A stretch of 64,000 nucleotides of DNA. Origin: Rhizobium favelukesii (GTDB lineage: Bacteria > Pseudomonadota > Alphaproteobacteria > Rhizobiales > Rhizobiaceae). The notes below the pieces were generated by a model. That model worked only from the letters and a program-made list of their open reading frames with translations, was not told the DNA's origin and did no database searches. The first letter of the stretch is position 1. Each line of letters opens with the position of its first letter. The stretch is taken from contig NZ_HG916855.1 in assembly GCF_000577275.2 (NCBI RefSeq), positions 1,550,001-1,614,000 of the forward strand, written 5' to 3'. Positions 1 to 64,000 of the stretch are shown piece after piece. A program made the position numbers and the translations under genes.

Positions 1-645
1 AAGCGGCCCGAGCGGATCGAAGGCGGAGCGGAGCGGCGCCATGAGATCGCGCACGCCAAGCGTGTCGACAAGCGAGGAATATCGGCCGTCACGCGGGTTC
101 CAGAGGTCGGTGTGACAGCCGAGCGAGGTTACCTCGTTCGAAACGATGCCGGTCAGTCGCGCCGTCCAGTATTGCGGGTAGGTGAGGATCGTTGCAACCT
201 TGGCAAAGTCATCGAGGAAGGCGGTCTTCTGGTAATGCAACTGCGCGCCGATATTCAGGCCCATGTTCTGGTGCGGCGAAAAGGTTTCCTCGAAGGGGGG
301 GCGCAGTCGCGCATAGGCGTCGCGAATGTGGGCGGGATATTCGTGCTCGTAGTCGAGCACCGGCATGACCAAATTGCCGGCCCTATCGAGAAGCGCAGCC
401 GACGCCCCATGGGTGGTGATCGAGATGGCGTCGAAACCAGGCTCCTTGGCAAAGGAGCGAAGGGCGTCCAATGTGAAGGACCAGAGATTGTCGATATCGT
501 AGTGCGGATAGAGACCGTCCTTCAGGACCGTGTTCGGGGTCCTCGCAACTGCGACCTCCACGCCGGTCGCGCTGTCCAGGACCACCACTTTGGCATTGGT
601 CTTGCCGATATCGAGAACGGCGATGCGGCTGTAGTTCGGCGTCAT
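1..645 (-). CDS. rhaK: L-rhamnulose kinase RhaK (FGGY family), N-terminal part only
   Basis: The gene starts at 645 and runs off the left edge, so only the first 215 residues are visible. The translation begins [20 protein letters not shown], which is the first phosphate-binding loop (DIGKTN) of FGGY sugar kinases. It continues through [14 protein letters not shown] and a segment (LDYEHEYP) typical of the rhizobial rhamnose kinase. The role, by family and operon, is phosphorylation of L-rhamnulose in the cytoplasm. In R. leguminosarum this kinase is also known to be needed for activity of the RhaSTPQ transporter. Its ATG overlaps the rhaU stop by 4 bp (ATGA), so translation is probably coupled. 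It is the last visible gene of the rhaRSTPQUK transcript. The ATP-binding C-terminal half cannot be judged. Confidence 0.93.
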
Positions 646-977
646 GGCATATGGAAGACAGTGACGAGGTCACTCTGGACAGGAGAATTGTCCGGGTTGG
701 TTGCCATGATGTCTGCCATATGCGCCCACCACTTCTTCATGACAGGATGATCGGGCAGCCTCGCCATCGTATGATCGGCGGGCCGTGTCAGAACGCCAAA
801 CAGCGTGTTCGTGTCCCGGTCGAGATGGATCGAGTAGTCGCTGGCGCCGGATTGGTGCAGCAGTTCGACCAGTTCCGGCCAGATTTCGTCATGCCGCTTC
901 CTGTACTCGGCTTCCATGCCTGGGTTGAGCGTCATCTTGAAGGCGTGTTTTTCGAGCGTCATTTGGAACCCATTCAT
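642..977 (-). CDS. rhaU: L-rhamnose mutarotase RhaU
   Basis: A 111-residue protein that interconverts the alpha and beta anomers of L-rhamnose so that the isomerase receives its preferred form. Recognisable family blocks are [26 protein letters not shown] near residues 28-53, a WW pair ([11 protein letters not shown], 81-91) and the C-terminal [18 protein letters not shown]. These match E. coli RhaM motif by motif. The ATG at 977 overlaps the rhaQ stop by 4 bp, which favours it. An in-frame ATG at 962 would give a 106-residue form closer to the usual 104 residues, and no strong ribosome-binding site decides between them. It lies between the permease rhaQ and the kinase rhaK in the rha operon. 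Confidence 0.93.
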
Positions 978-1987
978 TTCGAGCTCAGGGCTTTGATGCG
1001 GCGCGCGATAATCGGGATTGCGATCGTGACAATCAGAAGCAGGCCGATGAAGATCGACATGACGATACCGGGCACGTTGAGAAGTCCGAGGCCGAAGGTG
1101 ACGAGGCCCATGACGAAGGCGGCGATGACGACGCCGCCGATCTTGCCGGAGCCGCCGAGGATCGAGACGCCGCCGAGGACGACCATGGTGACGACTTCGA
1201 GCTCCCATCCCTGCGCGATCGATGGGCGGGTGGAGCCGAGGCGCGAGGTCAGGCAAACCGCGGCGACACCACTCATGACGCCGGTCAGGACGAAGAGAAT
1301 GAATTTCACGCGCTCGACGGGAATCCCCGAGAAGCGGGCGGCGAAGTCGTTGTTGCCGATCGTATAGACCTGCCGGCCGAAATTCGTGGCATGCAGCAGG
1401 ATCGCAAATGCGATCGCCAGCACGATGAAGAGCATGAATTCGAAAGAAAAGACCCAGAAGACATAGCCCTGACCGAAGAAGGCAAAATCCTCCGGATAGC
1501 CGCCGTAGGCCTGGTCGCCGAGGACGATGTAGGAGATGCCGCGGAACAGGCTCATCGTGCCGATGGTGACGACGATCGACGGCAGCTTCATGACGGAGAC
1601 GAGAAACCCGTTGAACATGCCGCACAGCAGGCCGACGCCGATGCCGATCAGGACGAGGCCGGGCGCCCCCACACCGACTTGCGCTGCCGCTCCCATAGCT
1701 GTCGAGGCAAGGGCGATAATGGCGGCAACCGAAAGGTCGATCTCGCCAGCAATGACGAGCAGCGCCATGGCAAAGGCGATCATTGCTTTTTCGGTAAAGT
1801 TGAAGGTCGCGTCCGACAGGTTCCAGGCATCCAGGAAATAGGGCGAGGCCAGCGAATTGAAGATGAAGATCAGGACGGCGACGCCGAAGAGCAGGACTTC
1901 CCAGCTCGACATGATGCGCTTGAACGGCGTGCCGAGGCGATCGGGGATGACGCGCTTTTCGCTCGGGGTGGAAACGAGTGTGCTCAT
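974..1987 (-). CDS. rhaQ: Rhamnose ABC transporter permease RhaQ
   Basis: A 337-residue, strongly hydrophobic inner-membrane permease of the BPD_transp_2 (ribose/xylose type) family. After a short basic N-terminus it shows about eight to ten membrane segments. These include the family block [15 protein letters not shown] near residue 80 and the [20 protein letters not shown] stretch near 270, the conserved loop that contacts the ATPase. With RhaP it would form the membrane channel for L-rhamnose, powered by RhaT and fed by RhaS. The start overlaps the rhaP stop by 4 bp and its own stop overlaps the rhaU ATG by 4 bp, so three genes are translationally linked. Confidence 0.94.
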
Positions 1988-2985
1988 GCTGCCACCTCTG
2001 CCGGGCTGTCTGCTGCGGCCTTGTCGCGCAGGATGATGCGGCCGCGATTGCGCTCGCGCCTTGCGTTGAAGACGACGGCGAGAATGATGACGGTGCCCGA
2101 GATCGCCATCTGCGTGAAAGGCGAAATACCGATGACGGGCAAAGCATTCTTGATGACGCCCAAAAAGAGGGCGCCAAGTATCGTCCCGATGACGGAGCCG
2201 ACGCCGCCGGCAATCGAGATGCCGCCGATGACGCAGGCAGCCACGCTATCCAGCTCAAAGCCGCTGGCGATATCAACATAGGCAACCGCGTAGCGCGAGA
2301 CCCATAGGTAGCTTGCAAGACCGGCAAGTGCACCTGACAGCACGAAAGCGAGGAACTTCGTCCAGCCGACATCGATGCCGGCATAGACGGCGGCCGTCGG
2401 ATTGCCCCCCGCAGCGTAGGCCGAGCGACCGAACTGGGTATGCTTCAAGAGCATGTAGATCAGCGCGACGATGATGATCGCAGCCCAACTGAGGACCGGC
2501 ATGCCGAGGATGACAGTGCGCGGAACATTGAGGAAGATCGGCGTCATCTGATGGGCGTTCACCCACTCACCACCCGACAGCACGAAGGCCATGCCGCGAT
2601 AGATGGTCAGTGTTCCGAGCGTGACAACGATCGGTGGGATCTCCAGCGCCCAGACGAGAAATCCGTTGATCGCGCCGAGAAAGGCGCCGATCAGGATTGC
2701 CGCAAGGATGAGCACGACAAGAGGCAAGTCCGGATAGGCGGCATTCATCATTGCAATCGCCATGCCGGTAAAGGCAAGGTTTGCAGCAACGGACAGGTCG
2801 ATCGACTTGGTCAGAATAACGGTCATCTGGGCGAGTGCGAGGATGATCAGGATCGACGTGTCGTTGAAGATCGCAGCCAGGTTGCCGGGTGTCGCGAAAT
2901 CCTGAGCTCGTGTCGAGAAGATCGCGACCATGACCGCGATAATGACGAAGAGCAGGGTTTCGCGTTTTTTCAGGAGTCTGGACAT
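1984..2985 (-). CDS. rhaP: Rhamnose ABC transporter permease RhaP
   Basis: Inner-membrane permease of about 333 residues, paralogous to the RhaQ encoded next to it. It carries the paired family motifs [20 protein letters not shown] (about residue 58 onward) and [20 protein letters not shown] (about 255). I chose the ATG at 2985 ([13 protein letters not shown]) because GAGG lies eight bases before it. The open frame extends six codons further to 3003, but that start would overlap rhaT. It ends in a 4-bp overlap with rhaQ. It acts with RhaQ as the heterodimeric channel of the rhamnose importer. Confidence 0.93.
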
Positions 2986-2995
2986 TCCGATTACC

Positions 2996-4531
2996 TCAAG
3001 CATTACCGGTCGCGGCGCGAACCAGCGTTTCCGGCGTCAGATCCTTGCGTTCGAAAAGGCCGGCCATCAGGCCTTCCTTCATCACGAGGACCCGGTCGGA
3101 CATTCCGATGACCTCGGGCAGCTCCGACGAGATCATGATGATCGATAGACCCTCGGCTGCGAGTTCGCTGATGAAGCCGTGCACGGCGGCCTTAGAGCCG
3201 ATGTCGATGCCCTTGGTCGGTTCATCGAGAATGATCACCTTGGGCTTCGTTGCCAGCCATTTGCCGATAACGACTTTCTGCTGGTTGCCGCCCGATAACG
3301 TCCCGACGGCAACGGAGAGTGCCGCGGCGCGCAGATCGAGGCGCTCGGCATATTTGCGCGCCAGGGCAAATTCATTGGCCGCCTTCAGGAAGCCCTTGCG
3401 CGATGTGCGTGCGAGCGAGGGCAGGGTCATGTTCTGGTAGATCGGCATCGGCAGAGCCAAGCCGTGGCGGCCGCGCTCTTCGGGCACGTAGACGATGCCG
3501 GCGCCGATGGCGTCGAGCGGCGAATGGATTGCAAGCTCTTGACCTTCCAGCCTCAGCTTGCCGGATGCAGGCTTGGTGATGCCGAAGAGTGACTGGCAAA
3601 GCTCGGAGCGACCGGCGCCGATCAGTCCGTAAACACCGAGGATCTCACCCTTGCGGAGGGTGAACGAGATGTCGCGAAACTCGGTCCGGTGACAGTATTT
3701 CTCGACCTGAAACACCGGGCCGCCGATGGCCACGTCGATCTTCGGGAATGCATTTTCCACATCGCGGCCGACCATGAGGCGGACGATGTCGTCTTGTGGC
3801 GTCTCCTTGAGTTGGCCGTGGCCAACCGCACGACCGTCGCGGAAAACCACGAAGTTGTCAGCGATCTCGTAAAGCTCGTCGAACTTGTGGCTGATGAAAA
3901 GGATCGCCTTGCCCTGTGCCTTCAGGCCCTCGACGATACGAAAGAGATCGTCGATTTCCTTGCGCGAAAGTGCTGCGGTCGGCTCGTCCATGATGACGAT
4001 GCGCGCTTCGATGGAGAGCGCGCGGGCGATGGCGACGAGATGGCGCTGAGCAATGGAGAGATCCTTGAGGCGGATCGTCGGATCGATATTGCTTTCAAGC
4101 GAACGCAGCAATTCCTTCGAGCGACTGTTCATCAATTTCCAGTCGATCGTGCGAAATCTCGTGCGCGGCGCATGGCCGAGGAAAATGTTTTCGCCAACCG
4201 TCAGTTCATCGAAGAGCACGGTTTCCTGATGGATGGCGGTGACACCGACGTCGATGGCAGCCTGCGCATTGGCGAAGGTTGTCAGCTTGCCGTCGACGAT
4301 GATCTCGCCTTCGTTCGGTCGATAAATACCGGTCAGGATCTTGACGAGCGTCGATTTGCCGGCACCATTTTCGCCGATCAGGGCGGTCACTTTGCCGGGA
4401 TAGAGCGCGATGCTGACGTTATCGAGCGCCTTCACGCCGGGGAAGATCTGCGAAATGCCACGCATTTCCAGAATGGCGGGCGCGTCGTCGGTCTTGGAGC
4501 CTGCGACGGGTTGTTGAAGGGCAGTGTTCAT
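2996..4531 (-). CDS. rhaT: Rhamnose ABC transporter ATP-binding protein RhaT
   Basis: A 511-residue cytoplasmic ATPase with two fused ABC domains, the architecture of sugar importers such as RbsA and XylG. The first domain has Walker A GENGAGKST (residues 53-61) and Walker B IVIMDEPTAAL. The second begins near residue 275 and carries the signature LSGGNQQKV and Walker B VIILDEPTKGID. Its own Walker A is replaced by GLIGAGRSE, as is usual for the degenerate second half of this family. It lies 76 bp downstream of the binding-protein gene rhaS and 10 bp upstream of rhaP. It should drive uptake of L-rhamnose. Confidence 0.95.
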   Translation of the reverse strand: MNTALQQPVAGSKTDDAPAILEMRGISQIFPGVKALDNVSIALYPGKVTALIGENGAGKSTLVKILTGIYRPNEGEIIVDGKLTTFANAQAAIDVGVTAIHQETVLFDELTVGENIFLGHAPRTRFRTIDWKLMNSRSKELLRSLESNIDPTIRLKDLSIAQRHLVAIARALSIEARIVIMDEPTAALSRKEIDDLFRIVEGLKAQGKAILFISHKFDELYEIADNFVVFRDGRAVGHGQLKETPQDDIVRLMVGRDVENAFPKIDVAIGGPVFQVEKYCHRTEFRDISFTLRKGEILGVYGLIGAGRSELCQSLFGITKPASGKLRLEGQELAIHSPLDAIGAGIVYVPEERGRHGLALPMPIYQNMTLPSLARTSRKGFLKAANEFALARKYAERLDLRAAALSVAVGTLSGGNQQKVVIGKWLATKPKVIILDEPTKGIDIGSKAAVHGFISELAAEGLSIIMISSELPEVIGMSDRVLVMKEGLMAGLFERKDLTPETLVRAATGNA

Positions 4532-4607
4532 CAGCGGTTACCGGTGTCGAATTGGGAGGTCCCGGCGGCCTGAGCCGCCGGGTTCTGTTTCTGGAGCGAG
4601 ATCAGGC

Positions 4608-5603
4608 TCAGAAGACCTTCGAGAACTGGTCGATGTTCGATGCATTGTAGACGAAGGGATCTGCCATAGCAGCTTCGCCGTTGTCGCCGATCTTGATCTT
4701 ACCCATGCGGCCGGCCTCGATTTCGGTGCCCGGCTTGCCAGTCGCGTCACCCTTGACGAGGTGATAGGCGATCTGCGTTGCGGAGTAGCCGAGGTCGATC
4801 GGGTTCCAGATGGCGAATTCCTTCGTCGCACCCGACTTGATCGCACCGGCCATCTCCGAGGGCAGGCCGAGGCCCGTCACGTAGACCTTACCGACGAGGC
4901 CCTTATCTTCGACAACCTTGGAAGCGGCCAGAACACCGACCGTCGTCGGAGCAACGATGACCTTGACGTTCGGGTTCGACTTCAAAAGGCCTTCCGCCTC
5001 ACGATAGGACTTGTCCGAAAGGTCGTCGCCGTAAACTGTGGTGACGAGGTTGAGGCCCGGGAAGTCCTTAAGCTGCTTTTTCATCTGGTCGATCCAGATG
5101 TTCTGGTTGGTCGAGGTCGTCGTGGCCGATAGGATTGCAAAGTCGCCCTTGCCGCCTTCGAGGTGGTCCTTGGCGAGCGTCAGGCACATCTTGCCGATCA
5201 GTTCGTTGGACGACGGGTTCAGCTGCAGGATGCGGCCGTCCTTGTTGACGCCGGAATCCCAGGAGATGACTTTGATGCCGCGTTGCTTGGCCTTCTTCAG
5301 CGCCGGGATAACAGCATCCGGATCGTTGGCGGAGATGGCGATGGCGTCAACACCTTGAGCGATCAGCGAGTTGATGACTTCGATCTGGCCTTCGGCCGTC
5401 GTCGAGGTCGGACCGGTGTAGATTACTTCCACGCCGCCGAGTTCCTTAGCTGCTTCCTGCGCGCCCTTGTTGGCAGCTTCGAAGAAGCCGTTTCCGAGCG
5501 ACTTTACCACGAGACCAATCTTGACGTCCTTGGCGCTTGCGGCGCCGGCCATCATGGCCACGGCAAACGCCACGCCGATTGCGAGTGTCTTTGCGAGTTT
5601 CAT
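4608..5603 (-). CDS. rhaS: Rhamnose ABC transporter periplasmic binding protein RhaS
   Basis: A 331-residue periplasmic sugar-binding protein of the ribose-binding (Peripla_BP_4) type. The start at 5603 has a strong ribosome-binding site (GGGAGGATG) and gives a clean Sec signal peptide (MKLAKTLAIGVAFAVAMMAG, cleavage after ASA). The mature part begins KDVKIGLVVKSLGNGFF, the first beta-strand of the family, and continues with IAISANDPDAVIPALKKAKQ. The open frame extends 42 codons further upstream, but that stretch is Arg/Ser-rich and has no signal peptide. It is the first transporter gene after the regulator rhaR and captures L-rhamnose for RhaPQT. Confidence 0.95.
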   Translation of the reverse strand: MKLAKTLAIGVAFAVAMMAGAASAKDVKIGLVVKSLGNGFFEAANKGAQEAAKELGGVEVIYTGPTSTTAEGQIEVINSLIAQGVDAIAISANDPDAVIPALKKAKQRGIKVISWDSGVNKDGRILQLNPSSNELIGKMCLTLAKDHLEGGKGDFAILSATTTSTNQNIWIDQMKKQLKDFPGLNLVTTVYGDDLSDKSYREAEGLLKSNPNVKVIVAPTTVGVLAASKVVEDKGLVGKVYVTGLGLPSEMAGAIKSGATKEFAIWNPIDLGYSATQIAYHLVKGDATGKPGTEIEAGRMGKIKIGDNGEAAMADPFVYNASNIDQFSKVF

Positions 5604-5655
5604 GCTTTCATCCTCCCACGTTGATAAGACTTGACTAACATCCTGCCGGCGCCAC

Positions 5656-6468
5656 TCACGCGACGGACGAGGAACCCTCCTTCGATTGCGAGACTGCGAC
5701 GCTCGCAATGACGAGCTTGATGCCCGCATCTTCGATCATTTTCACCGCACCCTCTGGAATGCCGTCGTCGGTGATGATCGTCGAAACACGGTCGAGCCGG
5801 CACAGAATGAGGCTCGACCGGCGGTGAAACTTGCTGGAATCGACCATGACGACCAACTCGTCGGCCTGGTGCATCAGCTTCTGTTCGCTTTGAATGATTT
5901 GCGCGTCGGCTTCCATGATGCCGAGCGGACCGACGCCCTGGGCGCCGATGAAGAAGCGGCGGGCGTAGAAATTGCGGATCGCGTCATTGTCGAAGGGCGA
6001 CAGAATCAGGCTCTGCTCGCGATAAATCACGCCGCCAGGGACTGTTACGGTATTCTTCGAGTGCTTGACCAGATGCTCGGCGATGGCAAACGAATTGGTC
6101 ATGACCTGCATGCGATGGGCGGCCATGAAATGCACCATTTGGAAGGTGGTCGTCCCACCATTGATGATGATGGCATCGCCTGGATCGCACAGATCGACGG
6201 CTGCACGCGCGATTGAGCGCTTTTTATCGATATTGACAGATTCCGAAACCCGGAAGGGCCGTCCGGCGAGATTACCGAGCTGCGGCGGGTGAACCGCCTC
6301 TGCACCGCCACGCACACGCCGGATCTTCCCCTGCACATGAAGGGCCGCGATGTCACGCCGGATCGTCGCCTCGGAAGCCTCGGTCAATTCGGATATATCC
6401 TGAACAGTGACGACCGACTTTTCCTGAACGGCGCTCAATATGATGCGATGGCGTTCGCGTTCGTGCAT
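5656..6468 (-). CDS. rhaR: DeoR-family regulator of rhamnose genes RhaR
   Basis: A 270-residue DeoR/GlpR-type repressor. The N-terminal winged helix has the family signature (DISELTEASEATIRRDIAAL, residues 24-43, followed by the KIRRVRGGA wing). The C-terminal sugar-phosphate sensor has GDAIIINGGTTTF and the late VMVDSSKF block. The ATG at 6468 is preceded by TAGGAGGAG. A longer frame back to 6519 would run into the operator. It is divergent from rhaD, and its promoter region holds one arm of a perfect inverted repeat, so autoregulation is likely. The effector is inferred to be a rhamnose metabolite. Confidence 0.92.
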   Translation of the reverse strand: MHERERHRIILSAVQEKSVVTVQDISELTEASEATIRRDIAALHVQGKIRRVRGGAEAVHPPQLGNLAGRPFRVSESVNIDKKRSIARAAVDLCDPGDAIIINGGTTTFQMVHFMAAHRMQVMTNSFAIAEHLVKHSKNTVTVPGGVIYREQSLILSPFDNDAIRNFYARRFFIGAQGVGPLGIMEADAQIIQSEQKLMHQADELVVMVDSSKFHRRSSLILCRLDRVSTIITDDGIPEGAVKMIEDAGIKLVIASVAVSQSKEGSSSVA

Positions 6469-6509
6469 GGGGCTCCTCCTAGCTTGCTTATTTCGCAGTT
6501 GTGAGAATG

Positions 6510-6582
6510 TGTCAATCAAAAACGATCAAGAATTTGCATATTGCACTGCACAATAAGCGTGTTTGATCGTTTTTGATTGACA
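6510..6582. promoter_or_regulatory. Divergent rhaR-rhaD control region with perfect 20-bp inverted repeat
   Basis: TGTCAATCAAAAACGATCAA at 6510-6529 is repeated exactly as its reverse complement at 6563-6582, with 33 bp between the arms. Each arm ends in TTGACA reading outward, so a -35 box for rhaD (6577-6582) and one for rhaRSTPQUK (6515-6510) both lie inside a repeat arm. Weak -10 candidates follow at about 6600-6606 and 6492-6486. This is what one expects for a DeoR-family operator that represses both promoters at once, possibly through a DNA loop. The sequence symmetry is seen directly and binding by RhaR is inferred. Confidence 0.85.
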
Positions 6583-6668
6583 ACGCGTATTTTGATGAGC
6601 GATACCGTCAGCGCAAGAGGCGCGTTTTTGTTTCGCGTCTTCAAGAAATTTCTTTATGGGAGGATGAC

Positions 6669-8765
6669 ATGGCGGCAACCGTCCGGCTTCTTGATAACCG
6701 TTGGGCCGATGCTTACGCTGCTGGCCTCGATGAGCCCGGCAAGCTGCTGTATCGCTCGAATCTGCTCGGCGCCGACAAGCGCATTACCAACTACGGTGGC
6801 GGCAATACCTCTGCCAAGGTCACGGAAACCGATCCGCTGACCGGCGAGAAGGTCAAGATCCTGTGGGTAAAGGGTTCGGGCGGCGACGTCGGGACCATCA
6901 AGCTCGACGGCTTTGCGACGCTCTACCAGGACAAGCTCGACTCCCTGAAGGGTATCTACAAGGGCGTCGAAGACGAAGACCGCATGGTCGGCTTCCTGCC
7001 ACACTGCACCTACAATCTTAATAGCCGTGCCGCCTCGATCGACACCCCACTGCATGGGTTCGTGCCTTTCACCCATGTCGACCACATGCATCCGGATGCG
7101 ATCATCGCGATCGCCGCCTCCAGGAATTCCAAGGAACTGACCAGGCAGATCTTCGGTGACACGATTGGCTGGCTGCCGTGGCGCCGCCCAGGCTTCCAGC
7201 TCGGCCTCGACCTCGAAGCCTTCGTCAAGGCAAACCCGAATGCCAAGGGCGTCGTCCTCGAAAGCCACGGTCTCTTCACCTGGGCAGACGATGCCAAGAC
7301 CTGCTATGAGCTGACGCTTGCTGTTATCAACAAGGCAATTACCTGGTTTGCGGAACAGACCGAAGGCAAGACAATCTTCGGCGGCGTCGCCACGCAGAGC
7401 CTGCCGTTGGAAGAGCGTCGCGCCATCGCCGCACGCCTGATGCCTGAGATCCGCGGGCGTATCGGCAAGGCGGAGCGCAAGCTCGGTCATTTCGACGATC
7501 AGGATGCCGTGCTAGAATTCGTCAACTCCAAGAACCTGCGTCCGCTCGGTGCGCTTGGTACGAGTTGCCCGGACCACTTCCTGCGCACCAAGATCCGCCC
7601 GCTGATCGTCGATTTCGATCCGGCAAAGCCGGATGTCGATGCTGTCATTGCATCGCTCGACAAGGCACTTGAGGACTACCGCGCTGATTACGCGCGTTAC
7701 TACAACGACTGCAAGCACGACAACTCGCCGGCCATGCGCGATGCCAATCCGGTCGTCTTCCTTGTCCCGGGCGTTGGCATGCTTTCGTTTGCACGCGATA
7801 AGGCCACGGCGCGCATCGCAAGCGAGTTCTACGTCAATGCCATCAATGTGATGCGCGGCGCGTCGACCGTTTCCGAATATCAGGGTCTGCCTGAACAGGA
7901 AGCCTTCGATATCGAGTACTGGTTGCTCGAGGAGGCCAAGCTGCAGCGCATGCCGAAGCCGAAGAGCCTTGCTGGTCGCGTTGCCTTCGTCACCGGTGGC
8001 GCCGGCGGCATCGGCCGCGCAACAGCGGCCCGTTTGATCGGCGAGGGCGCCTGCGTGGTTCTGGCTGATATCGACCAGGCGGCTCTCGACGGCACGCAGG
8101 CCGATTTTGCCAAGCAGTTCGGCACCGATGCCGTTCGCGGCGTCAAGCTTGACGTCACCAAGGAAGACGCGGTGATCGCGTCCTTCGCCGGAGCCTGTGT
8201 CGAGTTCGGCGGTGTGGACATCCTCGTTTCCAACGCGGGTATCGCGTCGTCCGCGCCGATCGAAAGCACCGAGCTTTCGATGTGGAACAAGAACATCGAC
8301 ATTCTGGCCACCGGATATTTCCTGGTATCGCGTGAAGCCTTCCGTCTGTTCCGCAAGCAGGACCTCGGCGGCAACGTCGTGTTCGTCGCCTCCAAGAACG
8401 GTCTCGCCTCTTCGCCGAACGCGGCAGCCTATTGCACGGCAAAGGCTGCGGAAATCCATCTGGCCCGTTGCCTGGCGCTCGAGGGCGCAGAAGCAGGCAT
8501 TCGCGTCAACACCGTCAACCCAGATGCCGTTTTGCGCGGTTCGAAGATCTGGAGCGGTGAGTGGCGCGAACAACGTGCAGCGTCGTCGAAGATCGAAATC
8601 AACGAGCTGGAGGAGCACTACCGCAAGCGCTCGATGCTGAAGCTCAACGTCTTCCCGGAAGATATTGCAGAGGCGATCTACTTCCTGGCGTCCGATCTTT
8701 CGGCCAAGTCCACCGGCAACATCATCAACGTCGATGCCGGTAACGCGCAGAGCTTCCCGCGCTAA
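6669..8765 (+). CDS. rhaD: Bifunctional rhamnulose-1-phosphate aldolase / lactaldehyde dehydrogenase RhaD
   Basis: A 698-residue fusion enzyme. Residues 1 to about 400 form a class II (zinc) aldolase domain that splits L-rhamnulose 1-phosphate into dihydroxyacetone phosphate and L-lactaldehyde (NYGGGNTSAKV near 40, FTHVDHMHPD near 135). From about 436 a short-chain dehydrogenase domain follows with the Rossmann motif TGGAGGIG and the catalytic YCTAK near 588. It is expected to oxidise the lactaldehyde product. The ATG at 6669 has GGGAGGATGAC upstream. The frame is open back to 6573, but that part lies in the operator. It heads the rhaDI transcript. Confidence 0.94.
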   Translation: MAATVRLLDNRWADAYAAGLDEPGKLLYRSNLLGADKRITNYGGGNTSAKVTETDPLTGEKVKILWVKGSGGDVGTIKLDGFATLYQDKLDSLKGIYKGVEDEDRMVGFLPHCTYNLNSRAASIDTPLHGFVPFTHVDHMHPDAIIAIAASRNSKELTRQIFGDTIGWLPWRRPGFQLGLDLEAFVKANPNAKGVVLESHGLFTWADDAKTCYELTLAVINKAITWFAEQTEGKTIFGGVATQSLPLEERRAIAARLMPEIRGRIGKAERKLGHFDDQDAVLEFVNSKNLRPLGALGTSCPDHFLRTKIRPLIVDFDPAKPDVDAVIASLDKALEDYRADYARYYNDCKHDNSPAMRDANPVVFLVPGVGMLSFARDKATARIASEFYVNAINVMRGASTVSEYQGLPEQEAFDIEYWLLEEAKLQRMPKPKSLAGRVAFVTGGAGGIGRATAARLIGEGACVVLADIDQAALDGTQADFAKQFGTDAVRGVKLDVTKEDAVIASFAGACVEFGGVDILVSNAGIASSAPIESTELSMWNKNIDILATGYFLVSREAFRLFRKQDLGGNVVFVASKNGLASSPNAAAYCTAKAAEIHLARCLALEGAEAGIRVNTVNPDAVLRGSKIWSGEWREQRAASSKIEINELEEHYRKRSMLKLNVFPEDIAEAIYFLASDLSAKSTGNIINVDAGNAQSFPR

Positions 8766-8778
8766 GTTGAGTTAAGGC

Positions 8779-8797
8779 GGCGGGCGCCTTGCCCGCC
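8779..8797 (+). other. Stem-loop between rhaD and rhaI
   Basis: GGCGGGC (8779-8785) pairs with GCCCGCC (8791-8797) across a five-base loop, 13 bp after the rhaD stop. No T-run follows, so it is unlikely to be a full terminator. It may stabilise the upstream mRNA or tune rhaI expression. Confidence 0.5.
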
Positions 8798-8827
8798 GTA
8801 CCCCATCCACATTCTCGGGAGGAATTC

Positions 8828-10120
8828 ATGGCCGAGTCCAAGATCGCGCAGGATGTCATTGCGCAGGAAAACGACAAGCGCGCTGACGCGCTGAAATCAG
8901 ACTATGAGGCGCTCGGCGCCCATCTGGCCCGCCGCGGCATCGACATCGAGACGATCACGGGGAAGGTCTCGGAATTCTTCGTCGCCATACCCTCGTGGGG
9001 TGTTGGAACGGGCGGCACCCGCTTTGCCCGCTTTCCCGGCACCGGTGAACCGCGCGGCATTTTCGACAAGCTCGACGACTGCTCCGTCATCAACGAGTTG
9101 ACGCGTGCGACACCGAACGTGTCGCTGCACATTCCTTGGGACAAGGCCGACGCCAAGGAGCTCAGGGCGAAGGGCGATGCGCTCGGCCTCGGCTTCGACG
9201 CGATGAACTCCAATACCTTCTCGGATGCACCCGGCCAGAAGCATTCCTACAAGTATGGCTCGCTCAGCCATACCGATGCGGCAACGCGCGCGCAGGCCGT
9301 CGAACACAATCTCGAATGCATCGAGATCGGCAAGGCGATCGGCTCCAAGGCGCTGACAGTCTGGGTCGGCGATGGCTCGAATTTCCCCGGCCAGAGCAAC
9401 TTCACCAAGGCGTTCGAACGCTATCTCGCCTCGATGGGCGACATCTACAAGGCGCTGCCGGATGACTGGAAACTGTTTTCCGAGCACAAGATGTACGAGC
9501 CCGCCTTCTACTCCACGGTCGTCCAGGACTGGGGCACCAACTACTTGATCGCCCAGACGCTTGGACCAAAGGCGCAGTGCCTAGTCGACCTCGGCCATCA
9601 TGCACCCAATACCAATATCGAGATGATCGTCGCCCGTCTCGTTCAGTTCGGAAAGCTCGGCGGCTTCCATTTCAACGATTCCAAATATGGTGACGACGAT
9701 CTCGACGCTGGTGCGATCGAACCCTACCGCCTGTTCCTCGTCTTCAACGAGCTTGTCGATGCAGAGCAGCGCGGCGTCAACGATTTTAATCCGGCGCACA
9801 TGATCGACCAGTCGCACAACGTCACCGACCCGATCGAGAGCCTGATCAACAGCGCCAATGAGATCCGTCGTGCCTACGCACAGGCTCTCCTCGTCGACCG
9901 CAAGGCGCTTGCCGGCTACCAGGACGAGAATGACGCGCTGATGGCGACAGAGACGCTGAAGCGCGCCTACCGTGCCGACGTTGAGCCGATCCTTGCCGAA
10001 GCCCGCCGCCGTGCCGGTGGCGCGATCGATCCCGTCGCGACCTATCGTGTCAGCGGCTACCGCAGGAAGGTCGCCGCCGAACGCCCGGTATCGGCCGCCG
10101 GCGGCGGTGGCATTATCTGA
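8828..10120 (+). CDS. rhaI: L-rhamnose isomerase RhaI
   Basis: A 430-residue TIM-barrel sugar isomerase of the rhizobial/Pseudomonas type that converts L-rhamnose to L-rhamnulose. The start at 8828 follows GGGAGGAATTC. Likely metal-site segments include LVDLGHHAPNTNIE and GGFHFNDSKYGDDDLDAG. The conserved WGVGTGGTRFARFPG near residue 58 and the C-terminal YRVSGYR segment also fit the family. It is 62 bp downstream of rhaD and the second gene of the catabolic transcript. Together RhaI, RhaK and RhaD give the complete non-oxidative rhamnose pathway. Confidence 0.94.
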   Translation: MAESKIAQDVIAQENDKRADALKSDYEALGAHLARRGIDIETITGKVSEFFVAIPSWGVGTGGTRFARFPGTGEPRGIFDKLDDCSVINELTRATPNVSLHIPWDKADAKELRAKGDALGLGFDAMNSNTFSDAPGQKHSYKYGSLSHTDAATRAQAVEHNLECIEIGKAIGSKALTVWVGDGSNFPGQSNFTKAFERYLASMGDIYKALPDDWKLFSEHKMYEPAFYSTVVQDWGTNYLIAQTLGPKAQCLVDLGHHAPNTNIEMIVARLVQFGKLGGFHFNDSKYGDDDLDAGAIEPYRLFLVFNELVDAEQRGVNDFNPAHMIDQSHNVTDPIESLINSANEIRRAYAQALLVDRKALAGYQDENDALMATETLKRAYRADVEPILAEARRRAGGAIDPVATYRVSGYRRKVAAERPVSAAGGGGII

Positions 10121-10146
10121 TCCTTAAGCCTCCCAAGGCTGTTCTG

Positions 10147-10177
10147 TCGGGCCGCTGTCCAAGGGATAGCGGCCCGA
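10147..10177. terminator. Terminator after rhaI (bidirectional hairpin)
   Basis: TCGGGCCGCT (10147-10156) pairs with AGCGGCCCGA (10168-10177), and the stem can extend inward. It sits 26 bp after the rhaI stop and 7 bp beyond the end of the converging decarboxylase gene, so it may serve both transcripts. There is no long T-run. Confidence 0.7.
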
Positions 10178-10184
10178 TCGTGTC

Positions 10185-10646
10185 TTACGGCTTCCATTCG
10201 CCGGCAATCTGGCGGGTGGCGATGTTCAGCCTGTTCCAGACGTTGATGTTGGCGATGGCGATGACGAGGGCTGCCAGGCTCTTGCCGTCGAAATGCCGCG
10301 TGGCCTCGTCCCAGATGTCGTCCGGTACGGGGTCGGTACGATCGCTGACACGCGTGACCGCCTCGGTCAGCGCAAGGGCTGCCCGCTCGGCAGGCGTGAA
10401 ATACGGTGTGTCGCGCCAGGCGCTGACGGCAAACAGACGCTCATCGCTCTCGCCTGCTTTCTTGGCGATGCGTGGATGCCCGTCGATGCAGACGCTGCAG
10501 CCATTGATTTGGCTGGCGCGCAGATTGACGAGTTCTAAAAGGATTGGCGAAAGACCTGATTTGGCCGGCAATGTGCCGAGGGCGTGCAGTGCCTGCATCG
10601 CTTCGGGAATGACGACAGCTGGGTTTCCCATTCTCGCTTGCATCAT
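10185..10646 (-). CDS. AhpD-like carboxymuconolactone decarboxylase family protein
   Basis: A 153-residue alkylhydroperoxidase-D-like protein. It contains the redox motif CSVCIDGH (Cys50, Cys53, His57; CxxCxxxH), which in AhpD reduces peroxides or partner thiols, and a C-terminal INVWNRLNIATR helix. The start at 10646 has AAGGAGACAT before it. The longer open frame upstream has no such support. It is divergent from an ECF41-type sigma factor. ECF41 sigma factors typically sit beside a carboxymuconolactone decarboxylase, oxidoreductase or epimerase gene, so this is the probable regulon member. The substrate is unknown. Confidence 0.88.
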   Translation of the reverse strand: MMQARMGNPAVVIPEAMQALHALGTLPAKSGLSPILLELVNLRASQINGCSVCIDGHPRIAKKAGESDERLFAVSAWRDTPYFTPAERAALALTEAVTRVSDRTDPVPDDIWDEATRHFDGKSLAALVIAIANINVWNRLNIATRQIAGEWKP

Positions 10647-10691
10647 ATGTCTCCTTGATGTGTTGTCGAAATGACGCCGCCGGCGGTGTCG

Positions 10692-10718
10692 TGTCACACC
10701 GGCCAGGTTTCGTTCGTC
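10692..10718 (+). promoter_or_regulatory. ECF41-type promoter
   Basis: TGTCACA (10692-10698), exactly 16 bases, then CGTC (10715-10718). This equals the published ECF41 consensus as I recall it (TGTCACA-N16-CGTC). It points to the sigma factor gene, whose start is 36 bp downstream. On the other strand TGTGACA (10698-10692) is followed after 15 bases by CGTC (10676-10673), a near match pointing at the decarboxylase gene. The matches are seen directly and recognition by the adjacent sigma factor is inferred. Confidence 0.75.
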
Positions 10719-10753
10719 ATGCCTTTGACGGAACAGACTGGAGGAATGTGACA

Positions 10754-11647
10754 ATGGATGAGAAAAATTGGCTGGCGGGAGAATTCGAAGCGAACAGGGC
10801 GCATCTCGCCACGGTCGCTTATCGCATGCTTGGCTCCCGCACGGAGGCAGACGATGCCGTTCAGGAGGCCTGGCTGCGGCTCGGCCGCTCCGACGCGGAC
10901 TCAATCGACAATATGGGTGGTTGGCTGACGACCGTCGTGGCGCGGATCTGCCTGGACATGCTGCGCTCGAGAAAGACGAGGCGGGAAGAACCGTTTGACC
11001 TTCCCGTGCATGAACGGCTTGCAGACCCGTCAAAGGCTGTTGATCCGGAGGGGGAGGTGGCCTTTGCCGACGCCGTCGGCGTGGCACTGCTAATTGTCCT
11101 CGAGACATTGGCTCCGGCTGAGCGCGTCGCCTTTGTGCTGCACGACATGTTCGATCTGCCCTTCGACGATATCGCACCCATCATCAATCGCTCATCGGCC
11201 GCAACGCGCCAGCTTGCAAGCCGCGCTCGCCGCCGCGTGCACGGAGCGACCGATGTGCCGGAAGCGGATGCCGCACACAAGAGGACGATCGTCAACGCGT
11301 TCCTCGCGGCTTCGCGGCTCGGCGATCTCAACGCGCTGCTTGCGGTTCTCGATCCGCAGGTGGTCTTCACCCCCGACGCCATGGCAATGCGGTATAATCC
11401 TTCCGTTCGCGAGCTTCACGGCGCATCAGCGGTCGCAGAGACCTTCAAGGGTCGCGCCCAAGCTGCCAAGCCTGCGCTCATCGATGGGGAGTTCGGGCTC
11501 GTGGTGTCCGTCGCAGGAGACCTGCGTGTTGTTCTGCTTCTAACCTTCGACGGAGACAGAATCTCAGCGATCGATGCCGTTGCCGATCGCGACTATCTTG
11601 ACCACCTGCAATATGAGCTGCTGGAACCAACGGAGCCCGGCCTCTGA
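10754..11647 (+). CDS. ECF41-like RNA polymerase sigma factor with SnoaL-type C-terminal domain
   Basis: A 297-residue sigma factor. Region 2 (residues 10-75) holds YRMLGSRTEADDAVQEAWLR and region 4 (about 115-165) holds LETLAPAERVAFVLHDMF and a helix-turn-helix. A fused domain of about 120 residues resembling the SnoaL/NTF2 fold follows (TIVNAFLAASRLGDLNALLAVL onward), which in this group modulates sigma activity in place of an anti-sigma factor. GGAGG lies upstream of the ATG at 10754. The WLPEP linker of classical ECF41 members is not visible, so an ECF56/SigJ-like assignment is possible. The neighbouring decarboxylase gene and the promoter sequence favour ECF41. Confidence 0.85.
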   Translation: MDEKNWLAGEFEANRAHLATVAYRMLGSRTEADDAVQEAWLRLGRSDADSIDNMGGWLTTVVARICLDMLRSRKTRREEPFDLPVHERLADPSKAVDPEGEVAFADAVGVALLIVLETLAPAERVAFVLHDMFDLPFDDIAPIINRSSAATRQLASRARRRVHGATDVPEADAAHKRTIVNAFLAASRLGDLNALLAVLDPQVVFTPDAMAMRYNPSVRELHGASAVAETFKGRAQAAKPALIDGEFGLVVSVAGDLRVVLLLTFDGDRISAIDAVADRDYLDHLQYELLEPTEPGL

Positions 11648-11654
11648 AATGAAA

Positions 11655-11680
11655 AGCCGTCGCTTGGCTCAGCGACGGCT
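11655..11680 (-). terminator. Terminator hairpin between convergent genes
   Basis: AGCCGTCGC (11655-11663) pairs with GCGACGGCT (11672-11680). Read on the minus strand the stem is followed by TTTTC, which suits termination of the small gene ending at 11710. It may also block read-through from the sigma factor. Confidence 0.7.
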
Positions 11681-11709
11681 CTTACGGGGGCAGGGAAGGG
11701 CCCAAGGTT

Positions 11710-11919
11710 TCAGCAAAAGCTGCACATGGCAGCCGGGTTGCCGGAGATCACGTTCATAAACTTGCTCACCGGAGAGGGGCGCTGCTCACGCTTCTTGGCG
11801 GCCGTCTCAAGGAGACGCTTGAAATCGTCAATTTTCACGCCGTCAGCGCGGAGCACCATGGCGATCAGGGGGTCGCGAAGGGCTTCGGTAATGGTCAGGT
11901 CTTCTCTGGTCTTGCTCAT
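11710..11919 (-). CDS. Small protein with C-terminal CSFC, unknown function
   Basis: A 69-residue protein starting MSKTREDLTITEALRDPLIA and ending AAMCSFC. It has a strong ribosome-binding site (GAAAGGAGGCAAACC) and its own terminator, so it is very probably translated. It is soluble, without a signal peptide, helical in the middle and basic near the end. The two terminal cysteines could bind a metal or form a disulfide. It is divergent from a TetR regulator, whose probable operators lie in the shared upstream region, so it may be the regulator's main target. I do not recognise the family. Confidence 0.7.
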   Translation of the reverse strand: MSKTREDLTITEALRDPLIAMVLRADGVKIDDFKRLLETAAKKREQRPSPVSKFMNVISGNPAAMCSFC

Positions 11920-12002
11920 GGTTTGCCTCCTTTCGTGGGCGGTAGCCCGTGTTCCACTCCGGCCGCGTCGCCGATCGACGTTGACTTCCGCGAAGAGTGG
12001 TG

Positions 12003-12039
12003 TTACCGGTAAGTAACAATGCATTTGTTACCGATCGGT
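12003..12039. promoter_or_regulatory. Paired palindromes, candidate TetR operators
   Basis: TTACCGGTAA (12003-12012) and ACCGATCGGT (12030-12039, in the context TTACCGATCGGTCA) are two related palindromes with centres 27 bp apart. They lie directly upstream of the TetR-family gene and in the upstream region of the small divergent gene. Repeated TTACCG half-sites suggest binding by the adjacent TetR protein and autoregulation. Confidence 0.65.
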
Positions 12040-12046
12040 CACATGG

Positions 12047-12670
12047 ATGTCAAGGACGTTGTCCGCAAAAAAATCAGAATCATTGAACGTGCTGTCTCCC
12101 GCAAACACTGACGAGAAGATCCCGCCACGGGAGCGCATCGTCTCGACCGCCGCCGAGCTCTTTCGCGAGCACGGCATTCGCGGCATCGGCGTGGATGCGA
12201 TCGCAGATGCGGCGCTGACCAACAAGATGACGCTCTATCGCCATTTCGGCTCCAAGGACGAGCTGGTCTGCGAGACGTTGCGCCGCGCTTCAGAAAAGGC
12301 CGAGGCGATCTGGCGCGATCTCGAGAGTGCTCATCCCAGCGATCCGAAGGCACAGCTGCGGGCATGGGTCGAAGCGCGAACGCAGAGCCTTTGCGGCGAG
12401 CATGTCGGCTGTGACCTCGCCAACGCCGCCATCGAGCTTAAAGGCGACGGGCATCCGGCCTATGACGTGATCGAACGGCACAAAGCCGAGCAACGCGACA
12501 GGTTGGAGGCGCTCTGTCTTGCAGCCGGTGCGCGCGAACCGAACCTGCTGGCCGACACGCTGACGCTCCTTCTCGAGGGCGCTCGTGTCACGCGGCAAGC
12601 CATGGGCAACGATACATGTTGCAGTCACTTCTCCAAGGCCTGCAACGCTGCCATGACCGCTTTTGCGTAG
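12047..12670 (+). CDS. TetR/AcrR-family transcriptional regulator
   Basis: A 207-residue regulator. The N-terminal helix-turn-helix (residues 27-75) is typical: RIVSTAAELFREHGIRGIGVDAIADAAL, then NKMTLYRHFGSKDELV. The C-terminal ligand domain is of the kind seen in AcrR-like repressors and has a late Cys-Cys pair (NDTCCSHF). The ATG at 12047 immediately follows two palindromic sites, so the gene probably represses itself and the divergent 69-residue gene. No efflux pump or enzyme is adjacent, so the inducer cannot be guessed. Confidence 0.88.
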   Translation: MSRTLSAKKSESLNVLSPANTDEKIPPRERIVSTAAELFREHGIRGIGVDAIADAALTNKMTLYRHFGSKDELVCETLRRASEKAEAIWRDLESAHPSDPKAQLRAWVEARTQSLCGEHVGCDLANAAIELKGDGHPAYDVIERHKAEQRDRLEALCLAAGAREPNLLADTLTLLLEGARVTRQAMGNDTCCSHFSKACNAAMTAFA

Positions 12671-12738
12671 CGGCCTCGGGCGATCAGCGGGAACCATATG
12701 CCTTTGCACTCGTTTCGGACGAGGTGGGAAGCAAAGGC

Positions 12739-12927
12739 ATGAACTACAGTTACCTTCACCGTCTCTATACAAGGCGCGCCGAACTCGAGGCGAAGCTTGA
12801 GCTCTATGAGGCGCGCAGTTGCTTCGGCGATGACGAGATCGATGACGGCACCGATCAAGAGTTGCGAGAGCGGATTAACGAAATATCAGCTGAGATCGAG
12901 TCGCTGGAACATGCGAGTGCAGGCTAG
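12739..12927 (+). CDS. Small coiled-coil protein, unknown function
   Basis: A 62-residue highly charged protein (MNYSYLHRLYTRRAELEAKL) that is almost entirely predicted helix with heptad-like spacing of Leu/Ile. A GGG-AAG stretch precedes the ATG at 12739. The frame is open further upstream into the TetR gene, but that part does not look coding. It ends 4 bp inside the convergent DUF1810 gene. The function is unknown. Confidence 0.5.
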   Translation: MNYSYLHRLYTRRAELEAKLELYEARSCFGDDEIDDGTDQELRERINEISAEIESLEHASAG

Positions 12928-13361
12928 TTGCTCGCATCCAAGAGTTGGATGGTGCGTTCATCGAACTCCCCCCGATAGAACAGATCGATTACCTTGTGAA
13001 AAGGCGATCCATGCTCGCTGACCGCGGCAAAAAGGGTCATGGACGACCGTAGCTTTAGATCATCGGGAGAGCCGAAAATCTTGTGCACGGACCTGCCTTC
13101 GATGCCAAGTACGGCATCGACGCAGCGAAACAGCCGGCTCCCGAGAATAGGGTCGGCAAGATAGGCAGAGGCTTCCTCGGCCGAGCGGATGGCGTATTTC
13201 TCTGCCATGAATGATGATCCGAGGCCCGCGATCTGGGGGAAGATGAACCACATCCAATGGGACCGTTTGCGGCCAGCCTTCAACTCCGAAAGCGCCCGCT
13301 CATAGACGCCATTTTGTGCGTCCATGAAGCGGTTCAGATTGTAGTCGATCTCACCGGGCAT
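12924..13361 (-). CDS. DUF1810 family protein
   Basis: A 145-residue cytoplasmic protein with the full DUF1810 signature. FMDAQNGVYERALSELKAGRKRSHWMWFIFPQ fills residues 12-43, then IAGLGSSFMAEKYAI and EEASAYLADPILGSRL. The family is widespread and small, has no established biochemical role that I can name, and is related in some databases to calpastatin-like proteins. The length is normal for the family. It stands alone, convergent with the 62-residue gene. Confidence 0.88.
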   Translation of the reverse strand: MPGEIDYNLNRFMDAQNGVYERALSELKAGRKRSHWMWFIFPQIAGLGSSFMAEKYAIRSAEEASAYLADPILGSRLFRCVDAVLGIEGRSVHKIFGSPDDLKLRSSMTLFAAVSEHGSPFHKVIDLFYRGEFDERTIQLLDASN

Positions 13362-13431
13362 CGCCGATCCTCCCCGTGCGCATAACTATATCGCGGGGGG
13401 AAGGTTGTCCATGTCCGGAGTGGAGAGACCC

Positions 13432-13740
13432 TCAGCAGGATCTGTCCGGGTAAGGGCTGTGCTCGCGGCAATAATCGACCGATGGTAACGATTCGGAGAT
13501 TGATCCGACTGTTGCCGTGTCGAGGCCCGAGGCCATAGGGGCACCAAAGTGGACCGTCAGCCCGGCGATGCCCAGAAGCACAAACGCTGCAAGAACAATG
13601 ACCCGTTCTGATATTGAAGGTCTGTGTGCATTTACATGTTCGGCGTATTCGTGTTCACCCATGCCGTTCAACTCGTCATCTGTTGCGTGGTGGTGCACCA
13701 CGTCGCCGCGCGCCGTGTTCCAACTCTCGCCGTTTGTCAT
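13432..13740 (-). CDS. Single-pass membrane protein, unknown function
   Basis: A 102-residue protein. The first 60 residues are hydrophilic and His-rich (VVHHHATDDELNGMGEHEYAEHV). One transmembrane helix follows (ERVIVLAAFVLLGIAGLTVHF, about 63-83) and a short tail with two cysteines (CREHSPYPDRSC). AGGAG precedes the ATG at 13740. The longer open frame to 13884 lacks support. The tail is probably periplasmic. No homology is recognised. Confidence 0.65.
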   Translation of the reverse strand: MTNGESWNTARGDVVHHHATDDELNGMGEHEYAEHVNAHRPSISERVIVLAAFVLLGIAGLTVHFGAPMASGLDTATVGSISESLPSVDYCREHSPYPDRSC

Positions 13741-13967
13741 TTTGTTAACTCCTACACTGGTGCGCGTACCGGCATACGCTCGTCCTCTCGCCGGCAAAAA
13801 CTTGCACGCAAGCGGGATGTGTGGTTTCGAGGGCGCCGGTTGAAGAGCGGATCCACAAACGCAGTGTTCATAAAATCGAACCAATCGGTTTGATTTGACT
13901 TTAAGGACTTGGCGCGTCGACGAAATTCGGATTAGTTCGGTCAGTCAGTCAGATTGCGGATACCCCC

Positions 13968-15338
13968 ATGACGAAATCATTTGGCGCGATGTCCGTCGCG
14001 CAGCTTTCCGGGCTCATTCAAACGGCAGCTGTTGATCCGATCGAAGTGACGGAAGCCGTGCTCGATGGCATCGATGCATATCCGGATCGCACGGTTTTCA
14101 CGGCAATCCTCAAGGATCGGGCACTCGAAGAGGCAAGGGCCTCATCGAAACGACTGAAGGAGGGCCGCTCGCGTGGAATGCTGGATGGCATTCCGATCGC
14201 CTGGAAGGACCTCTTTGACCTCAAGGGTCGGACAACGACGGCCGGATCGACCGTTCTCGCAACCGGTCCAGCTGCGCACGCAGACGCTCCGATCGTGGCA
14301 TCGCTGCAGCAGATCGGCATGGTCTCGATCGGCTGCACCAACATGAGCGAGTTCGCCTTCTCGGGCCTTGGCATCAACCCGCACTACGGCACGCCGCAAA
14401 ATCCCCGCAGTGGCGATCTGGCACGCGTCCCAGGCGGTTCGTCATCTGGCGCCGGCGTCGCGGTGGCAGCCGGCCTGGTGCCGGTGGCGATGGGAACAGA
14501 CACGGGGGGATCGGTGCGCATCCCTGCTGCCTTCAACGGCATCGTCGGATACAAGGCGACACGGGGCCGCTACCCGATGGCGGGCGTTTTCCCATTGGCA
14601 AAAAGTCTGGATTCGCTCGGACCGCTGTGCAGGACAGTCCAGGACGCCGTCTGGATTGACGCGGGAATGCGCGGCCCGGCGTCTCCATCAATTGTGAGCC
14701 GCCCTGTCAAAGGGCTGGATATCATAATCCCCGACAACGTGGTGTTCGATGGCGCCGAAGCCGGTGTCGTTGCAGCCTTCGAGACGGCCATCGATTGGCT
14801 TGCGGCAGAGGGTGCATCGATCAGCCGGATCGCAATTCCTGCTTTCGATGAAATCCTGGGGCTGATGGCAAAATATGGTGCCCTGGTGACCGCAGAGGCT
14901 TTCGCGCTTCACCGCGAACGGTTGGCTGGGCCGCAAGCCGCCGACATGGATCATCGCGTCGCCATGCGCGTAAGGCTTGGTGAGAAGACAACGCTTGCGA
15001 ACTATCTTGCGCTTCTCGACGCGCGACAAAGGTTGATAGCAGATGTCGAGCGGCTCGTGTGCGAGAGCTTCGTTGCCTTTCCGACAGTTGCGCACGTGGC
15101 GCCGGCCATCGCGCCGCTGGAAACGAACGACGATCTGTTTTTTTCAACCAACGGCATGACGCTGCGCAATACGATGCTCGGCAATTTCCTCGATTGGTGC
15201 GGCGTATCGATCCCCTGTGGAACGGGAGATGCCGATATGCCGGTCGGCTTCCTGCTCTCTGCGGTGGGCAAGCGTGATGAAGCGCTCCTCAGCGCGGCGC
15301 TGTCGGCAGAGGAGATTATCCGCGGCGAATTCATTTGA
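13968..15338 (+). CDS. Amidase-signature family enzyme
   Basis: A 456-residue amidase of the GatA/AtzE/fatty-acid-amidase family. The Ser-cisSer-Lys triad elements are visible: Lys in IPIAWKDLFD (about residue 79), the glycine/serine loop VPGGSSSGAGVAVAAG (about 153-168) and DTGGSVRIPA (about 178). The length is normal. The ATG at 13968 has only a weak ribosome-binding site. It is the first of three closely spaced genes (31 bp to the next) ending in an aldolase, which suggests catabolism of an amide-containing compound. It is not GatA because no gatB/gatC neighbours are present. Confidence 0.88.
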   Translation: MTKSFGAMSVAQLSGLIQTAAVDPIEVTEAVLDGIDAYPDRTVFTAILKDRALEEARASSKRLKEGRSRGMLDGIPIAWKDLFDLKGRTTTAGSTVLATGPAAHADAPIVASLQQIGMVSIGCTNMSEFAFSGLGINPHYGTPQNPRSGDLARVPGGSSSGAGVAVAAGLVPVAMGTDTGGSVRIPAAFNGIVGYKATRGRYPMAGVFPLAKSLDSLGPLCRTVQDAVWIDAGMRGPASPSIVSRPVKGLDIIIPDNVVFDGAEAGVVAAFETAIDWLAAEGASISRIAIPAFDEILGLMAKYGALVTAEAFALHRERLAGPQAADMDHRVAMRVRLGEKTTLANYLALLDARQRLIADVERLVCESFVAFPTVAHVAPAIAPLETNDDLFFSTNGMTLRNTMLGNFLDWCGVSIPCGTGDADMPVGFLLSAVGKRDEALLSAALSAEEIIRGEFI

Positions 15339-15369
15339 GCCAATGGGCATTGCTCCCCGGGAGGAGAAC

Positions 15370-16233
15370 ATGAGTGAAGGCAATTTGGAGAACGGACGAT
15401 TTGCAGTTTCGACATGGTCGCTGCACCGGCTGCTTGGTGCCGTTTACCCCCATAGCCCCGATCCGGAGAAAAGTGCCACGCGTAAGGAACCTTATGGGCC
15501 GGGGCGCTGCTCGCTCCTCGACATCCCGGGGCAGCTCGCCGAGCGCGGAGTTGGGCGGCTCGAACTTTGCTCGTTCCACCTCTCGAGCCTGGAGCGCACC
15601 CATCTGGCGGAAATGCGCGCCGCGCTTCAGGACGCCGGCGTCCTGCTCCAGACGCTGCTCGTCGAAGATGGTGATCCAAGCCATCCAGAAACGGCTGAGC
15701 GCGATATTCAATGGATCGCCGGCTGGATCGAGATTGCGGCGGCGCTTGGCGCCAAGCACATGCGGGTAATCGCAGGCAAGCAGGCGCCGACGGCAGAAAA
15801 CCTCGAACGTGCGGCACAGCATCTGGGCTGGCTTGCAAAGCAGGTTAAAGATAGCGGCGTTCGCGTCGTCACCGAAAACTGGTTTGCTCTTTTGCCTTCT
15901 CCAAGGGAGACGAACTGGCTTCTCGATACATTGCAGGGAGACGTCGGTCTGAATGGCGATCTTGGCAACTGGGCTGCGCCGGAAAAATATGACGGGCTTT
16001 GCGATATCATGCGACGCGCGGAACTTTGCCACGCCAAGGCTGACTTCAATGGATCAGGGCTCGACAGGGCAGATTATGGCAAATCTCTGGAAGCGTGTCG
16101 GGCGGCAGGTTACCGCGGACCCTATACGCTGATTTACGATTCACCATTTTTTACCGACGAGTGGGATGGCATCCTGCTTCAAAAGGCTTTCATCGAGGAA
16201 TTTCATCAGCAAAAGCAGCGCGCGGTTGGCTAA
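15370..16233 (+). CDS. Sugar phosphate isomerase/epimerase (xylose-isomerase-like TIM barrel)
   Basis: A 287-residue AP_endonuc_2-like TIM-barrel protein. GGGAGGAGAAC precedes the ATG at 15370. Family features include FAVSTWSLHRLL at the N-terminus, LGAKHMRVIAGKQAP near residue 135, VRVVTENWFALL (a metal-site Glu) near 175 and GLNGDLGNWA near 205, followed by a His (CHAKADF). It probably isomerises or epimerises a keto- or aldo-acid intermediate between the amidase and the aldolase, 19 bp upstream of the latter. The substrate is not predictable from sequence. Confidence 0.8.
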   Translation: MSEGNLENGRFAVSTWSLHRLLGAVYPHSPDPEKSATRKEPYGPGRCSLLDIPGQLAERGVGRLELCSFHLSSLERTHLAEMRAALQDAGVLLQTLLVEDGDPSHPETAERDIQWIAGWIEIAAALGAKHMRVIAGKQAPTAENLERAAQHLGWLAKQVKDSGVRVVTENWFALLPSPRETNWLLDTLQGDVGLNGDLGNWAAPEKYDGLCDIMRRAELCHAKADFNGSGLDRADYGKSLEACRAAGYRGPYTLIYDSPFFTDEWDGILLQKAFIEEFHQQKQRAVG

Positions 16234-16252
16234 ACCGCGAAAGGAGCATGGG

Positions 16253-17047
16253 ATGACTGGCGCAACGACGATCGACGGCTTCGCAAAGCGGATCAGAAGC
16301 GGTGAAGGCGGATTGATATCCGCCTGGATCGGCATTCCCGATCCGCTCTTCGTCAATCATCTGGCGCAGGAGGCGTTTGATGCCGTCGTGTTGGATATGC
16401 AGCATGGCGTTTGGGATATCGGATCGGCTGCCGTTGGAATTGGCCAGGGGAGGCTTGCCGGCAAGCCTGTGCTCGCCCGCATTCCGCTCGGCGATTTCGC
16501 ATCCGCCTCGCGTCTTCTCGATGCGGGCGCCTCAGGCATCATTGCGCCGATGATCAACTCGGTGTCGGAGGCGAAGGCCTTCGCGAAGGCCACCAAGTAT
16601 CTACCGCTCGGCGAGCGCAGCTGGGGGCCGACCCTGGCGATGAACCATACGGGGCTTTCGGCCACCAAATATCTTGCGACCGCGAACGAGCAGACCGTGG
16701 CGATTGCCATGATCGAGACTCGCGCGGCCCTTGATGCCGCAGATGAAATCATGCGCGTAGACGGCATCGACGGCATTTTCGTCGGCCCGTCCGACTTGTC
16801 GATAGCGCTGTCAGATGGAGCGAACGTAGCACCCGATACGGCGCAGGTCGACGGCGTTCTCAAGCATCTGATTGCCCGTTGCCGGGCTCACGGAAAATTC
16901 GCCTGCGTCTTTGGCAGCAATGGCGAGCGGGCCGGCGAGCTGTTGAAAATGGGTTTCGATTTCGTCATCGCCGGAGCCGACACGCAGCAGCTCCGTTCTG
17001 GAGCCGCAACCGCGATTGCAGCCGCGCGTCGAGTTCAGGCAAGCTGA
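16253..17047 (+). CDS. HpcH/HpaI-family pyruvate-dependent aldolase
   Basis: A 264-residue class II aldolase. AAGGAG lies before the ATG at 16253. Motifs are VVLDMQHGVWD (about residue 45), LARIPLGD, the metal ligand Glu in MIETRAALDAADEI (about 148) and GIFVGPSDLSIALSD (about 168-182). Family members cleave 2-keto-4-hydroxy acids such as 2,4-dihydroxyhept-2-ene-dioate or 2-keto-3-deoxy sugar acids to pyruvate and an aldehyde. It is the last gene of the amidase-isomerase-aldolase operon and ends 1 bp before a convergent gene. Confidence 0.87.
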   Translation: MTGATTIDGFAKRIRSGEGGLISAWIGIPDPLFVNHLAQEAFDAVVLDMQHGVWDIGSAAVGIGQGRLAGKPVLARIPLGDFASASRLLDAGASGIIAPMINSVSEAKAFAKATKYLPLGERSWGPTLAMNHTGLSATKYLATANEQTVAIAMIETRAALDAADEIMRVDGIDGIFVGPSDLSIALSDGANVAPDTAQVDGVLKHLIARCRAHGKFACVFGSNGERAGELLKMGFDFVIAGADTQQLRSGAATAIAAARRVQAS

Positions 17048-17048
17048 A

Positions 17049-17720
17049 CTATTTGACGGCGAGCCATATGACGTGACGCGCGCCACCGCGCTTGCCGTTG
17101 GCGCGCGTGTTGACCGTCTCGACGTCCAAGCCGCAGTCACCAAGCCGCCGGGTGAAACCGGCATCCGGCCCTGATGACCAGACGGCGAGAACGCCGCCGG
17201 GGCGCAGGGCATCGCGTGCAGCCCGCAGGCCTGCAAAATCGTAGAGACGATCGTTGGAGCGTCGCGTCAGGCCATCAGGCCCATTGTCGACGTCAAGCAA
17301 GATGGCGTCGAATTGCGTCTTGCTTTGCCGCACCAGTTCGCCAACGTCGCCCTGGTGAATGGCAACGCGTGGATCGTCGAGGCAACCCTGAAATACTTCT
17401 GACATCGGGCCACGCGCCCATTGCACCACCGCCGGTACGAGTTCGGCAACGATGATCGATGATTCTTGTGGCAAAACGGAAAGGGCAGCACGCAACGTGA
17501 AACCCATTCCGAGACCGCCGATCAGGACATTCGGACGCGCGCGCCCCTTGATCTTTTCATGGGAAAGCGTCGCGAGCGCCTCCTCGGAGCCGCTCAGGCG
17601 GTTGTTCATCAGCTCGTTCGAGCCCAGCATGATCGAGAATTCGCTGCCTCGCCGCTTGAGGCGCAATTCGCCGCTTTCTCCGGGAATGGGGGCGGAATCA
17701 AGTTGAATCCAGGGGAGCAT
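17049..17720 (-). CDS. Spermidine-synthase-like SAM-fold protein
   Basis: A 223-residue protein with a Rossmann nucleotide-binding core: VLIGGLGMGFTLRAAL (residues 65-80) is the glycine-rich loop, IIVAELVPAVVQWARG the second strand, and FDAILLDVDNGPDGL resembles the active-site loop of polyamine synthases and their methyltransferase-like relatives. It is shorter than true spermidine synthases (about 280 residues) and the catalytic Asp context differs, so it may be a methyltransferase. It is convergent with the aldolase gene and has no clear operon partner. Confidence 0.75.
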   Translation of the reverse strand: MLPWIQLDSAPIPGESGELRLKRRGSEFSIMLGSNELMNNRLSGSEEALATLSHEKIKGRARPNVLIGGLGMGFTLRAALSVLPQESSIIVAELVPAVVQWARGPMSEVFQGCLDDPRVAIHQGDVGELVRQSKTQFDAILLDVDNGPDGLTRRSNDRLYDFAGLRAARDALRPGGVLAVWSSGPDAGFTRRLGDCGLDVETVNTRANGKRGGARHVIWLAVK

Positions 17721-17813
17721 GTCTGTCGTGCCTCGCGTTGCGCGGTTCCCCTAGCACAGAAATGGCAGACCCGCGAACCTGGAAGCAGGCTCGCGGCGGC
17801 TGCAAGGTTTGCT

Positions 17814-18095
17814 TCAGTTCCTTTCAAGGCAAGCTTGGCTGTTGCCTTGGACCCCACGGCGCTGTGGCGGGCATTGCGTCCATTGTATATTACCGGACCC
17901 CGTCGTACTGCCGGTCTGGAACGTGTCGAACGGTATCGCGAATCCACCGCTCGGTGCCTCGTCTTCGCGGGAAGTCCCGAGCGGCGGCGATCCGTCGAAG
18001 CGGCCGCTGCTGTCCATGCCCATATTCGCTTGCGCAAAGGCCGAACCAGCGAAACTGAGGACGAGGACTGAAGTCACTGCGATAAGCCTGCGCAT
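17814..18095 (-). CDS. Small secreted protein, unknown function
   Basis: A 93-residue protein with an evident Sec signal peptide (MRRLIAVTSVLVLSFAGSAF, cleavage after AFA). The mature part is short, Gly/Ser/Pro-rich and low in structure, with two cysteines near the end (QCPPQRRG and ACLERN). GAAGGGA lies upstream of the ATG at 18095. It stands alone between a SAM-fold protein and an acylphosphatase. The family is unknown. Confidence 0.65.
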   Translation of the reverse strand: MRRLIAVTSVLVLSFAGSAFAQANMGMDSSGRFDGSPPLGTSREDEAPSGGFAIPFDTFQTGSTTGSGNIQWTQCPPQRRGVQGNSQACLERN

Positions 18096-18296
18096 GATCG
18101 AGATCCCTTCACGTTGATGCAATTGTGAGTATAGTGCGCCGTTTGATTTGCGCCAGCGGCTCGAGGGGGATATGGCGTTGAAATCGCGCGATATCTGGGT
18201 GACGCCCAACGATTGTCGTATGCTGCGGGACAGACCGTGCTTGAATTCTCTCCCACTGTTCCAGATTGCCTACAAGGCACGCGAATGGAGGCGAGC

Positions 18297-18581
18297 ATGG
18301 GGAAGGATCGGAAGGCAGCGTTGGTGCGGATATCCGGTCGGGTCCAGGGCGTCAGTTTTCGCGTCTGGACACGCGCCCGGGCTGAACAGCTCGGTCTGGT
18401 GGGCTGGGTCCGCAACGAAGGTGATGGATCCGTGAAAGCGCTCATTGCCGGCCCGGAGACGGCCGTATCGGCGATGTTGAAGGAATTCTGGAACGGACCG
18501 CCCGGCGCGTCGGTCGTTGCTGTCGAAGTGGAAGTGGCATCTCCTGAGGCGATACCCTCCGGGTTCCAGATCACAGCGTAG
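18297..18581 (+). CDS. acyP: Acylphosphatase
   Basis: A 94-residue enzyme that hydrolyses carboxyl-phosphate bonds of acylphosphates. The signature GRVQGVSFRVWTRARA (about residues 14-29) contains the catalytic Arg, and GWVRNEGDGSVKALIAG holds the catalytic Asn. Usual length is about 90 residues. Of the possible starts, ATG 18297 (MGKDRKAALV) has GGAGG at ideal distance. ATG 18285 is four codons upstream. No neighbours point to a pathway. Confidence 0.9.
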   Translation: MGKDRKAALVRISGRVQGVSFRVWTRARAEQLGLVGWVRNEGDGSVKALIAGPETAVSAMLKEFWNGPPGASVVAVEVEVASPEAIPSGFQITA

Positions 18582-18781
18582 CTACGCCAACTGAAGGCGA
18601 AGAGGGTGTGCCTGCAGATGGCACCACGTGCACCGTGATGAACGAAGAAAGCGGTCAGCGCGCAGGACAGGCGGAAAAACCCGTCGGGTCGACGGACGCA
18701 CGGATTGAGAATTGTGGATGAAATGTCGACCCATACGCTTCATAATTGCACGTCCAAGAGCCGTTGAGATTGCAAATCTTT

Positions 18782-19007
18782 GGTAAACAGGGAAGTTTTC
18801 GAACTACCGTTGGCCATCGGCTTATTTTTGTTCACGGATTCGCGAAAAATGAGGCCGACAACATCACAAAGAAGGAGAAGGAAGCCCTTCGAATAGCTGT
18901 GTGATGTTTACGTGCTCGCCGACGACAAAGAGCTCTCTGAGATGATTAAAAAGACGACGATATTGGAGATTACGTGTCATGAGCCGGATTCTGAAGAACG
19001 TACATAA
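18782..19007 (+). pseudogene. Remnant of a RelE/HigB-type toxin
   Basis: The frame from 18782 reads GKQGSFRTTVGHRLIFVHGFAKNEADNI and on to a stop at 18904. Shifting by one base continues as VYVLADDKELSEMIKK and TTILEITCHEPDSEERT to a stop at 19005-19007. This is the C-terminal half of a HigB-like toxin (typical order GGYR-I-IFVYGFAKNE then LL-D-A-G-LIEV). No N-terminal half is found upstream, so the gene is both truncated and frameshifted. Its end overlaps the start of the antitoxin frame, as in intact loci. Confidence 0.75.
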
Positions 19008-19282
19008 GTCTGCGGCCAGCCTGCATGAGGCAGGCTTCGTCGACGACGTGACGATGAGGGAGTTCGACGCACTTTGCCTTCCTCTTTTACGTGACTATTC
19101 TCCCGAGGAAATTAAGAGGATTGGAGCCTCAAACAAAGGCTAGCCAGGCTGTGTTTGCCAGCTTTCTCAATGTTAAGAAAGTTACTGTTGCCGCATGGGA
19201 GCAAGGTAATAAAAAACCAAGCAGCACCGCCATCAAGATTCTTGATCTCGTTGAGCGTAAGGGACTGGACGTTCTGCGATAG
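18979..19282 (+). pseudogene. Frameshifted HigA/NadS-like antitoxin
   Basis: From ATG 18979 the frame reads MSRILKNVHKSAASLHEAGF and then VTMREFDALCLPLLRDYSPEEIKRI to a stop at 19141-19143. The continuation lies one frame over: KASQAVFASFLNVKKVTVAAWEQ, then ILDLVERKGLDVLR to 19282. Together they give a standard antitoxin of about 100 residues with an XRE helix-turn-helix. One extra A in the AAC-AAA-GGC run near 19133 explains the break. With the toxin also broken, the locus looks dead. Confidence 0.8.
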
Positions 19283-19500
19283 AAATAAAGTCGACTTGTT
19301 TAACATAAATGCCCGCCATGTGACCGCGGTCTTTGCCGTTTCCTTCCATCTGCCACCGAACGGCGCGCCCTACCTTGCCGACCGGTCCACGAACAATTGG
19401 CAGTGGAGAACGGGTGGACGCGTGACGCGGGCCGCACATTCGTTGCTACACTCTGTTGCTGGAGACTCAGGAAGGTCTCTAAAAACTGAAGAGTGTGGCC

Positions 19501-20742
19501 ATGTCCTCATTTCGTTTTATCCATGCTGCCGATCTACACCTCGGGAGCCCCATGCTGGGGTTGGCGTCGAAGGATACCGATGTCGCTGCCCAGTTCATTG
19601 AAGCGACTAGGAACGCTCTCTCTACGCTCGTCAGCAGGGCGATTGACCTGGCCGTCGACTTCATCGTCATCGCCGGCGACATTTACGACGGCGACTGGAA
19701 GGACAACAAAATAGGCTTGTTCTTCAACCGAGAAATGGCACGGCTCCAACGAGCGGGAATTCCCGTTTATCTTCTGCGCGGAAACCATGATGCGGTAAGC
19801 GTCGTCACGAAAACGATCACACTTCCCGACAACGTTTTTGAGTTTCCGACAAATCGTCCAGGGACATTCCGGATCGATAGCCTCAAGGTCGCGTTGCATG
19901 GACAAGGCTTCGTCGAGCGATCAGCGACCGAGAACCTCGCGATCGGATACCCGCGGCGGGAACAAGGGTGGTTCAATATAGGCGTTCTCCACACCTCTCT
20001 TTCGGGACGAGAGCCGCATGCCCCTTATGCTCCCTGTTCTGTCGACGATCTCCGGTCACGTGGTTACGATTACTGGGCGCTCGGGCACGTTCATCAGTTC
20101 GAGGAAGTTTCTGCCGATCCGCCGGTCATCTTTCCCGGAAATCTTCAGGGGCGCAGCGTTCGAGAGGTCGGTGCGAAAGGCGCCGTGCTCGTGACTGTCG
20201 GAGATAGTCACGTGGAGTACGAGCGGATCATCGTGGATGGTGCGCGCTTCTGTGAAGTGAAGGCAATGCTCGAACCGCACCACAGCATGATTGATATCCT
20301 GCAGATGGTGGAGCGAGCCGGTAGAACCTGCGCGGACGAAGGCGAGGGAAGGCCGCTTGCAGTTCGCGTCCGATTGAGTGGTCATTCTGAGCTACAGAGC
20401 AATTTCGTCGTCAATCGGCATCAGTGGCGGGACGAGATCCAGGCCTCGCTTCATCGTGCGCACGAAAATATCTGGCTTGAGAAACTAGAAGTCCGGCTTT
20501 CGACAGGGTTGCAAGAAAAACCGAGCGGCGATGCACATGCTGGACTGGATCTCAGGCAGCTCGTCAGTCTTGCAGACGACCGGAAGGAACTCCTGCTCGA
20601 GGCGCAAGCCCTGATATCCTCGATCGCAATAAAGCTGCCGGGGGGAGCCGCTGCAGATGAATCGCCGTTGGAAGTGAGTGCCGAGGCACTGCTCGAGGAG
20701 GCGAAGCAATTGCTTTTCGCCCGCACTGAGATGGGTCTGTGA
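19501..20742 (+). CDS. SbcD/Mre11-like DNA repair exonuclease (YhaO type)
   Basis: A 413-residue calcineurin-like phosphoesterase. All nuclease motifs are present: HAADLHLGSP (residues 7-16), VIAGDIYDGD (about 54-63), LRGNHD (about 92-97), VLHTSL (about 161) and ALGHVHQF (about 193). The metal ligands Asp, His, Asn and His are therefore intact. A C-terminal domain of about 150 residues should dock to the ATPase. The start may be ATG 19501 or GTG 19495. Its stop abuts the next gene, so the two are co-translated and form an Mre11-Rad50-like complex acting on DNA ends. Confidence 0.9.
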   Translation: MSSFRFIHAADLHLGSPMLGLASKDTDVAAQFIEATRNALSTLVSRAIDLAVDFIVIAGDIYDGDWKDNKIGLFFNREMARLQRAGIPVYLLRGNHDAVSVVTKTITLPDNVFEFPTNRPGTFRIDSLKVALHGQGFVERSATENLAIGYPRREQGWFNIGVLHTSLSGREPHAPYAPCSVDDLRSRGYDYWALGHVHQFEEVSADPPVIFPGNLQGRSVREVGAKGAVLVTVGDSHVEYERIIVDGARFCEVKAMLEPHHSMIDILQMVERAGRTCADEGEGRPLAVRVRLSGHSELQSNFVVNRHQWRDEIQASLHRAHENIWLEKLEVRLSTGLQEKPSGDAHAGLDLRQLVSLADDRKELLLEAQALISSIAIKLPGGAAADESPLEVSAEALLEEAKQLLFARTEMGL

Positions 20743-23700
20743 ATGCGATTCGATACGCTCGACATCATCCGATATGGATCCCTGACCAACAAGGTCCTTC
20801 CTTTTCGGCAAAACGCGAGGCTGCATCTGATTTATGGACCGAACGAGGCGGGAAAGTCCTCTGCGCTCCGCTCGATGTCGGATTTGCTCTTCGGCTTCCC
20901 GCATGTTGCGAGGGACGACCATCTTCATGACGCGACGACCCTTCGTGTTGGGGCTTCGCTCTCGTCTCGCAACGGGAGCGAGCTCGCCTTCCGTCGCCGA
21001 CGCGGTCGAAAGAACACGCTTCTCGACAACTCCGATGACGAGCGCTCGCTCTCCGAGGATGCACTGCAGCCATTTCTGGGCGCCGTGGACAGAACCGTGT
21101 TCGAAAGAGCATTCGGCTTGGACTCGGATCGCCTCCGAGCCGGTGGTGTGGAAATGCTCGAGCATGACGGAGAGATCGGAAGTTTACTGTTCTCGGCTGC
21201 TTCCGGGCTGACCGGATTGAGCAGTCTGAGAGTGTCTCTCGATGCTGAAGCCGAAAATATCTTCGCTCAGCGACGGTCCAAGGAACGACTGTTCTACCAG
21301 GCGTTGGACAGGCATGATGATGCTCGCAGACTTGAGAAGTTGCATGAGCTTCGCGCGGGCGACTGGAAAAAGCTGATAGAAGAGGCGACCCACCTGGAAC
21401 GGGAGCTCGCCGAAATTCATGCTCGACGGACACAAGTCAAACTGAATCTGCACGCACTGACACTGCGACGTTCGCTCGAGCCGCTGCTGCGAGAAATTGA
21501 TCTCGACGTCAATGCCTTGGAAGGTTTTTCTGATCTGGAGCATGTGCCAGCCAGCGTGGAACCGAAGCTGGACGCTGCTCTCGCATCTCATCAGGAGGCT
21601 GAGCAAACCGTTTCGTCTCTACAGGAGCAAGTGTCACGGTTGGTGGATACGCTCGCGGCAAGCACGGTGAATGACGAGATCCGTGAAGCTGCCGCGCATA
21701 TCCGGCAACTTTACGCGGATAAGGGTATCTACCTCAAGGCGAGGGAAGATTTGCCGCGTGTCATCGCTGAGGCTCAAGAATTCGAAGCTAGACTTGGCCA
21801 GTTGGGCAAGCGGTTGGGTATCGACACAAACGATAAGTCGTTGGCTGACCAGCAGCCCACAGACGCAAATCTCGCGCTACTGAGAGCGCTCACGATGGAA
21901 GGTCGAGAACTGAGCCGATCGCTCACCGCCTTGGACAAACAGCTCAGTGAAGAAACCCAATATCTGAATGAGTTGGAGAGAAACCAACGCCCCGGCTCCT
22001 CGATCGACCCGAAATTCTTCACTGAACGCCTGGTGGCAATTCAGCCCACCTTTGCGGAGATCGACAAGATCGATTTGCTGACCGTGAAGCTCGCCCGCAC
22101 GACGGCGGACCTTTCGGAGGCGACGGCGCGGCTCGTTCCCAGCGTCGACGACCTCGACGCGGTATTAGCCGCCCCATTGCCTGACCTGAATGCATTGTCG
22201 GAATTGCGGAAGCTGGAGGATCAAGCTGCGACAGGCATCCGCGATGCCATGTCACGTTTGAATTCGGTCCAGGACGAGCGGCAAAACATCATTCGCGAAA
22301 TAGACGGGCTGGAGCGAGCGGAGTACTTGGTTACGAGGAGCGACATCCTCAATTCGCGAAGTTCAAGGCAAAATCTCTGGGACAAATACCGGGACGCTCC
22401 AACTGCGGCCGCAGGCCTTGCATTGCAAGCTGCAATGAACGAGAGCGACAGGCTCGCCGATCTAGCGTTTGCAGGAGCAGAGCGCGTTGCTCGCCACAGT
22501 CAGCTTAAGGCACAGCTGGCCGAGAAGGATCATCTCATGGATGATGCGGTTCAGGCGGAAGCCGTCGCACAAGAGGCACATCGTCAAACCCAATCCGAAC
22601 TCGCGCAGCTATTTCTCGGTGTGCCCGTCTCACCCTCAACGACTGGGCAGATGATTGAGTGGCGTCGCTCCCTCGCGGAGCTGGAAAGGCAACGCCATGC
22701 GGTGCTGGAGTTGCAAGACGACGTCACGAAGCTTCGACTGACGGAGCAGCGGATTTTGCCCGCGCTGGTATCTATTAGCGATGAGGCTGGTTTCGAAGGG
22801 GCAGGAAATCTCCCCGCCGTTGCCTTGGGCCGTGCGCTGGATCGGCACCTCAGCAGGCTGGCGGAGCTTTGGCAGCAAGGGCGCACTTCAGAGATCAGAC
22901 GCTCCGCGGCGATGGACAAGATCAATGACCTGGATGAGCAAAAGCGGAGAGCTAGGCTTTCGATCGAGCAATGGCAAAGCACACTCTCTGACGCAGCCGC
23001 CTTGTTAAAGGTGCCGTTTAACGCGACGATTGAAATGATTGAAGCCGCTTTGGAAGTCTGGCGCGAGGTTCCCGAAATCGTTGCGCAGCGGAACAACCGC
23101 CAACGGCGGGTCGACGGGATGAAGCGAGACATCGCTGCATTCGAGGCAACCGCGGCTAAGCTCGTAAGGAGTGCCGCTGCGGACCTCTCAGGCCTTTCTG
23201 CCGATGCGGCCGTCGACATATTGCAGGAGCGCGCGCAGGACGCGGAGGCTTCCTATAGACATCGACGTGCGACAGAAGAACAGCTCACGCAGGCGAACGC
23301 ACGTTACGAACGGTGTTTCGCCGCCCTGCAAGACGCGAAGGAAAACCTTCAAGACATTTCCTCAGGGTTGCCTGACGCTGAAAATCCCATCGAGTCGCGC
23401 CGGCGTCTAAAGCGACGCAATGAAGCTCTAGAGAGGCTTTCTTCAAGCCGCAGGCGCTTCGCCGAAAACGCGGAGGGGCAATCTGAAGACGCTGTTCGAG
23501 CGTCGTTGACAGATTTCGACCGCGCAAAAGCAGGATTGGAAATCGAACGTCTGCAGAAGGCCGATGCCAACCACTTCGAGGAGTACGGTGAGCTCTCCGC
23601 GCGGCTGGCCGAAAACCTGCGGCAGCGCCGTGAGCTGGAAACGGGAAAGACCGCTGAGCACGCCGTGTTCGAGCGCCTTTCGGCCGAAGAAGAGGCGAAG

Positions 23701-24192
23701 GAACTTGCTCGCCAATGGGTCGTGCTGAAGCTCGCGGCACGCGTGTTGGGAAGTTCGATAGAGGCCTTTCGTGAAACGCAAACCGATCCTGTCATGAACA
23801 GAGCAAGCCTCGCATTTTCGATGCTCACCGGTGGAGCATTCAGCCGGCTGGTTCAGGAGTATGGCGAAAACGATGTGCTTCATCTCATGGCGGAGCGTCC
23901 GACGGGAGAGAGGGTGCCGGTGAAAGGTGGATTGAGCGAGGGTACCGGTGATCAGCTCTATCTCGCGCTTCGCCTGGCTTTTCTTGAGGATTATTGCCTG
24001 AAGAACGAGCCAATCCCGCTGATCGCTGACGATATTTTCCAGACCTTCGACGATGACCGCACCGCGGCTGGACTGAAGGCGTTGGCGTCTACCTCCAAAA
24101 CATTTCAGACGATATTGTTCACGCACCAGCGCAGCGTAGTCGAAATTGCGCGGCGGGAATTGGGCGAGGGTCTTGATCTCATCGCCATGTGA
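20743..24192 (+). CDS. Rad50/SbcC-like AAA ATPase with long coiled coil (YhaN type)
   Basis: A 1149-residue SMC-like ATPase. Walker A is GPNEAGKSS (residues 32-40). A long charged coiled-coil region runs from about 180 to 980. The C-terminal head has the signature LSEGTGDQLYLALRLAF, Walker B LIADDIFQTFDD and an H-loop FTHQR. No CxxC zinc hook is visible in the coil, which fits YhaN-type proteins and differs from classical SbcC/Rad50. The ATG follows the upstream stop directly. The pair is probably a DNA-end-processing repair complex. A role against foreign DNA is conceivable but unsupported. Confidence 0.9.
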   Translation: MRFDTLDIIRYGSLTNKVLPFRQNARLHLIYGPNEAGKSSALRSMSDLLFGFPHVARDDHLHDATTLRVGASLSSRNGSELAFRRRRGRKNTLLDNSDDERSLSEDALQPFLGAVDRTVFERAFGLDSDRLRAGGVEMLEHDGEIGSLLFSAASGLTGLSSLRVSLDAEAENIFAQRRSKERLFYQALDRHDDARRLEKLHELRAGDWKKLIEEATHLERELAEIHARRTQVKLNLHALTLRRSLEPLLREIDLDVNALEGFSDLEHVPASVEPKLDAALASHQEAEQTVSSLQEQVSRLVDTLAASTVNDEIREAAAHIRQLYADKGIYLKAREDLPRVIAEAQEFEARLGQLGKRLGIDTNDKSLADQQPTDANLALLRALTMEGRELSRSLTALDKQLSEETQYLNELERNQRPGSSIDPKFFTERLVAIQPTFAEIDKIDLLTVKLARTTADLSEATARLVPSVDDLDAVLAAPLPDLNALSELRKLEDQAATGIRDAMSRLNSVQDERQNIIREIDGLERAEYLVTRSDILNSRSSRQNLWDKYRDAPTAAAGLALQAAMNESDRLADLAFAGAERVARHSQLKAQLAEKDHLMDDAVQAEAVAQEAHRQTQSELAQLFLGVPVSPSTTGQMIEWRRSLAELERQRHAVLELQDDVTKLRLTEQRILPALVSISDEAGFEGAGNLPAVALGRALDRHLSRLAELWQQGRTSEIRRSAAMDKINDLDEQKRRARLSIEQWQSTLSDAAALLKVPFNATIEMIEAALEVWREVPEIVAQRNNRQRRVDGMKRDIAAFEATAAKLVRSAAADLSGLSADAAVDILQERAQDAEASYRHRRATEEQLTQANARYERCFAALQDAKENLQDISSGLPDAENPIESRRRLKRRNEALERLSSSRRRFAENAEGQSEDAVRASLTDFDRAKAGLEIERLQKADANHFEEYGELSARLAENLRQRRELETGKTAEHAVFERLSAEEEAKELARQWVVLKLAARVLGSSIEAFRETQTDPVMNRASLAFSMLTGGAFSRLVQEYGENDVLHLMAERPTGERVPVKGGLSEGTGDQLYLALRLAFLEDYCLKNEPIPLIADDIFQTFDDDRTAAGLKALASTSKTFQTILFTHQRSVVEIARRELGEGLDLIAM

Positions 24193-24394
24193 GGGCAGCG
24201 TCGTGGCGTCCTACAACTTGAATAAGCGCGACATAGAAAACGCCGTGGCAGGCGCTCATGCTCGACAGCGCCAGATCAGGTAGCTTCTTCTTAGTCGCTA
24301 CGCAGCGTTCCAGGGCTAGACATCTGCACTGAGGCACCGCGCGCTGGAACACGTTCGCATTGTTCTGTGCCCCGCAAAACCGCGGGGCGCCAGA

Positions 24395-24402
24395 GGGAAG
24401 AC
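24395..24402. repeat. Left target-site duplication of the first IS66 element
   Basis: GGGAAGAC at 24395-24402 recurs at 27210-27217, directly outside the two ends of the element. Eight base pairs is the standard duplication length for IS66. Confidence 0.93.
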
Positions 24403-24491
24403 GTGAGCGTCCGGTGAGCGGATTTTGGTTCGGTGCGGGATTGGCGCAAGTTACGGCACAGATGATTCATTTGTGACGTAACAGGGTGTGA

Positions 24492-24878
24492 ATGGGCAAG
24501 GTTGAGATCCTGACGGGTGCCGAGCGACAACGTCGATGGTCCACTGAACTGAAGCTTTCGATATTGCAGGAAGCGTTCAGCGCGGATGGCAGCGTTTCGG
24601 ATGTAGCGCGCCGGCACGACGTCCTTCCGCAGCAGATATACGCCTGGCGCAAGAAGTTCGCGCCACCCGAATTGAACCCTCCACAGACCCCATCGTTCAT
24701 CCCGGTGTCGCTTATCGGAGCATCGGAGAGCGTGAGTGACGGTTCCAAGAGGATTGGTGCCCGGTCGAGATGCAAAGACGTTGAAATCGTCTTGAGGAAT
24801 GGCCGCTTACTGAGAATTGCAGCGGACATGGATCTCGAAATGCTATCGTCGCTTGTTGCTTGTGTGGAGGCCGCATGA
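24492..24878 (+). CDS. tnpA: IS66 accessory protein TnpA
   Basis: A 128-residue small IS66 protein with an N-terminal helix-turn-helix of the transposase_8 type (RRWSTELKLSILQEAFSADG, then VSDVARRHDVLPQQIYAWRKKF). It probably binds the element ends. It overlaps tnpB by 4 bp (ATGA), as is typical of translationally coupled IS66 genes. Confidence 0.92.
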   Translation: MGKVEILTGAERQRRWSTELKLSILQEAFSADGSVSDVARRHDVLPQQIYAWRKKFAPPELNPPQTPSFIPVSLIGASESVSDGSKRIGARSRCKDVEIVLRNGRLLRIAADMDLEMLSSLVACVEAA

Positions 24879-25222
24879 TCGGGCCTTCTGGAAATGTGCG
24901 GGTTTATCTGGCCTGCGGAGTGACCGACATGCGGCGTGGCATTGATGGACTGTCGGCGCTCGTTGAGACGGCCATTAAGGAGGCGCCGGGCTCCGGCGCA
25001 ATCTTCGGCTTCCGCGGAAAACGCGCTGATCGGATCAAACTTTTATGGTGGGATGGCCAAGGGTTCTGCCTATTTTACAAAATTTTGGAGCGCGGATACT
25101 TTCCCTGGCCGACGGCGAAGGATGGGGTTGCGCATCTGACGCAAGCTCAGTTGTCGATGCTTGTTGAGGGGATCGACTGGCGCCGACCGGCGTGGACTTC
25201 CGCGCCCGGTCGAACGGGTTAA
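24875..25222 (+). CDS. tnpB: IS66 accessory protein TnpB
   Basis: A 115-residue IS66 Orf2 protein. MIGPSGNVRVYLACGVTDMRRGIDGL is the family N-terminus, followed by FRGKRADRIKLLWWDGQGFCLFYK. It is required for transposition in studied IS66 members although its biochemical role is unclear. The ATG at 24875 overlaps the tnpA stop. The open frame begins five codons earlier. Confidence 0.93.
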   Translation: MIGPSGNVRVYLACGVTDMRRGIDGLSALVETAIKEAPGSGAIFGFRGKRADRIKLLWWDGQGFCLFYKILERGYFPWPTAKDGVAHLTQAQLSMLVEGIDWRRPAWTSAPGRTG

Positions 25223-25282
25223 AAGCTATATTTTGCAAGGACATCCGGGGCATAACGCTAGCGCTTCCGGCGCAAATCGGCT

Positions 25283-26860
25283 ATGGATGCGGGCATGGAA
25301 ACAACGCCGCTGAACAGTCAGGACGAGCTATCTATTTTGCGCGCGCTCGTCGCTGAACAGGCGGTGAAACTTGAGAGCCAAGAAGCCGAAGTCATCAAGC
25401 GCGACTCTATAATCGGGCTTCTGCGCGCGCAGTTGGAACTGCTCCGCCATCGGCAGCATGGCGCTTCTTCGGAAAAGATTGACCGGAAGATCGAGCAATT
25501 TGAGCTGATGCTGGAGGAGATCGAAGCTTCCCGCGCCGAGGCTGAGGTGCGTTCTGGGAAAAACCCCTTACCTGAGTTGGACGACGCTCCGGCTAAGCCC
25601 AAACGCAGGCCGCTGCCGGATGGCCTTCCAACAGAAGAGTTGGTCTATGCGGCACCCTGCAATTGTCCGACCTGTGGCGGCACATCTTTCCTCAAGGCGG
25701 CTGACAAGGTCGTCCAAGTGATGGAGCATGTACCGGCATCCGTAAAGATTGTCCGTCATGTCGAAAAGCGCATGATCTGCAGGGACTGCGATACGACAGT
25801 GTCTGGGGACATGCCGACCTTGCCGATCGAGAAAGGCAAGCCCGGACCGGGATTGCTTGCCCACATCATGGTCGCCAAGTTCGACGATCATATCCCGCTC
25901 TACCGTCTATCCGAGATGTACGATCGGCTGGGAGTAGACATCTCTCGCTCTGTCATGGCGGACTGGGTAGGCCGCGTGTCGGTCCTGCTTGCCCCGCTTA
26001 TCTTGCTGATCAGGGCCCATATCGCGGCGGTCGATCGAATACATACGGACGATACCCCGGTCGATGTCCTTGACCCTGGGCGAGGAAAGACGAAAACCGG
26101 GAGGGTCTGGGTTTATGTCTTCGATGGCAGCGGCTATCAAGATCCCACTCCAAGAGCCATTGCCTACTACTATAGCCCCGACCGCAAGGGCGCGCATCCA
26201 GCCGACCATCTCGCTGCCTTCAGCGGCGTGATGCACGCGGATGGCTATGGTGGTTATAAGAAGCTTTACGGCAACCAGATCACCGAGGCCGCCTGCATGG
26301 CGCATGTACGCCGCAAGTTCCACGATGTGATCAAACTGAAGCCATCTCCGATCGCTGACGAAGCGCTGTCGCGCATCGGTGCGCTCTACGATATCGAGGA
26401 TCGTATCCGCGGCATGTCGGCTGACGAGCGGCGTACACTGCGCCAGCAACACGCCAGGCCCCTTCTGGCGGATCTCAAGAGCTGGATAGAAGAGACGCTT
26501 TCGACGCTGCCACAGAAGCAGAAGCTGGCGGAAGCGATGCGATATGCCCTCTCGCGATGGGCAGCGTTGAGCGTTTACATCGACGATGGCCGTGTTGAAA
26601 TCGATAACAACATAGCTGAACGAGCCATACGTCCGCTTGGAATCGGAAGAAAAAATTGGCTCTTTGCCGGCTCGGATAAGGGCGGTGAGCGCATCGCCAA
26701 CATCCTGACCATTATCGAAACGGCCAAACTGCATGGCCACAATCCGGAGGTCTATCTCACAGACGTCCTGACCCGGATACAGAGCCACCCAAAGGATCGG
26801 CTCCAGGAATTGCTACCGTGGCAGTGGGCGCCTGCAAAAGACCGATACGAGGCTGCGTGA
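25283..26860 (+). CDS. tnpC: IS66 transposase TnpC
   Basis: A 525-residue transposase. The N-terminal third has a leucine-rich coiled coil (LVAEQAVKLESQEAEVIKRD) and a zinc-finger-like segment (CNCPTCGGTSF with CRDC). The DDE domain follows with DRIHTDDTPVDVL (first Asp), HADGYGGYKKLY (second Asp) and DNNIAERAIRPLGIGRKNWLFAGSD near the end with the catalytic Glu. The length is normal. Its stop overlaps the start of the passenger gene by one base. Confidence 0.95.
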   Translation: MDAGMETTPLNSQDELSILRALVAEQAVKLESQEAEVIKRDSIIGLLRAQLELLRHRQHGASSEKIDRKIEQFELMLEEIEASRAEAEVRSGKNPLPELDDAPAKPKRRPLPDGLPTEELVYAAPCNCPTCGGTSFLKAADKVVQVMEHVPASVKIVRHVEKRMICRDCDTTVSGDMPTLPIEKGKPGPGLLAHIMVAKFDDHIPLYRLSEMYDRLGVDISRSVMADWVGRVSVLLAPLILLIRAHIAAVDRIHTDDTPVDVLDPGRGKTKTGRVWVYVFDGSGYQDPTPRAIAYYYSPDRKGAHPADHLAAFSGVMHADGYGGYKKLYGNQITEAACMAHVRRKFHDVIKLKPSPIADEALSRIGALYDIEDRIRGMSADERRTLRQQHARPLLADLKSWIEETLSTLPQKQKLAEAMRYALSRWAALSVYIDDGRVEIDNNIAERAIRPLGIGRKNWLFAGSDKGGERIANILTIIETAKLHGHNPEVYLTDVLTRIQSHPKDRLQELLPWQWAPAKDRYEAA

Positions 26861-27165
26861 TGGCACGCTCGAGGTTCATCTATACGCTGAAAGAAGTCGC
26901 CGGCATGATCGGCGAGAACCTCGAATTAATCGAGGAGGTGACCGCCAACTCAGACAATATCGCCGAGGGCGAACTGGTATATGTCCGCGATGGCAGTGAA
27001 GATGGCACAACAGGCCTGACCGAAAATGGAATTGACGACCTTCGAGATCTCCTGGCCGACATACGGACGTGGGATGGTGGAATCCGCCAGTTCCTCGTCG
27101 ATGAACAATGCGATCCCGAGATGATCGAGCGCGTTATGGCAGATGAGCTAAGCCGCAAGTCCTAA
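26860..27165 (+). CDS. IS66 passenger protein, unknown function
   Basis: A 101-residue protein starting MARSRFIYTLKEVAGMIGEN. It is acidic in the middle (VYVRDGSEDGTTGLTENGID) and ends in a helical segment. The ATG at 26860 shares one base with the tnpC stop, so it is co-translated with the transposase and lies inside the right inverted repeat. A fourth gene occurs in some rhizobial IS66 elements and is absent from others (compare the element at 58-60.6 kb). No enzymatic motif is visible. Confidence 0.75.
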   Translation: MARSRFIYTLKEVAGMIGENLELIEEVTANSDNIAEGELVYVRDGSEDGTTGLTENGIDDLRDLLADIRTWDGGIRQFLVDEQCDPEMIERVMADELSRKS

Positions 27166-27209
27166 ATCGCGTCTCGTAGACGCAAAAAATGCATTCGCCG
27201 GACGCTCAC

Positions 27210-27217
27210 GGGAAGAC
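27210..27217. repeat. Right target-site duplication of the first IS66 element
   Basis: GGGAAGAC, identical to 24395-24402. It marks the right insertion boundary. Confidence 0.93.
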
Positions 27218-27243
27218 GACGGAAGCGGGTGAACGATTCTTCG

Positions 27244-27861
27244 TCAGTGCGATGGCGAAGGTGCAACCTCGTCCCCGGACGGGGCAGGTCTTTCGACGAC
27301 GTCGTCAATCAGCGATGGATTACGGTAGGAGCGAACGCGAGGGGTTGACCTCTCCAGGTCGCGGCGGTTGCGAGCGGCACTCTCGGCAAGCTCGGTTGTT
27401 TCGCGATCGGTGTCGGGAGCAGGGGCGAGGGCGTCTTCCGAGAGGGTAGGGTCTCCTCTGCCGCCATCCCAGCCTTCACGACGCCACAGGTCTGCACGCT
27501 CGTCCATGTCGATGCTGCCTTCGTCATCAAGGATGTCGTGGGCGCTTTCATAGCACTGATCGTCGACCTGAACCGCGACGAGGAAGCCACCTCGGCGCAG
27601 TCCTTCGGCATAAGCGGCGCGATCTTCGTCCGGGAAATACCAGTCGGCGAGGCCGGCCCAAAAGCCGCTATGATCGGATCGGGCGATATCGCCTTCAGCT
27701 TCGTATCCGGGCATGAAACGAATGCGCTCGTTCGACAAGCCGATGTCCTCCAATCTTCTGATCGCACTCTCGGCCTTGCTGCGGTCATCGAAGAACGCGC
27801 TTAAGGTGCCGAGAGTTTTGCTGGCGAAACTGCCTGATGCTTCATTGTGAATGCTGGTCAT
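27244..27861 (-). CDS. General-stress-protein-like (YflT domain) protein
   Basis: A 205-residue cytoplasmic protein. Residues 14-90 resemble the general stress protein 17M/YflT fold (LSAFFDDRSKAESAIRRLED, GLSNERIRFMPG, LRRGGFLVAVQVDD). The C-terminal half is acidic, polar and probably disordered (many Asp, Glu, Pro). GCGGAGG precedes the ATG at 27861. Its stop lies only 34 bp from the IS66 element. Whether the C-terminus is native or was altered by an older rearrangement cannot be told from one sequence. Confidence 0.75.
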   Translation of the reverse strand: MTSIHNEASGSFASKTLGTLSAFFDDRSKAESAIRRLEDIGLSNERIRFMPGYEAEGDIARSDHSGFWAGLADWYFPDEDRAAYAEGLRRGGFLVAVQVDDQCYESAHDILDDEGSIDMDERADLWRREGWDGGRGDPTLSEDALAPAPDTDRETTELAESAARNRRDLERSTPRVRSYRNPSLIDDVVERPAPSGDEVAPSPSH

Positions 27862-28142
27862 GTTTTTTCCTCCGCGAACTAGGGATCGGCGACACGTCAT
27901 CTGCGTTGAAAACCTCATCGAACGAAAACTGTTCCTCCGCCATGGCCCTGATGATCGATTTAGGAGCATAGGCATGACCCAAGGGCCCACCTGAGCGCGG
28001 CGGACGACTTGGCTGCGCGCATGGGAGGGTTGTTCGTTTTAGCCTTCCGCGTTTGCCGCCGATCCAATAACGTAACCTGTCTATCGGTGGCGGCGTCCTT
28101 GCCGCGGGAGAGCATCGATGACGTCGATCAAGGACGTTACCG

Positions 28143-29156
28143 ATGACATTCAAATTGCAGAGATCATTCTCAAGACTGCTGAAATCGCAGAAGACGTATC
28201 GCAAGCTGGTTGCAAAGGCGCTCCGCACACCAGCCCGCACAGCATCCAGGCAAACAAAAAGGCCGGCCGATACGAAGCCTGCACTCAGTGAAGTGACTGG
28301 CTTCGGTAGCAACCCTGGACGGCTGACTATGAAGGTCTTCGTGCCCAGCAAATTGCCCGCGCAGCCGCCGTTGGTCGTCGTGCTGCATGGATGCAGACAG
28401 ACGCCGGAAAGCTTCGACACCGGAAGCGGCTTTTCCAAACTTGCGACGCAGCGTGGATTTGTTCTCCTGTATCCGGAACAAAGAGAAGCCAACAATTCGC
28501 AGCGGTGCTTCAACTGGTTTCGGCCCAGCGCGATCGCGCGAGATCGGGGCGAACTCATGTCCATTCGCCAGATGATCGAACACGCATGTGCTCGGCATCG
28601 AATTGGTCGATCCCGGATCTATATTGCGGGCCTTTCTGCCGGCGGCGCGATGACTTCGGCGCTTGTCGCCACCTATCCGGATCTTTTTGCTGGCGCTGCC
28701 ATCTTTGCCGGGATGCCGTTCGGCGCGGCAAGGGACACAATGGCGGCTATCCGCAGCATGAGGTCCGGCGTCTCACGGCGAGAGCCTCGTGAATGGGGCG
28801 ATCTGGTGCGCGGTGTCTCGCCTGCTGCAACAGGTTGGCCGTCGATTTCGATATGGCACGGAACTGCCGACGGCGTCGTCAACCCGGTCAACGCGATGGC
28901 CTCGATCTCGCAATGGCTAGAGGTAACGGGTCTGGAGGAACCCGCCGGGCGAATAAGGCAGATGTCCTGGGGCACGCTCAAGGAATGGAAGAGCAGAGAT
29001 CGACTGCAACTGTCGTTCTATTCGGTCCGTGGCCTTGGCCATGGGCTGCCACAGCGGTTCTCGAGTCAAAAGGAGAGGGCGGCTGATGCTTACGTGTTGC
29101 AGTCCGAACTTTCCGGTCCGCTGGAGCTCATGCGTTCGTGGGGACTAAAGCTATAG
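28143..29156 (+). CDS. PHB-depolymerase-family esterase
   Basis: A 337-residue alpha/beta hydrolase of the extracellular PHB depolymerase/feruloyl esterase (LpqC) family. PPLVVVLHGCRQTPESFDTGSG (about residues 77-98) holds the oxyanion-hole HGC motif. The nucleophile elbow is YIAGLSAGGAM (about 161), the Asp lies in the GTADGVVNP loop and the His in GLGHGLP near the C-terminus. There is no obvious signal peptide; the first 45 residues are basic, so it may be cytoplasmic. AAGGA precedes the ATG. It could hydrolyse intracellular polyester or short esters. Confidence 0.88.
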   Translation: MTFKLQRSFSRLLKSQKTYRKLVAKALRTPARTASRQTKRPADTKPALSEVTGFGSNPGRLTMKVFVPSKLPAQPPLVVVLHGCRQTPESFDTGSGFSKLATQRGFVLLYPEQREANNSQRCFNWFRPSAIARDRGELMSIRQMIEHACARHRIGRSRIYIAGLSAGGAMTSALVATYPDLFAGAAIFAGMPFGAARDTMAAIRSMRSGVSRREPREWGDLVRGVSPAATGWPSISIWHGTADGVVNPVNAMASISQWLEVTGLEEPAGRIRQMSWGTLKEWKSRDRLQLSFYSVRGLGHGLPQRFSSQKERAADAYVLQSELSGPLELMRSWGLKL

Positions 29157-29436
29157 AAACCCGGGCGTAATTGCCGGATCGGGCGTTTTGCCGACGTGGC
29201 GGAGGCGATATCGGAAGACGTCGCGGTGCTCGCAATTGGAAAGAGATACGGTCTCGAAACATGCGCTGCGGTATTTGGTTCCTAGTCGGATCTGCGATAA
29301 CGTCTGGGCGAGGGGATGGCGGATAGCGGCGGTGGTCTTCTTCCTGGGTACGGAGTTGAACGTCGCTAGCCTGTGATGGGTAGCGCGTATATGCACATCT
29401 AAATATGCAAGCAGAGCGTTGATCAGGGAGGAACTT

Positions 29437-31116
29437 ATGACGATCTACGAGCGACTTCGCAAAGCGCCGTTCAACCTCGATGACGCTGCGATCGCCTGGG
29501 TCCGCGACGTCTATGCCTCGCTCAATCTCGACGACAAGGTTGGCCAACTCTTCACCTTGATCATGATCGGGGCGGATGAGGAGGAGTTCAAGCGCGTTGG
29601 CGCATTGAGACCGGGGGGTATCACGCGATTTTTCACGCCTGACCTCGACTTCGAGCGGCGCGTCATTTCGAACCTTGTCGCTAAGAGCAAAGTGCCACCC
29701 ATTATCAGCGCCGACCTCGAAGGCAGCCGTCATTCCTTCGCTTTCGGCACTCCGGTGCTGGGCCAACTTGGCCTTGCAGCCGTTGACGACATCGAGGCAA
29801 CCGAAAAAAGTTCGGAGATCCTGGCACGCGAGGGCCGTGCGATGGGTGTTCGTTGGTCGTTCACGCCGGTGATCGACATAAATGCCGCCTTCCGATCGCC
29901 AATCGTCGGTACGCGCTCATATGGCTCCGATGTCGATAGGATCGAACGGCACGCGGTCGCCCATGTTCGCGGTCTCCAGCGGAATGGAGTTGCCGCCACC
30001 GCCAAGCACTGGCCGGGCGAGGGATACGACGACCGCGATCAACACCTCGTGACGACGACCAATCCGCTTTCCCTGGAGGAGTGGAAGGAAACCTTCGGTC
30101 GGCTCTACAAAAAGCTGATCAGCGAAGGTGTGCTGGCAGTCATGAGTGCGCATATTTCGCTTCCTGCCTATATCCGGTCGAAGATGCCAGATGCCGGGCT
30201 CGAAGCCTTCCGACCGGCCTCGGTCTCCCGGTTGTTGAACGTTGACCTTCTCCGAGACGAACTCGGTTTCAATGGCATCATCGTCTCTGACGCGACACCG
30301 ATGGGCGGGCTATCGGCATGGGGCCACCACCTCGATACCATGCCTGATATCATTGCGAACGGCTGCGACATGATCCTCTTCAGCAATGCGCCTGAGGAGG
30401 ATATGGCTGCGGTCAAGGCTGCCGTCGAAGACGGGCGAATTGCCCCGGAGCGACTTGAGGAAGCGGTTCTTCGTGTGCTGGCGCTCAAGGCGCACCTCAG
30501 GCTTTTTCAGCCGTCAGATGTGCTCCCCGATGCGGCGGAAGCGCGCAATCTGCTTGCGCATCCAAATAGCGTCGCCGCGTCCAAGGAATACATCGGCCGC
30601 TCTCCTACTCTTGTGAAGGATGTCAACAGCATCTTTCCGCTCGACCCCGCGAAGACGAAGCGCATCCTGCTCGTCGATGGAGGCATCATTCATCCGCTCA
30701 TCCCGCAGCCTCTGAAATTCGTGCTGCCGGACCTATTGGCGGAGGAGGGTTTCGAAGTCACGATTGACCGGCCGGACATCGTGCCGACCCCGGAGAATTT
30801 CGACCTCGTGATTTACGCGCTAGGCGACGAGTCGCTGCTTGTGCGGGGCCGGATATTCGTTGACTGGCACCGGATGGGCGGTGGGGGGCTCTTCAAGGCC
30901 ATGTACCGGCCCTGGACGAATGTTGCCTCAGTGATGATCTCGTTTGGGCATCCCTATCACCTTTACGATGCACCACGCGTACCGGCCTATATCAACGCGT
31001 ACTCAACCATGGACAGCGTACAGGAAGCCGTTGTTGATTGCATGCTCGGTCGCAAGCCTTTCCTCGGCACGAACCCGGTAGATCCGTTCTGTGGTCTCGA
31101 GGATGCACGCTATTGA
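29437..31116 (+). CDS. Glycoside hydrolase family 3 protein
   Basis: A 559-residue GH3 enzyme, beta-N-acetylhexosaminidase-like. The TIM-barrel domain shows DDKVGQLF near residue 33, PPIISADLEGSRH, the hallmark VAATAKHWPGEGYDDRDQH (about 186-204) and the nucleophile segment FNGIIVSDATPMG (Asp about 288). A second domain of about 180 residues follows. There is no signal peptide, so it acts in the cytoplasm. GGGAGGAACTT precedes the ATG at 29437. The natural substrate is uncertain. It has no transporter neighbour. Confidence 0.88.
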   Translation: MTIYERLRKAPFNLDDAAIAWVRDVYASLNLDDKVGQLFTLIMIGADEEEFKRVGALRPGGITRFFTPDLDFERRVISNLVAKSKVPPIISADLEGSRHSFAFGTPVLGQLGLAAVDDIEATEKSSEILAREGRAMGVRWSFTPVIDINAAFRSPIVGTRSYGSDVDRIERHAVAHVRGLQRNGVAATAKHWPGEGYDDRDQHLVTTTNPLSLEEWKETFGRLYKKLISEGVLAVMSAHISLPAYIRSKMPDAGLEAFRPASVSRLLNVDLLRDELGFNGIIVSDATPMGGLSAWGHHLDTMPDIIANGCDMILFSNAPEEDMAAVKAAVEDGRIAPERLEEAVLRVLALKAHLRLFQPSDVLPDAAEARNLLAHPNSVAASKEYIGRSPTLVKDVNSIFPLDPAKTKRILLVDGGIIHPLIPQPLKFVLPDLLAEEGFEVTIDRPDIVPTPENFDLVIYALGDESLLVRGRIFVDWHRMGGGGLFKAMYRPWTNVASVMISFGHPYHLYDAPRVPAYINAYSTMDSVQEAVVDCMLGRKPFLGTNPVDPFCGLEDARY

Positions 31117-31374
31117 CGCTTTCTGTCGCGTAACGACGTGATCGGCGAAAGGAGTTGTGGATAGACGATCGGTTATCTGGCCGACAGGATAGGCAGTCGT
31201 GGATCCGGACGGCGGGCAGTCCTCGCAGCATCCTTAGGATCAACCCCAAACGCGATGTTCAGGTGGAGTTGGGGTGGATTTTGCTTCCGTCTGACGATCG
31301 GTTTATGAGGGGCGAATTCAAGGCTTGTCGTTCCGGGCGGGACAACACAACCAAGCGACAGGCGCATCGCTCCG

Positions 31375-32958
31375 TCATTTCTGTTCCTCCCAATACCTTT
31401 GCCAGAGGTCGAGCCTGGGTTTCAGCGGATCGGCTCCTACCGTCGCGCCGTCATTGCTGAAGTCGATGACCTTGTCGGTGGCTGGGTCGTGTTGAGGCCA
31501 TTTTGGCCGCGAGCCCCCATTTGGGTCACCCTTCGTTGCAAATTCGACCCAGTAAGCGCTCGCCAAAGCGGCCATGGCCCAGTCGGCGGGGGAAACCTTG
31601 TCTTTCACCAGTGCCGCTGGAATGTCGAGCGTATACAGAATTTCGAAGACAGATGGAGTGCCTTTCCATTTCGGATCGTTGCGAAGTGCCTCGGCAACAT
31701 ACGAGAAACGATACCACCACGTCGGCTGACCTGCGCGGAGCATCTCGTCAGCTAGGTGGCGAGATGGTTCGACAAGCGTTTTGTCGGCGAAGACCTGCTG
31801 CTTGAGCTCATCAAGTGGCTCTTGGCCGGTGGGATCGTAGAGGGTGCGGGCTTGGGCTGCATACTTCCCGAATAGCTGGAAGAGATCGTCTTTCGTCGCT
31901 GCCTGACCGATACCTCGATCACGATTGTTCGTTCCGATAATGACTGGAACTGGAGCTTGGCGGCCTGCCGCGAAAGCCGCTTCCGGCGTTTCGAGCAAAA
32001 AACGTCCGTCTATGATCGAGCCTGAGATGCCGATGACGGGCCTGCCTGTCGACATTCCCGCCAGCACCTCTGGTGCCGATGCACCCTCGGTTAGCGTTTC
32101 GGCAGGCACCGCCCGAAGCGCCGCGAGAGCGTCGGCACCGCTACCTTCAATTCCAAGAGAAGCCGCATAATCTAACGCGGTTTTCTCTGCTTCTTCCAAC
32201 GATGACAAAGGCGTGCTGCGCGCTCGCGCGGTAGGGATGCCCGGTGATTGTAGAATAACTCCCCGGAAGAGCCCCCGTGACAAAGGCGATATCATGTGTG
32301 CCATCACCGAGCCGCCGCCTGCTGACTCTCCGAAGATGGTCACCTTGTTCGGATCGCCGCCGAAGGCTTTGATGTTTTGCTGAACCCATTTCAGGGCTGC
32401 AAGCTGGTCCATGTAACCATAGTTGCCGACGGGTTCGTCAGGGGACTCCTCTATGAGCGCAGGATGGGCAAAGTAACCAAGCCGTCCCATTCGGTAGTTC
32501 ATACTGACGAACACAACTCTCTGGGCGGCTAGCTGGCCACCGGGATATTGGGGGGTGTTCCCATGGACAAGAGCGCCGCCGTAAATCCAAACCATCACCG
32601 GCAGGGGTGTCTTGAAATGCTTCGCCGGTGTCCAGACATTGAGAGTTAAACAGTCCTCGGACTTCGGCAAGTCGTCGGTCTGCATGTACGATGGACCGAA
32701 GTTTCGCGCATCCTTGACACCGCTCCATTCGTTCACGGGTCTGGGGTTGCGCCATCTCAGATCGCCAAGAGGTGGTGCCGCGTAAGGGATGCCTTTGAAG
32801 CTGATGACCGTGCCTGACCTCTCGCCCCTCAGCATTCCGCTGTCGATTCGAACGGTGTCGTCTGCCGCAGGTAATCGTGATGCAAAAGTCATCCAGGTTG
32901 CGGCCGCCAAAAAGAGCAGAAACTTGCGACTGCGGTCCACAAACACGGCCCCCTCCAA
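31375..32958 (-). CDS. Type B carboxylesterase-like protein with altered catalytic residues
   Basis: A 527-residue exported protein of the carboxylesterase/para-nitrobenzyl esterase family. The N-terminal hydrophobic stretch (FLLFLAAATWMTFASRLPAA) is a signal peptide. The fold markers are present: FKGIPYAAPPLGDLRW, SEDCLTLNVWTP, VWIYGGA and the nucleophile elbow FGESAGGGSVMAH (Ser212). The block that normally reads GAxHAxEIPY is here GTPSVFEILY, so the catalytic His is replaced by Ser436. The acidic-residue loop reads GTNNRDRGIG, where many relatives have DEG. Activity is therefore doubtful or changed. Confidence 0.85.
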   Translation of the reverse strand: MEGAVFVDRSRKFLLFLAAATWMTFASRLPAADDTVRIDSGMLRGERSGTVISFKGIPYAAPPLGDLRWRNPRPVNEWSGVKDARNFGPSYMQTDDLPKSEDCLTLNVWTPAKHFKTPLPVMVWIYGGALVHGNTPQYPGGQLAAQRVVFVSMNYRMGRLGYFAHPALIEESPDEPVGNYGYMDQLAALKWVQQNIKAFGGDPNKVTIFGESAGGGSVMAHMISPLSRGLFRGVILQSPGIPTARARSTPLSSLEEAEKTALDYAASLGIEGSGADALAALRAVPAETLTEGASAPEVLAGMSTGRPVIGISGSIIDGRFLLETPEAAFAAGRQAPVPVIIGTNNRDRGIGQAATKDDLFQLFGKYAAQARTLYDPTGQEPLDELKQQVFADKTLVEPSRHLADEMLRAGQPTWWYRFSYVAEALRNDPKWKGTPSVFEILYTLDIPAALVKDKVSPADWAMAALASAYWVEFATKGDPNGGSRPKWPQHDPATDKVIDFSNDGATVGADPLKPRLDLWQRYWEEQK

Positions 32959-33349
32959 CCGCTAGGTTCAGACAGTCCGGGACTAAAATACTCCCCTACA
33001 GCGGCAACGAAAAGGGTTCGTCCGACGTCGACCAATGTCCGATGTTGACGGCGCATTTCGACCCACAGCTACGCTTGGTGATCGTTGCGCGGTGGACGAC
33101 GTGTTCGTTTTGCGCTTGATCCGCCAAGCCGACCGCAACGGGTCGAAGCGCGTATTTGCATGAAACATTTCGACCACTAACGCATTCAATGCCGGCGCAA
33201 GCAGGGAACACAAAAATGGAAGCACGACAGCACTTCGAGCGCCGTCGGAAATTGCGCGCCCGCCGCCTATACGCTCGACCAGTTTTCAACAAAGGTATCA
33301 GTTGGACAAGGCCACGGCATGCTCGTGAAGTAGAACGCGGCACTCGGTG
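32959..33349. other. Intergenic region without recognisable gene
   Basis: About 390 bp between the esterase promoter side and the end of the convergent-side kinase gene. Short open frames exist on both strands but show no ribosome-binding site, family motif or plausible composition. It presumably holds the esterase promoter. I see no repeat or strong hairpin. Confidence 0.5.
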
Positions 33350-35152
33350 TTACTGCGGTGACTCGACTGAATGATCATGATCCCATCCACCGCCGACAGC
33401 TGCGTCGACCTCGCAGATCACGCCGGCTTGGTCGTAGGTGATCTTTACGTTACCCTTCAACTCGGCCGCCAGCAGGCTTTCGATCAGGCGTGAACCGAAG
33501 CCCTTGCGCGCAGGCTGAGTAACGCTCGGCCCGCCCGTTTCCTGCCAACGCAGTCTCAGCTTGGCAGGCTTGTCGCCTTCAAGCGCCCATTCAATGGAAA
33601 CGCGGCCTTCTGGTACGGACAGGGCTCCATACTTGGCGGCATTCGTTGCCAGTTCGTGCAGCGCCAGCGAAATCGACAAGACGGCCCGCGGCGCCAGATG
33701 GATGCTCGGGCCCGAAATCGAGAAGCTGTCCTTTTGATAGGGAGACAGTGACTGCTTGACGACTGCTTCGAGCTCTGCCTGCTCCCAGTTGCCGTGCGTC
33801 AGGAGATCATGGGCCTTCGACATCGAGGCGAGCCTTGCCTCGAAAGCGTCCACTCCGGCTCGGTTTGCTTCCTCTCGCCCAAGCGTCTGCCGTGCGATGG
33901 CCATCACGGTCGCGAGCACGTTCTTCACACGATGGTTCAGTTCGCCAACGAGAACCGTCTGGAGCCGCTCGGCTTCCTTTCGCGCGCTGATGTCGTGCGC
34001 TATTTTTGAAGCCCCGACAATCCTGCCATAAGCGTCAAAAATAGGTGAAACGCTGAGTAGAACGTCGACAAGCCCGCCATCCTTGCGGCGGCGCTTGGTC
34101 TCATAAGGATCGACCTTCAGACCGGCGCTGACCTGCCTGATGATTGCAGGTTCTTCTTCAATCCTGTCATCGGGAACCAGAAGCACGACCGAGTGGCCGA
34201 TCGCTTCGTCGGCCGAATAGCCATAGAGCTTCTCGGCTCCGACGTTCCAGCTCGTGATCCTCATGTTCAGGTCGGTGCCGAGAATGGCGTCGTCGGACGA
34301 GGCAATGATCGCGGCAAGGCGACGCTCCACTTCCTGAGCGCGCTTGCGTTCCGTGATATCAACGACAACGGCGACTGATTGCCGTATCGCTCCGTTCTTG
34401 TCGCGAAGAGGTGAGAGGGAATTCGCCACCCAAACGAGGCTACCGTCCTTGCGCACGTAGCGCTTCTCGATGTCAAAGCTCTGGCCGGTTTCCAGCATTG
34501 TCCTGTAGGATCGGACATAATCGTCCAGATCCTTGGGAAACGTGATGTCCTGCACCCGCATCTTCAAAAGCTCGGCTTCCGTGTAGCCGACGATTTCGCA
34601 GAAGCGGCTGTTGACCAGGAGGAAACGCCCGGCGAGATCCGACTGACCGATGCCGGCCGCCGTCTGCGAGAAAATTGCCCGAAACCGTTCCTCGCTCTCT
34701 CGTAGTGCAGTTTCGAATTTAACGCGTTCGGTGGTCTCGCTGACGATGCAAAAGACGCCGCCGACCTTGCCCTCCTCGTCCCGGACCGGTGAATAGGAAA
34801 GGTCGAAGTGGACAGTCTCGGGATAGCCGTGGCGCTCGATATAGAACGGGCGGTCCTTGGCGACCACTGTCTCGCCGTGGTCAAGGACGCGCCGCAGGAG
34901 CGGTTCCAGATCGCTCCACAATTCGCTCCAATGCTCGCGGGCCGGGCGGCCGAGGGCCTGTGGATGTTTGCTGCCGATTGTCGGCGCATAGGCGTCGTTA
35001 TAAAGAGCGATGAAATCCTGGCCCCAGAACATGACGATCTGGGCTTTGGATGGCAGCATGATGTCGACGGCCGATTTCAAGCAGAGCGGCCACGAGGACG
35101 GCGGGCCGAGGCCGCTCGCCTCCCAGTCGTGGCCATAAATGCGACCGGCCAT
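33350..35152 (-). CDS. PAS-domain HWE-family sensor histidine kinase
   Basis: A 600-residue soluble kinase. An N-terminal PAS-like segment (DWEASGLGPPSSWPLCLKSAV to the SETTERVKF end) is followed by two canonical PAS/PAC repeats (about 150-275 and 280-400, each ending in the DITERK or DISARK motif). The HWE kinase core begins LVGELNHRVKNVLATVMAI near residue 405 with the phospho-His. It continues with LHELATNAAKYGALS (N box), then IEWALEGDK and GFGSRLIE. The first PAS type is common in rhizobial light- or redox-responsive kinases. No response regulator is adjacent. Confidence 0.92.
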   Translation of the reverse strand: MAGRIYGHDWEASGLGPPSSWPLCLKSAVDIMLPSKAQIVMFWGQDFIALYNDAYAPTIGSKHPQALGRPAREHWSELWSDLEPLLRRVLDHGETVVAKDRPFYIERHGYPETVHFDLSYSPVRDEEGKVGGVFCIVSETTERVKFETALRESEERFRAIFSQTAAGIGQSDLAGRFLLVNSRFCEIVGYTEAELLKMRVQDITFPKDLDDYVRSYRTMLETGQSFDIEKRYVRKDGSLVWVANSLSPLRDKNGAIRQSVAVVVDITERKRAQEVERRLAAIIASSDDAILGTDLNMRITSWNVGAEKLYGYSADEAIGHSVVLLVPDDRIEEEPAIIRQVSAGLKVDPYETKRRRKDGGLVDVLLSVSPIFDAYGRIVGASKIAHDISARKEAERLQTVLVGELNHRVKNVLATVMAIARQTLGREEANRAGVDAFEARLASMSKAHDLLTHGNWEQAELEAVVKQSLSPYQKDSFSISGPSIHLAPRAVLSISLALHELATNAAKYGALSVPEGRVSIEWALEGDKPAKLRLRWQETGGPSVTQPARKGFGSRLIESLLAAELKGNVKITYDQAGVICEVDAAVGGGWDHDHSVESPQ

Positions 35153-35273
35153 CTCGCCTGATCCAGGATATGTATCGCTGCTGCGCAGGGGGTTTTGTCC
35201 TCTCTGGATGCCCTTTGTAACTCAAAGGTTTGGCGCGCAAACGTCAAGAGGGAAATTAGCGAGGGGCGATCCG

Positions 35274-35951
35274 TTACCGCTCGACGTGGCACCAGGCGGC
35301 CAGAAGGGGTCGCGCCGTGCACCGCATCGCGACGGTGTGTCCCGCTTCGTTGAAGAAAATCGAGCCAATGGAACCACGCTGCCATCCCTTGTCGTTACAG
35401 GAGAATTCGCAGTCTGAAAGCGCCAGAAAAACACGAGAGCGATACTGAATATGGTCTGGGAAGCGGCTGTACGGCGCCATGACGGTCAAACCAAGAGCCA
35501 CATCGGCTCGTTCTTCGACGCCCGATATGCCGGCCACGACCGCATGTGCGTGGGTGTGCTCAATGTTGATGCTCGCAAAAGGGCCGGTCTTGCTGGCAAC
35601 CCATTCCAGGCTCTTGGCGACATCGTTGATGGCCGCGGCAGCTTCGGCGAAGGGCTCGCCCTTGGAGGTCAGATTGCGGAGCGCAAACTGCAACTGCGGA
35701 GCCAAGGGCACAGGAGTGGCCGGCTTCGTCGCGACGGCGCCCGGCTCCTGCAGCAGGTGGAACACCTTGCCCGCGACGAATTTCTCCATGAAGGGAGCCG
35801 CATCGGACAGCATGATGTTTCCCAACGCACCGATCAGGCGTTGCACGGCGACAGGTCTGCGAGCGCGGCTGACGGAATATTCGCCGCTAGCAGTCCTGGT
35901 CCCACGATGCAGCAGGAGATCTGCTTCCCTTCTCAACCGCGGTTTCGACAT
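35274..35951 (-). CDS. Divergent DMSP-lyase-family cupin protein
   Basis: A 225-residue protein. Its C-terminal 90 residues resemble the dimethylsulfoniopropionate lyase (DddL/DddQ type) cupin: LGLTVMAPYSRFPDHIQYRS, LALSDCEF, W190 and IFFNEAGHTVAMRCTARPLLAAW. Only two of the usual metal ligands are recognisable (His167, His205). The YPxHxHPxEExY block reads FPDHIQYRSRVF, so the second His and the Glu are missing. It may not be a functional DMSP lyase. The start is uncertain, since GGAG lies 13 bases before the ATG. It ends 121 bp beyond the kinase start on the same strand. Confidence 0.6.
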   Translation of the reverse strand: MSKPRLRREADLLLHRGTRTASGEYSVSRARRPVAVQRLIGALGNIMLSDAAPFMEKFVAGKVFHLLQEPGAVATKPATPVPLAPQLQFALRNLTSKGEPFAEAAAAINDVAKSLEWVASKTGPFASINIEHTHAHAVVAGISGVEERADVALGLTVMAPYSRFPDHIQYRSRVFLALSDCEFSCNDKGWQRGSIGSIFFNEAGHTVAMRCTARPLLAAWCHVER

Positions 35952-36117
35952 CGATACGGAAAAGCTCCTTGGTCACACTGGGCGATCCTTATCCCGGTGC
36001 GATCAAAAAGCAAACTGTTCGAAGCGCGTTTTTCCGAGAATAGCTGGCACCCTGCGCGAGCATTCGTGATCCGGTTGTCGTCGCCAACCTTGAGGCCGTT
36101 GGTTGGACGTTGCCTCG

Positions 36118-36139
36118 GTTTGGCGGTTGGCCGCCAAAC
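36118..36139 (-). terminator. Hairpin downstream of the aminotransferase gene
   Basis: GTTTGGCGG (36118-36126) pairs perfectly with CCGCCAAAC (36131-36139) across a four-base loop, 22 bp after the aminotransferase stop on the minus strand. There is no T-run. Confidence 0.55.
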
Positions 36140-36161
36140 GGACGACAAGCCCACACTGAGC

Positions 36162-37496
36162 TTACAAGACGCGTTTCAAGGCGTCCCGCAAGATGGAAAC
36201 AATCTTCTCGATTTCGTCTGTCTCAATAATCAGTGGCGGCGAGAGCGCGACGATGTCGCCCGTGACACGGATCAAAAGGCCCTTCTGGAAGCAGTCTACG
36301 AAGACGTCATAGGCACGGGTCCCAGGCGCACCATCCCGGGGCGCAAGCTCAACAGCGCCGACGAGACCGAGGTTGCGGATGTCGGTGACATGGGGCAGTC
36401 CCTTCAGGGAGTGAAGGGCGTCCTGCCAGGTGTCGGCGATGGAGGCGGCGCGCGTGAGCAGACCTTCCTCCTCGTAGATTTCCAGAGTAGCAATACCTGC
36501 CGCACTGGCAACGGGGTGGCCGGAATAGGTGTAACCGTGGAAGAACTCGATCTGGTTTTCAGGGCCGACCATCAATGCGTCATACACCTTTTGGCTAGCA
36601 AAGACCGCGCCCATCGGAATGGCACCGTTCGTCAGACCCTTCGCGGTGGTGACCAAGTCTGGTACGACGCCGAAATAGTCGGTGGCGAAGGGCGTTCCCA
36701 GACGGCCAAAACCGGTAATGACTTCGTCGAAGATCAGCAGAATGCCATATTTATCCGCAATGGCGCGTAGGCTCTCGAGATATCCCTTCGGCGGCAGAAT
36801 GACGCCTGCCGATCCCGACATCGGCTCGACAATGACGGCAGCAATTGTCTCCACACCGTGCAGCGCAACCAGACGTTCCAGATCGTCCGCAAGCTCGACA
36901 CCATGGTGCGGAAGCCCCTTGGAGAAGGCGTTTCTCTCGATATCGAGGGTGTGGCGCATGTGGTCGGCCGGAATCTGCGGGAACACACGACGGTTGTTGA
37001 CGAGCCCGCCGACTGAGATGCCGCCGAAGCCGACGCCATGATAGCCCTTCTCGCGACCGATGATGCGGGTGCGCGTGCCCTGGCCGATCGCGCGCTGATA
37101 GGCGATCGCGATCTTCAACGCCGTATCGACCGATTCCGAGCCCGAGCCGGTGAAGAATACACGATCGAGTTTCGCGGACGGCCCGCCGGGCGAAATCTTT
37201 GACAGCTTTTCGGCAAAGTCGAATGCGACAGGATGGCCCATCTGAAACGTTGGAGCAAAGTCCATCGTTTGCAACTGGCGTGCGACAGCGTCTGCGACGC
37301 GTTTGCGGCCGTGGCCGGCATTAACGCACCACAGGCCAGCCGTGCCGTCCAGCACCTTGTTGCCGTCGATATCGGTGTAATACATGCCTTCGGCTGAGGC
37401 GAGCAGCCGGGGAGCGGCCTTGAATTGTCGGTTGGCCGTAAACGGCATCCAGAAATTATCGAGGCAAGGCCGGTTCGACGTGCTCATCTGGTCCAT
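36162..37496 (-). CDS. Class III omega-amino-acid:pyruvate aminotransferase
   Basis: A 444-residue PLP enzyme close to beta-alanine (omega-amino acid):pyruvate transaminases. The N-terminus DNFWMPFTANRQFKAAPRLL is characteristic of that subgroup. Further signs are VFFTGSGSESVDTALKIA, the PLP segment LLIFDEVITGFGRLG (Asp) and VTTAKGLTNGAIPMGAV, whose Lys forms the Schiff base. ATG 37496 has GGAG eight bases upstream. A GTG one codon earlier is also possible. It is divergent from an XRE-cupin regulator of the type that controls amine catabolism, so it is probably induced by an amine or omega-amino acid. Confidence 0.9.
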   Translation of the reverse strand: MDQMSTSNRPCLDNFWMPFTANRQFKAAPRLLASAEGMYYTDIDGNKVLDGTAGLWCVNAGHGRKRVADAVARQLQTMDFAPTFQMGHPVAFDFAEKLSKISPGGPSAKLDRVFFTGSGSESVDTALKIAIAYQRAIGQGTRTRIIGREKGYHGVGFGGISVGGLVNNRRVFPQIPADHMRHTLDIERNAFSKGLPHHGVELADDLERLVALHGVETIAAVIVEPMSGSAGVILPPKGYLESLRAIADKYGILLIFDEVITGFGRLGTPFATDYFGVVPDLVTTAKGLTNGAIPMGAVFASQKVYDALMVGPENQIEFFHGYTYSGHPVASAAGIATLEIYEEEGLLTRAASIADTWQDALHSLKGLPHVTDIRNLGLVGAVELAPRDGAPGTRAYDVFVDCFQKGLLIRVTGDIVALSPPLIIETDEIEKIVSILRDALKRVL

Positions 37497-37599
37497 CACT
37501 TATTCTCCGTTGAGTTTTGAAGAATGTTCAGTGATTTACAGCGAGGGACAAGTCCTTTTCTGCGTCTGCATAAGCACTTGAAATTTCTGTGCGTGAGCT

Positions 37600-37616
37600 G
37601 AATATGTTCGATATTC
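37600..37616. promoter_or_regulatory. Palindrome in the aminotransferase-regulator intergenic region
   Basis: GAATAT-GTTCG-ATATTC is a perfect inverted repeat 21 bp before the regulator start. Its place between the divergent aminotransferase and XRE-cupin genes makes it the best candidate operator for that regulator. Binding is inferred only. Confidence 0.55.
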
Positions 37617-37637
37617 GCAACAGGTGAAACACGTCCT

Positions 37638-38186
37638 ATGTCCGTCGATATCGGCAATCGTCTCCGTCATTTAAGGATGACGCATAATCTCTCGCAGCGC
37701 GAGCTCGCCAAGCGCGCCGGCGTCACGAATTCGACGATCTCGTTGATTGAATCGAATTCCTCCAATCCTTCCGTCGGCGCGTTGAAGCGCATCCTTGATG
37801 GCATTCCGATCGGCCTGGCGGAATTCTTCGCCTTCGAACCGGAACGACCGCGAAAGGCGTTCTATGCGGCCGAGGAGCTCGTCGAGATCGGGAAGGGGGC
37901 AATCTCCTATCGGCAGATTGGCGAAAGTCTGTTCGGGCGCAGCCTGCAGATCCTGAAGGAGTGTTATCAGCCGGGCTCCGACACCGGCAAGGTTCCCCTC
38001 GTTCATGAGGGAGAAGAGGGCGGGATTGTCCTCTCCGGGCGACTTGAAGTGACGGTCGACGACGAGCGCCGGATCCTTGGGCCGGGCGACGCTTATTATT
38101 TCGAAAGCCGGAGACCGCATCGGTTCCGATGCGTCGGACCGGTCGCATGCGAGGTCATCAGTGCCTGTACGCCCCCGACGTTCTAG
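37638..38186 (+). CDS. XRE-family regulator with cupin domain (PuuR-like)
   Basis: A 182-residue regulator. The helix-turn-helix spans residues 7-61 (RLRHLRMTHNLSQRELAKRAGVTNSTISLIE). The C-terminal cupin (about 105-175) includes VHEGEEGGIVLSGRLEVTVDDE and YYFESRRPHRFRCVG. This layout is that of PuuR, which represses putrescine use in E. coli. The divergent omega-aminotransferase is its probable target. Its last 4 bp overlap the end of the convergent ProC-like gene. Confidence 0.88.
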   Translation: MSVDIGNRLRHLRMTHNLSQRELAKRAGVTNSTISLIESNSSNPSVGALKRILDGIPIGLAEFFAFEPERPRKAFYAAEELVEIGKGAISYRQIGESLFGRSLQILKECYQPGSDTGKVPLVHEGEEGGIVLSGRLEVTVDDERRILGPGDAYYFESRRPHRFRCVGPVACEVISACTPPTF

Positions 38187-38971
38187 GCGCTGGGGTCGCC
38201 CTGTATCCTCGCCAGAACGCGATCAAGCGCCAGGATTAGGGCATCATGCCCTCCGTTTTTCTCAAAGTCGGACTGCACCTGTTCGTTCAGGCCGCCGTTT
38301 GTTGCGAACTCGCCGCTGAGCTCTTCGAGCGGAATGGTACTGGAGCGCAGCGCCGTCTGTGAAAGGCTGGCAAATAGCGGCGCGATATAGGCGCGCCCCT
38401 TGCCTTTGGCGAGGCCGCGCTGTTCCAGCCACGCCGCCGAGACGTCCATGATCCCGAGGACGGTGGACATCAGCGCGCTGGCTGCGGCCAAAAGGTCGTA
38501 TTCCTCTTTGGTCTCGCATTCGACTGCCATGCCGAGAACGGAAAAGAGCGCCGCGACGTCAGGGTCCGGCGGGAAGACCGCTGTCACCCCTTCGCGATCC
38601 GCGACGAAAGGCAGCGGAATGGCCTGCACGAGGTGAACATCTGCGCCGATCCACTCCGAAAGCGTCTTGCTGCTCGTTGCCGCAATGACGCTGATAACGG
38701 GTTGCCCCTTTCGGAACGTCAGTCCATTCAGGGCGTCCTGCGCAATCTGTGGGCGCACCGCAAGGACAACCATGTCGCTGGCGTCGATGACAGCCTGATT
38801 GTCGGTGGCGATCGAGACCTCGGCAAAGTCAGCGGCCAGGCACTGCGCGATCTCGGCGTTGCGAGGCGAAATCGTCACTTGCGGGACGAACGCAGGTTTG
38901 GCTAGCAAGCCTCTGACCATTGCATCGGCAATGGCGCCGGTTCCGATGAAGCCGATCTTATCTACGGGCAC
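38183..38971 (-). CDS. Pyrroline-5-carboxylate-reductase-like protein
   Basis: A 262-residue NAD(P)-binding oxidoreductase of the ProC family. KIGFIGTGAIADAMVRGLL (residues 5-23) is the Rossmann loop, and VVLAVRPQIAQDAL and VISVIAATSSKTLSEWIG follow the ProC pattern. The C-terminal dimerisation domain shows EELSGEFATNGGLNEQ, matching the conserved V-S-PGGTT segment loosely. It may reduce a cyclic imine formed from an omega-amino acid by the neighbouring aminotransferase rather than serve proline synthesis. The gene context suggests amine catabolism. Confidence 0.82.
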   Translation of the reverse strand: MPVDKIGFIGTGAIADAMVRGLLAKPAFVPQVTISPRNAEIAQCLAADFAEVSIATDNQAVIDASDMVVLAVRPQIAQDALNGLTFRKGQPVISVIAATSSKTLSEWIGADVHLVQAIPLPFVADREGVTAVFPPDPDVAALFSVLGMAVECETKEEYDLLAAASALMSTVLGIMDVSAAWLEQRGLAKGKGRAYIAPLFASLSQTALRSSTIPLEELSGEFATNGGLNEQVQSDFEKNGGHDALILALDRVLARIQGDPSA

Positions 38972-39093
38972 CCCGTTTCTCCTCGCTAAGCAGTCAAGCG
39001 CGACCTAGGCCGCGCTCGTTCTTCGCATAGTGGATAGCGCTCCGTGATGCGGGTTGCAAGGCGATCTTACCGTCGCTGCAGTATAGGCAGCGG

Positions 39094-39750
39094 CTACTCC
39101 CGAGAGCGCATAGGTGCCAGCGACATGGATTGCGAATAGGCCTGTGGCGAACGGTTCCCGGGCATGTTTTCATCCAGTATGAGCGTCTTGACGTCGTCCG
39201 AACGGATGTCCAAGGCAATGATCCGCCTCCGCATATCGATCTGCCAAACGGCGTAACCAAGTTCCGGAGTGTAGCCGCAGTCACAGCCGCAAACGCCACC
39301 TACGATTGTTTTCGGCTCTGCTGGCAAATACATGATCTGCGGTTTCGGCAATTTATAACAATGCCCCTCGTAAGCATATCCATAAATCACGCCGATAGTT
39401 TTGATGTAAGCCTTATCCCCGGGGGATAGGATGTTGACATCAACGTAGAGTTCAGATCCGCCAGGTGCTGAAAGCGCTATCAACTCGTTCTTGTATCCAC
39501 TTTTCAACTCTTCATATTTGCCCAGAAGTTTCTTAACCGCTTCGACACCGTTATCAAGATCCCTCAGGTTGGACTCTTCAAGCTCCTTCTGGATCATTGG
39601 GACTAGAGCTTCGTCGGGTATAGACACGACAATCTTCCCTAGTGCTGGGCGGCCATACAGCCGCACCTCGCCCGGATTGTAGGTCTCGTAGTCTGGGGCC
39701 CCCAACACTAGTCCGATGCCCACGCCTGGATTTCCGCAGCAGTCGCTCAT
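39094..39750 (-). CDS. 218-residue protein with Gly/Cys-rich segment, candidate YcaO-TfuA substrate
   Basis: Starts MSDCCGNPGVGIGLVLG (Cys4, Cys5). A predicted helical region spans about 47-86 (DEALVPMIQKELEES to KYEELKSGY). A compact segment near the C-terminus reads VGGVCGCDCGYTPELGY (Cys154, 156, 158). AAGGAGAGGACA precedes the ATG at 39750, 12 bp after the metallopeptidase stop, so it is the last gene of the YcaO-TfuA operon. I do not recognise the family. Alternating Gly and Cys residues are typical of sites that YcaO enzymes modify. That it is the substrate is inference only; it could equally be a structural or metal-binding partner. Confidence 0.75.
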   Translation of the reverse strand: MSDCCGNPGVGIGLVLGAPDYETYNPGEVRLYGRPALGKIVVSIPDEALVPMIQKELEESNLRDLDNGVEAVKKLLGKYEELKSGYKNELIALSAPGGSELYVDVNILSPGDKAYIKTIGVIYGYAYEGHCYKLPKPQIMYLPAEPKTIVGGVCGCDCGYTPELGYAVWQIDMRRRIIALDIRSDDVKTLILDENMPGNRSPQAYSQSMSLAPMRSRE

Positions 39751-39762
39751 TGTCCTCTCCTT

Positions 39763-40953
39763 TTAAGATCCTCTTGGATCGATAAATCCACGCCACGTAA
39801 AATTTTCTTCCAGCCGAGCGGCGGTCTCCTCCTCGGCCGAATCGAGAATTGCTCGTGTGGCCCGATGGAAGGTCAGGTTGGTTGAATCGAGTTTCTTCAA
39901 CGATCCAGCGAGTGCCCGCCCGATCTCGTCGCGCGCAGTCATCAGCGCCAGTTTGAAGAACAGCGGCCGGGCGAGGAATGATTGTGTGGTGAGTTCTCGA
40001 AACCGGTCGAATTCATCCAGCGTTAGTTCCCGCAGGTCGACGTCGAGAAGGCGGCGGTCAGCGCAACCGTGTTCAACAAGGTTGCGATGATAAAGGTCAA
40101 TGATACTATCGAAGACTGCCCCTACAAAGGGTAGCGCCCGATCGTGCGGCTCGCGCGTGACTTCTGACATGCGCCTGAAGTTGGTCGCCAGGCGTATCTG
40201 CGTCTCGGGGCTGGTTTCGGCGAAGCGGTTGAGTTCGTTGTAGAGCAGCAGATTTCCCCTTGTCCGCCGCAACAGGCGGTCGATGGCGGAATCGAAATGG
40301 AGGAAGGAGATCAGGGACACGCAGTCGGAAAAGCCTTCCGAGAAGGGAAAGAAGTCGCTTTCGCGCGACGCGCCAAGGGGAACGCCCATCTCCGAGAAGA
40401 TGATGAGATGGCCGAGTTCGTGGGCGATCGCGTCGAAATTCAGAGCGTAAGGTCTTGGTGAGCCGCCGGCATGCGAGCAACCAAGCTCCAGAAAGCCATA
40501 GCCTGCCTGGGCATTGTCCCATTCGACGAAGGGAACGATCTCCAGTTTGGGAATCGTGCCATCGAAGAACCAGCGGATCGGGTGGCCAATATAGCTCTGC
40601 CAGATGTCGAGCACACGATGGATGCAGGCATAGGCGTGCACGCCGAGATAAGGTCGCGATCGCGGGTCGAGGCCGTCGAAATGACGGTCGGGCCCTGCCT
40701 GGACCGGCGGACGGCGGATCCCCTCAAAGGGCGGCAGGCGCGACATGCCGTAGGGCTGCTTGCTGTAGAGCGGATCAGCCACATACATCAGGGCATCGCT
40801 CGGTCCTTCATTGATCTGATCGGGAAGAATTGAAAGCCAGACGCGATCTGGTTGCTCATAACCCGGGATGAAGGGCGGCTGAGGAAAAATCCAGAACCGT
40901 GTCCCTGTGCCGGCCTCCGCAGGGGCCAGCGCAACATCCGGGTGCAAATCCAT
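39763..40953 (-). CDS. Zinc metallopeptidase of the YcaO-TfuA operon
   Basis: A 396-residue protein with a gluzincin-like active site: FDAIAHELGHLIIF (HELGH at 178-182) and a third-ligand candidate Glu206 in FSEGFSDCVS. This spacing is like thermolysin-type and related peptidases. There is no signal peptide or membrane segment, so it acts in the cytoplasm or is exported by another route. It lies 40 bp after tfuA and 12 bp before the Cys-rich gene. In peptide-modification clusters such proteases often remove a leader or clip the product. I cannot assign it to a named peptidase family with confidence. Confidence 0.8.
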   Translation of the reverse strand: MDLHPDVALAPAEAGTGTRFWIFPQPPFIPGYEQPDRVWLSILPDQINEGPSDALMYVADPLYSKQPYGMSRLPPFEGIRRPPVQAGPDRHFDGLDPRSRPYLGVHAYACIHRVLDIWQSYIGHPIRWFFDGTIPKLEIVPFVEWDNAQAGYGFLELGCSHAGGSPRPYALNFDAIAHELGHLIIFSEMGVPLGASRESDFFPFSEGFSDCVSLISFLHFDSAIDRLLRRTRGNLLLYNELNRFAETSPETQIRLATNFRRMSEVTREPHDRALPFVGAVFDSIIDLYHRNLVEHGCADRRLLDVDLRELTLDEFDRFRELTTQSFLARPLFFKLALMTARDEIGRALAGSLKKLDSTNLTFHRATRAILDSAEEETAARLEENFTWRGFIDPRGS

Positions 40954-40993
40954 GTTGGCCTCGCCCTATCGGTCGAAACAACTTTACGTTTTA

Positions 40994-41749
40994 TTAGTAT
41001 GTATTAATTAATTGTATGTCAATATTGGCTGCTTCGAGATCGCGAATGAAAGTATTCGTTGCAACCCAGGTGTTGATCGGGCGGCGACCGCCAAATTCCG
41101 CCGCCAATTGGGGCGCAAGTTTCAGTGCCAGCGATGCGTCAAGGCCCTTCTGTCGAATAAGTTGCTGACGCAATCTACTGATTTCTTCGCGCCGCCAACC
41201 TTCCGCGCGAAGTATCCTATCAAAGGATCGGTCTCGAAAATTCATTCGCCGCGCGGTTGTGGATAGACTATCGCGTTGAGCCGCGCTTATGTGGCCGAGC
41301 CGCTTCAGATTGGAAAACGTCCTTTGAAGATCGATCAAGGCGTCTGTCACGGGTGGGAAGCCAAGTTCGGCCGGTCCCGATTGGACGGCGACGGCATCGT
41401 CCGGGGCCAGTATCCAGCGCCTGTAATACCTAAAGACCAGCCCCACGCCGATCATACCGTATGGACCCAGTTCCGCTGCCCGAAGCGCTCCCATGCTTGC
41501 GGCTCCGATCACCACGATCCCCTGCGCCAGCGCCCACAGGATTTCCTTATGCCGGACAGACGGACGATCTTCGAAATGTCCATCGATGATGACCATCGCT
41601 TTGGGGCGAAATGCATGAGCGGCAAGCAGTATGTCGCCCTGTGCGACCGGCTGAAGGTAGATTGCGTCGAGCGCAGCTTGGGCTTCCGGCAGTCGCAGCG
41701 TCGGGCCTAGAAAAACCAATATCGGACCTGCTTGATCGCTGGCACTCAT
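40994..41749 (-). CDS. tfuA: TfuA-like protein
   Basis: A 251-residue protein with the TfuA domain (residues 9-130): ILVFLGPTLRLPEAQAAL, then FRPKAMVIIDGHFEDRPSVRHKEILWAL, then GIVVIGAASMGALRAAEL and GMIGVGLVFRYY followed by a DDAVAV block. TfuA was first described in trifolitoxin synthesis in R. leguminosarum. It partners YcaO enzymes in installing backbone thioamides (for example thioglycine in methyl-coenzyme M reductase of archaea). It begins 9 bp after the ycaO stop, so the pair is co-expressed. The tail (about 150-251) is basic and helical. Confidence 0.92.
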   Translation of the reverse strand: MSASDQAGPILVFLGPTLRLPEAQAALDAIYLQPVAQGDILLAAHAFRPKAMVIIDGHFEDRPSVRHKEILWALAQGIVVIGAASMGALRAAELGPYGMIGVGLVFRYYRRWILAPDDAVAVQSGPAELGFPPVTDALIDLQRTFSNLKRLGHISAAQRDSLSTTARRMNFRDRSFDRILRAEGWRREEISRLRQQLIRQKGLDASLALKLAPQLAAEFGGRRPINTWVATNTFIRDLEAANIDIQLINTY

Positions 41750-41758
41750 CCTGGTCTC

Positions 41759-42973
41759 CTAGCGCACGATCGAAAATGGGCGGCCGCGAGGCATCAAGAT
41801 CCTGGCGCAGCGAACGGGACCGTCGCAATTCGAACCCAGCGGAACTGCAAGAACAGGACCAAGCGCGGCATCGATGACGCAATCAAGCATCTCCTGGAGC
41901 GTGGAAACCGGCCGGATTTCCGCAACTGGCGAGAAAGACGCCGGATTGAGAATGAGTTGGCGCGCCTTTGCAATAACGCGGTCAACACGCTTGTGATAGT
42001 GCCCCGCCGTCTGGTCGTCACGGGCGCCTGATATGGCTCCTGCTCGGGTCGCCAACGCCTCAAGCAAGGCATTTTCCGCCGCCTGGTGAAGGTTTTGCCC
42101 GGCGCAATAACCTTCTGTCGGCAGTGCAAGAACGGGATGCCTGGCGCCGATTTCGATCGTCTGGCACCAGACGACGGCAATTCCGGTCGGGGAGGGGGCA
42201 AGCCAGAACCCGGCCGATATAGCGCGTTCTGCGAGACGTTCGATCCGGCGATTGACAGCCGGGCCAAGGCTCCCGGGAGCAAGTCGGTGTCTGTCGAAGA
42301 AGCCGTGTGTGTCGAACGCTCTGGCAATCGCATCGCGCTCTATGCACTCGAAGAGCGCGTGCGCTGCCGCTTGATGCGATGTTGAATGGCACGCGAGGCC
42401 GGTGGTGGTACGAAGGAACAGCCCATCGAAGTCCGGTGGCGGATCGGTGTAGCGTGTATGCACGAGTTCGAGAGGAACCATCTGCCTCGATCCGGAGTGA
42501 AGGTCATAGGCTGCAATCCAAAGCGTTGGTGTTCGCCGCCAAGCAGCGTTTGTGCTGTTGACAAGCTGAGTGTCGAACAGTCCCTCTGGGATGGCGAGCT
42601 CATCCGCACTTGCAAGAACAGCGCTCTTGGCCGGAAGCAGCTCGGCGTAGTAGCGCTCAAGCGCCTCCATGATCGCTCCGATCGCGGCATGTGGGATGGA
42701 ACGACCTCGGCCAAGGGAGGTCACTTCTGAAAGGGCGCTTGGGCGGATCGTTTGAACCGCGGGAAGCGCCAATCGATCGAGGCCGGTGAGGTCGGCGATG
42801 CGTGTTATGCCCGCGTGCCTACAAATTGGCAGGAGCTCGCGCAGGTATATGCCGGGATCGTCCTGCGCCTCCTGGGCAAGCGGTGAACAGAGGTGGACGG
42901 TGACCTCTTCCGCAAACGCGCCGAGGAGTTCGTTGTCTGACGTGCCGTAAGTGGGCTCACCGCTCGACGACAA
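41759..42973 (-). CDS. ycaO: YcaO-domain ATP-dependent cyclodehydratase / thioamide synthetase
   Basis: About 404 residues, counted from TTG 42973, which has GAGG at a proper distance. A frame open to ATG 43099 would overlap the upstream gene by 143 bp and begins with an implausible Arg/Ser-rich stretch. YcaO features: GITRIADLTGLDRLALPAVQTIRP (55-78), the nucleotide site with MEALERYYAE (102-111), LFECIERDA (207-215) and ALLEALATRAGAISGARDD (302-320). The C-terminus lacks the PxPxP tail of azole-forming YcaO enzymes. YcaO proteins activate a backbone amide with ATP. With TfuA alongside, thioamidation is the likeliest reaction. Confidence 0.9.
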   Translation of the reverse strand: MSSSGEPTYGTSDNELLGAFAEEVTVHLCSPLAQEAQDDPGIYLRELLPICRHAGITRIADLTGLDRLALPAVQTIRPSALSEVTSLGRGRSIPHAAIGAIMEALERYYAELLPAKSAVLASADELAIPEGLFDTQLVNSTNAAWRRTPTLWIAAYDLHSGSRQMVPLELVHTRYTDPPPDFDGLFLRTTTGLACHSTSHQAAAHALFECIERDAIARAFDTHGFFDRHRLAPGSLGPAVNRRIERLAERAISAGFWLAPSPTGIAVVWCQTIEIGARHPVLALPTEGYCAGQNLHQAAENALLEALATRAGAISGARDDQTAGHYHKRVDRVIAKARQLILNPASFSPVAEIRPVSTLQEMLDCVIDAALGPVLAVPLGSNCDGPVRCARILMPRGRPFSIVR

Positions 42974-45900
42974 GGCCAAGGTCCTCGATCGACTGGTTGA
43001 TTTTCTGCTGGAGTGCGACCGCTCCCTGCGTCTGGGCAGTCTCCGCGGCAACCCGCAGATCCTCGACGACAAGATTTCGCATCGCGCCGGTGCGGGCACG
43101 CAGCATGGCGCGAACCCGGTACAGCTCGGCCAGCCAATAGGCGTGACCCGTTTCTCGTGCTTTGAGGATCGCCTGGCTGGCGACCTCGATGGCGCGATCG
43201 ACCTTGCCGAGAAGGCCCAGCATTGCGGCCTGCATCGATAGATAGATCGGCAGGTCGATCACCGCGCCGAGTTCCGCTAGAAGATCAAACCCCTTGCAGA
43301 ACCTTTCATAGCCCCCTTTAAGGTTTCCAAGATGGGCCTCGGCCCAGCCGCCGAAAAGAAGCGAAAGTCCAGCCAAAGACTGCATTTCGTGTTGTCTCGC
43401 AAATTCAGACATCTCTTCCGCAACGCTTCTCAAGCGTTTGTAATCATTGCGATAGAAGGCAGAGACAGCTTCCGTGTCGAGAGAGTGTGCCTTGCTCGGC
43501 AGGTGGGAAATCTCGTTTACGAACCGGATCATATCCTGAAGTGCATGGTCCGATTCATGCGTTTGGCCTGTCAGCCACAGCGAGAGAGCCAGTTGGCCCA
43601 GTCCACAGACACGTGCATCGTGACCACCGTAAATCGTCCGTGCTTCTGTCGCCCTTGGTGTGTCGTAGAGAGCCAGCCCTTCCCGGATTGCATTCTGCGT
43701 TTCTCGGTGACGTCCAAGGTTGAAGTCGATAGCCCAGATGCAATGCTTCATCTGCAAGCGTATTTCGGGGTCCTGTATCCCTGCCAACATGACCTGCACT
43801 TCCATCGCGCGCTCATGCATCGTCAGAAAATCGGCTCCCGTCAGCCACCAACCCCAGTAGATCGGAAACCATCGCGACTTCTCTTCCAGCGGCAGGCGAT
43901 TGGCGATCTCCACTCCGTCTTCGTAGAGCTTTCGCGCCGGCGGGAAATTCAGGCCGACCGCCCCGGTGAGCACTGGTCCCAGCGCGGTTACAGCTGTCAG
44001 ACGAAGTCGATCAACCCGGTCGACGACCTCCAGACCGTCGCAGATTGAGAGGGCATGTTCGAGATGGTGGCGGGCTTCGACCAAAGCGGAGCGACGCGCA
44101 GCCTCCTGGCCGGCCCTGATGAACAGTTGCGCGGCCGTTTCCTTGAGACCGGCACGCTCCGCATGCTCGGCACGGGAACCGACATCGATCCACGGTGCAA
44201 TTGCGGGGTCTTCGCTGACAGCGTCGAAGAGGCGCCGATGAAGGGCTTGGCTCTGCCGTCGCAGCAACAGCTTGTAGATTGTCTCCTGGATCAATGCGTG
44301 GCGAAAACCATAGGTAGTGGTTCCGCCAGCTCGCACATGTGTTACGAAACCCGTATCGCACAGCGTATCCGCCGCGTTCGCCAGCGCCTTCTTGCCATAG
44401 TCCGGGAGCAGCCTCTGAAGAAGCGGCAAGGTGAAGCGGGAGCCGGCAACGGCGCCGGCGCGTGCCACATCCCTGATCGGGCCAAGTTGACCGAGCCGCG
44501 CTTCGAGAATCTCTTCAAATGCCGAAATATGGGTTGTCGATGCCGTCTCCGGCATCGTGACATTGTCGGCGATCTTGGTGTCGGATACCCACTGGCATAT
44601 CTGCTCGATAAAGAGCGGCACGCCCCCACATATTCGCTCCGTTACCTCAACCAGCTCTGAAAACTCGGCTTGTCGGTGCTGCGGCCAGTTGCGCTCGATC
44701 GCCCGCCTCGTTTCGTCCGGATCGAGCGGTTGCAGAGACAATCGAGATGGATTGGCGTCTTCAGGCCATTCCGTCGTCGGCTCCGGACGTGTGGTCGCGA
44801 TGAGAAGAAGCCGAAGCCGCGAGATGACGCGGGCCGCCTCCATCAGAAACTCCCGCGAGGTCGGGTCAATCCAGTGAATGTCCTCGACGACCATAAGGAC
44901 CGGCCCACTCTCGCATAAAGCCTGCAGGGCCCGTGGAATTGCTTGTCGTGCTCTGTCCCGTATGAGTTTGGGATTGCTGCCTGCGAGATTTTCACTACGC
45001 CCTTCGGCACCGAGGAGATGGGCAAAGATCTCGATGATGTCGTCTTCCCGTATGCCGTGGCGCCGGAAGCGGGCGGCGACCGTGGCTGCCCTCAATTTCG
45101 ACTGTCCACCCGTTTCGGGCATGCCGGTGAGGCTGTTGACCAAGGGGTGGAGCGTCGAATGGAAGCCACCAGGCACGCATTGGAAGAAGAAGGATTTCGA
45201 TCGCTCCGCGCGCGTTTGTCTGCGGAACTCATGCAGGAGACGCGATTTTCCGATCCCAGCCTCTCCCTCGACGACGACCGTCTGCCCATTCCCGGCCACG
45301 ACGCTTTTCCACGCTTTCGAAAGTGCGTCCAGCTCGGTTGCGCGACCCACAAAGGGGCTGCCGAGCCTTCCGAACGCATAGAATCTGTCCACTTCATTTT
45401 TGTGGCCAAGCGCGCGCCATGCTCTTTCAGGCCCCTCGAATCCCTTCAGATTCCAGATGCCCTCGAACGAAAACGCGTGCGAGCGCCCCGCCAGCCTGCA
45501 GGTTTCGTCTGACACGAAGACGGTGTTGGGAGCAGCGACCGTCTCAAGCCGCGTGGCCAGAGCAAGCGCCACGCCGACAACGGGCTCATGGCTCCAGCTT
45601 TGTTCTTTAAGTCCCTGAATAAGCGCAACAGACGTGGCAATGCCGACGCGCACCTGCAGATCGGCACGACCGGCGGCCTGGCCAACGTGCCTGCAGGTTT
45701 CGATGATTTGCAAGCCGGCACGAATAGCGAGGGAAGCGGCATCCCGCGCTCCAAGATCGATCGGAAATAAGGCGAGGCCTCCGTCACCGGCCTCCACCCG
45801 AAGCACGCCTGAATGCTCTACGATCGATTTGTTCGCGGCTGCCTGAAACGCCGATATCAGCTCGCGGTAATCTTCCAGGTCCATGCGGTGGAAGAGTTCG

Positions 45901-46031
45901 GTTGAATCGACCAGATCGTAGCAAAGTGCGGTAACGATCCGGCGCTCGACCGCACTGGTTGCAACTTGGGCTTTCCTCCGGCCGCTCTTAACCGGTGGTT
46001 TCGTGGCGCCATTCGGATCGTCGTCCTGCAT
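42957..46031 (-). CDS. Class III cyclase-domain / ATPase / TPR regulator
   Basis: A 1024-residue cytoplasmic protein. The adenylate/guanylate cyclase homology domain spans about 28-205 and keeps both metal Asp positions (CYDLVDST, Asp39; AGDGGLALFP, Asp83). An AAA_16/STAND-type ATPase follows with SPFVGRATELDAL and Walker A GEAGIGKS (256-263). The rest is long alpha-helical TPR-like repeats from about 560 to the end. This layout is common in rhizobial signalling proteins that lack a DNA-binding domain. It overlaps the proposed ycaO start by 17 bp and heads the operon, so it probably senses a signal linked to the modification system. Confidence 0.88.
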   Translation of the reverse strand: MQDDDPNGATKPPVKSGRRKAQVATSAVERRIVTALCYDLVDSTELFHRMDLEDYRELISAFQAAANKSIVEHSGVLRVEAGDGGLALFPIDLGARDAASLAIRAGLQIIETCRHVGQAAGRADLQVRVGIATSVALIQGLKEQSWSHEPVVGVALALATRLETVAAPNTVFVSDETCRLAGRSHAFSFEGIWNLKGFEGPERAWRALGHKNEVDRFYAFGRLGSPFVGRATELDALSKAWKSVVAGNGQTVVVEGEAGIGKSRLLHEFRRQTRAERSKSFFFQCVPGGFHSTLHPLVNSLTGMPETGGQSKLRAATVAARFRRHGIREDDIIEIFAHLLGAEGRSENLAGSNPKLIRDRARQAIPRALQALCESGPVLMVVEDIHWIDPTSREFLMEAARVISRLRLLLIATTRPEPTTEWPEDANPSRLSLQPLDPDETRRAIERNWPQHRQAEFSELVEVTERICGGVPLFIEQICQWVSDTKIADNVTMPETASTTHISAFEEILEARLGQLGPIRDVARAGAVAGSRFTLPLLQRLLPDYGKKALANAADTLCDTGFVTHVRAGGTTTYGFRHALIQETIYKLLLRRQSQALHRRLFDAVSEDPAIAPWIDVGSRAEHAERAGLKETAAQLFIRAGQEAARRSALVEARHHLEHALSICDGLEVVDRVDRLRLTAVTALGPVLTGAVGLNFPPARKLYEDGVEIANRLPLEEKSRWFPIYWGWWLTGADFLTMHERAMEVQVMLAGIQDPEIRLQMKHCIWAIDFNLGRHRETQNAIREGLALYDTPRATEARTIYGGHDARVCGLGQLALSLWLTGQTHESDHALQDMIRFVNEISHLPSKAHSLDTEAVSAFYRNDYKRLRSVAEEMSEFARQHEMQSLAGLSLLFGGWAEAHLGNLKGGYERFCKGFDLLAELGAVIDLPIYLSMQAAMLGLLGKVDRAIEVASQAILKARETGHAYWLAELYRVRAMLRARTGAMRNLVVEDLRVAAETAQTQGAVALQQKINQSIEDLGLVVER

Positions 46032-46247
46032 CGCGCTTCCCCCAGGCCGCTAGCCCAAAGCTGCCATGCCCGTAAGGCTAACACATTCTTAACGCGTTGC
46101 GAGGGTATCGTTGTATTGACGCCCCATGCCTTTGGTAGGGGAGCTACGGTGTCGCACGCTAGGGCAGATCTCCTCTCTTGCAGGCGTTGCTGCGAGACCC
46201 CAATTCAAGGCAGGTTGCGTGCTCGTCGCCCGCGCGGAGGCTAGCCA

Positions 46248-46835
46248 TTGCTCGAAAAGCTGATCGGTGAATACGGCCTCCTGGCCGTTTTTCTTGGCGC
46301 TGCTGTTGAAGGCGAAACGGCAGCATTTCTGGGTGGGATCTTCGCCCATCGGCAGCTCATTCCATACTGGCAGGTCGCGCTGGCTGCATGTCTCGGATCG
46401 TTTGCCGCAGACGAGTTCTTCTTCCTGTTGGGTCGCTATGCCACGAAGTGGTCCTATGTTCAGAAACAGCTTGGATCGGAACCGATTGCGCGGGTGACGC
46501 GACTGCTCGAAGCGCATCCGACCGGCTTCATTCTGGCCTTTCGCTTCATCTACGGCATCCGAACGATCAGCCCCGTTGCGATCGGCATCTCGAGTGTCTC
46601 GGCGCGCAGGTTTGTCATACTCAATGCGTTTGCCGCGCTGATTTGGGGCTTCTTGATAACCGCGATTGGTTTCGTTGCCGGATGTGCGGTTGAAGCATTG
46701 CTAGGGCGGCTGCAGCTTCACCTGCATTTGCTGACCGCGCTGGCCTTTGTCGCCATCCTTGTTCCGGTCAGTGCCTATGCTTTCAGGCGAGAAATGGCGA
46801 GACGGACCGCTCGCCTGGGCAGGCGAGCAGCATGA
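46248..46835 (+). CDS. DedA-family membrane protein
   Basis: A 195-residue inner-membrane protein of the DedA/SNARE-associated family, whose characterised members are thought to be undecaprenyl-phosphate or phospholipid flippases. Family features are FLGAAVEGETAAFLGG (about residues 15-30, acidic residue in the membrane), SFAADEFFFLLGRY and the conserved FILAFRFIYGIRTISPVAIG block with FRF-x-G-R. The start is TTG at 46248 with GCGGAGG upstream. It is divergent from the cyclase/ATPase gene, sharing a 216-bp intergenic region. Confidence 0.88.
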   Translation: MLEKLIGEYGLLAVFLGAAVEGETAAFLGGIFAHRQLIPYWQVALAACLGSFAADEFFFLLGRYATKWSYVQKQLGSEPIARVTRLLEAHPTGFILAFRFIYGIRTISPVAIGISSVSARRFVILNAFAALIWGFLITAIGFVAGCAVEALLGRLQLHLHLLTALAFVAILVPVSAYAFRREMARRTARLGRRAA

Positions 46836-47272
46836 TGGCATGGGCAACGCCAACGCAACTATCGCGGACACAGGCGAACCTGCGTCACTTTTCAGGTGAG
46901 TGGCCGAGGGTCGTGAATCGATCGGATCGGCTTGCTCGGATTCGATTGAATCGATTTGCAAATCGATTTTCTATTTCCTTGGCCGCTTTCCGGTACCGAT
47001 CTCAACCTCACAAACCGTATAAGGCGCTACCGGCGGTCAAGGAACACGTTCCGACCTTCCGCCGCCCTTATCAGCACTGGGCCGCAGCCGAGATCGAGGT
47101 GAAGGGCGGAGCGAGCTCAAACCTCGAATGTGTTCGCAGGCGGGCGAACCAAACACCGGTAATGGCAATCTTGAGAACCCAAAGAAACATCTATTGCGAC
47201 TAGCTGGTAGCTGGCGTTCTGTGGGAGAATGCCTATGTTTCGGATAGTTTTGAAATAATAAGGTCCTCATTT
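46836..47272. other. Intergenic region without recognisable gene
   Basis: About 437 bp. A 123-codon frame (46832-47203, plus strand) has no ribosome-binding site, no recognisable motif and a composition unlike a real protein, so I do not call it. Just upstream of 47273, AATAAGG provides the ribosome-binding site of the next gene. Confidence 0.5.
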
Positions 47273-48583
47273 TTGCTTCTCGAAATTTCAATCGTTGCCA
47301 TTCTCACGATCTTGAACGGCGTTCTCGCCATGTCCGAGCTCGCGGTCGTATCCTCGCGGCCGGCTCGTCTCAAAGTACTCGCCGATCAGGGAAGCCGCGG
47401 GGCCGCTATGGCCATCCGGCTAGGTGAGGACCCCGGACGTCTTCTATCCACCGTTCAGATCGGCATTACCCTCGTTGGCGTCTTGTCCGGCGCATTCTCG
47501 GGCGCGACGCTTGGTGCGCGACTGGCCGGCTGGCTAGGCACACACGGCTTGTCACAGACAGCCGCCGATGCGCTCGGGGTCGGCTCGGTCGTCGTTGCGA
47601 TCACATACTTGTCGTTGATTGTCGGCGAGCTGGTGCCGAAGCAGATCGCTCTTCGCGCACCGGAAGCCGTTGCCAGCAGGGTCGCCCCGGCGATGGTGTT
47701 TTTGTCCCGCCTGGCCGCGCCGCTCGTCTGGCTGCTTGACACGTCCGGTCGCACCATCCTTCGACTTCTCGGGCAGTCGGGCAAGTCCGGTGACGTCGTC
47801 ACCGATGAAGAAATCAAGACTGTGCTCGCCGAAGCGCACAGCGCAGGCGTGATCGAGACGGAAGAGTCGGCGATGATCTCTGGTGTCATGCGCCTGGCAG
47901 ATCGAAGTGCCAGAGCCTTGATGACGCCGCGCCGCGATGTAGAGGTGATCGATGTGGAGGATGGCTTTGCAGAGATCCGGGACCAGCTCCGTCGGAGCGC
48001 GCAGGCACGGTTGCCGGTGCGCAAGAACAGCTCCGACGAGATCATCGGCGTGCTCTTGACCAAGGACTTCTACGATGCGCTTGCGTCGTCCGGTCATGTC
48101 GACATTGCCACCCTTGCCCGCGAGGTACCGATCGTATCAGACTTGTCGGGTGCCCTAGACGTCATTCAGGCCATTCGTCGTTCACCCTGCCACATGGTGC
48201 TGGTCTATGACGAATACGGCCACTTCGAAGGCGTGATCACCTCCGGCGACATCCTGGAGGCGATCATGGGCGCGGTCCAGGAAGACTCGATTGGAGAGAA
48301 GGCGATCGTACGCCGCCACGACGGCAGCTATCTTGTGTCCGGCTGGACGCCGATCGACGAGTTTGCGGATTTCATGGGGTTCCAGGTTGATGACGACAGG
48401 GACTACCAGACGGTGGCGGGTCTCGTGCTGGAGGAAATGAAGCACCTGCCGGAGGTTGGCGAGAGTTTTGCGATGAACGGTTGGCGATTCGAGGTCGTCG
48501 ATCTTGATGGGCGCAGAATCGACAAGCTTCTTTTGACGGCTGACGTGTCTCCTGACGAGGGGGGAAGCCGAACACTGCAGTGA
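47273..48583 (+). CDS. CNNM/CorC-family transporter-like protein with CBS pair
   Basis: A 436-residue membrane protein. The DUF21 (CNNM) transmembrane domain covers residues 1-185 (LNGVLAMSELAVVSSRPARL, VQIGITLVGVLSGAFSGATL, VGELVPKQIALRAPE). Two CBS domains cover about 205-335 (ALMTPRRDVEVIDV and HMVLVYDEYGHFEGVITSGDILEAIMG). The CorC_HlyC domain closes the protein. Members are often called hemolysins but are linked to Mg2+/Co2+ efflux. The start is TTG 47273 with AAGG upstream. Confidence 0.9.
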   Translation: MLLEISIVAILTILNGVLAMSELAVVSSRPARLKVLADQGSRGAAMAIRLGEDPGRLLSTVQIGITLVGVLSGAFSGATLGARLAGWLGTHGLSQTAADALGVGSVVVAITYLSLIVGELVPKQIALRAPEAVASRVAPAMVFLSRLAAPLVWLLDTSGRTILRLLGQSGKSGDVVTDEEIKTVLAEAHSAGVIETEESAMISGVMRLADRSARALMTPRRDVEVIDVEDGFAEIRDQLRRSAQARLPVRKNSSDEIIGVLLTKDFYDALASSGHVDIATLAREVPIVSDLSGALDVIQAIRRSPCHMVLVYDEYGHFEGVITSGDILEAIMGAVQEDSIGEKAIVRRHDGSYLVSGWTPIDEFADFMGFQVDDDRDYQTVAGLVLEEMKHLPEVGESFAMNGWRFEVVDLDGRRIDKLLLTADVSPDEGGSRTLQ

Positions 48584-48668
48584 GGTTGGAGGGCAGCTGC
48601 CCGTCCTGTTTGCCGGGGAACCTTCACGTGGAAAGGGAGTTCACCCTTTCAGACATATGGAGGTAGCT

Positions 48669-48953
48669 ATGAAAGCTCTCGTAACAGCTGCAACGGCAGC
48701 GCTTATGCTAACCGGTACGGCTATGGCCCAGACCACGGTTGTGACCGTGCCTGGCGAGGTGAGAACCTATATAACTGAACAGCAGGTCCCATCCGTTGTT
48801 TACGATGGCGATATCGTCGTGGGAAGTGAGCTGCCGTCCTCAGTCGAAATCCACACGATCCCCAGCAATGATGCATACGGTTACACGGTGGTGAACAAGA
48901 AGCGCGTAATCGTCGATCCGCATACGCACCGCGTAATCGAAGTGATCAATTAA
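48669..48953 (+). CDS. DUF1236-family exported protein
   Basis: A 94-residue protein. The signal peptide (MKALVTAATAALMLTGTAMA, cleavage before QTT) is followed by a compact domain: EVRTYITEQQVPSVVYDGDI, VVGSELPSSVEIHTIP and YTVVNKKRVIVDPHTHRVIEVI. These are the typical DUF1236 blocks. The function is unknown and the family is periplasmic and common in Rhizobiales. GGAGGTAGCT precedes the ATG at 48669. The frame begins four codons earlier. Confidence 0.85.
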   Translation: MKALVTAATAALMLTGTAMAQTTVVTVPGEVRTYITEQQVPSVVYDGDIVVGSELPSSVEIHTIPSNDAYGYTVVNKKRVIVDPHTHRVIEVIN

Positions 48954-49083
48954 TCAATCGGTTTGCTTTGACAGCTGAGGTTGTGCTTGCATTTGGACAC
49001 ATCGACCTGACGCTACGGAACCTGAGGAGGTCGATGTGACCGTGTGCACGGGCAAATCGCATGCGCGCCTCTGGCCACCGGCA

Positions 49084-50188
49084 CTATGCAGAGGCGCGTG
49101 TTTCCTTTCGGCTTAGAATCCACAGAAGATATGGCCCTCCAATCAGGGCGGCGAACAGTCCGACCGGAACCTGATACGGATAAATGATGATCCGTGATAG
49201 CCCGTCGGCTAGGACAAGCAGGCAGGCGCCGATCAGCATGGTTGCGAGCAAATGATCGCGGCTACGGTGAAAACCGATCAGCCTGGACAATTGGGGCGCG
49301 ATCAATCCCGTAAGGCTAAGTGGCCCAATGAGGAAAGAAGAGATCGCCGTCATGAGCGACGCGAGTACGGCAAGCAGCGGACGCGTTGGGGTAACGCTCA
49401 TTCCGACACTGCGTGCCGCCCCGGCGCCAAGTGGCAAGATGGTCAACCAGTGCGTCATCAGGAAGAGCGGCGCTGTCAGAATAGAATGCGAAGTGATCGC
49501 GGTCCAGGCCTCCAAAGCGCCGGCGCGGTTTGTCGAACCGGATAGCCAGGTCAGCAGGATGTAACTGCGCAATGTCGGCCTGCGCGAGCACCATGCCTAT
49601 GATTGCAAGGAAGCTGATGGCGACGCCTGCAAGCAAGAGCGCCTCAGGCGACATCCCGGCTCGCCGGGCAATGACGATCATGGCCAGAAATGAGGCGAGT
49701 GCTCCGAGGGCCATACCGGCGATCATGATCGGCGGCGAAGGGAAGGCGAAAATGAATACCGTCACTGTCAGTCGTCCCGGCGCCAGAGGAGACACCGAGC
49801 ACTTCAGGGCTTGCCAGCGGATTGCCGGTCACCCGTTGGATGATGAAGCCAGCATCGCAGCAGCTCCGGCTGCAATGACAGTTCGCGGCAGCCTGAACGG
49901 CAGAAGATCTGAACGCAGCGATCCAACGGCAATTTACCAGCCGCCATCGGTCGGGCCGACAGGAAGAACGGCCGCGAGCATAGCCAAGAAGAGAGCGCAG
50001 AAAAGCAGGAGTGCCAGCGATGGTCGCGATACGCGTCGCAGAGCTCCAGGCGATTTTGCGGTGATAGCCGAGGGGCCATGGACGCGTGGCAGCAGGAACA
50101 AAAGGAGCGGGCCGCCAATGAGCGCGGTGGCTGCTCCTGTCGGCGCAAGGTCGGAAAAGCCGGGGACAACAGTTGCGTCAGGCACCAC
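49084..50188 (-). pseudogene. Broken fhuB-like siderophore ABC permease gene
   Basis: Pieces in different frames add up to the middle and C-terminal part of a fused FecCD-type permease. One is 49934-50188 (PTGAATALIGGPLLLFLLPR, then LALLLFCALFLAMLAAVLPV). A stretch near 49800-49920 reads LPRTVIAAGAAAMLAS and RVTGNPLASPEVLGVSSGAG. 49316-49795 gives IMIAGMALGALASFLAMIVI, and 49084-49572 ends in LTGLIAPQLSRLIGF and PVGLFAALIGGPYLLWIL. At least three frameshifts separate them and the N-terminal half is missing. FhuB normally imports hydroxamate siderophores, so this locus is no longer functional. Confidence 0.85.
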
Positions 50189-50341
50189 CCCTGCTCATAG
50201 GCCCGCCGGTCGCCTGCCAGGCGCCAACTCGAATAAGGTGAGCGATTAAGTCAAATTTAATGGTCGGGCTTGGTCTGATCTGCGGCGATTGAACGATTTT
50301 GGGCAATTCCAAAATTTGTGGGCAAATCTTTGTGAAATGCA

Positions 50342-50700
50342 TCACTCGCACTTCGACCGTTTCCAGCGCGCCGGTGTCGTTCCGACATATTTGCGGAAGA
50401 CGCGCGTGAAGTGCCTGGTCGGAAAGCCTGTTTCCACTGCGATGGCAGTGAGGCCTTGATCGCTATCGCGCAGCAGCTGTTTGGCAAGCTCAAGCCTGGC
50501 GTTCATTTGCCAACATGTGGCGTTACGCCGGTGGAGGCCTTGACCGAGTGGCTGAAATGCGACTGGGACAGCCCCGTCAGTTCGGCCAGTTCCTGGAGAC
50601 GGATATTGCGCCCGGAGTGCTCCTGCATGAACTCGCTGGCGCGGCGCAACTGCGCTTGGCTATCAAGTCCTGATGCGTCCCCGCGCCACGACGGCCCGCT
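50342..50700 (-). pseudogene. Frameshifted AraC-family regulator remnant
   Basis: Reading from about 50700 down: QLRRASEFMQEHSGRNIRLQ, then ELAELTGLSQSHFSHSVKAS and TGVTPH, the first half of an AraC DNA-binding domain. After a missing base near 50520 the frame shifts and continues MNARLELAKQLL, DSDQGLTAIAVETGFPTRHF and FRKYVGTTPARWKRSKCE to the stop at 50342-50344. AraC regulators of this type are often found beside siderophore genes, and here it flanks the broken fhuB. The sensor domain is missing. Confidence 0.8.
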
Positions 50701-50828
50701 CGGGGCCGAACGCCGACGACGCGAATACCTTTCTTGACGAGCGTTGCGGCGTTAGACTGGCGTGCCGACCGTGGCAGCGACCCGTAACCTGGACGCAGGG
50801 TGCTGATTGAGAGTCGGGCGAGGGAGGC

Positions 50829-51140
50829 ATGATGACTGCGAAGACGACCATGATGTTCGCGCTTGCTGCTCTCGCGATCTCGGCGGCCAAGGCACTCTCT
50901 ATGGAGGCGCAATACGAGTGCGCAACCGGCACGCGTCTTCATGCAGCCTTTCATCGCATGACGCTTCGCCCGGCAGTGTCGTGCTCGCCTTTTTGGGGCG
51001 CATCGGGCGAGATCAGACTGCCGCAGCTCGCCTCAGCCGATGGTGGCCGCTATGCCGACAACGATATGGAGTTCTGGATCCAGGGCAATGAAGCCACCCT
51101 GACCGTCGGCGGGAAGAGCGAAACATGTCATACCAATTGA
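50829..51140 (+). CDS. MliC-family lysozyme inhibitor-like protein
   Basis: A 103-residue protein with a signal peptide (MMTAKTTMMFALAALAISAA) and a mature MliC-type domain: MEAQYECATGTRLHAAF, then GEIRLPQLASADGGRYADND, FWIQGNEATLTVGGKSETC. The S-A-x-GxRYxD and FWxxGxEA blocks are those of inhibitors of C-type lysozyme. Cysteines at both ends could form the usual disulfide. No lipobox is seen, so it is probably soluble periplasmic (PliC-like). GGGAGGC precedes the ATG. Confidence 0.82.
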   Translation: MMTAKTTMMFALAALAISAAKALSMEAQYECATGTRLHAAFHRMTLRPAVSCSPFWGASGEIRLPQLASADGGRYADNDMEFWIQGNEATLTVGGKSETCHTN

Positions 51141-51228
51141 GCGTGTTGGGTAGGGCTGGGAAGTCCGTTCACAACGCAAATTTACCAAGCAACGTCATTT
51201 GAACGAAAATCCAGGAAAGGAGGCAATC

Positions 51229-51552
51229 GTGAGTCTCAGGCCGCCACGATCACTCTCAGGGCAGTCGAGCGCCGGGTTAAATCCCTTGGAATACGAGCTT
51301 GCCTCCGCGCGGGCGGACGCCCTGGGTCGCCAGGGTCGCAAGATGGAAGCCGCGTTGGCCAGGCTTGCATCGTGGTCGCCGGAAAACAATCACAAGACTG
51401 ACCGGCAAACCCTCCTCGATGAGGCCTCCGACGCCGTCTGGGCATTGTTTATCCAGCGCGAGATCTGCGGGCTCCACAATGATAAGGATGTCATCAAGCG
51501 GTATCAGATTCCAGGTGAGGTTCTCGCAAGGCTCGGCGCGACACGCAAGTGA
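51229..51552 (+). CDS. DUF6665-like small protein
   Basis: A 107-residue cytoplasmic protein. The start is GTG 51229, which has an excellent AAAGGAGGC ribosome-binding site. The open frame begins ten codons earlier. The blocks SLNPLEYEL-like (LNPLEYELASARADALGRQG), LLDEASDAVWALFIQREICG and IKRYQIPGEVLARLG match a short conserved rhizobial family I know as DUF6665. The function is unknown. Confidence 0.78.
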   Translation: MSLRPPRSLSGQSSAGLNPLEYELASARADALGRQGRKMEAALARLASWSPENNHKTDRQTLLDEASDAVWALFIQREICGLHNDKDVIKRYQIPGEVLARLGATRK

Positions 51553-51906
51553 CGGCGAAACGATCGTGTAAGCAAGACGATAGACATAGCGGCCGCTTGT
51601 CGAAAGTCTCGAAGTGGGGAGGAGCCCATTACAGGCGACGCTCATCCAGGGCGAAGAAATGGCCGCTACTATCCCATGGTCTTCGCGCAGGAGCAGCCCG
51701 TCATCCGGAACACTTTTAAATCGTCCCGCCCAGTTCCTTGTGGTCCGCCCGCGACAGCCACCTGGCGCAAGCGCCGCTGGAGGTGCTGTAGATCATTGAA
51801 TTTGCTGAAACCGCGATGGGAGGTCGCAAATTTCCTCGACTCCGAGCGGTCATTTCAGGATTTCCTTAGTCATTTCGCATCATAGTTGCGCTGAAGGAGA
51901 AACGTG
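51553..51906. other. Intergenic region without recognisable gene
   Basis: About 354 bp before the binding-protein gene. Short frames are present without ribosome-binding sites or motifs. It presumably contains the promoter of the binding-protein and cyclase pair; AAGGAG lies immediately upstream of 51904. Confidence 0.5.
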
Positions 51907-52659
51907 ATGATGCGAAATGTGGTCCTCGCCTTAGGTCTTCTACTCGGCGCCTCTGTCGCCCATTCTACCGAGCACCTCCGGATCGCTACCGAAGGGGCCT
52001 ATCCCCCTTTCAATTTTGTCGATGAGAACGGTACCCTTAAGGGTTTCGATGTCGATATCGCAAAGGCGCTCTGCAAGCAGCTTAACGCTGACTGCACGCT
52101 CCAGACCGTCGAATGGTCCAAGATAATCGAGGGACTGGAATCCGACGACTATGATTTGATCGTGGCGAGCATGGCATACACGAAGGAGCGTGCCGCCCGC
52201 GTCGAATTCTCAGCGCCATACTATCGCTCGCATTCGGTTTTGATCGGGGACGCAGAAAAGTTCACCGACAGTTCTCCAGGAGCTTTGGTTGGCGCGCGCA
52301 TCGCCGCTGCCGAGGGAACAATCCAGGCTGACTACGCAAAGCAAGCATACAAACAAAGCGTTCCTGTCTTGGCCAAGGATCAGCCGTCAGCTCAAAAACT
52401 GCTCGAAGAAAAGAAGGCCGATTTGTTGATCGGCGATGCTATTGAACTTTTGAGCTTCATGGAGACGCCCACAGGTTCTGCGTATGGCTACGTCGGAGAT
52501 CCCATTTCCAGCGAATTTCTTCAAAGCTCAGCGCATATCACCGCGAGAAAGGGAAACAGTCCGCTTATCGCTCGCGTAAACGATGCGCTCAAGCAAATCA
52601 AACTTGATGGGACCTACGACAAGATCAACGATCACTATTTTCCCTTCAGCATCTATTAG
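51907..52659 (+). CDS. Periplasmic amino-acid-binding protein (SBP_bac_3)
   Basis: A protein of about 250 residues. Signal peptide: RNVVLALGLLLGASVAHS. The mature domain has the family signature EHLRIATEGAYPPFNFVDEN, then GFDVDIAKALCKQL, YDLIVASMAYTKERAARVEF and a C-terminal NDALKQIKLDGTYDKINDHYF. This is the lysine/arginine/ornithine/histidine-binding type. Three tandem starts (GTG 51904, ATG 51907, ATG 51910) follow AAGGAG. No permease or ATPase gene is nearby. A membrane diguanylate cyclase begins 9 bp later, so it may act as a sensor input rather than a transporter part. Confidence 0.9.
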   Translation: MMRNVVLALGLLLGASVAHSTEHLRIATEGAYPPFNFVDENGTLKGFDVDIAKALCKQLNADCTLQTVEWSKIIEGLESDDYDLIVASMAYTKERAARVEFSAPYYRSHSVLIGDAEKFTDSSPGALVGARIAAAEGTIQADYAKQAYKQSVPVLAKDQPSAQKLLEEKKADLLIGDAIELLSFMETPTGSAYGYVGDPISSEFLQSSAHITARKGNSPLIARVNDALKQIKLDGTYDKINDHYFPFSIY

Positions 52660-52668
52660 GGCGGCCAA

Positions 52669-54027
52669 TTGGATACCCGATTATCGAGGTCTCGCGACAT
52701 GCCTCTCCGATCTGTGGGGCGCATTCTCTTGTTTGTGGTAGTCATTTACTCGGCGATTGCTGCGGCAGGCGCGGGGCTCTTACTGACTCGTATCGAAAAT
52801 GAGGCGATTGTAACGCGCGAGCGACAGATCCCGCTGATTTTGTCGCAGACCCGCAACGCGGTTAAGATCGAAAGGATGTCATCCCTCGTTCGAGCGATTT
52901 TCCTCGCCAACGACCGCCGTTTGGAACGACAGCTTCAGCTGCAAATCCAGGCTCTCGCTCAGGGCTTCGGTTTTGATGGGTCAGCCACCCTGACTGGTGG
53001 CTCTCGCAAGGTGGCCAGCCTCGCCAAGACGATCGCAGCTGCGCACCAGAAAAACCGGGACGAAGTAGATCGTGATCAGAGTACTCCAGGATCCGGCAAA
53101 TCGACAGTGGATCTAGTCGCCTATGAGGAGGCGATGCGCATCATTGAAATGATGGGCAAGGAGGTCAGTGGCAACTCCGCTCTCGTGGCGGACGAAATCG
53201 CCGGAGGCATTCAAAAGAGCGCGGTCGCAGTGCGGAATCTCGTGATCATTGTTCTCATTATCCCCGCCCTCTCCGTACCTCTTTTGCTTTTACTAGCCCG
53301 CCGGCACTTTGCAGTTCCAATCGTTGCTGCAATCAGCAACCTTAAACGGATCGAGAAAGACGAACCTCTCCTTGTCGAAACGAACAGGCCGCTGTTAAAA
53401 GAGCTGGCGTTGATTGGAGACGCAATCATCTCTTATGGGAATGCGGCTAGTGAACTGCGCCGCACGAATGTCGTTCTGCAGGCGCTCGCCGAGAAAGACC
53501 CTCTGACGGGTCTGGCCAATCGCAGAACTTTCGAGAAGTTTCTGGCCGCGGCGATTCAGAGGTCGTCGCCGGAGTCGGGCACAGCCGTTCTGCTCATTGA
53601 CATCGATCACTTTAAATCGGTCAACGATCGCTTCGGACATCCGACCGGCGATCGCTGTCTCAAATCGCTCGCTAGCCTCCTTGAAAACATACCGGATCTT
53701 TCGAATGCCTTGGCTGCCAGGTTCGGAGGTGAGGAATTCGTGGTCGTGTACGATGCTCCTTCGTCCGATCACGCGCTTGAATATGCTCGGTTCGTCTGCA
53801 GGAAAATAGAGCAGCTTGAAACCCAAAGCGTGGATGGGACCTATTTGCGCTTTACTGGCAGCATCGGGGTCTCCTTCACCACCTCGGCTTCGGAGGATCC
53901 CGGCAATCTCCTCGAGAAAGCTGATCGCGCGTTGTACGACGCCAAACGATCCGGGCGCAATCGCGCCGAGGTCGATTCGTCGCTATCGAAGGGGAGCAGG
54001 GAAGGGCGCGTTCAGCGAATTCTGTAA
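52669..54027 (+). CDS. Membrane-bound diguanylate cyclase (GGDEF)
   Basis: A 452-residue protein. The first transmembrane helix is IGRILLFVV-like (RILLFVVVIYSAIAAAGAGLLL, about 17-38), then a periplasmic domain of about 150 residues, a second helix (NLVIIVLIIPALSVPLLLLLA, about 190-210), a HAMP-like linker and the GGDEF domain from about 280 (DPLTGLANRRTFEKFL). The active-site sequence is RFGGEEF near 352, so it should make c-di-GMP. No RxxD inhibitory site precedes it. The start is TTG 52669, with ATG 52699 as alternative. It lies 9 bp after an amino-acid-binding protein gene. Confidence 0.92.
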   Translation: MDTRLSRSRDMPLRSVGRILLFVVVIYSAIAAAGAGLLLTRIENEAIVTRERQIPLILSQTRNAVKIERMSSLVRAIFLANDRRLERQLQLQIQALAQGFGFDGSATLTGGSRKVASLAKTIAAAHQKNRDEVDRDQSTPGSGKSTVDLVAYEEAMRIIEMMGKEVSGNSALVADEIAGGIQKSAVAVRNLVIIVLIIPALSVPLLLLLARRHFAVPIVAAISNLKRIEKDEPLLVETNRPLLKELALIGDAIISYGNAASELRRTNVVLQALAEKDPLTGLANRRTFEKFLAAAIQRSSPESGTAVLLIDIDHFKSVNDRFGHPTGDRCLKSLASLLENIPDLSNALAARFGGEEFVVVYDAPSSDHALEYARFVCRKIEQLETQSVDGTYLRFTGSIGVSFTTSASEDPGNLLEKADRALYDAKRSGRNRAEVDSSLSKGSREGRVQRIL

Positions 54028-54200
54028 TCGTTGCGTAGTGACAAAGCCTCTTGTCGCGGCGACGCCATCATCTGCCACATCTCAGGCAGCATTGTCTGGT
54101 GGCGTTACCCCGGAGCAGACCATCGCAGCAGCAGCAACGCTTTCAGAGGCCGAAGCCGATGCCAGCCCGGTAACTTGGCCTCAGAATTTGAGGAAAAAAT

Positions 54201-54226
54201 GAGCCCGCCCAGATGCTGGCGGGCTC
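54201..54226 (-). terminator. Hairpin with T-run on the minus strand
   Basis: GAGCCCGCC (54201-54209) pairs with GGCGGGCTC (54218-54226). On the minus strand it is followed by ATTTTTTCC, a typical intrinsic terminator. On the plus strand it lies about 170 bp after the cyclase stop and may act there too. Confidence 0.65.
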
Positions 54227-54344
54227 TGACGCAATAGTGTGATGCCGCATCTGTCCGGTTCATAAAATCACAACCGATCATTCCGGCTTTGATCGGCCTA
54301 ATCGTCGTCTCGACCTTGCCGATAACCCCGATCGTGCTCTTCGC

Positions 54345-54367
54345 AAGCCGCCTCTGAGAGGCGGCTT
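54345..54367 (+). terminator. Intrinsic terminator
   Basis: AAGCCGCCTC (54345-54354) pairs with GAGGCGGCTT (54358-54367) around a TGA loop and is followed by TTGTGT. It probably ends transcription before the phage-derived region. Confidence 0.7.
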
Positions 54368-54547
54368 TTGTGTACCCGCGCGGGAGGATTCTCTATTGCC
54401 TTATATTGAGAGGGATGAAACTGGCTCCATTAAGGGCTGTATGCCGTCTGGCAGCCCGAGACGCTGAAGAGGAGTTGCCAGAAGCCGATCCCGGAAGTCA
54501 TTGCTTTCAGATCACCGGCACTGGATCTCGCGACCACGTAAGCCAAT

Positions 54548-54899
54548 CTGAAGGCCGAAATTGACAAGGCAGCCGAAACAGAGCGCCTGAAGTACATCAC
54601 TGGCGGCGCTGGGCAGGCGATGACCTACCAGCAAAGTCTGACGAGGCGAAGCGCTATATCGCCGCGTTGATGCCGGAAGCACACCTGAGCCGTCGGACTT
54701 TCGGCTCTTGTCTGCTGAGGTGGGTATCACGGCGCCAACGCTCGCGGAGGTCGCCACCATCGTCAACGAGGCCTTCCTTCGATGGCAGATCATCGGCGGA
54801 GCGATCGAGGCCGTTCGTCTCGGCACCAAGGCTGCGATTGAGGCGACGGGGACGGTCGAAGAGGCCGCGGCCGCCGCTGCAGCGGCGGCCTGGCCGTAG
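54548..54899 (+). pseudogene. Frameshifted phage-tail-like gene remnant
   Basis: Three frames join into one sensible protein end: LKAEIDKAAETERLKYITGG, then KSDEAKRYIAALMPE, then PEPSDFRLLSAEVGITAPTL and EAFLRWQIIGGAIEAVRLGT with an alanine-rich tail. One base is missing near 54635 and another change is needed near 54683. The pattern resembles short proteins encoded next to tail genes of rhizobial prophages. The family is uncertain. It opens the phage-derived region that continues to 57.9 kb. Confidence 0.55.
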
Positions 54900-54971
54900 A
54901 CAGAACGACACACAGAACCCAGGGGTTCGAGGCGGCGCCGTGCGTAATCCTGGCCGCAGGGTGTTTCCGAG

Positions 54972-55838
54972 TTAACGCAAAAACAACTCCTTGGCTCGGG
55001 CATCGATCTTGTCGCAAGCGTCCTCGAATGGATCGAACATCGGCACCAAAGGAGAAGCGCCGAGGAAAAGAAGAGCTTTTAGGTGCTGCCAGCCGCCTTC
55101 CTCGCCAAGGACTGTCGCATAGGATGTCATTTCCTCGCGCGCCTCACCGGCATATAGCCGTTCGTATTCCGCAAAATTCGAGAAATTTTCGCGATTGCTG
55201 TCCGAGGGATGGAAGGTCTCTGCCGCAGCGCCCTGCGCAAGGATCACTTCGTGGGTCGCGAGCAGGACGGCGTAATACTCGATCGTCATATCGTCGTGGG
55301 GTGCGATCGGTGCGATCGTCGTACCATTCACGAGATCCTTCACGCGGATCAAAACGCCATTCAGGAATAGCGCATGGCCAGGCGACAGGTAGAGATCCGA
55401 ATGTGGCGTATGCTCATCCAGCGCATGGCGCGCCACTCGGATCGGCACGACGCTGTCATGCCAGTGCGCGCCGCTCTTCTTGAACACTTGGCGACCAACC
55501 CATTTGATCGCGCGGGTGTCTCCGTCCGGAAGAGCAACGCGATCGCCAATCCGAAGATCCTCGACATACTTTTCACCGCAATCCGTGAGGATCGACGTAC
55601 CACGCAGGAAGCACTGCGTGCCGCTGCTCCCGCCTCCGCCGGAGTTGCCATTGCCGCCGGAGTTGCCGGGGCCGCCGCCGTTACGCCAACCCAAATGCAA
55701 GCCCGCCGCGCTCGCTGACGAAGCCGCCATGACAATGGCCGCCACGCTCGCGAAGCGAGCACCGGCAGCGGCGGCCACGCCCAGAAAACGCCGGCGCGCG
55801 GTATTGCGAGGCAGATTGGGATCGTTGAAGTGAGACAT
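54972..55838 (-). CDS. Tat-exported Hint-domain protein
   Basis: A 288-residue protein. A twin-arginine signal (NTARRRFLGVAAAAGARFAS, about 12-31) is followed by a Gly/Asn/Ser-rich linker and a Hint_2-type domain that starts at Cys (TQCFLRGTSILTD, about 72). The domain continues EDLRIGDRVALPDGDTRAIKW and DLYLSPGHALFLNGVLIRVKDL. Hint domains come from inteins and hedgehog proteins and can cleave themselves at the Cys. Similar domains are found in exported bacterial proteins of unknown role. AAAAGGAGTGCC precedes ATG 55838. It lies opposite to the phage lysis genes. Confidence 0.85.
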   Translation of the reverse strand: MSHFNDPNLPRNTARRRFLGVAAAAGARFASVAAIVMAASSASAAGLHLGWRNGGGPGNSGGNGNSGGGGSSGTQCFLRGTSILTDCGEKYVEDLRIGDRVALPDGDTRAIKWVGRQVFKKSGAHWHDSVVPIRVARHALDEHTPHSDLYLSPGHALFLNGVLIRVKDLVNGTTIAPIAPHDDMTIEYYAVLLATHEVILAQGAAAETFHPSDSNRENFSNFAEYERLYAGEAREEMTSYATVLGEEGGWQHLKALLFLGASPLVPMFDPFEDACDKIDARAKELFLR

Positions 55839-56089
55839 CCTGGCACTCCTTTTAAAAGGAATCGGGATCCCGAATAACCGCGCGGGATGAGATCCCGAAC
55901 ACAAGACTACAGCTGTATTCACCGAGACATGGTGCGGTTAATTCTAGACTGTCTTCGGGGCGATGCCAGATGTACTTAGGTACTATACTTTAGGACTATT
56001 TGTTTATCTGCTGGAACCGCCCTAACCGGCGCCGCTCGTCTTTTGATGCTTAACAAAAACGGCAATCATCACAATCTGTGGAGAAACCA

Positions 56090-56662
56090 ATGAACGTATT
56101 CGTTACGGCTCAGCACATTCGCGCGGTCGCTCTTAAGCCTGTCAACGAAGCAAACATGAATTCCGTCCTGGTGTCGCTCGATCGCTATCGCGACGACTTC
56201 GGCATGGATCGCGTGCATCGCGTCGTGCAGTACCTGGCGCAGCTGATGCATGAAAGTGGCGACTTCCGCTTCGATCGCGAGATCTGGGGACCGACACCGG
56301 CGCAGGCCCGCTACGACACGCGCGCGGATCTCGGCAACACGCCAGCGCTCGATGGCGACGGCAAGAAGTACATGGGCCGCACCGGCATGCAGCTCACCGG
56401 CAAGGCGAACTACCAGGCGTTCTATGATTGGTGCGTCGAGAGAGGTTTCAACTCTCCGGACTTCGTCGCCAATCCGGACCTCGTCAACACCGATCCATGG
56501 GAGGGCCTTGTGCCGCTCTGGTATTGGGATAGCCGCAACCTCAATCGCTATGCCGACCAGGGCGATATCGAGACCATCACCAAGAAGGTCAACGGCGGCA
56601 TGAACGGCTTTGACGATCGCGTCGATCACTTCCACGCCTGGCGCTGGTCGTGCTCGGCCTGA
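56090..56662 (+). CDS. GH19-type endolysin, catalytic part (frameshifted gene)
   Basis: 190 residues. A lysozyme/chitinase-like GH19 domain: YLAQLMHESGDFRFDREIWG (catalytic Glu55), YDTRADLGNTPALDGDGKKYMGRTGMQLTG and ITKKVNGGMNGFDDRVDHF. GGAGAAACCA precedes ATG 56090. The last ten codons (AWRWSCSA end) are out of frame with the family: the adjacent frame reads RLALVVLGLK and continues into the cell-wall-binding part at 56650-57054. One base change near 56630 has split what is normally a single endolysin of about 320 residues. Confidence 0.8.
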   Translation: MNVFVTAQHIRAVALKPVNEANMNSVLVSLDRYRDDFGMDRVHRVVQYLAQLMHESGDFRFDREIWGPTPAQARYDTRADLGNTPALDGDGKKYMGRTGMQLTGKANYQAFYDWCVERGFNSPDFVANPDLVNTDPWEGLVPLWYWDSRNLNRYADQGDIETITKKVNGGMNGFDDRVDHFHAWRWSCSA

Positions 56663-57054
56663 AGGCAAATTCCATTCGCCAGTTTCAGGCATCGAAGGGC
56701 CTTGTCGCGGATGGCGATGTCGGACCGAAGACGCGCGCGGCGCTGCATGCCGAATTGCTGGCCCTGTCGGGTGCGACGGCGGCGCAGGGCTTCGTATCGG
56801 CGCCGGTGGTTGCAGATAAGCCGGTGGTGCCGGCGGCCGTGGAGACTCAGGTCAAGAAGAAGTTCAATCTGCTTGGCTGGTTCGCCGGACTTGGGACCGG
56901 TTTGGGCACCGGCCTCGGCTTCCTTGGCGGCATGGACTGGCGTGCAATCCTCGCGATCGGTGGCTTTGCCCTTGTCGCCTTCATGCTGGCGCTGCTCCTG
57001 CGTCATTGGATCATCGCGGCGGTGAAAGACATCCGTCAGGCAGTGGAGGGCTAG
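56650..57054 (+). CDS. Endolysin C-terminal part: peptidoglycan-binding and membrane segments (frameshifted)
   Basis: A 134-codon frame from GTG 56650. LGLKANSIRQFQASKGLVAD and GDVGPKTRAALHAELLAL form a PG_binding_1 repeat. After an Ala/Val-rich linker come two membrane helices (LLGWFAGLGTGLGTGLGFLGG and AILAIGGFALVAFMLALLL). It is probably the remainder of the GH19 endolysin. Separate translation is possible because the frame is intact and the start overlaps the upstream stop. Its stop is 3 bp before the spanin-like gene. Confidence 0.7.
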   Translation: MLGLKANSIRQFQASKGLVADGDVGPKTRAALHAELLALSGATAAQGFVSAPVVADKPVVPAAVETQVKKKFNLLGWFAGLGTGLGTGLGFLGGMDWRAILAIGGFALVAFMLALLLRHWIIAAVKDIRQAVEG

Positions 57055-57057
57055 AGT

Positions 57058-57336
57058 TTGCTCTCGTTCATTCCTGACGGGTTGAAGCTGCCGGCGGCGG
57101 CTGCTTGCGGCGGGCTATTGGTGGGCGCTGTGCTGATCGTCGTCAATGCCATGTGGTGGCTTCCCGCCGCCAAGAACGAGGGAAGGGTCGCGGAACGCAC
57201 TGCGGCCCTGCAGAGATCCATGGAACTCATCAAGAAGCGGGGTGTGACGAATGAAACGGTGGGCAGGCTTAGCGACGGAGATTTGTGCCATAAGCTTGGT
57301 GGTCAGTGGCTGCGTGACACGGGCACCTGCGAATGA
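57058..57336 (+). CDS. Rz-like inner-membrane spanin candidate
   Basis: 92 residues from TTG 57058. One N-terminal membrane helix (LPAAAACGGLLVGAVLIVVNAM) is followed by a helical, charged periplasmic part (KNEGRVAERTAALQRSMELIKKRG) and a short Cys-containing end (DLCHKLGGQWLRDTGTCE). The next gene is nested over its 3' end in another frame and encodes a lipoprotein. This arrangement is diagnostic of Rz/Rz1 spanin pairs in phage lysis cassettes. Sequence similarity to lambda Rz itself is not visible. Confidence 0.7.
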   Translation: MLSFIPDGLKLPAAAACGGLLVGAVLIVVNAMWWLPAAKNEGRVAERTAALQRSMELIKKRGVTNETVGRLSDGDLCHKLGGQWLRDTGTCE

Positions 57337-57469
57337 TGGCGCCGGCTTCGAGCGCCTGACGCCCTCGGCGGCCACGCGCGGGTTCATCATCGCCAACGAT
57401 CGGCCGTTCGCGGAACAGGTCGCGGCGCACAATGAAACCTGCGATCAGCAGCCTGCGTGCCGAAAGTGA
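57251..57469 (+). CDS. Rz1-like outer-membrane spanin lipoprotein candidate
   Basis: 72 residues, starting inside the preceding gene in another frame (86-bp overlap). MKRWAGLATEICAISLVVSGC is a lipoprotein signal with lipobox VSGC (Cys21). The mature part is short (VTRAPANDGAGFERLTPSAA) and ends CDQQPACRK. Overlapping i-spanin and o-spanin genes are a hallmark of phages that lyse Gram-negative hosts. It extends to just before the DUF1515 gene. Confidence 0.7.
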   Translation: MKRWAGLATEICAISLVVSGCVTRAPANDGAGFERLTPSAATRGFIIANDRPFAEQVAAHNETCDQQPACRK

Positions 57470-57479
57470 GGACTTAGCA

Positions 57480-57830
57480 TTGACGCCAAGTGATTTTGAT
57501 CCCCGGCTGCACCAGCAGATGGGCGAAGTGCTGGCAGAAGTGCGCAACCTGCGTGACGCCTTCCGCGCATCAGAAGTAAAGTCGGACGCAAGCCGCGCAA
57601 CTATGCATCAGCGCATGGATCAACTGGTTGATCGCGTCGGAAAGGTGGAAGGAAATGTAGCGGCCGTTCAGGAAGACATCTCTGAAATGCGTCCGGTCAC
57701 CGATGACGTCAAGCGTTGGAAGCTGATGGGTCTAGGTGCGATCGGGGTTATTGGCATCGGGAGCATGGCGCTGGGGGTCACATTCGCCGACGTCATCCGT
57801 CGCATCGTGGTTGCTGTCATCGCCCGGTAG
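57480..57830 (+). CDS. DUF1515-family phage-associated membrane protein
   Basis: A 116-residue form starting at TTG 57480 (TPSDFDPRLHQQMGEVLAEV), with GAGG at good distance. The frame is open to ATG 57432 inside the spanin gene. A coiled-coil part (MHQRMDQLVDRVGKVEGNVAAVQEDISEM) is followed by VTDDVKRWKLMGLGAIGVIG and a C-terminal membrane helix. This is the DUF1515 pattern found in rhizobial prophages beside lysis genes. A holin-like or anchoring role is possible but unproven. Confidence 0.8.
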   Translation: MTPSDFDPRLHQQMGEVLAEVRNLRDAFRASEVKSDASRATMHQRMDQLVDRVGKVEGNVAAVQEDISEMRPVTDDVKRWKLMGLGAIGVIGIGSMALGVTFADVIRRIVVAVIAR

Positions 57831-57892
57831 GAACGAGCAAACTTGGGAACGATCTCGGCAGGCCGCTAAGGCGTGGGCGAGCGTCAACTGGA

Positions 57893-57932
57893 GGGAAGCC
57901 CTTGCGGGTTTGGGTGGGGGCAAGGGCTTCCC
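57893..57932 (+). terminator. Strong intrinsic terminator after the lysis cassette
   Basis: GGGAAGCCCTTGC (57893-57905) pairs perfectly over 13 bp with GCAAGGGCTTCCC (57920-57932) and is followed by TTCTTGT. It lies 62 bp after the DUF1515 stop and ends the phage-derived operon. Confidence 0.85.
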
Positions 57933-58045
57933 TTCTTGTCCTGTCCTGCATGCCACTGACAGAACAGCCACAGAGTACGCCAGTCTGCCGGGATCGCTAG
58001 ACGGACCAAGGTCCTAGCGCAAAAGCGAGGGGAGGTTCAGCAGCT

Positions 58046-58053
58046 GGACGTAC
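58046..58053. repeat. Left target-site duplication of the second IS66 element
   Basis: GGACGTAC at 58046-58053 recurs at 60612-60619, exactly outside the element ends. Confidence 0.93.
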
Positions 58054-58129
58054 GTAAGCGCGATTTTCGATGCGTATTGACGCCTGTTCCACACCGAACG
58101 GCGGATAGCATCGGTCGCGGTATCCGGCT

Positions 58130-59719
58130 CTATTCGGTCGTGGAGGTCTTGGAGAAGTTGAACGGGAGCAGGTCGCCGATGTCGGCATTCTCTTCGCGCT
58201 GTGGCAACTCGGTGAGTACGTGGCGCAGCCAGATCAGAGGGTCGACGCCACAGGCGCGGCATGTCAGCATCAGACTGTAAATCACAGCACTGGCCTTGGC
58301 TCCGTCAGCAGTGTCGCTGAACAGCCACGATTTTCTTCCGGTCGCAAAAACCCTGATGTCGCGTTCCAGGATGTTGTTATCGATCGGCATCCTGCCGTCG
58401 CTGGTGTAGCGCGTCAGATAATCCCATTGGTTCAGGGTGTAGGACACAGCATCGCCGAGCTTGGTATCCGGCACGACCTTCGGCGCGATGTTATCGAGCC
58501 ACGTCTTGAGGGCGTTCAGGACAGGCAAACTGTGCTGTTGCCGGAAGCGGCGAATGCAGGCGGCCTGCGTTTCACCGGCGTCGGGCTTTATCTCTCGCGC
58601 CTGCCTCTCGATCCGGTAGAGCTGCTCGAAGAACCTGAGCGCTTGCTCCGGCGGGCCGCCGCCATTCTTTCTTGCCTTGAGGGCTTCGACGAAGCGCCGC
58701 CTGGAGTGAGCCATGCATCCGACATGGGTTGCGCCATGCAATGTGCGCCAGGCTGTGTAGCCATCGCTCACCAATATGCCGCGGTAGTCACCAAGGAAGG
58801 TCTGCGGGTGGATCTGGCCGCGCCCGGGCTGATAATCGAGCAGTACGATTGGCTGGTCACTGTCCTCGCCGCTGCGATAGGCCCACATGTACGATGTGCT
58901 GGTGGCCTCCTTGTCCTTTTCCTTGAGGACTTGAACCGTCGTCTCATCGCCATGAATGAGAGGCTGCGATCGCAACCGCAGTTTCAGCGCATCATAGATG
59001 CGGTGCAGATGCTTCTCGCTTGAGCCGATGACCCAGTGAGCGAGAGCGCCGCGGCTGATCGGAACACCAGCACGCTCGAATGTCTGAGCCACGCGGTAAA
59101 GCGGTGTGCCGTCGACGTATTTGTGGACGAGCGCGAAGGCTAACGTCGAGGCGGTAGCGATGCTGCCCGGCAGGGGCTGCGTCGGCATCGGTGCGATCAC
59201 GACGGGTGTGTTGATCCCGGTGCGGTCGCAATGGCGGCAAGCGTACTTGAACCGCACATTCTGTAGGACCTTTGCCTTGACCTCGATATAGAGCTGCTCG
59301 GTAACAGCCTCGCCCATGCGATGCATCTGACCCTGGCAGCAGGGACAAGACTTCTGATCGTCGGGGAGGTCATATTCGACGCGCTCGCGTGGCAGGTCTT
59401 CTGGCAGAGGTCTGCGTCCACGCTTCTTTCCCGTTTGACCTTCTACCGCTGGCAGGCCGGTGTCCGGAAGCTCGACAACATCGCCTGCTTCGCTGCCATC
59501 CTCGACCGCAGCCTCTTCGGCCTCGTTGAAGAGACGATCAATGTGCTTTTCACTGCGGGGGGCAAAGCGATGGAGTTTTGCCAGTGCAAGCTCTTCTTCC
59601 AGCTTGACGACCCGCTGCGAGAGCGCTTCCTTCTCGGCTTTGAGCGCAGCGATTTCGGCAGCATTGGCTGCCAATTGCGCCATCAGTTCTGCAATGCTCG
59701 GTTCGCCGGTGCGAGTCAT
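58130..59719 (-). CDS. tnpC: IS66 transposase TnpC
   Basis: 529 residues. The N-terminal coiled coil is LAANAAEIAALKAEKEALSQRV. A zinc-finger-like part follows (CPCCQGQMHRMG, CRHCDRTG). The catalytic domain has LIHGDETTVQVL (first Asp), LVSDGYTAWRTL (second Asp) and DNNILERDIRVFATGRKSWLF with the catalytic Glu. The length is normal and no stop or frameshift is present. Confidence 0.95.
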   Translation of the reverse strand: MTRTGEPSIAELMAQLAANAAEIAALKAEKEALSQRVVKLEEELALAKLHRFAPRSEKHIDRLFNEAEEAAVEDGSEAGDVVELPDTGLPAVEGQTGKKRGRRPLPEDLPRERVEYDLPDDQKSCPCCQGQMHRMGEAVTEQLYIEVKAKVLQNVRFKYACRHCDRTGINTPVVIAPMPTQPLPGSIATASTLAFALVHKYVDGTPLYRVAQTFERAGVPISRGALAHWVIGSSEKHLHRIYDALKLRLRSQPLIHGDETTVQVLKEKDKEATSTSYMWAYRSGEDSDQPIVLLDYQPGRGQIHPQTFLGDYRGILVSDGYTAWRTLHGATHVGCMAHSRRRFVEALKARKNGGGPPEQALRFFEQLYRIERQAREIKPDAGETQAACIRRFRQQHSLPVLNALKTWLDNIAPKVVPDTKLGDAVSYTLNQWDYLTRYTSDGRMPIDNNILERDIRVFATGRKSWLFSDTADGAKASAVIYSLMLTCRACGVDPLIWLRHVLTELPQREENADIGDLLPFNFSKTSTTE

Positions 59720-59773
59720 CAGATTCTTGAATCTGAACCGCCCAGCCGCGTCAACTGCTCAATTCGACATCCG

Positions 59774-60127
59774 TCAGCCGGCAATCTGATATTGCCGCAC
59801 CGGATGGCGCACCATTGCGTCGATATCGATGCCATCGAGGATCCAGTGAAGCTGTTCTGTCGTCAGCATGACCACCGGCACCTCGCAACGGGGCCATCTG
59901 AACCTGTCCTCGGTCAACCGCTTCAGGACCATCACAAAACCGGAACGATCAAAAAACAGCAGCTTCATTCGGTCACGCCGGCGATTGCAGAAGGCAAAAA
60001 CCGCAGGCGCAAACGGATCCAGCGCCATCGTCTCCTGGACCAGGACCGCCAGGCTGTTGATGCCCGCGCGGAAGTCGATCGGTTCGCGATGCAGGTAAAC
60101 CTTGAGATCACCGCCCAGTCTGAACAT
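59774..60127 (-). CDS. tnpB: IS66 accessory protein TnpB
   Basis: 117 residues. GGDLKVYLHREPIDFRAGIN is the family N-terminus, then FCNRRRDRMKLLFFDRSGFVMVLKRL. It overlaps tnpA by 20 bp and lies 54 bp upstream of tnpC. Confidence 0.93.
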   Translation of the reverse strand: MFRLGGDLKVYLHREPIDFRAGINSLAVLVQETMALDPFAPAVFAFCNRRRDRMKLLFFDRSGFVMVLKRLTEDRFRWPRCEVPVVMLTTEQLHWILDGIDIDAMVRHPVRQYQIAG

Positions 60128-60527
60128 GACCCAGCGCTCCTATGATTGCTTCCAGCACTTCCACACCGGCGCACTCGACGGTCAGGCTGACCCCGTTCGG
60201 CAGGAGTGCGCTCACCTTGGATGCGGGAAGGCACTGGCTCAATGGCTTGGTCTTCTTCAGATCGCCAGCAGAACCCGAGTGCATATCCGGAGCAATCTGA
60301 ACCGGAACGAACGCCGAGGCCAAAGGCAATTGACGCTCCGCTCTGGACTTCTTCATCCACTTCCGGACGAGATTCGCATTGACGCCGTGCTCCAGCGCCA
60401 GCCGCGAGACCGAAACGCCGGGTTCTAAGCACGCCGCGACAAGCTGATCTCTCGACGCAGGGTCATATCGACGGCGGCCGTCGCGACCAACAAGCCGTAC
60501 CTGCAGTTTAGGAGCATCTTCATCCAT
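60108..60527 (-). CDS. tnpA: IS66 accessory protein TnpA
   Basis: 139 residues. The helix-turn-helix lies in DGRRRYDPASRDQLVAACLE and VSVSRLALEHGVNANLVRKWMKK, of the transposase_8 type. The C-terminal part (VSLTVECAGVEVLEAIIGAL) is the second conserved IS66 TnpA block. It is the first gene of the element. Confidence 0.9.
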   Translation of the reverse strand: MDEDAPKLQVRLVGRDGRRRYDPASRDQLVAACLEPGVSVSRLALEHGVNANLVRKWMKKSRAERQLPLASAFVPVQIAPDMHSGSAGDLKKTKPLSQCLPASKVSALLPNGVSLTVECAGVEVLEAIIGALGHVQTGR

Positions 60528-60611
60528 GATTTGGTGTCCACCTATTTTTTGGTGGACGCTTCATGCCTCACAGCACTCCGCTACAGAAGGCGCACAGAAA
60601 TTAGCGCTTAC

Positions 60612-60619
60612 GGACGTAC
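60612..60619. repeat. Right target-site duplication of the second IS66 element
   Basis: GGACGTAC, identical to 58046-58053. It marks the right insertion boundary. Confidence 0.93.
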
Positions 60620-60803
60620 GCGCTGGGGATCGCTGTCGAGAACCTGGCCCCTCAGCCCATCCTGCCTTACGGCAGGACACCTGTGAGACTTCAGGCTAGC
60701 TTTGAGGAGGTTTACCTGAAGTCGTCCCAAGAATGCCAAGGAAGGGTAATCATTGGCACAACACCATCATACGCTCATGGCAATGGGATGGGGAGAGAAT
60801 TCG

Positions 60804-61064
60804 TCACGGCGGGTCGAGGGCGGACGCGCCAAAATAGGATAGCACCTCCTCCTCAAGCTCAATGCAGATTTGCTCGTATTCCTCCAGGAGCATCTTGTTG
60901 TCACCCTCTGCACGCAACTTGTCACGGAACCTGACGGCGTCAGCATAGTTCTCGATATCTTCGATCCACCAATGGGCGCTGTGGGCATAGGGTCGGAGAT
61001 GTGGGTGGCGCATCAGAAGCACCGCCAATCCATAGCGAAAGCTGTTGAAGCGTGGGTCTTCCAT
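60804..61064 (-). CDS. Small hypothetical protein
   Basis: 86 residues (MEDPRFNSFRYGLAVLLMRH start). It is rich in His, Tyr and Trp in the first half (PHLRPYAHSAHWWIEDIENY), then acidic and helical (LLEEYEQICIELEEEVLSYF). The composition is that of a genuine soluble protein. No clear ribosome-binding site precedes ATG 61064, so the start is uncertain. I do not recognise the family. It stands alone beside the IS66 element. Confidence 0.5.
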   Translation of the reverse strand: MEDPRFNSFRYGLAVLLMRHPHLRPYAHSAHWWIEDIENYADAVRFRDKLRAEGDNKMLLEEYEQICIELEEEVLSYFGASALDPP

Positions 61065-61178
61065 GTTTCAAAGCCGTCACGGATGAGGCTCTGCGAACAG
61101 GAGAGAACACAGAGCCTCGTGCAGTTGAGCTGATGTCGGAGGGCATCGACATCCTGGGCAAAACGCGGCTATCCAGGA

Positions 61179-61484
61179 TTAGTTCCGAGGCCCCAAACGT
61201 CGGCCCGCGAGTTGATCATCCTTCCGCGCTTCTGAGCGCGCGCAAGTTGGGCTTCTGAGAACTCTCAACTGATTGCCGGGAAGAAGTTCGATGAACCTCT
61301 GGTGTGTCAGATTGATCAGTATATCTAGGATCTCGGTTTCGGTGAATCCCTGGGCGATCAATGGCTGTCCGATGTCGTATAGATTAAGGACGGCGTTCAC
61401 CCTGGGGAGGAGCGCCATCACGGCGGTTCGAGTTTCTTGGTACCGCGTTATTGCAACCGTTTCTCGAGCGGTTGATCCATCCAT
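61179..61484 (-). CDS. Small hypothetical protein
   Basis: 101 residues. The first 75 look like a real folded domain (VMALLPRVNAVLNLYDIGQP, FTETEILDILINLTHQRFIE, LLPGNQLRVL), while the last 25 are basic and irregular, which may mean the C-terminus is frameshifted. The start is weakly supported (GGTGGCAGG before the ATG). It lies just upstream of and opposite to a LigD fragment in a degraded region. Confidence 0.42.
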   Translation of the reverse strand: MDGSTARETVAITRYQETRTAVMALLPRVNAVLNLYDIGQPLIAQGFTETEILDILINLTHQRFIELLPGNQLRVLRSPTCARSEARKDDQLAGRRLGPRN

Positions 61485-61613
61485 CCTGCCACCGTCAGTT
61501 CGAGCCGTCTGTAAAAAAGTACCCCCGCTGTCGCGGTTGCGAGGGCCCCAGTCGAGAGTTGGCCTTGAGGGGTTTCATTTCTCAAAGCGGGGGTCAACGC
61601 TCGACACTGCGAT

Positions 61614-62009
61614 TTGTTCCCGCTCCTTATCGAGCAGAGGTCCCTGGCGGCCGCGATCGAGGCTGACGCCAAACGCCTTGGAGTGGCTTCCGTTATCCTT
61701 GAGGGCGAGGCCGTCGTACTCGACGAGCAGGGCGCCGTCCGGACTTCGGCCGACTTCAGCAATCGCTCGGTGGGAGGGGGCGGAAAACTCAACTCCGGCG
61801 CCTTGATCATGTTCGCTTTCGACCTTCTATTCCTCAAATCGCTTCTGAAGGATGAACAGGATGCTATCCGCCTCTCCGAAGAGATTGAAGGCGACGGCCG
61901 CGAAATCTTCGCCGCTGCCTGCGAGCACGGCTTGGAAGGCATCATCGCCAAATACAAGGATAGCTCTTATGCAGATTCCGAGGCAATTCGCCCCCGCATT
62001 CCGAAATGA
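61614..62009 (+). pseudogene. Fragment of an ATP-dependent DNA ligase (LigD type)
   Basis: ASVILEGEAVVLDEQGAVRTS (about residues 25-45), LIMFAFDLLFLKS and AIRLSEEIEGDGREIFAAAC with EHGLEGIIAKYKD are ordered motifs of the nucleotidyltransferase domain of LigD-type ligases. The active-site Lys segment that should precede them is absent or scrambled, the block between ASVILEGEA and the DLLFL motif is shortened, and the frame ends soon after IIAKYKD. Intact LigD proteins exceed 500 residues. The fragment is therefore non-functional. Confidence 0.8.
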
Positions 62010-62224
62010 TGCCGCCCCCCAATTCCGAGAATTAACCGCCCCCTTGTTTCCTTGAACAGAGCCTGACGGATAATTGCGAACATGGTTCCGGTTGCGGGCA
62101 GAGCTTTCGTCTTTGGCGGCGCACGCACCGATCGAGACGATGCAGGCCGCCGCCGCCCTCAAAATAGGACTCGGTCTATGATGACCCACCGGGTTGGAAG
62201 GACGCTCGGCGGCCCGAATGAGGC

Positions 62225-62420
62225 CGTCCATGACTCCGTTTCTTAGTATGGGAGCGTTCGGCTTTGCGACCACGGTCGGTGATCGCGGCGACGGTTTCCG
62301 CGCATGCGTTCGATCGAGGTCAATCGTGGCGACGTCGATCCGTCATCTGGCGAGAACGATCGCGGTCGCCCTTCCGATCCCCGAGCCCCCACCGGTTACG
62401 AGACGAATCTTTGCGCTCAC
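62225..62420 (-). pseudogene. Short-chain dehydrogenase remnant
   Basis: From GTG 62420 (GGAG upstream) the frame reads VSAKIRLVTGGGSGIGRATA and IVLAR, the NAD(P)-binding start of a short-chain dehydrogenase, then hits TGA. A shifted frame gives IDVATIDLDRTH and another ETVAAITDRGRKAE, so two or more frameshifts occurred. The rest of the gene is missing. Confidence 0.7.
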
Positions 62421-62476
62421 GGCACACTCCACCTATGCGCTACTCTGCTCTCAGACCACCATCGAGCGCAACGCGA

Positions 62477-62731
62477 TCAGCGCACGGACATCCGGGAAAA
62501 GACATTCGAGCCCACGCAGCGGCGGGCAACCTGAAGGATCTGATCCGCCACTGCCTGGCTCGGAGCCTGTCCCTCCAAAAAGAAGGCACCGGCGGACTCG
62601 ACAACCGATAGCTCCACATCTTCTGCAACCCCGCAATAGGCAATTGCTGACCAAATCTCGTCAGCAAGAGAAGCGAAAGGGGCACGTTCTCCAATAAGGG
62701 CGGATCCATTAAACTGGGGCATGAACATCAT
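62477..62731 (-). CDS. Small BON-like protein
   Basis: 84 residues. LADEIWSAIAYCGVAEDVEL, then SVVESAGAFFLEGQAPSQAV and ADQILQVARRCVGSNVFSRM follow the pattern of a BON domain (short helix, beta strand with GxVxLxG-like turn, helix, strand). There is no signal peptide. GGAG lies eight bases before ATG 62731. BON domains bind membranes or partner proteins. The assignment is from pattern only. Confidence 0.6.
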   Translation of the reverse strand: MMFMPQFNGSALIGERAPFASLADEIWSAIAYCGVAEDVELSVVESAGAFFLEGQAPSQAVADQILQVARRCVGSNVFSRMSVR

Positions 62732-62980
62732 TCCATCTCCTGGTGAGGGAACGCGTCCGCGTCCGTTTCGTTCATCTGCCGTTCATCAAACCTCCTGCGG
62801 CCCACGCGATACGTCACGGTGACCAGCGCACATTGAGGCGACGCCCCAGAAATCCTGGAACGAAGCGGCTGGCCTATTGTTTTAACCTTGCCTGCGCCAC
62901 ACAGCGATCACACTGGTCGGGGGTGGTCGCGATTTCGGCACTATCCGCGGACCTTGAGTGGCAACGGAGGAGAAACAGGC

Positions 62981-63619
62981 ATGGCAGAACTGCTCGGCCC
63001 GACATTGGCGCAACCAGGTGCATTGGGTACGAATCTGGGCGAGATTCATCGGGAAGCAACGACCTGCAGGCGATGCAACCTCTACAAACACGCAACGCAG
63101 TTGGTGTTTGGGGAAGGTCCGACCAGTGCCAAAGTTGTCTTCGTTGGCGAGCAGCCGGGAGACAAGGAGGATCTTGCCGGGCAACCGTTCGTTGGCCCCG
63201 CGGGAAAGCTGCTGGATCGCTGTCTCGAGGAAGCGGGTATCGAACGCGATGCCTGTTACGTCACCAATGCCGTAAAGCACTTCAAGTTCGAACCTCGCGG
63301 CAAACGACGCATCCACGCCAAACCGACCAGGGGAGAGGTTCAGATCTGCGCGTGGTGGCTGGCAGCAGAATTGCGCCTCATACGGCCGAAACTCGTCGTG
63401 GCGCTCGGTGCGACGGCGGTCTATTCCTTGCTCGGGCCACAAGCAAAGGTCACTCGCGACCGAGGCTCCGTCCTTCGTTCGCCGGCCGGATTGTATGTGT
63501 TTGTCACGATACATCCCTCGGCGCTGCTGCGAATGCTCGACCAGCCGGCCGGTCGGCAAAGCAGAGCGCGCTTCGTCGATGACCTGAAAGCTGTCGCCAC
63601 GCTTCTTGAGCATGCATAG
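62981..63619 (+). CDS. udgX: UdgX-type uracil-DNA glycosylase
   Basis: 212 residues. VVFVGEQPGDKEDLAGQPFV (53-72) is motif A with the GEQPGD variant. YVTNAVKHFKFEPRGKRRIH (93-112) contains the KRRIH loop specific to UdgX, whose His (here His112) becomes covalently linked to the abasic site. FVTIHPSALLR (174-184) is the third motif. Cysteines 29, 32 and 123 fit the 4Fe-4S cluster of this superfamily. GGAGGAGA precedes ATG 62981. UdgX removes uracil from DNA and stays attached to it. It lies near DNA-ligase debris. Confidence 0.92.
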   Translation: MAELLGPTLAQPGALGTNLGEIHREATTCRRCNLYKHATQLVFGEGPTSAKVVFVGEQPGDKEDLAGQPFVGPAGKLLDRCLEEAGIERDACYVTNAVKHFKFEPRGKRRIHAKPTRGEVQICAWWLAAELRLIRPKLVVALGATAVYSLLGPQAKVTRDRGSVLRSPAGLYVFVTIHPSALLRMLDQPAGRQSRARFVDDLKAVATLLEHA

Positions 63620-63789
63620 TCCGCTCCAGCACGCGGTCAAGCCGAAGGAACAAGGTCAGCTTTATTGGTTGGCCGTTAAGCTCTGGAAACGGTCCGCGTC
63701 CGGTCTGCGGGAGCAGCGCTGAGACGGGACGGGCCAACAAGGCGGAGACCGTGGGACCGGCTGCAGGCAAACTGACGTGTGGCACGATT

Positions 63790-63939
63790 TCAGCGAAACG
63801 AGACGGCCAGGATCAAGATGAAGATCCCGACAGCGGCAATCGCAAGCCACGACCACCAAAACAATGGTGGATGTTGCTCATTCTTCCGCTTCCTCAGTTC
63901 CTCATCGTGATGCCAGTCGCTATTCGGATCGAAGGACAT
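63790..63939 (-). CDS. 49-residue single-pass membrane protein
   Basis: A short gene with an excellent ribosome-binding site (GGAAGGAGACACC) before ATG 63939. The protein begins MSFDPNSDWHHDEELRKRKN and ends in one transmembrane helix (WWSWLAIAAVGIFILILAV) plus SFR. The N-terminus is probably cytoplasmic. Small proteins of this layout are common in rhizobia and usually uncharacterised. It is convergent with the UdgX gene, about 170 bp away. Confidence 0.65.
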   Translation of the reverse strand: MSFDPNSDWHHDEELRKRKNEQHPPLFWWSWLAIAAVGIFILILAVSFR

Positions 63940-64000
63940 GGTGTCTCCTTCCACCGAAACAATGCAACTCAGTTCATTTTAGTTCCCGCTACAGGATTGA

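What the first reader, a model, noticed from the sequence alone, without database searches (positions are those of the whole stretch)
39094..46031. Five-gene YcaO-TfuA operon with its own metallopeptidase, Cys-rich candidate substrate and cyclase/ATPase regulator
On one strand with gaps of -17, 9, 40 and 12 bp lie a class III cyclase-ATPase-TPR protein, a YcaO protein, a TfuA protein, an HELGH metallopeptidase and a 218-residue protein ending in a Gly/Cys-rich segment. YcaO and TfuA together are known to install thioamides (methyl-coenzyme M reductase; peptides). No NRPS, azoline dehydrogenase or exporter is present. The combination with a peptidase and a fairly large partner protein does not match trifolitoxin or any thioamide cluster I can name. 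It may be a protein-modifying rather than a peptide-antibiotic system.
Basis: partly seen in the sequence, partly recalled or inferred. Interest (0 to 1): 0.9.

Follow-up and report, generated by a model that had tools for sequence, protein, structure and literature searches.

The report
Rhizobial thioamide cassette with repeat-tailed substrate
A five-gene cassette of rhizobia and relatives appears to put sulfur-containing (thioamide) bonds into the C-terminal tail of its own partner protein and to carry its own protease, which would make it a new kind of modified-peptide system if chemistry confirms it.

The parts
42957..46031 (-). Class III nucleotide cyclase domain + AAA_16 ATPase + long C-terminal region (TPR not confirmed); probable regulator
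   Evidence: Pfam AAA_16 71.5 bits, Guanylate_cyc 33.6 bits, no TPR match; NCBIfam TIGR03903 TOMM kinase/cyclase 298 bits, below its 705.75 cut-off, matching from profile position 268
41759..42973 (-). YcaO enzyme (ATP-dependent amide activation); TTG start at 42973 inferred, frame open from 43099
   Evidence: PF02624 155 bits; nearest NCBIfam TIGR03266 McrA-glycine YcaO, 106 bits, below cut-off 365
40994..41749 (-). TfuA protein, probable sulfur-delivery partner of YcaO
   Evidence: PF07812 136 bits; NF033432 160 bits, below cut-off 235.2; PDB 6xp8 TfuA domain-containing protein E 3.7e-26
39763..40953 (-). Metallopeptidase predicted to have the M36/thermolysin fold; no signal sequence seen by eye
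40408..40422 (-). HELGH zinc motif (residues 178-182); invariant E206 and D210 lie at 40336-40338 and 40324-40326
   Evidence: H178, E179, H182, E206, D210 invariant in 31 sequences
39094..39750 (-). Substrate / precursor-like protein (218 aa), undescribed family
   Evidence: No match in Pfam or NCBIfam (E<=1), PHROGs (E<=0.1) or PADLOC (E<=0.001); relatives
39403..39630 (-). Hypervariable middle of the substrate (residues 41-116)
   Evidence: mean identity 0.17 to 23 A-type rows against 0.72 for residues 117-185
39196..39402 (-). Conserved domain of the substrate (residues 117-185: IYGYAYEGHCYKLPKP...W), proposed folded leader
   Evidence: AF2 pLDDT 78-92 by blocks of ten, one block at 66
39097..39195 (-). 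C-terminal tail of the substrate (residues 186-218), proposed core; repeat array in divergent relatives
   Evidence: residues 186-211 are the best conserved long segment, 0.78 in 23 A-type rows and 0.44 in 37 other rows; repeats at the corresponding place
39151..39162 (-). PGNR motif (residues 197-200); G198 (or N199, by analogy with thiovarsolin) is the predicted thioamide site
   Evidence: P197, G198, Y205 invariant in 61 of 61 rows, R200 in 60 of 61; these rows exclude C and D types

Best explanation
A self-contained, sporadically distributed cassette that makes a thioamide-bearing RiPP-like product. The 218-aa-type protein is the precursor: its conserved N-terminal part and folded domain act as a large leader that docks the enzymes, and its C-terminal tail is the core. 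YcaO activates a backbone amide in the tail with ATP and TfuA delivers sulfide, giving a thioamide beside the conserved Arg (PG-x-R in the window type; each SGAR-like unit in the repeat types, so several thioamides per chain). The dedicated, probably cytosolic M36/thermolysin-like peptidase then cuts the modified tail, or its repeats, free. The cyclase-ATPase protein senses a signal and controls the cassette. Shown here: the operon, its conservation, protein families and predicted peptidase fold, tail conservation, tail repeats and selection on their peptide sequence. Inferred: thioamide chemistry, site, cleavage, regulation and biological role (a small signal or antibiotic peptide is my guess).
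For: Five genes in fixed order on one strand in 80 of 80 peptidase-selected loci, in 19 of the 20 loci fetched (of 30 genomes with a substrate match; 7 of these 20 are contigs that are also among the 80), and in 5 of 6 A/B-type plasmid loci (the sixth, L016, has all five with cyclase and YcaO in one frame; the miss L023 has only a 64-aa substrate fragment). Flanks of the A/B-type cassette differ in the five annotated records. Tails: N/Q-x-PG-x-R/Q in 114 of 135 substrate loci (some redundant); of the other 21, 20 show tandem repeats by eye, 15 of these pass a repeat test with 0 of 200 shuffles reaching the score in each. Codon pairs within arrays, synonymous / nonsynonymous differences: L136 84/0 of 140, L183 112/0 of 225, L206 25/0 of 36, L205 8/0 of 24, L218 161/9 of 225, L181 66/19 of 140, L204 120/40 of 396, L038 12/2 of 18. 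Copy number varies: 7 units in L216/L217, 8 in L136, 10 in L218 and L183. Thiovarsolin precedent: repeated (A/G)PR cores; precursor+YcaO+TfuA suffice (PMC6511847 passages). Structured leaders of a YcaO enzyme exist: NHLPs (PMC12455567 passages).
Against: No chemistry. The window-type tail is more conserved than RiPP cores usually are. C-type loci (11 of 11, 10 distinct) have peptidase and repeat-tailed substrate but no adjacent YcaO/TfuA, and the three annotated ones share their flanks, so that type sits at a fixed place. L205 has GMNV repeats, without Arg in the unit, beside TfuA only; the one YcaO found in that genome is on another contig. L203 has YcaO-TfuA-peptidase and a substrate without repeat. 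Of 21 later loci only 10 have all five genes in the standard order: in 6 the cyclase is on the other strand and in 5 one or two genes were not found. A peptidase relative sits in an unrelated Nostoc cluster without a YcaO/TfuA match. No RRE domain was seen in the Pfam scan of the five proteins, and no exporter is among the five genes. The cassette is rare outside the window's relatives: 8 of 385 genomes of the class have a peptidase relative. Only the best 80 of 339 relatives could be examined.
Confidence: 0.6

Rival explanations
1. Protein-level thioamidation: the full-length substrate stays intact as a working protein whose C-terminal tail carries thioamide(s), for example as a metal-binding or protease-resistant tail, like McrA or ribosomal uL16; the peptidase only trims it or acts elsewhere.
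For: The tail is unusually conserved in the window type (P, G, Y in 61 of 61 rows); the partner is large with a folded domain; no exporter among the five genes; YcaO thioamidation of proteins is known for MCR and uL16 (PMC13063428 passages).
Against: Short tandem repeats with lineage-specific units and varying copy number look like multi-copy cores; 19 of 20 loci fetched by way of the substrate also carry the peptidase.
Confidence: 0.22
2. The modified residue lies in the folded domain (the conserved YGYAYEGHCY strand); the tail is a docking or assembly element and its repeats only add valency.
For: G124, Y125, E128, G129 and W169 are invariant or nearly so in 61 rows; the tail could be a recognition tag.
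Against: The GHC part is lost in repeat-type relatives that keep adjacent YcaO-TfuA; the motif lies in predicted strands, so a structural role suffices; short repeats make poor docking domains (inference).
Confidence: 0.1
3. Not thioamidation: this YcaO pair makes another backbone change (amidine, azoline) or has lost activity, and the cassette is a regulated protease-substrate pair in which YcaO is an accessory.
For: C-type loci keep cyclase, peptidase and substrate without adjacent YcaO/TfuA; the window's YcaO is divergent (154 bits to PF02624, against 238 and 222 bits for the genome's other two).
Against: YcaO and TfuA are both kept in 80 of 80 best loci and co-diverge with the peptidase (r 0.95 and 0.93 over 94 loci, some redundant; linked genes correlate in any case).
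Confidence: 0.08

Closest known systems
Thiovarsolins (VarA precursor, VarY YcaO, VarT TfuA; Streptomyces varsoviensis)
   Same: YcaO-TfuA pair beside a precursor with a repeated core region; each core is a small-residue+Arg tripeptide, (A/G)PR, with the thioamide between Pro and Arg (PMC6511847 passages).
   Different: That paper notes no specific protease in the cluster; here there is a dedicated M36-like peptidase, a cyclase-ATPase protein and a large folded domain before the tail; different phylum.
McrA thioglycine system (TfuA/YcaO of methanogens)
   Same: The best NCBIfam matches of both enzymes are the McrA-thioamidation models.
   Different: Both score well below the equivalog cut-offs (106 against 365; 160 against 235.2 bits); the candidate substrate is encoded in the operon and is not McrA.
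TOMM clusters with kinase/cyclase fusion (TIGR03903) and NHLP-leader precursors
   Same: The cyclase-ATPase protein matches TIGR03903 over about 1000 aa without the N-terminal part of the model; NHLPs are long, structured leaders used by a YcaO (PMC12455567 abstract and passages).
   Different: Below the TIGR03903 cut-off; no nitrile-hydratase-like or Nif11 match in the precursor; its domain is mostly beta in the model, while the NHLP described is a helical bundle.
E. coli YcaO / ribosomal protein uL16
   Same: YcaO thioamidation of a folded protein in Pseudomonadota (PMC13063428 passages).
   Different: No TfuA and no nearby substrate gene there.
TfuA-related BGCs of Rhizobium counted by Malit et al. 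2021 (PMC8120280)
   Same: They report over 500 Rhizobium BGCs with the YcaO-TfuA pair; this cassette is probably among them (my inference).
   Different: In the abstract, passages and section 12 that I read, no precursor of this kind, no metallopeptidase partner and no repeat tail is described; figures and supplements were not seen.

Membership tests
YcaO-TfuA thioamide-forming pair | Adjacent YcaO (PF02624) and TfuA (PF07812) over curated cut-offs | tested here: met
   155 bits and 136 bits; 9 bp apart
YcaO-TfuA thioamide-forming pair | Installs a C=S in place of backbone C=O | not testable with these tools
   needs mass spectrometry
McrA-glycine thioamidation equivalogs | Over cut-off of TIGR03266 and NF033432 | tested here: not met
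   105.9 against 365; 160.3 against 235.2 bits
Thioamidated RiPP | Precursor gene beside the modifying enzymes | tested here: met
   candidate precursor beside them in 80 of 80 loci
Thioamidated RiPP | Conserved leader and C-terminal core, often variable or repeated | tested here: inconclusive
   Repeats in divergent types; in the window type the tail is conserved, not variable
Thioamidated RiPP | Short released peptide product | not testable with these tools
   no chemistry available
TOMM kinase/cyclase fusion TIGR03903 | Score over the model's cut-off | tested here: not met
   298.2 against 705.75 bits, profile from position 268
NHLP / Nif11 RiPP precursors | Nitrile-hydratase-like or Nif11 leader | tested here: not met
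   no Pfam or NCBIfam match of P0001 at E<=1
M36 / M4 metallopeptidases | HExxH plus downstream glutamate in a thermolysin fold | tested here: met
M36 / M4 metallopeptidases | Sequence match to the Pfam family | tested here: not met
   P0002 has no Pfam match at E<=1; the C-type relative P0008 matches Peptidase_M4 at E 0.32 only
Trifolitoxin-type linear azol(in)e peptides | Azoline dehydrogenase and further biosynthetic genes in the cluster | not tested
   none is among the five genes; not searched for more widely

The most novel reading that the evidence does not exclude
A stand-alone system for protein-level thioamidation: an intact bacterial protein whose C-terminal tail, as tandem repeats in some lineages, is studded with thioamides and put to use in the cell, with a dedicated peptidase for release or turnover. 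It would be a dedicated-substrate case beside McrA and uL16 and a possible first poly-thioamide protein.
Probability: 0.2. Interest if true: 0.9.

Novelty: new variant of a known kind. Interest (0 to 1): 0.72.

Why it matters
Genome mining counted over 500 TfuA-YcaO clusters in Rhizobium (PMC8120280) without, in what I read, a clear precursor of this kind. This work names a candidate precursor family, predicts the modified segment (PGxR; SGAR-type repeats) and supplies good test substrates: eight to ten (near-)identical units should give a ladder of +16 Da steps. It also offers a dedicated protease for releasing thioamide peptides and a leader domain whose model matched nothing significantly in the PDB search made here.

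Tried and rejected

Limits of the counts. The same contigs appear under two locus ids in places: 7 of the 20 loci are also among the 80, L137, L143, L144 and L224 repeat L094, L109, L089 and L093, L026 repeats L037, and L042 repeats L192; so 135 and 94 are loci, not genomes. The 61 rows were picked for diversity among PGxR-type substrates; two C-type rows (L038, L041) and L014 had been dropped because of the refusals below, and L219-L223, where S-P after PGNR reads A-V or G-V, were fetched later and are not among them. The finder model was built from three truncated C/D substrates and so favours that domain. One search missed L204, whose substrate did not reach the E limit; its (RAVMAS)n array was seen. 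Five C-type arrays fell under the repeat threshold. The codon counts use units that match a motif pattern, which biases against nonsynonymous differences, and no neutral expectation was computed.
Full report
Observation. The five genes stand as described. YcaO and TfuA exceed Pfam cut-offs; the first gene joins a class III cyclase domain and an AAA_16 ATPase and resembles TIGR03903 from profile position 268 on; its TPR part was not confirmed. The HELGH protein and the 218-aa protein match no Pfam family at E<=1. The window lies on a 1.93 Mb contig (C62) of a 7.57 Mb genome; the 218-aa protein is found letter for letter on plasmids of Rhizobium sp. T136, T1470 and T1473.

Conservation. P0001 relatives occur in 30 of 150 genomes, the window's own included and all of one genus, and in 74 of 72,556 plasmid records; peptidase relatives in 124 records. 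A scan of 84,980 species genomes with a peptidase alignment found 339 relatives; the best 80 were returned, from Rhizobium, Sinorhizobium/Ensifer, Mesorhizobium, Phyllobacterium, Roseibium, Microvirga and others. All 80 carry the five genes in order on one strand within 9.5 kb, although only the peptidase was searched for. Of 20 loci fetched around substrate matches (of 30 genomes; 7 of the 20 contigs are also among the 80), 19 have the same order and one, L023, has none of the five by the family models. Flanks of A/B-type cassettes differ in the five annotated records. Farther off the family is rare: a peptidase relative in 8 of 385 genomes of the class at E<=1e-20 and in 11 of 398 of the phylum at E<=1e-5, some of them distant long proteins; around three D-type centres in 3 of 146, 11 of 193 and 4 of 144 genomes, partly the same ones.

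Substrate. A-type proteins share a short N-terminus with MSxCC..P.VG-like sequence, then VRLYGR, a middle that barely aligns (0.17 identity to P0001), a domain (0.72) and a tail (residues 186-211, 0.78; 23 rows). Against 37 more distant rows the tail is again best (0.44; domain 0.33, middle 0.06). P197, G198 and Y205 are invariant in 61 of 61 rows and R200 in 60 of 61; these rows hold no C or D type. The model is moderate (pLDDT 76.9) and matches no solved fold significantly.

Divergent types. B (about 42-46% in the peptidase; R. johnstonii 3841 pRL11, R. phaseoli) keeps the five genes and the PGxR tail, plus one small gene. C (about 35-40%; R. etli CFN42 p42c and others) has cyclase, peptidase and substrate but no adjacent YcaO/TfuA in 11 of 11 loci, 10 of them distinct; its tail has three SRSGG units and the three annotated loci share their flanks. 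Each of nine C-type genomes tested has two YcaO-TfuA pairs elsewhere, but so do A/B genomes, the window's included, so supply in trans is possible and unproven. Ten of the 11 D-type substrates end in a tandem array: (VSGAR)n in L136, L182, L216, L217, L218; (VSGAK)n in L181; (VSGSR)n in L183; (RAVMAS)n in L204; (DLVGRS)n in L206; (GMNV)n in L205. L203 has no repeat; L202 ends at the contig edge before any substrate; L205 has TfuA but no YcaO nearby, and the one YcaO found in that genome is on another contig.

Selection. Fifteen of 135 substrate loci pass a repeat test, with 0 of 200 shuffles reaching the score in each; five further C-type arrays, visible by eye, fall below its threshold. Within arrays codons differ mostly synonymously (synonymous/nonsynonymous): L136 84/0 of 140 codon pairs, L183 112/0 of 225, L206 25/0 of 36, L205 8/0 of 24, L218 161/9 of 225 (both serine and both arginine codon boxes are used), L181 66/19 of 140, L204 120/40 of 396, L038 12/2 of 18. 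The arrays have thus diverged at silent sites and are largely held constant as peptides. Of 135 substrate loci, 114 end in N/Q-x-PG-x-R/Q; the 21 that do not are the C and D types. The tails follow the domain at the corresponding place, by eye.

Interpretation. YcaO activates a backbone amide with ATP, and TfuA is described as the hydrolase that helps transfer sulfide from a thiocarboxylated carrier (PMC13063428 passages). Thiovarsolins come from repeated (A/G)PR cores with the thioamide next to Arg, made by precursor, YcaO and TfuA alone (PMC6511847 passages). Here the conserved or repeated unit again has a small or polar residue next to Arg or Lys in most types. With a private peptidase, the simplest account is a RiPP-like precursor with a folded leader and a C-terminal core. 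Structured leaders are known for NHLPs (PMC12455567 passages), but this domain is not an NHLP by sequence and is mostly beta in the model. What is shown is the architecture and the selection; thioamide, site, cleavage and role are inferred.

What speaks against it: the window's own tail is conserved beyond a typical core, C-type loci manage without adjacent YcaO/TfuA, the GMNV repeat lacks Arg, L203 lacks a repeat, and no exporter is among the five genes. A retained thioamidated protein therefore stays a serious rival (0.22).

Novelty. Malit et al. 2021 counted over 500 Rhizobium TfuA BGCs (PMC8120280 passages; section 12), so the YcaO-TfuA pair as such is known. I found no description of this precursor family, its repeat tails or its peptidase partner in seven literature searches, seen as titles and starts of abstracts except for four papers partly read. 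Hence a new variant of a known kind.

Noticed in passing
L193:10391-22254 (Nostoc sp. UHCC 0302 plasmid): A relative of the peptidase (428 bits to the family model) sits in a different cluster with two ferritin-like proteins, a radical SAM protein and, by eye, haloperoxidase-like and DyP-peroxidase-like proteins, without a YcaO/TfuA match: the peptidase family may serve other substrates.
   Followed up: partly
L039:8506-10503 (Rhizobium gallicum pRgalIE4872c): A distant peptidase relative (134 bits) lies near multiubiquitin, ThiF, Clp protease, MBL-fold and tyrosinase genes.
   Followed up: no
L141:7337-9346 (own genome, C62 about 482-484 kb): The window's genome has a second, long (670 aa) distant relative of the peptidase on the same contig.
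   Followed up: no
L230:7982-9975 and L231:7468-9212 (own genome, C62): Two further YcaO-TfuA pairs on the same contig, each preceded by a large protein that looks by eye like a transcriptional activator; no peptidase or substrate match in the 16 kb fetched around each.
   Followed up: partly
L016:3877-8175 (Sinorhizobium meliloti Ak57 pSymB): The cyclase-ATPase and YcaO genes form one open frame of 1433 aa: a natural fusion or a sequencing error.
   Followed up: no
L037:11690-12085, L040:11685-12050, L038:11974-12312: B- and C-type loci carry one more small gene (112-131 aa, no Pfam match at E<=1) right after the substrate; the C-type one looks by eye like a TIG/Ig-like domain.
   Followed up: no
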